Part shown: positions 1 to 22,916 of the stretch, piece after piece | Layout of the letters: every line of letters starts with the position of its first letter | How positions within the stretch are numbered: position 1 is the stretch's first letter | Origin: a virus | Reading direction: 5' to 3' (one strand) | Length of the DNA: 22,916 bases | IMG/VR virus record: IMGVR_UViG_3300034374_008104 | Location: 1 to 22,916 of that record | Translations under genes and position numbers: made by a program | Notes under the pieces: model-generated | What the model saw: the letters and a program-made list of their open reading frames with translations, nothing else | Told to the model about the DNA's origin: nothing | The model's database searches: none

Positions 1-14
1 GATATTAGTTTTGA

Positions 15-110
15 TGCAATCCCAACGCCTCGATTCTTATCTATGTAAAACCAATCGAGCAAGAGCCAGTGCCAGATTTAGATTTACTAGGAGATGAGGA
101 TGATGAGTAA
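15..110 (+). CDS. Possible 3' end of an upstream gene with an acidic tail
   Basis: A short reading frame with no visible start codon runs into the TAA at 108-110 and encodes an acidic C-terminus, PVPDLDLLGDEDDE. Acidic tails like this occur on phage single-stranded-DNA-binding and other DNA-metabolism proteins, but nothing else here supports that role. The same frame has a TGA at 12-14, so it cannot continue to the left edge unless the sequence holds a frameshift. The alternative frame from the left edge ends with TAA at 46-48. Treat this as a possible gene remnant or the tail of a frameshifted upstream gene. Confidence 0.2.
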   Translation, partial: CNPNASILIYVKPIEQEPVPDLDLLGDEDDE

Positions 111-294
111 TATAGTAACGGATTTAGGATTTTGGATAATAGAGCTAATTGGGCTTTATTTGTGTATATTGGTTGCTTACGATCTTTTTTGGCCAAAGCC
201 AAAGAGAGATGAGCAAGAGTTGAATTATGATGATATTTATAGCTTGCGTGAAAGTGAGAGGCTTGAGAGATTTTTAGGAGGAAAAGATGATTAG
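100..294 (+). CDS. Small single-pass membrane protein, unknown function
   Basis: This 64-residue protein has one hydrophobic segment at about residues 8-29 (core FWIIELIGLYLCILVAYDLF), followed by a charged, mostly acidic tail with a YDDIYSLRESERLERF stretch that looks helical. I chose the start at 100 because AGGAG at 89-93 sits 6 nt upstream; ATG at 94 directly abuts the ribosome-binding site, and ATG at 103 is also possible. It overlaps the next gene by 8 nt, and that gene begins a coiled-coil protein, so the two are probably translated together. No family is recognised. A role at the inner membrane, in lysis timing or superinfection control, is only a guess from its size and topology. Confidence 0.6.
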   Translation: MMSNIVTDLGFWIIELIGLYLCILVAYDLFWPKPKRDEQELNYDDIYSLRESERLERFLGGKDD

Positions 295-487
295 ATGGAT
301 ATTTAAAAATAATAAAAAAGAAAAAGCTTTAGAGCAGATCGCACTTGAAGAAAAGATTTTAAAATTATCACATGAAAATATGATGCTAGAGCTTAAGCTT
401 AAAGCGCACCAGGCGCTGCAAAAAGAGCTAGGTGAGCAAATAAAAGCGGAAAGGCAGTTTAAGGCTGATTTGAAGTTAATTAAATGA
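287..487 (+). CDS. Small basic coiled-coil protein, unknown function
   Basis: This 66-residue, lysine- and glutamate-rich protein is almost entirely helical in character. Heptad-like spacing of Leu/Ile/Met runs from about residue 12 to 62 (KALEQIALEEKILKLSHENM), so a coiled coil is likely. The start is well supported by AGGAGG about 8 nt upstream, inside the end of the preceding gene. Its stop overlaps the next ATG as ATGA at 484-487, which implies coupling to the lipoprotein protease gene. No signal peptide or membrane segment is visible. I do not recognise a family; it may be a partner of the neighbouring membrane protein. Confidence 0.6.
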   Translation: MIRWIFKNNKKEKALEQIALEEKILKLSHENMMLELKLKAHQALQKELGEQIKAERQFKADLKLIK

Positions 488-488
488 A
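473..488 (+). repeat. 16-nt direct repeat over a start codon (copy 1 of 2)
   Basis: AAGTTAATTAAATGAA at 473-488 recurs exactly at 1619-1634. In both places the ATG inside it is a gene start (484 and 1630). Neither start has a clear Shine-Dalgarno sequence, so the repeat may be a shared AT-rich initiation region or the trace of a local duplication. With only two copies in an AT-rich genome, this is suggestive rather than proven. Confidence 0.4.
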
Positions 489-1368
489 GTATTTATTATT
501 ATGCTTTTTATTTTTAATTGGATGCGGTGGGAGTAGTTCAGGCCAGCCATGCAACGGCAAAGAATGTGCAGTAGGAGTGAGATTAGTTCATATTCAAAGT
601 GAAAAATCATTTAATTATCAAGATGCAGAAAAGATAGTGGCACTAGCAATAGAATTTCTTAACGCTAATACAACACTAGACTTGGTTTATAAAGGTGGTG
701 AATCAATAGCCGATCCTTTTCCTGGAACAGCAACGCTAGAAAATTGGTTAAAAGGAAGTGTTAGATTTAATAAACTTAGATTATTTTTATCAAGAAATAA
801 TATCGGTAGTAACTTCAAAAAAAGAGAAATTACTATAATCATTGACCAGCCATTAGTAGATGAAAACGGAGTTATATATACGGCAGGTAGAAGTAATATT
901 TGTAATTTATATAAAAGGGGATTAATTAGCTTAACTTATGCAACACCGTTCACTAATAACGATCCAAATGCAGGAAGTTATGGTAGAACAAAAGAAGAAA
1001 TGATAGTGCGAAGTGCGAACACAACGACACACGAAATAGCACATGGACTAGGAGCAAGGCATAAGGAATGTGAGGATTTACTTTGTATTATGTTACCCTA
1101 CTCAACTAGTTTAGTTCACGAAGGATTGTTGGGGTTGTTTTATGTACTTCCAGAAACTAATAGAGAAACAGAAGTTTGCACTAGGAGAGAAACAAGGAGA
1201 GAGATTTTGTTTTGCAGACGTAACACAATGACCAGAAAACAACTTAGAAATTGCAAGCGTAAACGCAAGATAAAAAATATTCGTTTAAGGGATGTAAAAT
1301 TTAAAGAGAATCAATTTAGAAGTATTGAACATGATAATCATATTGGTTGTAATTTAAGGAGGGCATAA
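484..1368 (+). CDS. Lipoprotein with metzincin-type zinc metalloprotease motif
   Basis: This 294-residue protein begins with a lipoprotein signal: basic start, hydrophobic core LLLCFLFL and a lipobox LIGC with Cys14 as the likely lipidated residue, followed by a Gly/Ser linker. Residues 183-193 read HEIAHGLGARH, the extended metzincin zinc motif HExxHxxGxxH (ligands His183, His187, His193; catalytic Glu184). A Met-turn candidate CIM follows at 201-203. These features are typical of metzincin proteases such as matrixins and archaemetzincins. The C-terminal quarter is very basic (Arg/Lys/Cys-rich) and matches no domain I know. The product is predicted to be exported and anchored to a membrane as an active protease. 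The start overlaps the preceding stop. A lipidated protease is unusual beside phage packaging genes; possible roles are surface modification, superinfection exclusion or release. The substrate is unknown. Confidence 0.75.
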   Translation: MKYLLLCFLFLIGCGGSSSGQPCNGKECAVGVRLVHIQSEKSFNYQDAEKIVALAIEFLNANTTLDLVYKGGESIADPFPGTATLENWLKGSVRFNKLRLFLSRNNIGSNFKKREITIIIDQPLVDENGVIYTAGRSNICNLYKRGLISLTYATPFTNNDPNAGSYGRTKEEMIVRSANTTTHEIAHGLGARHKECEDLLCIMLPYSTSLVHEGLLGLFYVLPETNRETEVCTRRETRREILFCRRNTMTRKQLRNCKRKRKIKNIRLRDVKFKENQFRSIEHDNHIGCNLRRA

Positions 1369-1619
1369 TGGACTACAAAACAAGCAAATTTTCATTAACC
1401 GAAATCGAGCAAAATTTAAGAACAGGTTTAGTTGAATTAATTAGAAGCCATGTTGAAGAACGTGGAATTAGTCGAGAGTCACTAAATAAAGTTTTAGACA
1501 GCTTAGAATTTGTTTTAGATGATTCTAGGTTTGAACAAAAAGAATTGTTTTCAGATGATTTGCAATCAACCGAAATCGTATTTGTTAGAGGGATAGTGAA
1601 GAGTTCCAAAGTAAGTTAA
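1368..1619 (+). CDS. Small phage protein, unknown function
   Basis: This 83-residue protein is predicted to be soluble and mainly helical, with an amphipathic segment at about residues 10-50 and an acidic C-terminal third. The start is well supported by AAGGAGGG just upstream, and the ATG overlaps the previous stop as TAATG. A reading frame on the opposite strand covers the same bases but lacks an upstream ribosome-binding site and lies against the operon direction, so it was not called. An 11-nt word, AACCGAAATCG, occurs twice inside the gene. No signal peptide, membrane segment or recognised motif is visible, and no function is assigned. Confidence 0.55.
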   Translation: MDYKTSKFSLTEIEQNLRTGLVELIRSHVEERGISRESLNKVLDSLEFVLDDSRFEQKELFSDDLQSTEIVFVRGIVKSSKVS

Positions 1620-1634
1620 AGTTAATTAAATGAA
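1619..1634 (+). repeat. 16-nt direct repeat over a start codon (copy 2 of 2)
   Basis: This is an exact second copy of the 473-488 sequence. It begins on the TAA stop of the preceding gene and includes the ATG at 1630 of the next. Confidence 0.4.
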
Positions 1635-1995
1635 AAAAATAGCACCAAAAAATAGCTTTCAGCATCAAACATTTGTGAAAATAACACCAGAAAAAGCACT
1701 ATTAATAGAAATATTAAGAAGAGCAATTAATGATTTTGTTTGGCATTGTGGGCTAAAAAGAAGCGATGCTAAAACTCATGAGATACAAAGGAGCGCTAGA
1801 CTTTGGCTTTTTGGCCCTGAAAGTCACCCGCTAACACCCTTTAGCTTTCACTGGATTTGCCAACACTTAGACCAATGCCCCAGGACAATTAGAAAAAGAG
1901 TGCTATGCTTGGCAAAAACATTAAAAAAAGAAAAGCACAGTTTAAGTAAACCGCTTACTTGCAAGCGAGTGGATTTGCATGAGCACTTTAAATAA
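1630..1995 (+). CDS. Helix-turn-helix-like conserved phage protein upstream of terminase
   Basis: This 121-residue basic protein has a central region in which residues 52-63 (IQRSARLWLFGP) are followed by PFSFHWICQHLDQCPRTIRKRV. The spacing of an ARxWLF helix, a short loop, and a helix ending in an L-x-x-CPxxIRKRV helix resembles a family of small phage proteins encoded just upstream of terminase genes and thought to bind DNA through a helix-turn-helix. That assignment rests on memory of the family pattern. The start lies in the repeated 16-nt AT-rich motif and lacks a strong ribosome-binding site. A transcriptional role at the early/late boundary is possible. The C-terminus is Lys- and His-rich. 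Confidence 0.5.
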   Translation: MKKIAPKNSFQHQTFVKITPEKALLIEILRRAINDFVWHCGLKRSDAKTHEIQRSARLWLFGPESHPLTPFSFHWICQHLDQCPRTIRKRVLCLAKTLKKEKHSLSKPLTCKRVDLHEHFK

Positions 1996-2019
1996 CTTTG
2001 ACAATTAAAAAAGGAACTT

Positions 2020-2406
2020 ATGAGCCAAGGAGAGGAGTATAAACCAACAAAAGAAGATGAGGCACTAATTAGAAAGTATGCTAATGAGGGGATGCCCGCA
2101 CAATTAATTTGCTATAAACTTGGCAAGTTTACATCCGTTAATACTCTTAAAAAATATTTTGCAAAAGTGTTAGATCAAGCAAAGCTGGTTCAAGAGTATG
2201 AAATGGGCAAAAATTTATATACTAGAGGAAAGGAAGGGGATAACACCGCTGCTATTTTTTGGCTTAAGACGCAATGTCCTGATAGATGGAGAGAAACCCA
2301 ACACATTGTGCAAGAGAATGCGCACAAGTTTATTAGTAATGAAGTTTTAAGTGATGAAATGTTTGAAAAAAAATATTTAATAGATGACGAAGGCAAAAAT
2401 AAATAG
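2020..2406 (+). CDS. terS: Putative terminase small subunit (DNA recognition)
   Basis: This 128-residue protein begins with a helix-turn-helix-like region at about residues 10-50 (DEALIRKYANEGMPAQLICY, then TSVNTLKKYF). A segment at about 64-95 with GDNTAAIFWLKTQCPDRWRE follows; the pattern GD-x-x-A-x-FWLKT-x-x-P-x-x-WRE is typical of small terminase or Terminase_2-like DNA-packaging proteins. The length fits the family. It lies immediately upstream of the large subunit and overlaps it by 23 nt, the classic order for a packaging operon. The gene is preceded by AAAAAAGGAA. In the family, the small subunit recognises the packaging site and regulates the large subunit's ATPase. Confidence 0.8.
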   Translation: MSQGEEYKPTKEDEALIRKYANEGMPAQLICYKLGKFTSVNTLKKYFAKVLDQAKLVQEYEMGKNLYTRGKEGDNTAAIFWLKTQCPDRWRETQHIVQENAHKFISNEVLSDEMFEKKYLIDDEGKNK

Positions 2407-4644
2407 AGATGAGATAGCTTGGAGTCCACAGCCGAAGCAGAAGATTTTGATTGATTGCCCTTATAGGGAGGTGCTTTTTGGAGGGGCGCGCGGCGGGGGA
2501 AAAGTAGTGGTATCTTAGGCAAATATGGGATTAAAGCGTTAAGATACCGATACACCAATGCTATTTTTTTTAGAAAAGAACTTCCACAAGCAGATGATTT
2601 AATTGAAGATGCTAGAGCTATTTATGAACCGCTTGGTGCTATATGGCGCGACCAGAAAAAAACATTTGAATTTCCAAATGGAAGCAGAGTTAGGTTTAGA
2701 CCACTTGAAAATGAAAGGGATGCAGAAAAGTATCAAGGACAATCTTTAACAGATTGTGCAGTAGAAGAAGCTGGAAACTATGCAGATCCAAAACCTATAG
2801 ATAAATTATTTGGTGCTTTACGTTCAAAGCATGGAGTACCTACACAGCTGATTATGACAGCTAACCCAGGTGGTGTTGGGCAATTGTGGATTAAAGAAAG
2901 ATTTATAGATCCAGCGCCTTTGGGTATGAAAACATTAACCCGCGAGCTTCCAAACGGACAAAAGCATAAGTATATCTACATACCTTCAAGGGTTCAAGAT
3001 AATCAGATACTACTACAGAATGACCCAAACTATATTAATAATTTATATTTAGTAGGTAGTAAGGAGCTTGTAAAAGCTTGGCTTGAAGGTTCGTGGGATG
3101 CAATAGAGGGCGCTTACTTTCCAGAGTTTAGTGTTGATAGACATGTAATAAAACCTTTTAAAATACCAGAAAGATGGAAGCGTTATATAGGCTATGATTG
3201 GGGATATTTTAGTGACAGTGCTTGCGTTTGGATAGCTATTAGCGATGGTAGAGATGATAATGGAGAGAAAGTTAAATATCCAAAGGGTAGTGTTATAGTT
3301 TATAGAGAGTGGATAGAAAGCAAGCTAAGTAATGAGGATCAAGCAAAAAAGATATTAGAATTAAGCGCAGGGGAGGAAATAGAAATAAGGGCAGCAGACC
3401 CTAGTATCTTTGCAAGTCAGGGCGGGCCAAGTATAGCTCAACAAATGCAAGATTGCGGGCTAACTTTTCATAAAGCAGATAATGCTAGGATTGCTGGTTG
3501 GTCTCAATTAAGGCGGCGCTTAAATCCAGGGGAGGGGCTAACACCTATGATTTATTTTTTTGATACTTGCACCACTGCTATAGAAGCAGTTGCAGCAGCG
3601 CCAGTTTGTAAAAAAAATGCTGAAGATTTAGATACAACATTCCCCAATGACCATGTCTGTTTTAGTGGTTCTACATTAGTAGATACGGCAAATGGACAAA
3701 TTCCTATAAAAGACCTAGTTAACAAACAATTTAAGGTAAATACTAGATGTGGTTATAAAAATGCCATAGGAGCAAAAACAGGAAGGAAAAGACTTTACAA
3801 GGTTGCGCTAAGTAATAAAAAGAGTTTTAATGCTACTATAGATCATCGGATACTTACAGGTATGGGATGGAAAGAAGTAGGTGAATTAAATATTGGAGAT
3901 AGGTTAATTGAAAGTAATAGAAATATCAGAAACAATACAAGAGTTCGATGGGCTAAGATATTACAAATGCGGTCATTATTTCAGCAGGCAAGTAAAAGGT
4001 GTCAAAGGTGGTGTCAGATTACACAGGAAAGTATACGAGCATCATTTTGGGAAAATTCCAGCAGGTATGCATATTCATCACAAGGATGGGAACAGGTTCA
4101 ACAATCAAATAGAGAATTTAGAAATGGTAAGTGCAAAAGCACATGTGGCCAAGCACATGACAAAAGCAAGAAGGCAACGAACAAGAGAGCATATTTTAGC
4201 TCAACAAGACAAAGCAACAGCTTGGCATCGTTCAGAGGAGGGGAGGGCTTGGCATCGGAAACATGCAAGGAAAGTAGCCGACAATATAAAATCTGTAAAA
4301 AAAGAATGTTACTGGTGCCAAAAAGAATATTTTACAAAAGCACCAAAGCTTTCAGTATTTTGTCATCAAAATTGCAAAATGCGAGCAAGGACACGAGGGT
4401 TATTAGCATCCGACCTAAAGGCATTGATGACGTATTTTGTTTATATGTACCAGAATACAATGAATTTACAATTGAAGGTGGATTAGTAGTTCATAATTGT
4501 GATGCATTGCGCTATAGCCTAATGGAAAATCTATACGTTCAAACAGACTACCACAAACCAGAAGAATATGCTACAAAAGGAAGTATAAACATTAGTAATT
4601 TAGTTCAAAAACACAAAGCGAAAAACAGAAAGTCTAAAATATAA
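2384..4644 (+). CDS. terL: Terminase large subunit, frameshifted and intein-interrupted
   Basis: The packaging motor ATPase/nuclease begins at ATG 2384 (after an in-frame TAG) with MTKAKINRDEIAWSPQPKQK and reaches Walker A GGARGGGK at residues 33-40. The frame-0 reading then stops at TAG 2516-2518 after 44 residues. A -1 shift after AAA 2501-2503 restores SSGILGKYG and everything downstream. Further motifs are Walker B CAVEEAG (Glu128/129), coupling motif TANPGG, nuclease YDWG (Asp272), ADPSIF, and the final nuclease motif DHV/CDALRY. The last is split by a 280-residue intein (precursor residues 426-705). The mature extein is about 473 residues, normal for TerL. The gene overlaps terS by 23 nt and the portal gene by 1 nt. 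The ATG at 2854 is an internal methionine before TANPGG and leaves out the ATPase core. The break is a programmed -1 frameshift or a missing A in the sequence. Confidence 0.9.
2480..2548 (+). promoter_or_regulatory. Candidate programmed -1 ribosomal frameshift signal in terL
   Basis: Three elements stand in the arrangement known from bacterial dnaX-type -1 frameshifting. (1) A slippery heptamer G GGA AAA at 2497-2503, in the correct phase (zero-frame codons GGA AAA); it differs only in its last base from the lambda tail-gene heptamer GGGAAAG. (2) An SD-like GGAGGGG at 2480-2486, ending 10 nt before the heptamer. (3) A perfect 9-bp stem, GGTATCTTA 2509-2517 with TAAGATACC 2540-2548 and a 22-nt loop, starting after a 5-nt spacer. 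The zero-frame stop at 2516-2518 overlaps the stem. Slipping back one base joins Walker A Lys to SSG, as expected for the family. A deletion in the G5A4 homopolymer is the alternative. Confidence 0.6.
3658..4497 (+). other. Intein in the TerL nuclease domain
   Basis: In the TerL frame, residue Cys1 (TGT 3658-3660) opens a typical block A, CFSGSTLVDTANG. Block B is NATIDHRILTGMGW with the conserved Thr-x-x-His. The C-terminal blocks F and G are DDVFCLYVPEYNEFTIEGG and VVHN followed by Cys+1 (4498-4500). Removing the 280 residues joins PNDHV to CDALRY and rebuilds the terminase nuclease motif, so the boundaries are well determined. Between blocks B and F, this frame encodes about 165 residues rich in Ser, Gln, Arg and Lys with no recognisable domain. 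That stretch is the out-of-frame shadow of the HNH gene. Phage terminases are known intein hosts. Splicing needs the Cys1, the block B His, the terminal Asn and the Cys+1, and all are present. Confidence 0.92.
3908..4486 (+). CDS. HNH homing endonuclease nested out of frame in the intein
   Basis: A complete 192-residue HNH endonuclease is encoded in the +1 frame relative to TerL and its intein. The core at about residues 38-83 has LHRKVYEHHFGKIPAG, HIHHKDGNRFNN and IENLEMVSAKAH. A basic middle follows, then a zinc-finger-like Cys pair set (Cys134, Cys137, Cys152, Cys156). The N-terminal EFDGLRYYKCGHYFSRQ resembles the start of free-standing phage HNH enzymes. It starts at TTG 3908, directly after an in-frame TAA (3905-3907), with GGAG at 3895-3898 placed 9 nt upstream, so independent initiation is plausible. 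The stop at 4484-4486 lies inside intein block F/G coding, so its last 25 or so residues are overprinted on the conserved intein C-terminus. It probably cuts intein-free terL alleles to promote homing. Confidence 0.88.
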   Translation: MKVIEISETIQEFDGLRYYKCGHYFSRQVKGVKGGVRLHRKVYEHHFGKIPAGMHIHHKDGNRFNNQIENLEMVSAKAHVAKHMTKARRQRTREHILAQQDKATAWHRSEEGRAWHRKHARKVADNIKSVKKECYWCQKEYFTKAPKLSVFCHQNCKMRARTRGLLASDLKALMTYFVYMYQNTMNLQLKVD

Positions 4645-6923
4645 TGCAAAGTTATAAAAAATATACGTTTGGTTATTGGGAAGAGGAGCTAAGAAAGTCC
4701 AAAGAAGATAGAGAGCAGTTTGAAAACGATGCAAAGCGCTCAATTAATTTATATAAGAAAAAATACAAGCTAGATGATTGCGCTAGAACTATGGGCATTT
4801 GGTGGCAGACTGTAAATACTCTATTACCCGCTTACTTTTCAAAAATACCAAAAGTAGATGTTGAGCTTAGAAAGAAAAGAGGAGGCGAGCTTGAAAGGTT
4901 AGCAGCGCTTGCATGGGAGAATGCTACACAATACACCATAGAGGAAGATTTTGACTTTTATTCAGTTGGACACCCAAGTGTTTTACAGTTTATTTTAGCA
5001 GGACAAGCCGTCCTATGGGCTAGGTATTCAGCAGAGTTTGAGAAAAAGCCATACAAGTATGCTTTAAATGATGAAGATGAGCGTGAAGGTGCGTATGAAG
5101 AGAACGGTGTACGCTATATTGAAGAAGAGATAGATGAAGTTGCTAGTGAAAAAGCAGTATTAGATTTTATAGGTTATCAGGATTATAGAGAAAGCATAGC
5201 GCGAACTGATAATGAGATAAGTTGGAGAGCTAGGCGGGCTTTTATGAGTAGAGAGCAAGTAAGCTCAAAATTTGGTGAAGAAGAGGAAAATAAATTTAAT
5301 TATAATAGCTATCCAGATGACATTAACGCAAAAGATGTAGAGCAAAAGTATGAGGGGAAAGCAGCAGTTTGGGAAATTTGGTGTAAAGATACAAATAAAG
5401 TTTATTTTTTGCATCATGGTAAAGAAAAGTTTTTAAAAGAAAATGGTGTGCCAGTTAGCTTTAATAACTTTTGGCCTTGTGTGGTCTTAAATGCAAACAG
5501 TGACCCTGATAGCATTACACCATTTGGTGACTATGTAGAGCTAGAAGATTTAATTTTAGAAGTTGAGCGCTTAACCACTCGAATTCATGCAACACTGCAA
5601 GCAATTAGAGCAAACTTTATGTATGATAAGGCTTTAGGTGATAAAATTGAAGATATTTTATCAGATGACTTAAAGGGCATACCAGTTAATAAACCTACAG
5701 CAAATAAAACACTAGCAGATAGCATAGAGTTTTTAAATGTAGACCCTTATATAAAAACATTAACAGTATTAACGCAAAGTAGAGAAACAGCACTAAACAA
5801 ATTATATGAAGCTTGCGGGGTTAGTGATTTAATTAGAGGAAATTCAATTGCAATTAAAACAGCTACAGCTAACCAGCTTGAAGCAAATTACAGTAGTTTA
5901 AGATTTTCAGTTAGAAGAAACCAAGTGGCTAGGTTTTTTATTGATGCAATAGAGAAAGTTGCACAAATTGTTGTTTCAAAATTTTCAGATGAGCACCTAT
6001 ATTTAATTTGCTTTGGAGAAGAACTTGCACAAGAAATTCCAGACCCAGCACCGCAAATGATTCAAGGCCCACAAGGGCCTGTGCCAGTGCCAACGCCGCC
6101 GATGCCACCCGCAGTAAAATTTCAAGCAATCTTAGAGCTTCTTAGAAGTGATGTTATTAGAAACTTTAAGTTAGATATTGAATCAGACAGCTTAACACAA
6201 TTAGACCAGCGTGGAGAGCGCCAAGAGCGTGTGGATGTTATGGCTTCAAGTGGGCAATTCTTACAGCAGCTGCAACAATTAATAGCACAAGCACCAAGCA
6301 CAGCAGATTATGCTAAGTCAATGTTTAAATTTGTAATTAGAAGTTATGAAGCTGGAAAGGAAATAGAAGGCGATATGATGAAGGCTTTAGACGCTATGGT
6401 GCAAGAGCTAATGCAAGCTAAACAACAACAAGCACAAGATCCTAATGCACAAGCTAATATGCAGGCAATGCAAATAGCGCAGATGCAAGCCATGACTGAA
6501 GAAAAGAAACTACAAGCAAACTTAACAGTAGAGCAAGCAAAACTAGCAAGTGATGCAGAAGATAGAATGCTAAAAGCACAAGAGCTTGCAGTTAAAGCAG
6601 AGGAAGCTAGGCAAGATCATGCAGTTGAGTTAGGCAAGCTTCAGATAGAATTTGCCAAGCTAAAAATTACAGAAGAGGACAAGGCAGCAAACATTCAATT
6701 AAAAGCAATGAGTGAGGCTTTTGACCAAGATTTAAAAACAGCATACTTAAGACTTGATGAGTTTGGAACGGTAGCAAAAGAGAACGAAAAGCTAATAGAA
6801 GAAAAAAGGCTAGCGGGTAAAGAGAGAATAGAAAATTTAAAATTTGCAATTAGTAGCATGAAGGATGTAAATAGAGCAGACACTACAGTTGAGCGACGTA
6901 TGAATGATAATTTTATTCAATAA
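4644..6923 (+). CDS. Portal protein (P22-like, podovirus type)
   Basis: This 759-residue protein follows terL directly (TAATG overlap), the expected place for the portal. The portal is the dodecameric head vertex ring through which the terminase pumps DNA. The N-terminal part (EEELRKSKEDREQFENDAKR, then MGIWWQTVNTLLPAYFSKIP) and the central stretch TPFGDYVELEDLILEVERLT with ATLQAIRANFMYD match my memory of P22-like podophage portals, which are of similar size (about 700-800 residues). A Pro-rich linker lies at about residues 470-490. The C-terminal 200 or so residues are a long Gln/Ala/Met-rich coiled coil, consistent with the barrel extension seen in P22. The ribosome-binding site is weak, so translation is probably coupled to terL. 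Confidence 0.85.
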   Translation: MQSYKKYTFGYWEEELRKSKEDREQFENDAKRSINLYKKKYKLDDCARTMGIWWQTVNTLLPAYFSKIPKVDVELRKKRGGELERLAALAWENATQYTIEEDFDFYSVGHPSVLQFILAGQAVLWARYSAEFEKKPYKYALNDEDEREGAYEENGVRYIEEEIDEVASEKAVLDFIGYQDYRESIARTDNEISWRARRAFMSREQVSSKFGEEEENKFNYNSYPDDINAKDVEQKYEGKAAVWEIWCKDTNKVYFLHHGKEKFLKENGVPVSFNNFWPCVVLNANSDPDSITPFGDYVELEDLILEVERLTTRIHATLQAIRANFMYDKALGDKIEDILSDDLKGIPVNKPTANKTLADSIEFLNVDPYIKTLTVLTQSRETALNKLYEACGVSDLIRGNSIAIKTATANQLEANYSSLRFSVRRNQVARFFIDAIEKVAQIVVSKFSDEHLYLICFGEELAQEIPDPAPQMIQGPQGPVPVPTPPMPPAVKFQAILELLRSDVIRNFKLDIESDSLTQLDQRGERQERVDVMASSGQFLQQLQQLIAQAPSTADYAKSMFKFVIRSYEAGKEIEGDMMKALDAMVQELMQAKQQQAQDPNAQANMQAMQIAQMQAMTEEKKLQANLTVEQAKLASDAEDRMLKAQELAVKAEEARQDHAVELGKLQIEFAKLKITEEDKAANIQLKAMSEAFDQDLKTAYLRLDEFGTVAKENEKLIEEKRLAGKERIENLKFAISSMKDVNRADTTVERRMNDNFIQ

Positions 6924-6928
6924 AAAAT

Positions 6929-7246
6929 ATGGGCCAAAGATACAAATACAGTAAAGTTTTAAAAAAAGTAGTGCCAATAGAAGAGGCATGGGCAGCAGAT
7001 GAGAGGGGCTTAGCTAATATAAAACATGGCATTATCAATTCAGAAATGCCACCAACTAAGCACCCAATAACAGGAGAATATTTTACTTGTAAGAGTAAGT
7101 TTAGAGCCGTTACTAGAGCACATGGATGTGAGGAAGTGGGTACAGCCTATGAAAATGGGTACGACCCACAAAAAGATGCGCAAAGGGAATGGAAAGAACA
7201 TATTAAAGGAATAAATAGAGAATGGAAGGAACGGATGTTCAACTAG
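6929..7246 (+). CDS. Small conserved phage protein between portal and scaffold
   Basis: This 105-residue hydrophilic protein contains PITGEYFTCKSKFRAVTRAH followed by GCEEVGTAY, a pattern I associate with short proteins found between portal and scaffold genes in podoviruses (Y-x-x-K-S-x-F-R-x-x-T-x-x-x-G-x-x-E-V-G). The C-terminus is rich in Arg, Lys, Glu and Trp and probably helical. It begins 5 nt after the portal stop and overlaps the scaffold gene by 25 nt. No enzymatic motif is visible; only two cysteines are present, so a full zinc ribbon is unlikely. It may be a head-assembly accessory, but the function is not established. Confidence 0.6.
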   Translation: MGQRYKYSKVLKKVVPIEEAWAADERGLANIKHGIINSEMPPTKHPITGEYFTCKSKFRAVTRAHGCEEVGTAYENGYDPQKDAQREWKEHIKGINREWKERMFN

Positions 7247-8220
7247 AGGAATCTAGCCAAGAAGCAGAGGTAGAAACAAAAGACTTAAGCTTTAAAGAGG
7301 CTTTAGTTGCTGAAATGGACAAAGAGCCAGAGGCAGAAGTAGAGGCAAAGCCAGAGGTAGAAGCAAAAGATGATGGGCCAATTATAGCACCTGCCGATAT
7401 GAATGCAGCAGAAAAAGCTATATTTGAAAAAGCAGACCCAGAGCTAAAAAACTATTTAACTAGAAGAGCTCATGAGAATAGAGCAGCGTTAAGTAGAGAA
7501 TTCCAAAAACTTAGAGAGATGGGCCAAGGAGTTGAGCGCTATATAAAAGCAGTGGAACCACATCAAGATTATTTAGCTAAACATAAAGTTGATGCTGTTA
7601 TGGCTTTAGAGAATGCAATTGCATGGGATAAGGCTATAAAAGAAGATCCAACGGTAGCAGCAAAGCAATGGCTTGAAGCTAATGGCATCGACCCTTATGC
7701 GCTATTAGATGAAGATGGGCCAGTTCAGCAAAACAATTCTAATGCACAAACTTACACACAAGATCAAATTAATGAACTTGTTAATAGTGCAGTAGAAGAG
7801 GCTTTAGGCCAGCGCGACGCCAAAGCACAAGCCTTACAATCTAGCGAAAGAGCTCAAAGTGTGTTTAAATCATTCACAGAGGATAAACCTTTATTTGCTA
7901 ATCCAGGCACCGCAGAAAGAGTAAAAGCTGCAATGGCACCATTATTAGCGCATTTTGACCAACATGGAATGCCACCAGGTGTTGATGAAGCAGGAGCTTT
8001 TGAAATGGCTTACCAGGATGCATTAAAGAGAGATCCAGAGCTAAACAATGCTTTAAGTGCTTATAATCAGGCTAGTGTAGCTGAAAAAGCAAAACAAAAA
8101 GCAATGGAAGCTAGGCAAGCAAGCAGTTCGATAAGCGGGGGGCTTGCAGGGGCTAATCCAAGCACGAAAAACTTAGACTTTCGTGAAGCGGTGAAGCTAA
8201 GAATGAACGGAGTTATTTAG
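7222..8220 (+). CDS. Putative capsid scaffolding protein
   Basis: This 332-residue protein is acidic, Ala/Glu/Gln-rich and predicted to be largely helical. It starts with a repetitive acidic N-terminus (EAEVEAKPEVEAKDDG) and has a central IIAPADMNAAEKAIFEKADP segment, a pattern typical of scaffold-like proteins encoded upstream of capsid genes in podoviruses. The C-terminus is basic and helical (about residues 275-300, then LDFREAVKLRMNG), as expected for a capsid-binding end. It is the gene immediately upstream of the major capsid protein. The start at 7222 follows AAAGGA and lies within the previous gene. In the family, scaffolds form the internal core of the prohead and leave before DNA packaging. 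Confidence 0.75.
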   Translation: MEGTDVQLEESSQEAEVETKDLSFKEALVAEMDKEPEAEVEAKPEVEAKDDGPIIAPADMNAAEKAIFEKADPELKNYLTRRAHENRAALSREFQKLREMGQGVERYIKAVEPHQDYLAKHKVDAVMALENAIAWDKAIKEDPTVAAKQWLEANGIDPYALLDEDGPVQQNNSNAQTYTQDQINELVNSAVEEALGQRDAKAQALQSSERAQSVFKSFTEDKPLFANPGTAERVKAAMAPLLAHFDQHGMPPGVDEAGAFEMAYQDALKRDPELNNALSAYNQASVAEKAKQKAMEARQASSSISGGLAGANPSTKNLDFREAVKLRMNGVI

Positions 8221-8333
8221 ACTCCAAGAGCATAAGCATAAAGGCAGCTTTTAAAAGCTTACCCTACAAATTCAAAAAGCTTATTTCCTCTAAGCAAAAT
8301 TAACGTATATATATTTTTATAGGATGGCAAGTT
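8221..8333 (+). promoter_or_regulatory. Leader upstream of the major capsid gene (palindrome, AT-rich)
   Basis: This 113-nt gap is among the longest in a tightly packed window. It has a perfect 14-bp palindrome, AGCTTTTAAAAGCT, at 8246-8259, and AAAAGCTTATT recurs shortly after. A very AT-rich block, TATATATATTTTTAT, at about 8306-8320 could serve as a -10 region, but I see no convincing -35 element. AGGA at 8321-8324 is the capsid ribosome-binding site, 9 nt before the ATG. A promoter or mRNA-processing site that boosts capsid expression is plausible but unproven. Confidence 0.35.
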
Positions 8334-9296
8334 ATGGCTAATTTAGAAGAAAGTGTAGTAACCACACTTTTTAGTCAAAAAGACAAAACGGCCGATACTG
8401 TATTAAAGCACCACCCTTTACTTAATATGCTTAAGGAAAAGGGGCAGGTAAAGAAGCGTTCACTTGGATATGAAATTAGAAAAGCAGCACGTTATAATGA
8501 TACAGCAGTTGGTGGTTTTTACAGTGGGTATGATACATTTAGCTTAGATTCTAGTGTTGATTTAACAGCATTTAGGTTTAATGTTAAGCAAGTGTATGAG
8601 CCGTTTGCGCTTAGCGGTAGAGAAAAAAGAGCAAACAGAGACCAAGAGCAATTACTTGATGTAGTAGATGAGAAAATGGAAGCTACACTATCAAGGCTTA
8701 AAAATACTGTTTCAACATCATTGCTTGGTGATGGAACTGGATCAGGTGGTAGAGAATTTGATGGAATCAAAAAAATGATTTCAACTACTCCTTCAACTGG
8801 TACTTATGGGCAGATTGATAGAAGTGTTGCTACTAACAGTTGGGCTAGAAACCAAACTAGTAATGTAACTCTTTCAGCAGCTAATATTCAGGCTACAATT
8901 ACAGCAGCATTGCTTCCAATTAGCAGAGGAAGTGATTCAGCGGATTGCGGGCTTATGGGTTCTACAGCGTGGAAGCATTTGCATTCAAGTTTGACGGCGA
9001 TTCAAAGAATCAATGACACGACACAATCAGGTAAAGGTGGTTTTAAAGAGCTTTACTATGATGGTGTTAAATTTTGGTTTGATGGTGGTTTTGGAACTGA
9101 AGTTATCACAGCTAATAGTGTTTACTTGATGAACTCTAATTTTATTACTTTTGAATTAGACTCACAAGCAGACTTTGTTCCGTTAGCGCCGAAAATGGAT
9201 AGACCAGTTGATCAAGATGCTTTCTTTACTGTAATTATTGCAGAGGGGAACTTATGTTGTTCAGCACCAGCTTTACAATCAGTTATTTATCCATAA
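8334..9296 (+). CDS. Major capsid protein
   Basis: This 320-residue protein follows the scaffold gene and is the best candidate for the HK97-fold major capsid protein. Recognisable features are an N-terminal helical region (MANLEESVVTTLFSQKDKTA), a KRSLGYEIRKAARYNDT segment, YEPFALSGREKRANRD and a long helix with LLDVVDEKMEATLSRLKNTV. These are followed by GDGTGSGGREFDGIKKMIS and a C-terminal domain with PVDQDAFFTVIIAEGNL. The sequence pattern and size resemble capsid proteins of podophages that have the same portal-scaffold-capsid order. Its separate leader and the following strong terminator suggest it is made at high level with the decoration protein. A shadow frame on the minus strand was ignored. 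Confidence 0.85.
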   Translation: MANLEESVVTTLFSQKDKTADTVLKHHPLLNMLKEKGQVKKRSLGYEIRKAARYNDTAVGGFYSGYDTFSLDSSVDLTAFRFNVKQVYEPFALSGREKRANRDQEQLLDVVDEKMEATLSRLKNTVSTSLLGDGTGSGGREFDGIKKMISTTPSTGTYGQIDRSVATNSWARNQTSNVTLSAANIQATITAALLPISRGSDSADCGLMGSTAWKHLHSSLTAIQRINDTTQSGKGGFKELYYDGVKFWFDGGFGTEVITANSVYLMNSNFITFELDSQADFVPLAPKMDRPVDQDAFFTVIIAEGNLCCSAPALQSVIYP

Positions 9297-9306
9297 GGAG
9301 GAAAAA

Positions 9307-9789
9307 ATGGGAATTAGTGGACATGGAGTCAATTATAAAGCAGTTTTTACCGACACAGATGTAGCTTTGCCAGCGGCGGTGCTACAAAGAGGTGAAAACA
9401 AGGACGGAGAGTTTATCTTTGTTCAAGCAGACGGAGCAATTGCACAATACAATGCAGTAGGAGTAACAGGAGCAGGACAAGCAGCCGATCTAACTACTAC
9501 TACTTATGCAGCTAGTGCAGTAATCGGGTTTGCACAAGTTGCAGTAGCAGACGACGAATACTTTTGGTTATGGGTTGGAAAAGGTGGAGGCACTGGATCT
9601 GGAATCAAGGGGAATGTTGCAGCTAGTTATGCAGCTTATGCACCTATGAACACTACTGCTACAGATGGTGTTGTAGATGATGCAGCGACTAAAATCATTG
9701 GTGGTGTAGTTGGAGTAGCTACAGACGGTGGTTCAGGTTCAGCAGTTGAGTTGATGGCAGCAGGGCCAATAACTAAAGTAACTGCTTAA
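9307..9789 (+). CDS. Putative head decoration (cement) protein
   Basis: This 160-residue, Gly/Ala/Thr/Val-rich protein is predicted to be all-beta. It has segments GEFIFVQADGAIAQYNAVGV, AASAVIGFAQVAVADDEYFW, and a C-terminal IIGGVVGVATDGGSG stretch, typical of small phage head-decoration or cement proteins encoded directly after the capsid gene. I chose ATG 9307 because AAGGAGG lies just upstream, after the capsid stop; an upstream TTG at 9238 would put 23 residues inside the capsid frame and has no such site. It has no cysteine and no signal peptide. It is the last gene before a strong terminator. Confidence 0.7.
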   Translation: MGISGHGVNYKAVFTDTDVALPAAVLQRGENKDGEFIFVQADGAIAQYNAVGVTGAGQAADLTTTTYAASAVIGFAQVAVADDEYFWLWVGKGGGTGSGIKGNVAASYAAYAPMNTTATDGVVDDAATKIIGGVVGVATDGGSGSAVELMAAGPITKVTA

Positions 9790-9800
9790 TTAATACAATT

Positions 9801-9837
9801 AAGGGCAAGGGCTTTTTAGCTTTTGCCCTTTCATTTT
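9801..9837 (+). terminator. Rho-independent terminator after the capsid/decoration genes
   Basis: A 12-bp stem pairs AAGGGCAAGGGC (9801-9812) with GCTTTTGCCCTT (9819-9830), including two G-T wobbles, around a TTTTTA loop. A T-rich tail TCATTTT follows. It is placed 11 nt after the decoration stop and before the next ribosome-binding site, so it probably attenuates transcription to separate abundant capsid mRNA from the neck and tail genes. Confidence 0.85.
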
Positions 9838-9853
9838 AAAGGAAATAAAAAAA

Positions 9854-10435
9854 ATGATAGGCGATATTAGAATGTCAGACATAATGGGAGCAGGAAACGG
9901 ACAAATCAAAAAGCATCTAGATGGGTGCAATTTTAGATTTTATGAAAGCTACCAAGTTAATAAAGAAAAAACAGAAAAAGCAGGTTATGCACAGCACGAT
10001 GCAGTAGATTTTATAGAGATTATTCCTCCAATGGGCGATAGAACCGTAAGGCTAGTAGAAGATAAAGATAAGTTTGTTTATCCAGAGCAGTGGGCTAAAT
10101 ATGAAGCAAGCAAAAGTGAGCCTAAAGAGGGTTCATGGTTAAGAGCATGGCCATTAATAAAATTAAATGAGCTTGCAGATTTAGAAGCATATGGGCTTAG
10201 AACAATAGAAGAGGTTGCAGGATTAGATGCGGACGTTTGCCAAAGAGTTGGCTTTTTAAAACCACTGCAAAAACTAGCAGCAAATTGGCTAAAGAGCGCA
10301 AAAAGCAAGCAAGCGCAAATGACTAATCTTAGAGAAGAGTTAGATGAAGTTAAAAGAGAGCATGAAATGCTAAAAGACCAATACCACAATGCTTTAAGAC
10401 GCATTGAGGCAAGCGAGGGAACGAGGCTTTTATAA
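9854..10435 (+). CDS. Phage virion-associated protein with helix-hairpin-like and coiled-coil regions
   Basis: The 193-residue protein has an N-terminal beta-rich part (FRFYESYQVNKEK to FIEIIPPMGDRTVRLVED), then YPEQWAKYEAS and a central LNELADLEAYGLRTIEEVAG segment that looks like a helix-hairpin-helix. A C-terminal coiled coil covers about residues 150-190 (MTNLREELDEVKREHEMLKD). Proteins with this layout are widespread between capsid and connector genes in podophages and myophages, but their role is not established to my knowledge. It starts after AAAGGAAAT, directly downstream of the terminator. A hairpin segment could contact DNA. The next gene begins at the base after its stop codon. 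Confidence 0.6.
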   Translation: MIGDIRMSDIMGAGNGQIKKHLDGCNFRFYESYQVNKEKTEKAGYAQHDAVDFIEIIPPMGDRTVRLVEDKDKFVYPEQWAKYEASKSEPKEGSWLRAWPLIKLNELADLEAYGLRTIEEVAGLDADVCQRVGFLKPLQKLAANWLKSAKSKQAQMTNLREELDEVKREHEMLKDQYHNALRRIEASEGTRLL

Positions 10436-11275
10436 ATGTTAAGTGAGATAATTGAAAACATTGGAGATGAGTGTGGTTATAGTGTTGTAACAACGGACAT
10501 TGTTAATAGCACAGATGTAACCACAAAAATGCTACTTGGTATGTGCAATCGAGTAGCAAATGAAATGGCACAAGCTTATTTGTGGCCACAATTAAATAAA
10601 TCAGGTTCAATTACATTAGTTGACTCACAAGGCACTTATGCTTTACCCGCAGACTTCTCAAATTATCACTTTGATACTTTTTGGAATCAGTCAGACCAAT
10701 GGAGAGTGTTTGGGCCACTAACTCCACAGCAATATGCAGAAAGGCAAGGTTATGGTGATAATTTATCAGTTTATGATGAGTTTACATTTAGAGGCATAAC
10801 AAATAATCAATTATTAATTTATCCAACGCCAGGAAGTGGTAATGCGGGCAATGTAATTATATTTGAATACTTTGCAGACAGACCAATAAGGCCACGAACT
10901 TGGGAAACAGGGCAAGCAGTAGTTAGTGGAGATTATACATTTTATAATGGCACTTATTACACTGCTACTACTACTGGAACTACAGGAGGGAGTGACCCGA
11001 CCGCAGACACAGGTGTTACTTGGACAGAGTACACAGGAAAATATAAAAAGTTTTTAAAAGACACAGACGTGTGTGTTTTAAATGAGCGGATCTTAGAGCA
11101 AGGGGTAATGGAGCGCTTTGCAGTTAAGAAACAGCTAAATGTTTTGCCTTTGTTTAATGAGCAGCTTGAGCAAGAGTTTGGTAAATTTATTCAAGGCAAA
11201 ACGGTTTATGCATCGAATCCTGGAAAGTCTAGGTTTCAACATGCAAACAATGAGCGAGTTGCTTTTGGAAGTTAA
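10436..11275 (+). CDS. Head-tail connector (P22 gp4-like) with an inserted carbohydrate-binding-like module
   Basis: This 279-residue protein starts with helical LSEIIENIGDEC and has the MCNRVANEMAQAYLWPQL motif, then GTYALPADFSNYHFDTFWN, LTPQQYAERQGYG, LLIYPTPGSG and IIFEYFADRPI. This is the layout of podovirus head-to-tail adaptor proteins (P22 gp4 and related), which bind the portal. Residues about 153-199 (WETGQAVVSGDYTFYNGTYY, then TGTTGGSDPT and VTWTEY) resemble a small aromatic-rich carbohydrate-binding (chitin-binding CBM5/12-like) repeat known in many phage structural proteins. The adaptor sequence resumes with KKFLKDTDVCVLNERIL. This insertion could decorate the neck surface and bind glycans. 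The gene is contiguous with its upstream neighbour. Confidence 0.72.
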   Translation: MLSEIIENIGDECGYSVVTTDIVNSTDVTTKMLLGMCNRVANEMAQAYLWPQLNKSGSITLVDSQGTYALPADFSNYHFDTFWNQSDQWRVFGPLTPQQYAERQGYGDNLSVYDEFTFRGITNNQLLIYPTPGSGNAGNVIIFEYFADRPIRPRTWETGQAVVSGDYTFYNGTYYTATTTGTTGGSDPTADTGVTWTEYTGKYKKFLKDTDVCVLNERILEQGVMERFAVKKQLNVLPLFNEQLEQEFGKFIQGKTVYASNPGKSRFQHANNERVAFGS

Positions 11276-11302
11276 TAATTTTTATTTATGGAGATAAAAA
11301 AA

Positions 11303-12001
11303 ATGAAATTAAGAAATGTTTTGTTAATACTTTTAACGGTATTAATTATCGTAAAAATTGCAAGTGCGGATCAAGAATCTGATTTAATTGGGTTAGGGAT
11401 GCCAGCACCACTTGCTACTAAAGTTGCTAATCCAGAGGATTTAGATGTTACTAATAACGTTACCATTGGTGGTACTTTGGGAGTAACAGGGGTTAGCACA
11501 TTCACAGGTGAAGCAGATTTTAATGGTGGGATTGATGGAGGCTTTACAGATGGATCTATTTTGTTTTCTGATTCTAATGGAGAGATTAGTGAAGATGTTG
11601 CAGGGTTATCATTTAATAGCTCATCTAATGTTCTAACAGCAACAGGTGGATTGCGATTGAGCGCAGCAGGTAGTTTTTTATATGCTAATGTTGCTACAGT
11701 TGCACCTGCTGGAAGCAATCAAGGGGACGCTACTCCATTAGTTCAATCGTTTAATTATTCAGGAACATCGGATGGAACTAAAGGTTTTATTTTACCAACA
11801 CCAACAGCAAATTTTCTTCCAGTAATATTTGTTAATGTTGCAAGTGCAGGCACCACAGAGTTATATCCACATAGTGGTGGTGCGATTAACGACCAAGCAA
11901 CAAATGCAGGTGTGACAATGTCAGGTGGTAGTGGAACACTTTGTTATCCAACAGACACCACTAACTGGAATTGTTTCGAGTTTGCAGAAACTACACTTTA
12001 A
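11303..12001 (+). CDS. Fibre-like beta-rich protein with an N-terminal signal peptide
   Basis: The 232-residue protein begins with MKLRNVLLILLTVLIIVKIA, a basic start and hydrophobic core ending in ASA at 20-22, which looks like a Sec signal peptide or membrane anchor. The mature part carries DVTNNVTIGGTLGVTGVSTF, GSILFSDSNGEISED and LSFNSSSNVLTATGGLRLS, short beta repeats typical of phage tail fibres and baseplate appendages. Two C-terminal cysteines (CYPTDTTNWNC) could form a disulfide outside the cytoplasm. ATG 11303 is chosen over ATG 11288 because TGGAGA lies 8-9 nt upstream of 11303. A signal sequence on a presumed virion component is unexpected, so the product may instead be exported by the host. 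Confidence 0.6.
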   Translation: MKLRNVLLILLTVLIIVKIASADQESDLIGLGMPAPLATKVANPEDLDVTNNVTIGGTLGVTGVSTFTGEADFNGGIDGGFTDGSILFSDSNGEISEDVAGLSFNSSSNVLTATGGLRLSAAGSFLYANVATVAPAGSNQGDATPLVQSFNYSGTSDGTKGFILPTPTANFLPVIFVNVASAGTTELYPHSGGAINDQATNAGVTMSGGSGTLCYPTDTTNWNCFEFAETTL

Positions 12002-12025
12002 TTAATAATTAAAGTCAAATATATA

Positions 12026-12859
12026 ATGAAAAAACTACTAACACCAATAATAATTTTAGGCTTTGCTTTTATCGCAAATGCAGAGCCTATTTACAGTCCA
12101 GACGCAAGCCAGCAAAGCGGTACTTTTGCAATTGATGCTTGTCTAGGGCAAGTTACTGGTGTTAGTTGCTTAAATAAGTTTGGAGAGAATCCAGATGTTG
12201 ATACAGGCGGAGCGGAAAGTGTTTGGGATGGCGGCGGCTTATATCCTTGGGCTTCGCTTGCTTCAGCACAAGCATTAGAAATTGTTAGCGCAAGTGCAAA
12301 TGATGATTCAGCAGGAACAGGAGCTAGAACGGTAGAAGTTCAAGGTTTAGATGCAAATTATGATTTGCAAACCGAAACAGTAACTTTAGACGGTACTACT
12401 GAAGTAGATTTAACAAATACTTTTTTGCGTGTTTTTAGAATGAAAGTTTTAACTGCTGGAAGCGGTGGTGTAAATGCAGGAATTATCACACTAAGATTAG
12501 ATGGTGCGGGGGCTACAATTGCAAATATTCTAGCAGGAGAAAACCAAACGCTCATGGCAATTTATACAGTGCCACGTTATCATAAACTCGTAGTACATAA
12601 GTATTTAGTTGATATTAATGGTGCAGCTGGAAGTGATGTAGAATTTAAAGTTTATGTTAGAGAAGAAGATTCTGTATTTCAATTGCGGCGATTACTAGGA
12701 TTAAAGGGCGGTGCTACATCTATTTTTATTAGCAAATTACAAATACCTGAAGTGTATCCAGCAAAAACAGATATTGATATTAGAACATTGACAGATGCTA
12801 ATAATACTAATGTAGCGGCAGCATTTGATGGTTTTTTAATTAGAACAGAAGAGGGATAA
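12026..12859 (+). CDS. Secreted-type beta-rich structural protein of the marine podophage family
   Basis: The 277-residue protein has a clear Sec signal peptide, MKKLLTPIIILGFAFIANA, with cleavage likely after Ala19, and a nearby Cys pair (CLGQVTGVSC). The rest matches a family I remember from podophages of aquatic bacteria: NKFGENPDVDTGGAESVWDG, EIVSASANDDSAGTGARTVE, GLDANYDLQTETVTLDGTTE, TNTFLRVFRMKV, NQTLMAIYTVPRYHK. Its precise role is unknown; it is commonly annotated as a virion or hypothetical protein. It ends immediately before the next ATG and begins after an AT-rich 24-nt gap with no clear ribosome-binding site. The predicted export together with the Cys pair suggests folding in the periplasm. 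Confidence 0.62.
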   Translation: MKKLLTPIIILGFAFIANAEPIYSPDASQQSGTFAIDACLGQVTGVSCLNKFGENPDVDTGGAESVWDGGGLYPWASLASAQALEIVSASANDDSAGTGARTVEVQGLDANYDLQTETVTLDGTTEVDLTNTFLRVFRMKVLTAGSGGVNAGIITLRLDGAGATIANILAGENQTLMAIYTVPRYHKLVVHKYLVDINGAAGSDVEFKVYVREEDSVFQLRRLLGLKGGATSIFISKLQIPEVYPAKTDIDIRTLTDANNTNVAAAFDGFLIRTEEG

Positions 12860-12860
12860 G

Positions 12861-14249
12861 ATGAGCTTAACTAATCAAGCCAATATTTATTATCAGTTAA
12901 TTAGTCAAGGAGTACCAGCAGCACAAGCTTATGCACAAGCTTTTCCTGAAGGATTACCAACGGCAGAGGACAGAGCAAGAGCACAAGCAAAAGAGCAACA
13001 AAAAGCACAGTTAGGGCAATTAGTGGGGGCTTTAGGTGGTTTAGCATTAACTAATGAAGCGGCTGGATTAATTACAGGTGAAGGCGGTTTTTTATCAAAT
13101 AACTTAGCAGATTTATTTAGTAGTGGAACAACGGAAGCAGGAACGCAAGCAGTTAGTCAATTAGGACAGCAAGCAGGAACAGAATTAGTAAAGACACAAT
13201 TGCAAAATGAATTATATAATCAAGCGGCTAATCAAGCTACACAACAGTATTTAACTCAACAAGCAGGACAGCAGGCAGTGCAGCAAGGTGTAGGTCAAGT
13301 AGCAGGGCAAGGAATTTTATCAAATGCTATGGGTATGGGAGCTGGGCCATTATCTGCTATTGCTACAGGAACATATTTAGGTGGAAAATCACTTTATGAT
13401 CAGTTTATTACAGGGGAAGAGGATAAAAGCGCACAAGGAAAAGCGGGTAGAGGCCAAGCAGCAATATCAACTGGTGGTTTGTCAGAGGTGGCTAGGTTGT
13501 TTGGTATAGGTGGCCTAGCAGACAGGAAAACTACTAAAGAGTATCAACAAGAAAGAAGGCTAAGATTAGCTGAAGAAAACCCACTTTATGCTGATTATTT
13601 AACAAGAAGCGAGCAGTTTGCAGATAGTAATAGAATCAATCAAGCATTAGCACAAGAATCCACACCCGCAGGCTTTAAAGGCTATTGGGATAATCCAGAA
13701 ACAGAAGAAAATGATATGATTTGGGTTAATAAACAAATTAAAAGCCCAGATCGTTGGAATGAGGAATTTTTTGGATCTTTAGGTTCAGGCGATGTACTGC
13801 ACAATATGTGGTTTTATGAAAATGTTCCAGGTTATGGTGACATGTCAATGCAAGAAAAGGCAGCTATAGCAGATAAGGCGCTTGCAAGCGGTACGGCCAC
13901 AGGGCATAAAGGTATGATTAATTTTGATATTGACCCTAATGTTTTAATACAAGAGAACCAAACGCCAGTAGTAAATACAAGACCAATGACTATGGACGCA
14001 CCACAATTTAATATGGATAATGTAGTAAATAGAATGGGATTTGACTTACAAAACAATCCATATGATCCAGCTAATATTAACCATTGGGCAAGTAATGGCA
14101 ATCAAGACATGATTAATAATATATATGAGCAAGTTCCAGGTGGATTTATGGAAGGTAAAGAAGTGGTTAATGTTATGCCACAATTAACACAAGAAGAATT
14201 GCAAAGATTTATGGGGAAAAGTCCGCTATTATCAGCAATGGGAGGTTAA
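12861..14249 (+). CDS. Internal virion / ejection-type protein, Ala/Gln/Gly-rich
   Basis: This 462-residue protein has an N-terminal helical, Gln/Ala-rich half (AEDRARAQAKEQQKAQ; LYNQAANQATQQYLTQQAGQ) and Gly-rich hydrophobic stretches (LSNAMGMGAGPLSAIATGTY). The C-terminal half is more hydrophilic, with WNEEFFGSLGSGDVLHNMWF and PGYGDMSMQEKAAIADKALA segments. Composition and position resemble ejection proteins of podoviruses such as P22 gp7 and gp20, which leave the virion during infection and help DNA cross the envelope. No enzymatic motif was found. It starts with ATG one base after the preceding stop, with GAGGGA upstream, and it continues the structural operon. Confidence 0.55.
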   Translation: MSLTNQANIYYQLISQGVPAAQAYAQAFPEGLPTAEDRARAQAKEQQKAQLGQLVGALGGLALTNEAAGLITGEGGFLSNNLADLFSSGTTEAGTQAVSQLGQQAGTELVKTQLQNELYNQAANQATQQYLTQQAGQQAVQQGVGQVAGQGILSNAMGMGAGPLSAIATGTYLGGKSLYDQFITGEEDKSAQGKAGRGQAAISTGGLSEVARLFGIGGLADRKTTKEYQQERRLRLAEENPLYADYLTRSEQFADSNRINQALAQESTPAGFKGYWDNPETEENDMIWVNKQIKSPDRWNEEFFGSLGSGDVLHNMWFYENVPGYGDMSMQEKAAIADKALASGTATGHKGMINFDIDPNVLIQENQTPVVNTRPMTMDAPQFNMDNVVNRMGFDLQNNPYDPANINHWASNGNQDMINNIYEQVPGGFMEGKEVVNVMPQLTQEELQRFMGKSPLLSAMGG

Positions 14250-14252
14250 AGA

Positions 14253-15773
14253 ATGAGTCAAGTAGTTGGCTATACTTTACCCGCTTTTCCAGGTGGTATT
14301 AATTTAGTCGATCCTATTGATAGAACCCCAGATGTTGATGCTACTAATCTTATTAATATGTATCCAAGCGGGCCAGTGTTAGCTTTACGCAAAGGCATTA
14401 GCACATCTTGGACAGCCGCAAGCGCAGCAGCTAAAACAGCAGCCACATTAGTAGAAGCAGACGGCACGCAAACAATGGTAGTTGCTTGTAACAGTAATTT
14501 ATATAAAAAAAATGGTACAAGTAGCACAGCAATAAAGGGAACTACTACACCTACAAGTGATGAGTGGCAGCATGTGACATTTAATAATAGGCTTTATTTT
14601 GTTAATGGCTTAGATACAGCACAAGTTTGGACAGGCACAGGTAATTTTGCAGATAGCGATTTCACAGGGGTTACATTAGCAGATTTAATTAATGTTAGTG
14701 CTTATAAAGCTAGGCTTTATTTTGTAGAAAAAGATAGTGGCTCTATATGGTATGGAAATACTAATGCAGTTGGTGCAAGTGCACTAACAGAGTTTGATGT
14801 AAGCTATATTTTTAATTTAGGTGGCTTTGTTGTTTCTTGTGGAAGTTATACAGATAACTTAGGACAAAACACACAAGATTTATTTTATATATTATCAAGC
14901 GAAGGCGAGTTACTTTTTTATTCAGGAAGTTATCCAGGGGATAGTGCTTGGACGTTAGTGGCCCGCTATGTAATAGGAAAGCCATTAGGATATAGAGCGC
15001 AGGTGCGTGTAGAGAATGATTTATGGTTTATAACAGATAGAGGTATAGTGCCTACAAGCATTTTATTTAGTGCTATGGGTAGTGCTGCAGCAAATAGTGT
15101 TAGCAGAAAAATAAATCCTGAAATAGTGGACACTGCAAAAGAGTTTGCATTTAGTTATTTATACAGTGGCATTTATTATTCAGGAGAGAGGAAAGTAGTA
15201 ATAACTATTCCAGTGACAAGCACAAGCACAAAACAATTAGTGTATAATGTGGAAACAGGGGCTTGGACATGTGAGCAGTATGCAGTGGCAGGCGCTAATT
15301 TATGTATGAGCATAGTAGATGGCTTGCTATATTGCGGTGCTAATAGTGGTAAAGTTTATCAAATGTATACAGGTTTTAATGATGATGGTTCAGCCATATC
15401 TTATACTATAGAGGGTGGCTTTAATTTTTTTGGTAACAGGCAAAATTATAAAGTGTTTAAAGATATAAGGCCAATTATTAGAACAAGTGCGGGTGCGCTA
15501 ACTATAAAAATGGATTTAGACACTAACTTTCAAAAAAGAAGATCCTTTGCTACAATAACTACACCCGCAATTGGAGATGCTGCTACTACAGAATGGGATA
15601 GTGGCACATGGGATACAGACCCATGGAGTGAAGAAGAGAGGTATTTATTTGATAGATATAGTTTGCGGGGGCAAGGACATTGTGGGGCACTCCGTATCGG
15701 TGGAACTATGATCGATGCGCTGCTTGAGTTTAATGCTTTTGAAATTAGATTTGAGATAGGGAGTCAAGTATGA
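14253..15773 (+). CDS. Putative tail hub / DNA-stabilisation protein (P22 gp10-like)
   Basis: The 506-residue protein begins YTLPAFPGGINLVDPIDRTP and has ATNLINMYPSGPVLALRKGI, then repeated beta units such as WQHVTFNNRLYFVNGLDTAQ, YKARLYFVEKDSGSIWYGN, DLFYILSSEGELLFYSGSYP and VYNVETGAWTCEQY. These resemble a beta-propeller with a C-terminal domain, as in P22 gp10-type packaged-DNA stabilisation proteins and their podophage relatives. In the family, the protein sits at the tail hub below the connector and plugs the portal. GGAGG 7 nt upstream of ATG 14253 gives a good start, and its stop overlaps the next ATG as ATGA. Assignment by fold pattern is moderately sure. Confidence 0.7.
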   Translation: MSQVVGYTLPAFPGGINLVDPIDRTPDVDATNLINMYPSGPVLALRKGISTSWTAASAAAKTAATLVEADGTQTMVVACNSNLYKKNGTSSTAIKGTTTPTSDEWQHVTFNNRLYFVNGLDTAQVWTGTGNFADSDFTGVTLADLINVSAYKARLYFVEKDSGSIWYGNTNAVGASALTEFDVSYIFNLGGFVVSCGSYTDNLGQNTQDLFYILSSEGELLFYSGSYPGDSAWTLVARYVIGKPLGYRAQVRVENDLWFITDRGIVPTSILFSAMGSAAANSVSRKINPEIVDTAKEFAFSYLYSGIYYSGERKVVITIPVTSTSTKQLVYNVETGAWTCEQYAVAGANLCMSIVDGLLYCGANSGKVYQMYTGFNDDGSAISYTIEGGFNFFGNRQNYKVFKDIRPIIRTSAGALTIKMDLDTNFQKRRSFATITTPAIGDAATTEWDSGTWDTDPWSEEERYLFDRYSLRGQGHCGALRIGGTMIDALLEFNAFEIRFEIGSQV

Positions 15774-16675
15774 GCGCGTTAAATAGAAAATTCAAACCAG
15801 CAGAAGATAGAGAAAGCTTGCTGCAACAACAAGAAAGGTTTCAAGGGATAATCGATAAAAAAGGTGCTGCAAATGCACCAAGAGCAAGAAGAAGATTAAG
15901 AAAAGTTAATAGAGCATTAGGAGCTTTAGGCAACGCACCAGAAGAGTCATCACTTTTTGATTATGGACAAATAGGAGAGCAAGCTAACCAATATTTAGGG
16001 GGGCTTTTTGGGCAATTGCAACAACAAGGGCCGTTTGCACCAGGCGACTACATGGAAAGCAGGCAAAAGGCTGCAGATGTTGCAATGAGTGAGTTTGATA
16101 GACTTAATAGAGATAGATTTGCAAGAGAGGATGCGCAGTTTGAGCAAAGAATGGCAGAGCAAGGAATACCGCTAGGAAGTGAGAAGTATCAGCAACTACA
16201 ACAACAAAGAATGCAAGATAGAAGTTCAGCTATTCAAGGCGCTCAAAGTCAAGCATTCCAGTTAGGGCAAGGCGAGCAAGCACAAGCTTTTGGACAAGCA
16301 GCAACACAATATAGAATGCCAATGGAGCAATTAAGCGCAGTAACTCCGTACTATGGTTATCAAACTCAACAACAATTGCAACAAGGGCAACAAGGTTTCC
16401 AAAGAGAAATGTCACAAGAACAATTTGAACAGCAAAAGAAATTAGCAGAGCTTCAAAACCAATACAGACTACAACAAATAGCAGCTACTCCAAGAGGTGG
16501 TGGAGGGGGTGGCTTAAGCTATGAGCAGCAGTTAGGGCTTATAGATAGGAGGTTTTTTAATGAAATGGTTGCACAAGGATTACAGCCACAGCAACAAGGC
16601 CCAGGATTTGGAGGGGGCTTTGCACAAGGTGTTGGGCAAGGAGCACAATTAGGATTGGGAGCAGCGTTAAGATAA
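15770..16675 (+). CDS. Gln-rich virion protein of the internal/tail assembly
   Basis: The 301-residue protein is strongly Gln-, Gly- and Arg-rich. Its central segment, DRFAREDAQFEQRMAEQGIP and GSEKYQQLQQQRMQDR, followed by Gln-rich helical repeats, is a pattern I know from a family of podophage proteins encoded downstream of the gp10-like hub. A glycine run (GGGGGG) at about residue 242-247 and a Gly-rich C-terminus (GFGGGFAQGVGQGAQLGLGA) suggest flexible or membrane-associated ends. It overlaps the preceding gene as ATGA and the next as TAATG. No enzymatic motif is visible. It is probably an injected internal protein or a tail-assembly component. Confidence 0.6.
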   Translation: MSALNRKFKPAEDRESLLQQQERFQGIIDKKGAANAPRARRRLRKVNRALGALGNAPEESSLFDYGQIGEQANQYLGGLFGQLQQQGPFAPGDYMESRQKAADVAMSEFDRLNRDRFAREDAQFEQRMAEQGIPLGSEKYQQLQQQRMQDRSSAIQGAQSQAFQLGQGEQAQAFGQAATQYRMPMEQLSAVTPYYGYQTQQQLQQGQQGFQREMSQEQFEQQKKLAELQNQYRLQQIAATPRGGGGGGLSYEQQLGLIDRRFFNEMVAQGLQPQQQGPGFGGGFAQGVGQGAQLGLGAALR

Positions 16676-17820
16676 TGGCAGACTTATTAAAAGCATTACA
16701 ACAAAGTTATTATACACCACAAGAAACAGAGTATGGTATTGCTGCAGACATAATCGGTAAAAGCACACCTGCTTTTTATAATCCTTATGCTAGTACAGGG
16801 CAAAATTTAGCTACAGGCATTGGTGGTGCTTTAGTTAGCGGGTTGCTTGGTGGTATGGCTAGAGGTTCAGCAGCTAAAAGAAATGCAGAAATGCTTCCAC
16901 AGATTCAGCAAATATTTCAAGCACCAGCAAGTCAAAGAATGCAAATAGTTGGAGAAAATCAGCGCTTAAGCCCATTAGTTGCAGCTATGCAAGCGCAGGA
17001 GTTTAAGCAGCAACAAGATTTAGCAAAAATGCAACAACAAAAACTAATAGATTTGCAATATGCACCACTTATGGAGGGAACAAAGGCGCTAGTAGGGGCG
17101 CAAGCAGAGCAGGGGCAATATTATGTGCAAGGGCTAGATGGCAAGCCTATACTAGCAACGGCAGGGCAAGCAAACTTATTAGATCCTTATCAGCAACAGC
17201 AAAAAATGATAGCTGAAAAAGATAAAGCAACATTTGGCACCAGTACAGAAAGATCAAAAAGAGCGGGAGTTTTTAGAAAAGAATTTCAATCACTGCCACA
17301 AGTAAAAAGGTTTATGTATTTAGATGAAAATATGAAAGCTTTAGAAAAAGCAGTGTTAGACCCAGATGCAATGTCAGCAGTAGAGATAGTAAGGCGTGGG
17401 ATACAATTTATTGAGCCAGGGTTAGCAGTTAGAACAGATGATCAATTAGATGTTGCAGCAAGGCAAGCATTACCAGAAAGGCTTTATGCAGAATTTAAAC
17501 AAGCTAAAGAAGGTGGTGTAGGATTAAGCGCAGAGGCAAGAATGGGGATATTAAACATTGCTAGGCGCGCTTATATTCCATCAATTAACAAATTTAATCA
17601 GGAACTAAGAAGATACAATAAGTTGAAAACTGAAACAGAAGGATTCGCGCCTGATAAAAATATACTAGGGTACGATCCAATTGAGGTGCCTAATTATAAT
17701 GCACAATACACACTAGATAAAATTAAGATGGCTATAGAGCCTGGTTATTTACCGAAGCCATTGCAAGGTGAAACTAAAGAAGCATACAAAGCAAGAGTTA
17801 AAGAAATGGGAGCTAAATAA
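16675..17820 (+). CDS. Internal / ejection-type virion protein, unknown fold
   Basis: This 381-residue protein carries a Gly/Ala-rich stretch near residue 40-65 (YASTGQNLATGIGGALVSGL) and a Gln/Met-rich helical segment (QAQEFKQQQDLAKMQQQKLI). A longer helical C-terminal domain contains FRKEFQSLPQVKRFMYLDEN and AARQALPERLYAEFKQAKEG. The last region resembles helical segments of podophage ejection proteins. It sits between the Gln-rich virion protein and the transglycosylase-bearing protein, with one-base overlaps on both sides, which supports a shared role in the DNA-ejection apparatus. I do not recognise a named family. Confidence 0.5.
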   Translation: MADLLKALQQSYYTPQETEYGIAADIIGKSTPAFYNPYASTGQNLATGIGGALVSGLLGGMARGSAAKRNAEMLPQIQQIFQAPASQRMQIVGENQRLSPLVAAMQAQEFKQQQDLAKMQQQKLIDLQYAPLMEGTKALVGAQAEQGQYYVQGLDGKPILATAGQANLLDPYQQQQKMIAEKDKATFGTSTERSKRAGVFRKEFQSLPQVKRFMYLDENMKALEKAVLDPDAMSAVEIVRRGIQFIEPGLAVRTDDQLDVAARQALPERLYAEFKQAKEGGVGLSAEARMGILNIARRAYIPSINKFNQELRRYNKLKTETEGFAPDKNILGYDPIEVPNYNAQYTLDKIKMAIEPGYLPKPLQGETKEAYKARVKEMGAK

Positions 17821-20465
17821 TGCCTACAGATGCAGAAATAGAAGCATTTTATGATGCACAGGTTGCACAAGTTCCAGCACCACAAACAGGTGTAGATGCA
17901 CAAATGGATGCTATATTTGCAGGACAAAGAAAAGCATTGCCAGTACAGCAGTTAGGGCCAAGACCTAATGAAGGTTTTGGGGAAACATTAGTAAGGGCGG
18001 TGCTTGAAACACCAGAAGTAGTTAAGCAAATGCCTAAAGGCATTGGCACACTACTAAGTGATTATGGAGATATTGCAGGAGGCTTATTAAGTGTAGCAGG
18101 CCCAGTGATGGGAGTACCACAAAGCGCATTAAGGCAAAGACCAGTGCCACAAGAAACAATTGAAAGAGCTTTAAGAGCTACAGGAGGCATAGCAGGTTCT
18201 ATGGGAGGTGCAGGTGCAGGTGCAAAAACAGGTGCCTTAGTATTATCACCACTAGGGCCGCTTGGAATGGCAGCAGGTGCAGGAGCAGGTGGTTTAGTAG
18301 GTGGTGGATTAGGCTATTTAGGCTTTAAAAAAGGATTGCAAGCAGTTGGAGTTGATGAGCCTACTACAGCAAAAGAAGATATAAAAGAGTTGGGTTATGA
18401 TATTGTGCAAGGTGGTGCGTTAGGAGCTGCTGGAAAAGCATTACAACAAACAGGACGAACGCTAAGAGGTACTAATAAATTATTAAGAACAAAAAAGGCG
18501 CTTCAAGAGTTAGCGGAGCAGTCAGATGAGTTGCCAATAAAACTTGACCTTCCAGAAGATGAGCTTGCAAGGCTTAAAACAGCAAGCGAGCTAACAGGAG
18601 ATCCAGGACTACAAAAAGCAGAGCTAAACATACAGCGATTAGTGCCAGAGCTAGATGCTCAAGAGGCATTAAAAAGACAAGGAAAAAGACTTGAGTTAGT
18701 AGAGAAAGTTTTAGACCCAGAGCTATTAGACGAGCAAGCCACAGGGCAGGCGCTTAGGAAAGGAGCCAAGGAGGTAAAAGAAGTTAGAAAAACGGCAGCA
18801 AGCGGGTTATATGATCAGGTTTCAACTATAGAAGATATTAATCTACAAAAAACATCATTATCAGACGACATTTTAAAAATAGATGATGAGCTAAGAAGAC
18901 CAAAGCCAGGAGCACCAGCAGCCATAAAAAGAACAGGAAAAGTAGATAAAGACTTGGCAAAATTTCAAAAAGAAGTTTATGACTTATCAAAACAAGATAG
19001 GCCAGTAAGCTTAATGCAATTAGAGGAGCTTCAAAGAGAGGCGAAAACTTTTGCGGACGAGTTTAGAACGCAAGGAGGAAAAAGCTACCTTTTGGCTAAT
19101 AAACTAGGGGAGGCTATTAACAAAACTATGGATACTCTTCCAGAAGGAGCAAGTGCAAAGTTAGCTAGAACAGAGTGGAGAAAGTTTAAAACTACCTTTG
19201 ATGAATTGTTTGGAGGCGAGGCCACTAAAAAAAATAAGTATGGGAGAGAGCTCACTAGAGCAAGCGACTTACCAAAAAGAGCATTAAGAAGTCCAGAGGA
19301 CATTGATAGCTTTATGGAAATAGCGAAAGATAGTCCAGTTGCTAGAACTGCTTTAAGTGATCATATTGCAGAGCAGTTTATAAATAAATTAGAAAGTATT
19401 AGTTCACCACAGGGGAGTGTAAAAATAACAAGATGGTGGAAAAGTAACAGAGGACAATTTAAAAAAGTATTAGATGAAGATAGTATTACTTTTATGGATA
19501 GAGTTGTAGATGATGTAAAATCAGCTAGGGCTAAGTGGGATGCTGCAAAAGGTGCAAGTCAAGGCATAAGCGATACAGCAGCATTAAAATTATATGACAA
19601 ACATTTAAAGTCAATAGTAGGTGGAACTACAGCAGACTTTTTAAAAAGTAAAGGAGAGCTAGTTAAAAAAATAGCATTTGCAGCAGGCGCTTTATTTGGA
19701 TGGGATGGCGGCGCTATGAATGCATTAGGGTTAGGAACGATGGGTGCTTTAAGTATTGATGCGCTTAGCAATCAATTAAAAAAAGTAGCATTAAAAAGAC
19801 AAACACTTGTCTTAGAAGCATTAAGAGATCCTAAAGTTTATAATCAAGTAATGAGCGCTAAGACTTTAAAAGACATACCCGTTAGCGCGGGTGTACCAGC
19901 TAGTGTAATTTCAAGAGAAACAATAGGAGCAGAAGATGAGAATACTAATTTTAGTGATTTTAGGAATAGTGCCACATCTAAAGCAATGGAAGGTGCTAGA
20001 AATTTAGCAGTAGAAGCACCTACCCAACAAATTGAGGTACAAGAGTTTAAGCCAAGCAAAAAACAATACAGTAAAGCAGACATCAAAGCGCTAGTAGCCA
20101 AGGAAGGGCCAGTAGTGCAAGCTATGGTAGAAGTTGAGTCAAATTATAACCCAAGAGCAAAAAGCAAAGCGGGTGCTTTAGGGTTAGCGCAATTAATGCC
20201 AGCTAATATAAAAGCTTTTAATATTAAAGATCCTTTTAATCCTGAAGAAAGTTTAAGAGGTATGAAAGCACTGCTAACTGAAGAGCTAGAGAGGTTTGGA
20301 GATCCGCTACTTGCTATTGCAGCTTATAATGCTGGAAGTCCAGCTATTAATAGAGCAATAAAAAAAGCAGGTAGTAGTGATTTTAATGATATAAGAAAGC
20401 ATTTACCTAAAGAGACTAGGGATTATGTTTTAAAAGTGGTTAATAGAGTTAGAAAAAGGAGTTGA
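17820..20465 (+). CDS. Large ejection protein with C-terminal lytic transglycosylase
   Basis: This 881-residue protein ends in an SLT-type lytic transglycosylase domain (about residues 755-881): VEVESNYNPRAKSKAGALGL with catalytic Glu773, followed by AQLMPANIKAF, DPLLAIAAYNAGSPAINRAI and a helical end. The enzyme cleaves the glycan backbone of peptidoglycan by forming 1,6-anhydro ends. Residues about 95-180 are Gly/Ala-rich and hydrophobic (GGAGAGAKTGALVLSPLGPL), suggesting membrane insertion. The middle 450 residues are mostly helical and charged. A second hydrophobic stretch lies near 620-640. This layout is that of internal virion proteins that bore through the cell wall at infection, like T7 gp16. 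It overlaps the previous gene by 1 nt. Confidence 0.82.
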   Translation: MPTDAEIEAFYDAQVAQVPAPQTGVDAQMDAIFAGQRKALPVQQLGPRPNEGFGETLVRAVLETPEVVKQMPKGIGTLLSDYGDIAGGLLSVAGPVMGVPQSALRQRPVPQETIERALRATGGIAGSMGGAGAGAKTGALVLSPLGPLGMAAGAGAGGLVGGGLGYLGFKKGLQAVGVDEPTTAKEDIKELGYDIVQGGALGAAGKALQQTGRTLRGTNKLLRTKKALQELAEQSDELPIKLDLPEDELARLKTASELTGDPGLQKAELNIQRLVPELDAQEALKRQGKRLELVEKVLDPELLDEQATGQALRKGAKEVKEVRKTAASGLYDQVSTIEDINLQKTSLSDDILKIDDELRRPKPGAPAAIKRTGKVDKDLAKFQKEVYDLSKQDRPVSLMQLEELQREAKTFADEFRTQGGKSYLLANKLGEAINKTMDTLPEGASAKLARTEWRKFKTTFDELFGGEATKKNKYGRELTRASDLPKRALRSPEDIDSFMEIAKDSPVARTALSDHIAEQFINKLESISSPQGSVKITRWWKSNRGQFKKVLDEDSITFMDRVVDDVKSARAKWDAAKGASQGISDTAALKLYDKHLKSIVGGTTADFLKSKGELVKKIAFAAGALFGWDGGAMNALGLGTMGALSIDALSNQLKKVALKRQTLVLEALRDPKVYNQVMSAKTLKDIPVSAGVPASVISRETIGAEDENTNFSDFRNSATSKAMEGARNLAVEAPTQQIEVQEFKPSKKQYSKADIKALVAKEGPVVQAMVEVESNYNPRAKSKAGALGLAQLMPANIKAFNIKDPFNPEESLRGMKALLTEELERFGDPLLAIAAYNAGSPAINRAIKKAGSSDFNDIRKHLPKETRDYVLKVVNRVRKRS

Positions 20466-20467
20466 AT

Positions 20468-21085
20468 ATGCCGTGGGATGGAGCAGGAAATTTTACAAGA
20501 ACAAACGGAGTAAACACAGGCGACGACCTGTGGGAGCAGGATAAAAATGCAGCCGTTAAAATTGTCACATCAAGACATGATGATCATGATACTGATTTAA
20601 AAGATGGTATTGATAGTTGCTTAACAAAAAATGGTGAGAATAGTCCAACTGCTAATTTACCAATGGGAGGCTATAAGCATACAGGGGCAGCTAGTGGAAC
20701 AGCTAACGGGCAATATTTAATCTTTGACCAGTTTGCATGGACAGCATGGAATCCAACATTAACACCTGGTGGAAGCATGACTTATACAAGCACCACTGTT
20801 AATCATGCCGAGTATTGTAATGTAAATGATATTGTATTTTTTAGATTAGATTTTACAGGAACAGTAGGTGGTACTCCAAATAATTCTATGAATTTTACTT
20901 TACCAGTCACAGCTACTACAGATGGTGTAGCACTAACAGTAAATATTACAGACAATGGTTCTATTGTAGCAGGTTCAGGAACTTATGCAGCTGTTGGATC
21001 TAGTGATTTATATAGATACGATTCAGCAGTGTATACAGCAGGAACGGTTTCTTTTAGAGTACATGGATTTTATCAAAGTGCATAG
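20468..21085 (+). CDS. Tail fibre or appendage protein
   Basis: The 205-residue protein begins MPWDGAGNFTRTNGVNTGDD, then EQDKNAAVKIVTSRHDDHDT with DLKDGIDSCLTKNGENSPTA and NLPMGGYKHTGAASGT. This N-terminal pattern (T-S-R-H-D-x-H-D, then ANLPMGG-x-K-x-T-G) is very common in phage tail-fibre and tailspike N-termini that attach to the virion. The C-terminal part is a beta-rich Thr/Gly/Val domain of about 110 residues and may be the receptor-binding tip. AGGAG upstream favours ATG 20468 over the TTG at 20462. The protein is short for a fibre, so other fibre genes may lie elsewhere. No reverse transcriptase or variable/template repeat pair is visible nearby. Confidence 0.72.
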   Translation: MPWDGAGNFTRTNGVNTGDDLWEQDKNAAVKIVTSRHDDHDTDLKDGIDSCLTKNGENSPTANLPMGGYKHTGAASGTANGQYLIFDQFAWTAWNPTLTPGGSMTYTSTTVNHAEYCNVNDIVFFRLDFTGTVGGTPNNSMNFTLPVTATTDGVALTVNITDNGSIVAGSGTYAAVGSSDLYRYDSAVYTAGTVSFRVHGFYQSA

Positions 21086-21087
21086 TC

Positions 21088-21618
21088 ATGCAATCAGTAA
21101 GCTTTATACCACAAATAAAAAAGCTAGAAGAAAAGCTAACTAAAGAAAAATTTAAAGTTTATGAAGGTGGGTTAAGCAAGCTAAAATTATTAGCAGAAAA
21201 ATTAGCAAAAAAAGAAGATGATTTAAAAATATTAAATCAAGCTTATACAGATTTATTTAATTACTCAAGTATTGGTATTTGTGAGGTTGGCTTAGACGGT
21301 AAGTTTTTATCTGTTAATGATGCGTGGTGCAAAATGTGCAAGAGGTCACGTTTTGAGTTATTAAAATTAACTTGGATGGAAATAACAAAACCTGAATTTA
21401 TTAAAAAAGATACAGGGCAAGTTAAAAAATTAATATCAAAAGAAATTAAAACTTATACTATGTATAAAGAATATTTTGATAAAGAAAATAATGCTATCCC
21501 GATGATTTTAACCGTATCATGTGTTTTTGATAGCAACGGAAAAGTTAAAAATTTTATAAGTCAAGGCATTGATATAGAAGGAACTAAAAAGCTTTTAGAA
21601 GATTTAAAAAATGGATGA
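21088..21618 (+). CDS. Stand-alone PAS-domain protein with N-terminal coiled coil
   Basis: This 176-residue protein has an N-terminal Lys/Leu-rich coiled coil (about residues 8-48). A PAS/PAC domain follows at about 52-170: YTDLFNYSSIGICEVGLDGK, FLSVNDAWCKMCKRSRFELL, TWMEITKPEF, then YKEYFDKENNAIPMILTVSC and FDSNGKVKNFISQGIDIEG. The order PAS core, linking helix, and a PAC-like strand pair is clear. PAS domains bind small ligands or cofactors and mediate signalling or dimerisation; here there is no kinase, cyclase, phosphodiesterase or HTH output domain. It could be a captured host fragment that interferes with sensor proteins. It follows the fibre gene by 2 nt and overlaps the holin-like gene by 8 nt. 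Confidence 0.85.
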   Translation: MQSVSFIPQIKKLEEKLTKEKFKVYEGGLSKLKLLAEKLAKKEDDLKILNQAYTDLFNYSSIGICEVGLDGKFLSVNDAWCKMCKRSRFELLKLTWMEITKPEFIKKDTGQVKKLISKEIKTYTMYKEYFDKENNAIPMILTVSCVFDSNGKVKNFISQGIDIEGTKKLLEDLKNG

Positions 21619-21808
21619 TGATGACTTTAAAGAATATAGACGCTTGTTTATCGCAGAACTTGAAAGGCTTGCTAAAGAAAGCGAAAAGCTTACTAAGGAG
21701 AATCAGAGCCTAAGAACCGAATTAAAAGTTTTACAATTTAAAGTTGCTACCGTTGCAACTGGAATCAGTACAGTTGTAGGAATTGCTTTAAAATTTATTA
21801 TAAGATGA
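21611..21808 (+). CDS. Small coiled-coil/membrane protein, holin- or XhlA-like
   Basis: This 65-residue protein has a hydrophilic N-terminus with MDDDD, a heptad-like coiled coil at about residues 8-45 (AELERLAKESEKLTKENQSL), and a single C-terminal hydrophobic segment of about 20 residues (VATVATGISTVVGIALKFII). This build is shared by small phage proteins of the XhlA or class-III-like holin/antiholin type, which lie next to lysis genes. It overlaps the PAS gene upstream and the DUF5675-like gene downstream (ATGA), so it probably belongs to the lysis module. A holin role is inferred from topology and position only. Confidence 0.6.
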   Translation: MDDDDFKEYRRLFIAELERLAKESEKLTKENQSLRTELKVLQFKVATVATGISTVVGIALKFIIR

Positions 21809-22197
21809 AGTTAAAGTTATTAAGACATAGCTATCTAGCAGATAGGACTTTAGGGGTTTTGTTAATAGATGACATGTTTTATTGCTATACTTTAGAACTA
21901 CCTTATTTAGATAATCAAAAAAACATAAGTTGTATTCCAAACGGTTTATACTTAATTAAAAATTATAAAAGCAAAAAGCATGGGAGGTGCTTAGCAGTGC
22001 CTAGTGTTTATAATAGAAGTGGCATTTTAATGCATAAAGGCAATAGACCAGCAGACACACAAGGGTGTATTTTAGTAGGCAAGGGGTTAGCAAACAATGA
22101 TGATTTAAAAGATAGTAAAATAGCAATGAACGGGCTATTAGATTTGTTTTATGAAATGGGTGTTAATAGCACATCTTTGGAGGTTTGCACATGTTAA
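21805..22197 (+). CDS. DUF5675-like protein in the lysis module
   Basis: The 130-residue protein contains YCYTLELPYLDN, then SCIPNGLYLIKNYKSKKHGR, NRSGILMHKGNRPADTQGCI and LVGKG. This is the pattern of DUF5675 proteins: a TLELPW-like strand, a CIPxGxY turn, GILxHxGN and a DTxGCI motif. The H-x-G-N-x-x-x-D-T-x-G-C arrangement recalls the His and Cys of L,D-transpeptidase (YkuD)-like folds, but that link is my inference. The family often lies beside phage lysis genes and may act on peptidoglycan. The start overlaps the preceding stop as ATGA. Its stop overlaps the next gene by 7 nt. Confidence 0.75.
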   Translation: MKLKLLRHSYLADRTLGVLLIDDMFYCYTLELPYLDNQKNISCIPNGLYLIKNYKSKKHGRCLAVPSVYNRSGILMHKGNRPADTQGCILVGKGLANNDDLKDSKIAMNGLLDLFYEMGVNSTSLEVCTC

Positions 22198-22916
22198 GAG
22201 GATTAGATGTTAAAGCCGCAAGTATGTATGGCAGAAAGTTAAGAAAGTCATTAAATAAAAATTATGGGATAAGAGTTTTATTTAAAGTTAGCGGGTGGAA
22301 AGCAAACGACGGCATGATTAAGTGGGCAGGTAAAAACAAGCTTCCATTTGTTGTAATAGATTTGGTTTGGAGAGATAACCATAAATTTGGATTAAGAGAA
22401 GAAAAAATAGCAGTAAAGCGAGCAAGAAAAGTAAATAGATTAATTAAAAAATATAAAGCCACTAAGTTTTATATTTGCCCTTTTTTAGAGCCACAGGGCT
22501 TGAGTGTTGAAGATTATGAAAGAGCGATAAGGCGTTGTAGAAAAAATTTACCTGAAAATGTCATAATGGTAAGCAATGCTATGGAGGGCTATAGAGTAGC
22601 AGGGGCTATAAGGGCAGGCCATCACAGTTGGTATAAAAAGGGCATGGAGATTTTTAGTTTTGATGGGCTTTGTTGTAAAGATGCAGACTTAAATAAATAT
22701 AAAAAAACTGCAAAAGATGCAAAGATGTTTTTATTGTGGTCTTGGTCTATGAATGGCAAATATAGCAAAAAAGACAAGAGGCTTAGAAAAAATAGAACGA
22801 GTTACCCAGAAATAAAAGAGCTTCAAAGCATACAGGCTATGTTTGAAAATGGCTTTAATGCTAACCTTCCAAGTACTTGGATTTACAAACCTTTTGCAGA
22901 GCAGTATAGCCCTCCA
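22191..22916 (+). CDS. Partial gene running off the right edge, TIM-barrel-like hypothetical protein
   Basis: The open frame starts at ATG 22191, with GGAGG 7 nt upstream, and remains open for 242 codons to the edge. It has repeated strand-plus-helix units: KNKLPFVVIDLVWRDNHKFG, ATKFYICPFLEPQGLSVEDY, ENVIMVSNAMEGYRVAGAIR, GMEIFSFDGLCCKDADLNKY, and KMFLLWSWSMNGKYS. The regular spacing of short hydrophobic strands ending in Asp, Glu or Trp is reminiscent of a TIM-barrel hydrolase, and its place after the DUF5675-like gene would suit a cell-wall enzyme. I do not recognise a named family, and the C-terminus is missing. Confidence 0.6.
   Translation, partial: MLRGLDVKAASMYGRKLRKSLNKNYGIRVLFKVSGWKANDGMIKWAGKNKLPFVVIDLVWRDNHKFGLREEKIAVKRARKVNRLIKKYKATKFYICPFLEPQGLSVEDYERAIRRCRKNLPENVIMVSNAMEGYRVAGAIRAGHHSWYKKGMEIFSFDGLCCKDADLNKYKKTAKDAKMFLLWSWSMNGKYSKKDKRLRKNRTSYPEIKELQSIQAMFENGFNANLPSTWIYKPFAEQYSPP

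What the first reader, a model, noticed from the sequence alone, without database searches (positions are those of the whole stretch)
484..1368. Phage-encoded lipoprotein with a complete metzincin zinc site
A lipobox protein with HEIAHGLGARH and a CIM Met-turn candidate is predicted to be an active, membrane-tethered protease. Few phages are known to encode exported metzincins next to packaging genes. The Arg/Lys/Cys-rich C-terminus has no recognised domain. It may alter surface proteins of the infected cell, exclude other phages, or serve as a lysogenic-conversion factor.
Basis: partly seen in the sequence, partly recalled or inferred. Interest (0 to 1): 0.68.

Follow-up and report, generated by a model that had tools for sequence, protein, structure and literature searches.

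The report
Lipid-anchored metalloprotease carried by a phage
A short-tailed bacterial virus known only from metagenomes carries a gene for a protein-cutting zinc enzyme that, by its sequence, the infected bacterium would export and anchor in its own envelope, probably to cut a host surface protein and so change which viruses can infect the cell.

Summary
ORF 484-1368 (+, 294 aa) encodes a type-II signal peptide with lipobox LIGC (Cys14), HEIAHGLGARH (183-193) and CIM (201-203). It is the only lipobox gene in the window. Three other IMG/VR records carry it: L003/L006 and L004 (identical DNA) and L010 (67% protein identity). Zinc ligands, catalytic Glu, Met203 and all ten cysteines are invariant between window and L010, under purifying selection (dN/dS about 0.31). 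The L010 copy passes two Pfam reprolysin-like cut-offs and aligns with adamalysin-type proteases (E 0.0016). It is very likely an exported, lipid-anchored, reprolysin-like metzincin. The fold is unconfirmed (AlphaFold pLDDT 32-35).

New here: two otherwise nearly unrelated phages share the metzincin (67%) and the tail-fibre tip (83%), while their terminases are 39% alike. The fibre tip was found nowhere else in IMG/VR. In L010 the gene lies in a recombination operon, away from lysis genes. Best guess: an envelope protease that alters a host surface protein, probably the phage receptor (superinfection exclusion). No substrate is shown. Phage metzincins as such are not new: Listeria prophages have one, and eleven other IMG/VR contigs carry other types.

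The parts
484..1368 (+). Gene of the exported metzincin lipoprotein (294 aa)
   Evidence: ORF list; identical DNA in L003 and L004, 67% identical protein in L010
484..525 (+). Type-II signal peptide, residues 1-13, and lipidated Cys14 (lipobox LIGC)
   Evidence: Sequence; Cys plus GGSSS conserved in L010
526..549 (+). Gly/Ser-rich tether, residues 15-22 (GGSSSGQP)
   Evidence: Sequence
568..1140 (+). Catalytic domain, about residues 29-219; order of predicted elements (strand 33-39, helix 45-58, strand 63-70, helix 92-104, strand 114-121, active-site helix 182-188) is that of a metzincin
   Evidence: Pfam Reprolysin_4/_3 on the relative; PDB sequence matches; low-confidence secondary structure
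1030..1062 (+). Zinc site HEIAHGLGARH (His183, Glu184, His187, Gly190, His193)
1069..1092 (+). Cys196-Cys201 pair and Met-turn candidate CIM (Met203)
   Evidence: Both cysteines align with the cysteine pair that precedes the Met-turn of adamalysin-type chains
1141..1365 (+). Basic, cysteine-containing C-terminal extension, residues 220-294, no known domain
   Evidence: pI 11.1, 4 Cys invariant in L010; no family match
94..294 (+). Small single-span membrane protein two genes upstream; possible relative of the gene directly after the metzincin in L010
   Evidence: 27% over 37 residues, E 5e-4, mostly the membrane span: weak
20810..21085 (+). Tip of the putative tail fibre (residues 117-207), shared at 83-84% with L010, the only other phage type carrying the metzincin
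   Evidence: the N-terminal part matches a collagen-like tail protein of MW202489

Best explanation
The phage makes a zinc protease with a reprolysin-like metzincin catalytic domain. The host's Sec and lipoprotein machinery exports it and fixes it by a lipid on Cys14, in a Gram-negative host most likely on the periplasmic face of the outer membrane (Gly at +2). There, folded by disulfides and helped by a basic tail that may hold it near anionic envelope polymers, it cuts one or a few host envelope proteins. The most likely use is to destroy or alter the surface receptor that the phage's own fibre tip recognises, so that the infected cell and its debris no longer bind phage (superinfection exclusion). 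Supported by sequence: export signal, zinc site, family resemblance, purifying selection, sharing of enzyme and fibre tip. Inferred: activity, location, substrate, purpose.
For: Signal peptide plus lipobox, and ten of ten Cys invariant at 67% identity, which suits an oxidising compartment. Zinc ligands, Glu184 and Met203 conserved; dN 0.28, dS 0.92. Relative over cut-off for Reprolysin_4 and Reprolysin_3; PDB matches to adamalysin-type proteases, E 0.0016, with the Cys pair before the Met-turn aligned. The window phage and L010 share only this protein (67%), the fibre tip (83%) and the terminase (39%), plus a doubtful match between small membrane proteins; the fibre tip occurs in no other IMG/VR record that the scan could find. 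In L010 the gene lies in the operon of Rad52 and DUF1064 genes, on the strand opposite to the endolysin-like gene, so it is probably made before lysis. Phage lipoproteins that inactivate the receptor are an established device (T5 Llp, PMC9586334).
Against: No substrate, host or expression timing is known. The fold was not confirmed (pLDDT 32 and 35). Sharing of enzyme and fibre tip rests on two phage types and could merely mean a shared host. Known receptor-blocking lipoproteins (Llp, Cor) act by binding, not cutting. L010's lipobox has Trp at -2, which is unusual.
Confidence: 0.4

Rival explanations
1. Exported metzincin that weakens the envelope to help lysis and release, like the Listeria Mtz/Tim pair: it cleaves an envelope protein and the cell becomes easier to lyse.
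For: A phage-derived exported metzincin with exactly this effect is documented (PMC8235301).
Against: In Listeria prophages the pair follows holin and lysin genes; here the gene is far from the putative lysis region, and in L010 it is on the other strand from the endolysin-like gene, in a recombination operon. No TIMP-like lipoprotein partner lies next to it; the only lipobox gene of the window is the metzincin itself.
Confidence: 0.2
2. Accessory gene that serves the host between infections (lysogenic conversion): a surface protease for nutrition, predation, or attack on competitors or eukaryotes.
For: Exported metzincins are common secreted enzymes of bacteria (own knowledge); cro/YdaS-like regulators occur near it in L004 and L010.
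Against: No integrase seen in the window or L010. The gene is embedded by overlapping start and stop codons in a phage operon, with promoter-like sites no more than in shuffles. No copy found in 84,980 bacterial and archaeal genomes by two pattern scans, where a common prophage gene might have shown.
Confidence: 0.15
3. Processing enzyme for the phage's own exported proteins, such as the two gene products in the tail region with Sec-like signal peptides (11288-12001, 12026-12859).
For: Two such genes exist in the window.
Against: L010 covers too little of the structural region to test for them; a lipid-anchored enzyme outside the cytoplasm could not reach intracellular assembly intermediates.
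Confidence: 0.07
4. Not a protease: a catalytically dead or non-metzincin zinc protein with a chance motif.
For: Fold prediction failed; the window copy alone does not reach any Pfam cut-off.
Against: All catalytic residues present and conserved; the relative passes two Pfam cut-offs; purifying selection, and 5 in 200,000 shuffles give the motif.
Confidence: 0.1

Closest known systems
Adamalysin/reprolysin-like metzincins (MEROPS M12B; Pfam Reprolysin_3, Reprolysin_4)
   Same: Best sequence match beyond the motif (about 65-90 residues); similar length from domain start to zinc site; cysteine pair directly before the Met-turn CIM
   Different: Third zinc His followed by Lys, not the family's Asp; no prodomain-sized stretch before the catalytic domain; lipid anchor; basic Cys-rich tail; only remote similarity
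Listeria prophage Mtz (metzincin) with Tim lipoprotein (PMC8235301)
   Same: Phage-derived, exported metzincin acting at the envelope
   Different: Mtz is a secreted Sec/SPI protein paired with a separate lipoprotein near lysis genes; here the enzyme is itself the lipoprotein, without such a partner; sequence kinship with Mtz was not tested
Phage superinfection-exclusion lipoproteins Llp (T5) and Cor (T1 and relatives) (PMC9586334)
   Same: Phage-encoded lipoprotein placed in the host envelope, made before lysis (here inferred)
   Different: Those are small and not enzymes, and block the receptor by binding
Archaemetzincin-like (M54) and matrixin-like (M10) proteins of other IMG/VR contigs (L012-L022)
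   Same: Virus-borne metzincins, several with signal-peptide-like N-termini
   Different: Other families; similarity of the M54-like group to the present protein is confined to 23 columns of the zinc site

Membership tests
Metzincin clan | Zinc site HExxHxxGxxH/D | tested here: met
   HEIAHGLGARH at 183-193, conserved in L010
Metzincin clan | Met-turn after the zinc site | tested here: inconclusive
   Met203 in CIM, 10 residues after His193, conserved and aligned with the Met-turn of adamalysin-type chains; the turn itself needs a structure
Metzincin clan | Metzincin fold | tested here: inconclusive
   AlphaFold2 pLDDT 32.3 and 34.8, no Foldseek match below E 0.001; only the order of elements agrees
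Reprolysin-like, Pfam Reprolysin_4 / Reprolysin_3 | Score over Pfam gathering cut-off | tested here: inconclusive
   L010 relative: 23.3 (cut-off 22) and 23.6 (22.4); window copy below cut-off (Reprolysin_3 15.1 against 22.4, Reprolysin_5 16 against 27)
Classical adamalysins M12B | Asp directly after the third zinc His (HExxHxxGxxHD) | tested here: not met
   Lys194 in the window, Lys in L010. It is therefore not filed as a classical M12B member
Archaemetzincin M54 | Score over Pfam/NCBIfam cut-off for M54 / archaemetzincin | tested here: not met
   L010 relative 12.9 bits against 24.4, 23.7 against 145
Bacterial lipoprotein | Type-II signal peptide with lipobox and Cys | tested here: met
   MKYLLLCFLFLIGC; L010 has a less regular box IWSC
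Bacterial lipoprotein | Lipidation and membrane location | not testable with these tools
   Needs an experiment
Phage superinfection-exclusion lipoprotein | Blocks adsorption or entry of the same phage type | not testable with these tools
   Needs an experiment; gene position and shared fibre tip are only indirect
Mtz/Tim pair | Adjacent gene for a TIMP-like lipoprotein, next to holin-lysin | tested here: not met
   No second lipobox gene in the window; lysis genes not adjacent

The most novel reading that the evidence does not exclude
A membrane-tethered phage protease that disables the host receptor by cutting it: proteolytic superinfection exclusion, with enzyme and fibre tip travelling together between otherwise unrelated phages as a matched pair.
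Probability: 0.22. Interest if true: 0.75.

Novelty: new variant of a known kind. Interest (0 to 1): 0.45.

Why it matters
Phages are known to block their receptors with small binding lipoproteins. A phage enzyme anchored in the host envelope that cuts proteins there would be a different route, and the pairing with one fibre tip makes it testable: the fibre tip points to the receptor, and the receptor would be the first substrate to try. Even without that, it adds an orphan lipid-anchored metzincin family of viruses with an unexplained basic Cys-rich tail.

Tried and rejected
Structure prediction of the whole protein and of the trimmed domain with the two available sequences: too shallow (pLDDT 32.3, 34.8), and Foldseek on it gave nothing meaningful. 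More relatives: two protein scans and loose DNA patterns in IMG/VR gave the same three records. Genome scans gave no relative; the one pattern hit, L023 in a Dehalococcoidia MAG, is another metzincin-like protein. INPHARED and PLSDB tblastn: none. PHROGs and PADLOC: no model. Rejected: archaemetzincin (below cut-off), Mtz/Tim-like pair (no partner), free accessory gene with its own promoter (overlaps both neighbours; promoter-like sites no more than in shuffles).

Full report
What is there. The ORF at 484-1368 on the + strand is real: 294 codons, ATG start, no internal stop. Its start overlaps the stop of the gene before it and its stop overlaps the start of the gene after it, so it is read as part of an operon. 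The N-terminus MKYLLLCFLFLIGC-GGSSS is a typical type-II signal peptide with lipobox. Of 23 gene-like ORFs checked in the window it alone has one. Residues 183-193 read HEIAHGLGARH and 201-203 CIM. In 200,000 shuffles of the protein the pattern HExxHxxGxxH appeared 5 times.

Relatives. The window is an IMG/VR virus record of 22,916 bases. IMG/VR holds only three other records with the gene that could be found: L003/L006 and L004, with identical DNA over the gene and about 98-99% over the flanks, and L010 (same contig as L005 and L007), 67% identical in protein. None was found in isolated phages, plasmids or 84,980 genomes, though pattern scans only find close kin. Between window and L010 the zinc ligands, Glu184, Gly190, Met203 and all ten cysteines are invariant. 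dN is 0.28 and dS 0.92 overall, so the protein is under purifying selection; the 28-residue N-terminal stretch that includes the signal peptide is the relaxed part (0.42 against 0.41).

Family. The window copy alone scores under every cut-off. The L010 copy passes Reprolysin_4 (23.3 bits, cut-off 22, matched over residues 116-204) and Reprolysin_3 (23.6, cut-off 22.4). phmmer with it finds adamalysin-type solved structures, E 0.0016 at best, aligned over residues 146-210, with the two cysteines before the Met-turn aligned to each other; the two-sequence profile gives 0.009. The residue after the third His is Lys, whereas classical adamalysins have Asp (own knowledge of the family), so I call it reprolysin-like, not a member of M12B. 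Profile similarity to phage archaemetzincin-like proteins is confined to 23 columns of the zinc site.

Structure. AlphaFold2 with the two available sequences gave pLDDT 32.3 (whole protein) and 34.8 (trimmed domain of L010), and no meaningful Foldseek match. The order of predicted elements, strand-helix-strand-helix-strand and then the active-site helix, is that of a metzincin, but this is weak evidence. The fold is neither shown nor refuted.

Surroundings. The window phage has capsid and portal proteins related to the Mx8 group of short-tailed phages (major capsid 27-33% identity over 93-99% of the length). Its host is unknown; several genes have clear ribosome-binding sites and the G+C content is 37%. 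L010 encodes on + an operon with Rad52, the metzincin and a DUF1064 protein, and on - an endolysin-like gene (by its look, a peptidase M15-type protein) and the fibre end. Comparison of the two phages' ORFs shows only four real matches: metzincin 67%, fibre tip 83% over 94 residues, terminase 39%, and a doubtful match between small membrane proteins near the metzincin; the remaining rows are antisense shadows. The fibre tip was found in no other IMG/VR record, and the N-terminal part of the fibre resembles a tail protein of MW202489, which fits a fixed tail anchor and an exchangeable tip. So two phages with little else in common carry the same rare envelope enzyme and the same rare fibre tip. 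A shared host explains this too, but a link between enzyme and receptor is the more specific reading. The limit: both contigs are incomplete, and only two phage types are known.

Mechanism. I commit to an exported, lipid-anchored protease that cuts a host envelope protein during infection (about 0.7 for this general statement, inference from the family and the export signal), most likely the phage receptor or a protein near it (0.4 for the full statement). Known comparators: T5 Llp, a phage lipoprotein that blocks the receptor by binding (PMC9586334), and the Listeria Mtz/Tim pair, in which a phage-derived secreted metzincin cleaves a lipoprotein and sensitises cells to lysis (PMC8235301). The lysis reading is less likely here because of gene position and the missing partner.

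Novelty. Virus-borne exported metzincins as such are not new: besides Listeria, one pattern scan found eleven other contigs with M54- or M10-like proteins, several with signal-peptide-like N-termini. New, as far as the literature searches here show, are the lipid anchor on the enzyme itself, the orphan family with a basic Cys-rich tail, and the pairing with a fibre tip. I rate it a new variant of a known kind.

Noticed in passing
window 2390-2853: The terminase large subunit is split at its Walker A motif: FGGARGGGK in one frame continues as SSGILGKYG in the -1 frame, exactly at a slippery heptamer G GGA AAA (2497-2503). The same DNA is in L003 and L004 from other samples, so it is unlikely to be a sequencing error; it may be programmed -1 frameshifting. 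L010's terminase is intact there.
   Followed up: partly
window about 3655-4500, HNH ORF 3908-4486: An intein lies in the terminase large subunit (Pfam Intein_splicing), and an HNH_3 endonuclease (3e-16) is encoded inside it in a different reading frame, both frames open.
   Followed up: partly
L003 and L004: Natural pair of filled and empty intein site: L003 has the intein, L004 has an uninterrupted terminase (NDHVLDSVRYCLMEN); DNA just downstream of the site also differs, as co-conversion would leave it.
   Followed up: partly
window 11288-12001 and 12026-12859: Two adjacent genes within the tail/structural region have Sec-like signal peptides, odd for virion proteins.
   Followed up: no
window 21088-21618: A PAS-domain protein (PAS_9, 1.4e-6) is encoded near the putative lysis end of the phage.
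   Followed up: no
L012-L022: Other IMG/VR contigs encode M54-like (several with signal peptides, one with a lipobox-like TSC) and M10-like metzincins, suggesting that virus-borne metzincins are commoner than the literature says.
   Followed up: partly
L010 7838-8155: Second possible lipoprotein (lipobox-like VSC) in the same operon as the L010 metzincin, no family match; a candidate partner.
   Followed up: no

What the first reader, a model, noticed from the sequence alone, without database searches (positions are those of the whole stretch)
3658..4497. HNH endonuclease gene nested out of frame inside a continuous intein
Intein blocks A, B, F and G lie in the TerL frame and the extein junction is clean, yet the HNH enzyme is read in the +1 frame. 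It has its own TTG start immediately after a TAA, and a ribosome-binding site. The intein frame stays open through all 193 codons of this gene although it encodes only a featureless Ser/Gln/Arg-rich linker there. In ordinary large inteins the endonuclease is in frame. In fractured-gene split inteins it sits as a separate gene between two intein halves. This is a third arrangement: a continuous intein whose frame is overprinted on the homing gene, letting the nuclease be made without splicing.
Basis: partly seen in the sequence, partly recalled or inferred. Interest (0 to 1): 0.9.

Follow-up and report, generated by a model that had tools for sequence, protein, structure and literature searches.

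The report
Homing endonuclease hidden out-of-frame inside intein
In a phage DNA-packaging gene, a self-splicing protein insert (intein) carries its homing nuclease as a separate gene read in a different frame of the same DNA; the same arrangement turns up in dozens of diverged phages, so it appears to be a common but apparently undescribed way of packing a mobile element's two parts into one stretch of DNA.

Summary
A 280-aa intein (3658-4497) interrupts phage TerL with all splicing residues in the TerL frame. An intact HNH homing-endonuclease gene (TTG, 3908-4486) lies inside it in the +1 frame. The intein frame has no stop across the HNH gene; 13.3 are expected from synonymous shuffles (0 of 2000 had none). 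It is not an assembly error: two independent metagenome contigs carry the identical 840 bp.

The arrangement is widespread. Of about 157 related HNH genes, 110 (54 clusters at 50% identity) lie out of frame inside a continuous, almost always TerL, intein: 38 in the window's phase, 72 in the other, none in frame. Relatives show neighbouring states: fractured split intein with HNH between the halves, HNH just downstream, free HNH beside intein-less TerL, HNH-deleted mini-intein. HNH is under strong purifying selection (omega ~0.1); the intein-frame linker is weakly constrained, but stop-creating changes are absent (0 seen, ~21 expected). A 97-98% identical intein-less phage, a ~90-bp co-converted flank and zero intein divergence indicate recent homing.

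Splicing and cleavage are inferred. Closest published case: the out-of-frame HNH "ShiLan domain", not an intein. Verdict: real; new variant of a known kind.

The parts
2384..3657 (+). terL N-extein: ATG 2384; 0-frame to 2503, then frame of 2509 onward (apparent -1 shift at 2497-2503)
   Evidence: phrog_2 terminase large subunit E 4.8e-33 on 2509-3657; reading frames
3658..4497 (+). intein, 280 aa, continuous in the TerL frame; C1 ... TIDH (block B) ... H279-N280
   Evidence: 0 stops
3658..3912 (+). N-terminal half of the Hint splicing domain (residues 1-85)
   Evidence: AlphaFold2 pLDDT mostly above 90; trimmed model matches Npu DnaB mini-intein 4o1r, Z 20.5, rmsd 1.8 over 128 aa
3922..4383 (+). 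intein-frame linker (residues 89-242), overprinted on the HNH gene; mostly predicted unstructured
   Evidence: pLDDT mostly below 50
4387..4497 (+). C-terminal half of the Hint domain (residues 244-280, blocks F and G)
3895..3898 (+). GGAG, candidate ribosome-binding site 9 nt before the HNH start
   Evidence: unproven
3908..4486 (+). HNH homing endonuclease gene, +1 frame relative to the intein, TTG start, 192 aa
   Evidence: HNH_3 E 3.1e-16; profile's only PDB match I-HmuI 1u3e E 3.5e-5; AlphaFold2 mean pLDDT 89.4; best fold match I-HmuI Z 7.8
4076..4105 (+). HNH catalytic stretch H57-H58-K-D ... N65-N66
   Evidence: H57, H58 and N66 invariant in alignment A5
4307..4375 (+). four-cysteine putative zinc finger C134, C137, C152, C156 of the HNH protein
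   Evidence: all four invariant
4498..4644 (+). terL C-extein (CDALRY...) and stop; first ~90 bp co-converted relative to the intein-less allele L206
   Evidence: 57-67% identity over 90 bp, against mostly 90-100% around it

Best explanation
This is a mobile cis-splicing intein in phage TerL whose homing endonuclease is a complete, separately translated HNH gene lying in another frame inside the loop where inteins usually carry an in-frame endonuclease domain. The TerL-intein frame is translated straight through the HNH gene as a mostly unstructured linker, the two Hint halves fold and splice, and TerL is restored (inferred). The HNH protein is made from its own start (inferred), cleaves intein-less terL at the site coding for DH-x|x-DA-x-RY (inferred), and repair copies the intein plus about 90 bp of 3' flank, which brings the +1 Cys needed for splicing (shown by comparison). 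Evolutionarily, a free-standing HNH gene of the kind found beside terL entered the loop out of frame and selection removed every stop from the intein frame. Because both phases occur, this happened, or was shifted, more than once.
For: Open frame: 0 stops against 13.3 expected. Census: 110 of about 157 HNH homologues nested out of frame, 38 in this phase and 72 in the other, 0 in frame in TerL; 54 clusters at 50% identity; 59 of 62 representative container ORFs match Intein_splicing, and 51 of 62 match one terminase family, phrog_2, alone. Junction residues C1 ... N + C/S/T assigned in 102 loci, a few of them weakly. Selection on both frames: relative rates NN 0.079, NS 0.182, SN 1, SS 1.46 and 0 stop-creating changes against about 21 expected, over 10 independent pairs. 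Mobility: L206 is 97-98% identical without the intein, with a co-converted 3' flank; the intein differs at 0 of 840 nt from L001 and L002 while flanks differ 0.5-2.4%. HNH-deleted mini-intein L275, 136 aa, same site, keeps a remnant of the overlapped region. Fold models: Hint, I-HmuI-like HNH. No intron RNA found.
Against: No experiment shows splicing, HNH translation or cleavage. Ribosome-binding sites are weak: only 9 of 38 inteins of the window's phase have a 4-nt Shine-Dalgarno match, below the 52% background, and the window starts with TTG. Host terL needs a -1 frameshift at Walker A, so TerL of this lineage may be unusual or damaged, although 17 synonymous against 4 non-synonymous differences argue that it is functional. 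The census was seeded with this HNH family, so frequencies are not those of all inteins, and 'nested' was defined partly by the open frame.
Confidence: 0.85

Rival explanations
1. The HNH is made as a fusion to the intein through programmed frameshifts into and out of the +1 frame, so it works as an ordinary large intein.
For: The frames overlap, and this same terL seems to use a -1 frameshift elsewhere.
Against: A stop (TAA 3905-3907) lies directly before the HNH start in its frame; both phases occur in relatives; relatives and free-standing homologues keep a start codon at the same place.
Confidence: 0.04
2. The intein no longer splices and the insertion is tolerated, like the ShiLan domain in a phage methylase.
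For: The ShiLan insertion has an out-of-frame HNH, an open host frame and no detectable splicing domain (PMC11855218).
Against: All splicing residues and a confident Hint fold are present here, and TerL is normally essential for packaging; splicing motifs are conserved in relatives.
Confidence: 0.04
3. The HNH is a packaging partner of TerL (like HNH proteins encoded beside terL in some phages) and not a homing enzyme.
For: Free-standing family members lie directly next to terL in named phages.
Against: A 97-98% identical phage lacks the intein with its HNH and L275 keeps the intein without HNH; the best structural and sequence match is the homing enzyme I-HmuI; sweep and co-conversion fit homing.
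Confidence: 0.06
4. Assembly artefact, or a decaying in-frame intein with two compensating indels.
For: The terL gene has another frameshift at 2497-2503.
Against: Identical in independent metagenomes, and the same kind of frame relation in dozens of diverged relatives and three named phage records.
Confidence: 0.01

Closest known systems
[quoted passage not shown]
   Same: HNH gene in a different frame inside an insertion that stays open in the host frame; GTG-started; proposed selfish homing
   Different: No intein splicing motifs or Hint fold were found there; here the host frame encodes a complete intein and the host is TerL
Fractured-gene split inteins (Dassa et al. 2009, NAR; paper not held here, described from knowledge)
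   Same: A separate endonuclease gene lies at the usual endonuclease site of an intein
   Different: There the intein is two ORFs that trans-splice; in the window it is one continuous ORF. Relatives of this HNH do occur in that arrangement (L182, L123, L180, L177 and others)
Large inteins with in-frame HNH_3 endonuclease, e.g. dCTP deaminase intein of cyanophage CL131 (PMC6293099)
   Same: Hint domain interrupted by an HNH_3 nuclease; splicing shown in that paper
   Different: There the HNH lies in the intein frame; here it is a separate gene
I-HmuI, HNH homing endonuclease of a phage group I intron (PDB 1u3e)
   Same: Closest solved structure to the HNH by sequence and fold
   Different: I-HmuI sits in an intron; no intron RNA is found here

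Membership tests
Cis-splicing intein (Hint) | Cys/Ser at position 1 and TxxH in block B | tested here: met
   C1 and T60-I-D-H63 in alignment A3
Cis-splicing intein (Hint) | His-Asn at the C-terminus and Cys/Ser/Thr at +1 | tested here: met
   H279-N280 and Cys at 4498
Cis-splicing intein (Hint) | Hint fold from one continuous ORF | tested here: met
Cis-splicing intein (Hint) | Self-splicing activity | not testable with these tools
   needs expression
HNH homing endonuclease (I-HmuI-like, HNH_3) | HNH motif and fold | tested here: met
   (fold match Z 7.8, moderate)
HNH homing endonuclease (I-HmuI-like, HNH_3) | Cleaves the element-free allele | not testable with these tools
   indirect support only: intein-less L206, co-conversion and sweep
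Classical large intein with endonuclease domain | Endonuclease in frame with the splicing domain | tested here: not met
   HNH in the +1 frame
Fractured-gene split intein | Intein divided over two ORFs | tested here: not met
   intein frame open throughout
ShiLan-type insertion | No splicing domain in the host frame | tested here: not met
   Intein_splicing and Hint present

The most novel reading that the evidence does not exclude
Overprinting of a free-standing homing gene by the intein frame is a general, recurrent route by which phage terminase inteins gain and lose endonucleases, reached in both possible phases and interconverting with fractured split inteins, downstream-HNH inteins and HNH-deleted mini-inteins; nuclease expression is thereby uncoupled from splicing of the host protein.
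Probability: 0.6. Interest if true: 0.85.

Novelty: new variant of a known kind. Interest (0 to 1): 0.78.

Why it matters
It gives inteins a third genomic layout beside in-frame endonuclease domains and fractured split inteins, and makes the origin of mobile inteins testable: how a free endonuclease gene enters an intein loop without destroying an essential host protein, and how split inteins arise. It is also a natural case of two entangled genes with unequal constraint, and it means that annotation of single terminase ORFs overlooks many homing genes; three named phage records carry one under the label terminase large subunit.

Tried and rejected
Intron explanation: no Rfam match over 2300-5000. 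Own promoter for HNH: promoter-like hits do not exceed shuffles. Shine-Dalgarno enrichment across nested HNH genes: not clear (the window's phase is below background; the other phase 50 of 72 with 4 nt or more against about 52%). Homing-site-like sequence upstream of the HNH start: striking in one clade (top match in 16 of 38) but the sequences are related, 4 of 55 in the other phase, and absent in the window; kept as a lead. The HNH tree is the quick method with many weak forks, used only to say that arrangements change repeatedly. Gosselin et al. bioRxiv 2025 on non-canonical actinophage inteins and Dassa 2009 are not held, so prior description there is not excluded.

Full report
Observation. 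The window is a 22.9-kb virus record with terS, terL and portal genes in a row. terL contains an in-frame insertion at NDHV|CDALRY. The insertion, 3658-4497, matches Pfam Intein_splicing and intein_Nterm in the TerL frame and has C1, TIDH, H279-N280 and +1 Cys. In the +1 frame an ORF at 3908-4486 starts with TTG straight after TAA and encodes an HNH_3 protein. The intein frame stays open across the whole HNH gene.

More than chance. Shuffling synonymous codons of the HNH gene gives 13.3 stops on average in the intein frame and never 0 in 2000 trials; the third frame behaves as expected, 19 observed against 17.7. Contigs L001 and L002 from other metagenomes carry the same 840 bp without a difference, so an assembly error is excluded.

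Relatives. Searching viral contigs, phage records and species genomes with the HNH gave about 157 different homologues. In 110 the HNH sits in an ORF that is open in another frame far beyond the gene at both ends: 38 with HNH = intein+1, as in the window, and 72 with HNH = intein+2. No HNH was in frame in a terL intein; the only in-frame copies were two distant matches in L031. The 110 fall into 80 clusters at 70% and 54 at 50% identity. Of 62 representative container ORFs, 59 match Intein_splicing and 51 match one terminase family (phrog_2) alone. Intein termini could be assigned in 102 loci; a few of these assignments are weak. Named phage records are among them: Tetrasphaera phage TJE1, Rhodobacteraceae phage LS06-2018-MD07 and Acinetobacter phage Highwayman, all annotated there only as terminase large subunit.

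A series of layouts. The same HNH family occurs (a) nested out of frame; (b) between two halves of a fractured terL with IntN and IntC on separate ORFs (L182, L123, L180, L177, L113, L076, L083, L116, L086, L090, L105; L074 and L075 in part); (c) directly downstream of a terL with a complete intein (L199, L200, L183); (d) directly beside an intein-less terL (L035, L037, L038, L044, L112, L120, L097, L126, L024 and others). L275 is a 136-aa mini-intein at the same site that lacks the HNH but keeps the intein-frame remnant SELQN of the overlapped region, so it looks like a secondary loss. On a quick tree of 143 HNH proteins the layout changes at least 22 times by parsimony, though many forks are weak. 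Free-standing homologues have means of 7.3 and 16.5 stops in the two other frames, so the linker frame was opened on top of the HNH gene, not the reverse.

Selection. In ten independent pairs of the window's class, substitution rates relative to changes silent in HNH and replacing in the intein (SN = 1) are: replacing in both 0.08, replacing in HNH only 0.18, silent in both 1.46, and stop-creating changes 0 observed where the SN rate predicts about 21. HNH is therefore under strong purifying selection (about 0.1). The linker is weakly constrained (about 0.4-0.7) apart from a ban on stops. These ratios assume a fixed transition bias of 2 and leave out codons with more than one change.

Structure. 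AlphaFold2 of the intein frame gives a confident Hint domain from residues 1-85 and 244-280 and low confidence for 89-242. The model matches mini-inteins, best Npu DnaB with Z 20.5, 1.8 A over 128 residues. The HNH protein is predicted with mean pLDDT 89.4, and both its profile and its fold point to I-HmuI (Z 7.8 over 77 residues, moderate).

Mobility. L206 is the same phage lineage (98.2% over 3.6 kb upstream, 97.0% downstream) with no intein: NDHV|LDSVRY. Identity is mostly 95-100% up to the junction, drops to 57-67% for about 90 bp just 3' of the intein, and returns to mostly 90-100%. The empty allele has Leu at +1, the occupied one Cys, so the co-converted flank supplies the nucleophile that splicing needs. 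The intein is identical in window, L001 and L002, while flanks differ at up to 24 per 1000. This pattern is what recent homing leaves. A motif search found 38 loci with an uninterrupted site.

Mechanism, shown and inferred. Shown by sequence: intact splicing and nuclease motifs, dual open frames under unequal selection, empty allele, co-conversion. Inferred: splicing, independent translation, cleavage of the empty site. How HNH is translated is the least clear step: the window has GGAG 9 nt before TTG, but most members of its class have ATG with no good ribosome-binding site, and no promoter stands out.

Known or not. Full-text searches of the open library found one close case, the ShiLan domain, an out-of-frame HNH in a phage methylase insertion that has no splicing domain (PMC11855218), and an in-frame HNH_3 intein that splices (PMC6293099). 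No paper found describes an out-of-frame endonuclease gene inside a continuous intein. Two relevant works could not be read. I therefore class it as a new variant of a known kind.

Noticed in passing
window 2497-2548: terL is split at Walker A: GGARGGGK in one frame, SSGILGKYG in the -1 frame, at a G GGA AAA heptamer (2497-2503), 5-nt spacer, then a 9-bp stem (2509-2517 with 2540-2548). Shared by L002 and L206, and downstream differences are 17 synonymous against 4 non-synonymous: a candidate programmed -1 frameshift in an essential packaging gene; overall fold energy is not unusual (z -0.9).
   Followed up: partly
L206 about 3574-3694: Near-identical phage without the intein, +1 residue Leu; the ~90 bp after the site differ from the window (co-conversion).
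   Followed up: yes
L275 3593-4000: 136-aa mini-intein at the same site, HNH deleted in frame, remnant of the overlapped region kept.
   Followed up: yes
L174 1865-3655: Two terL inteins separated by only six extein residues, each with a nested HNH, in opposite phases.
   Followed up: partly
L182 1368-3852, L123, L180, L177, L113, L076, L083, L116, L086, L090, L105: Fractured terL genes with split inteins and the same HNH family between the halves.
   Followed up: partly
L008 about 509-535 and other loci of the window's class: Directly before the HNH start lies a sequence like the terL target (third frame reads DTLRY against CDALRY): possible operator or scar of ectopic homing.
   Followed up: partly
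L035 2501-3010 (Brevundimonas phage Poludnitsa, ON529862): Unannotated HNH gene between terL and portal.
   Followed up: no
L031 1620-7696: Distant HNH matches in frame inside a large ORF that ends in an intein-like C-terminus before KGARDKRYQELLPLRGK (topoisomerase-like): an in-frame contrast.
   Followed up: no
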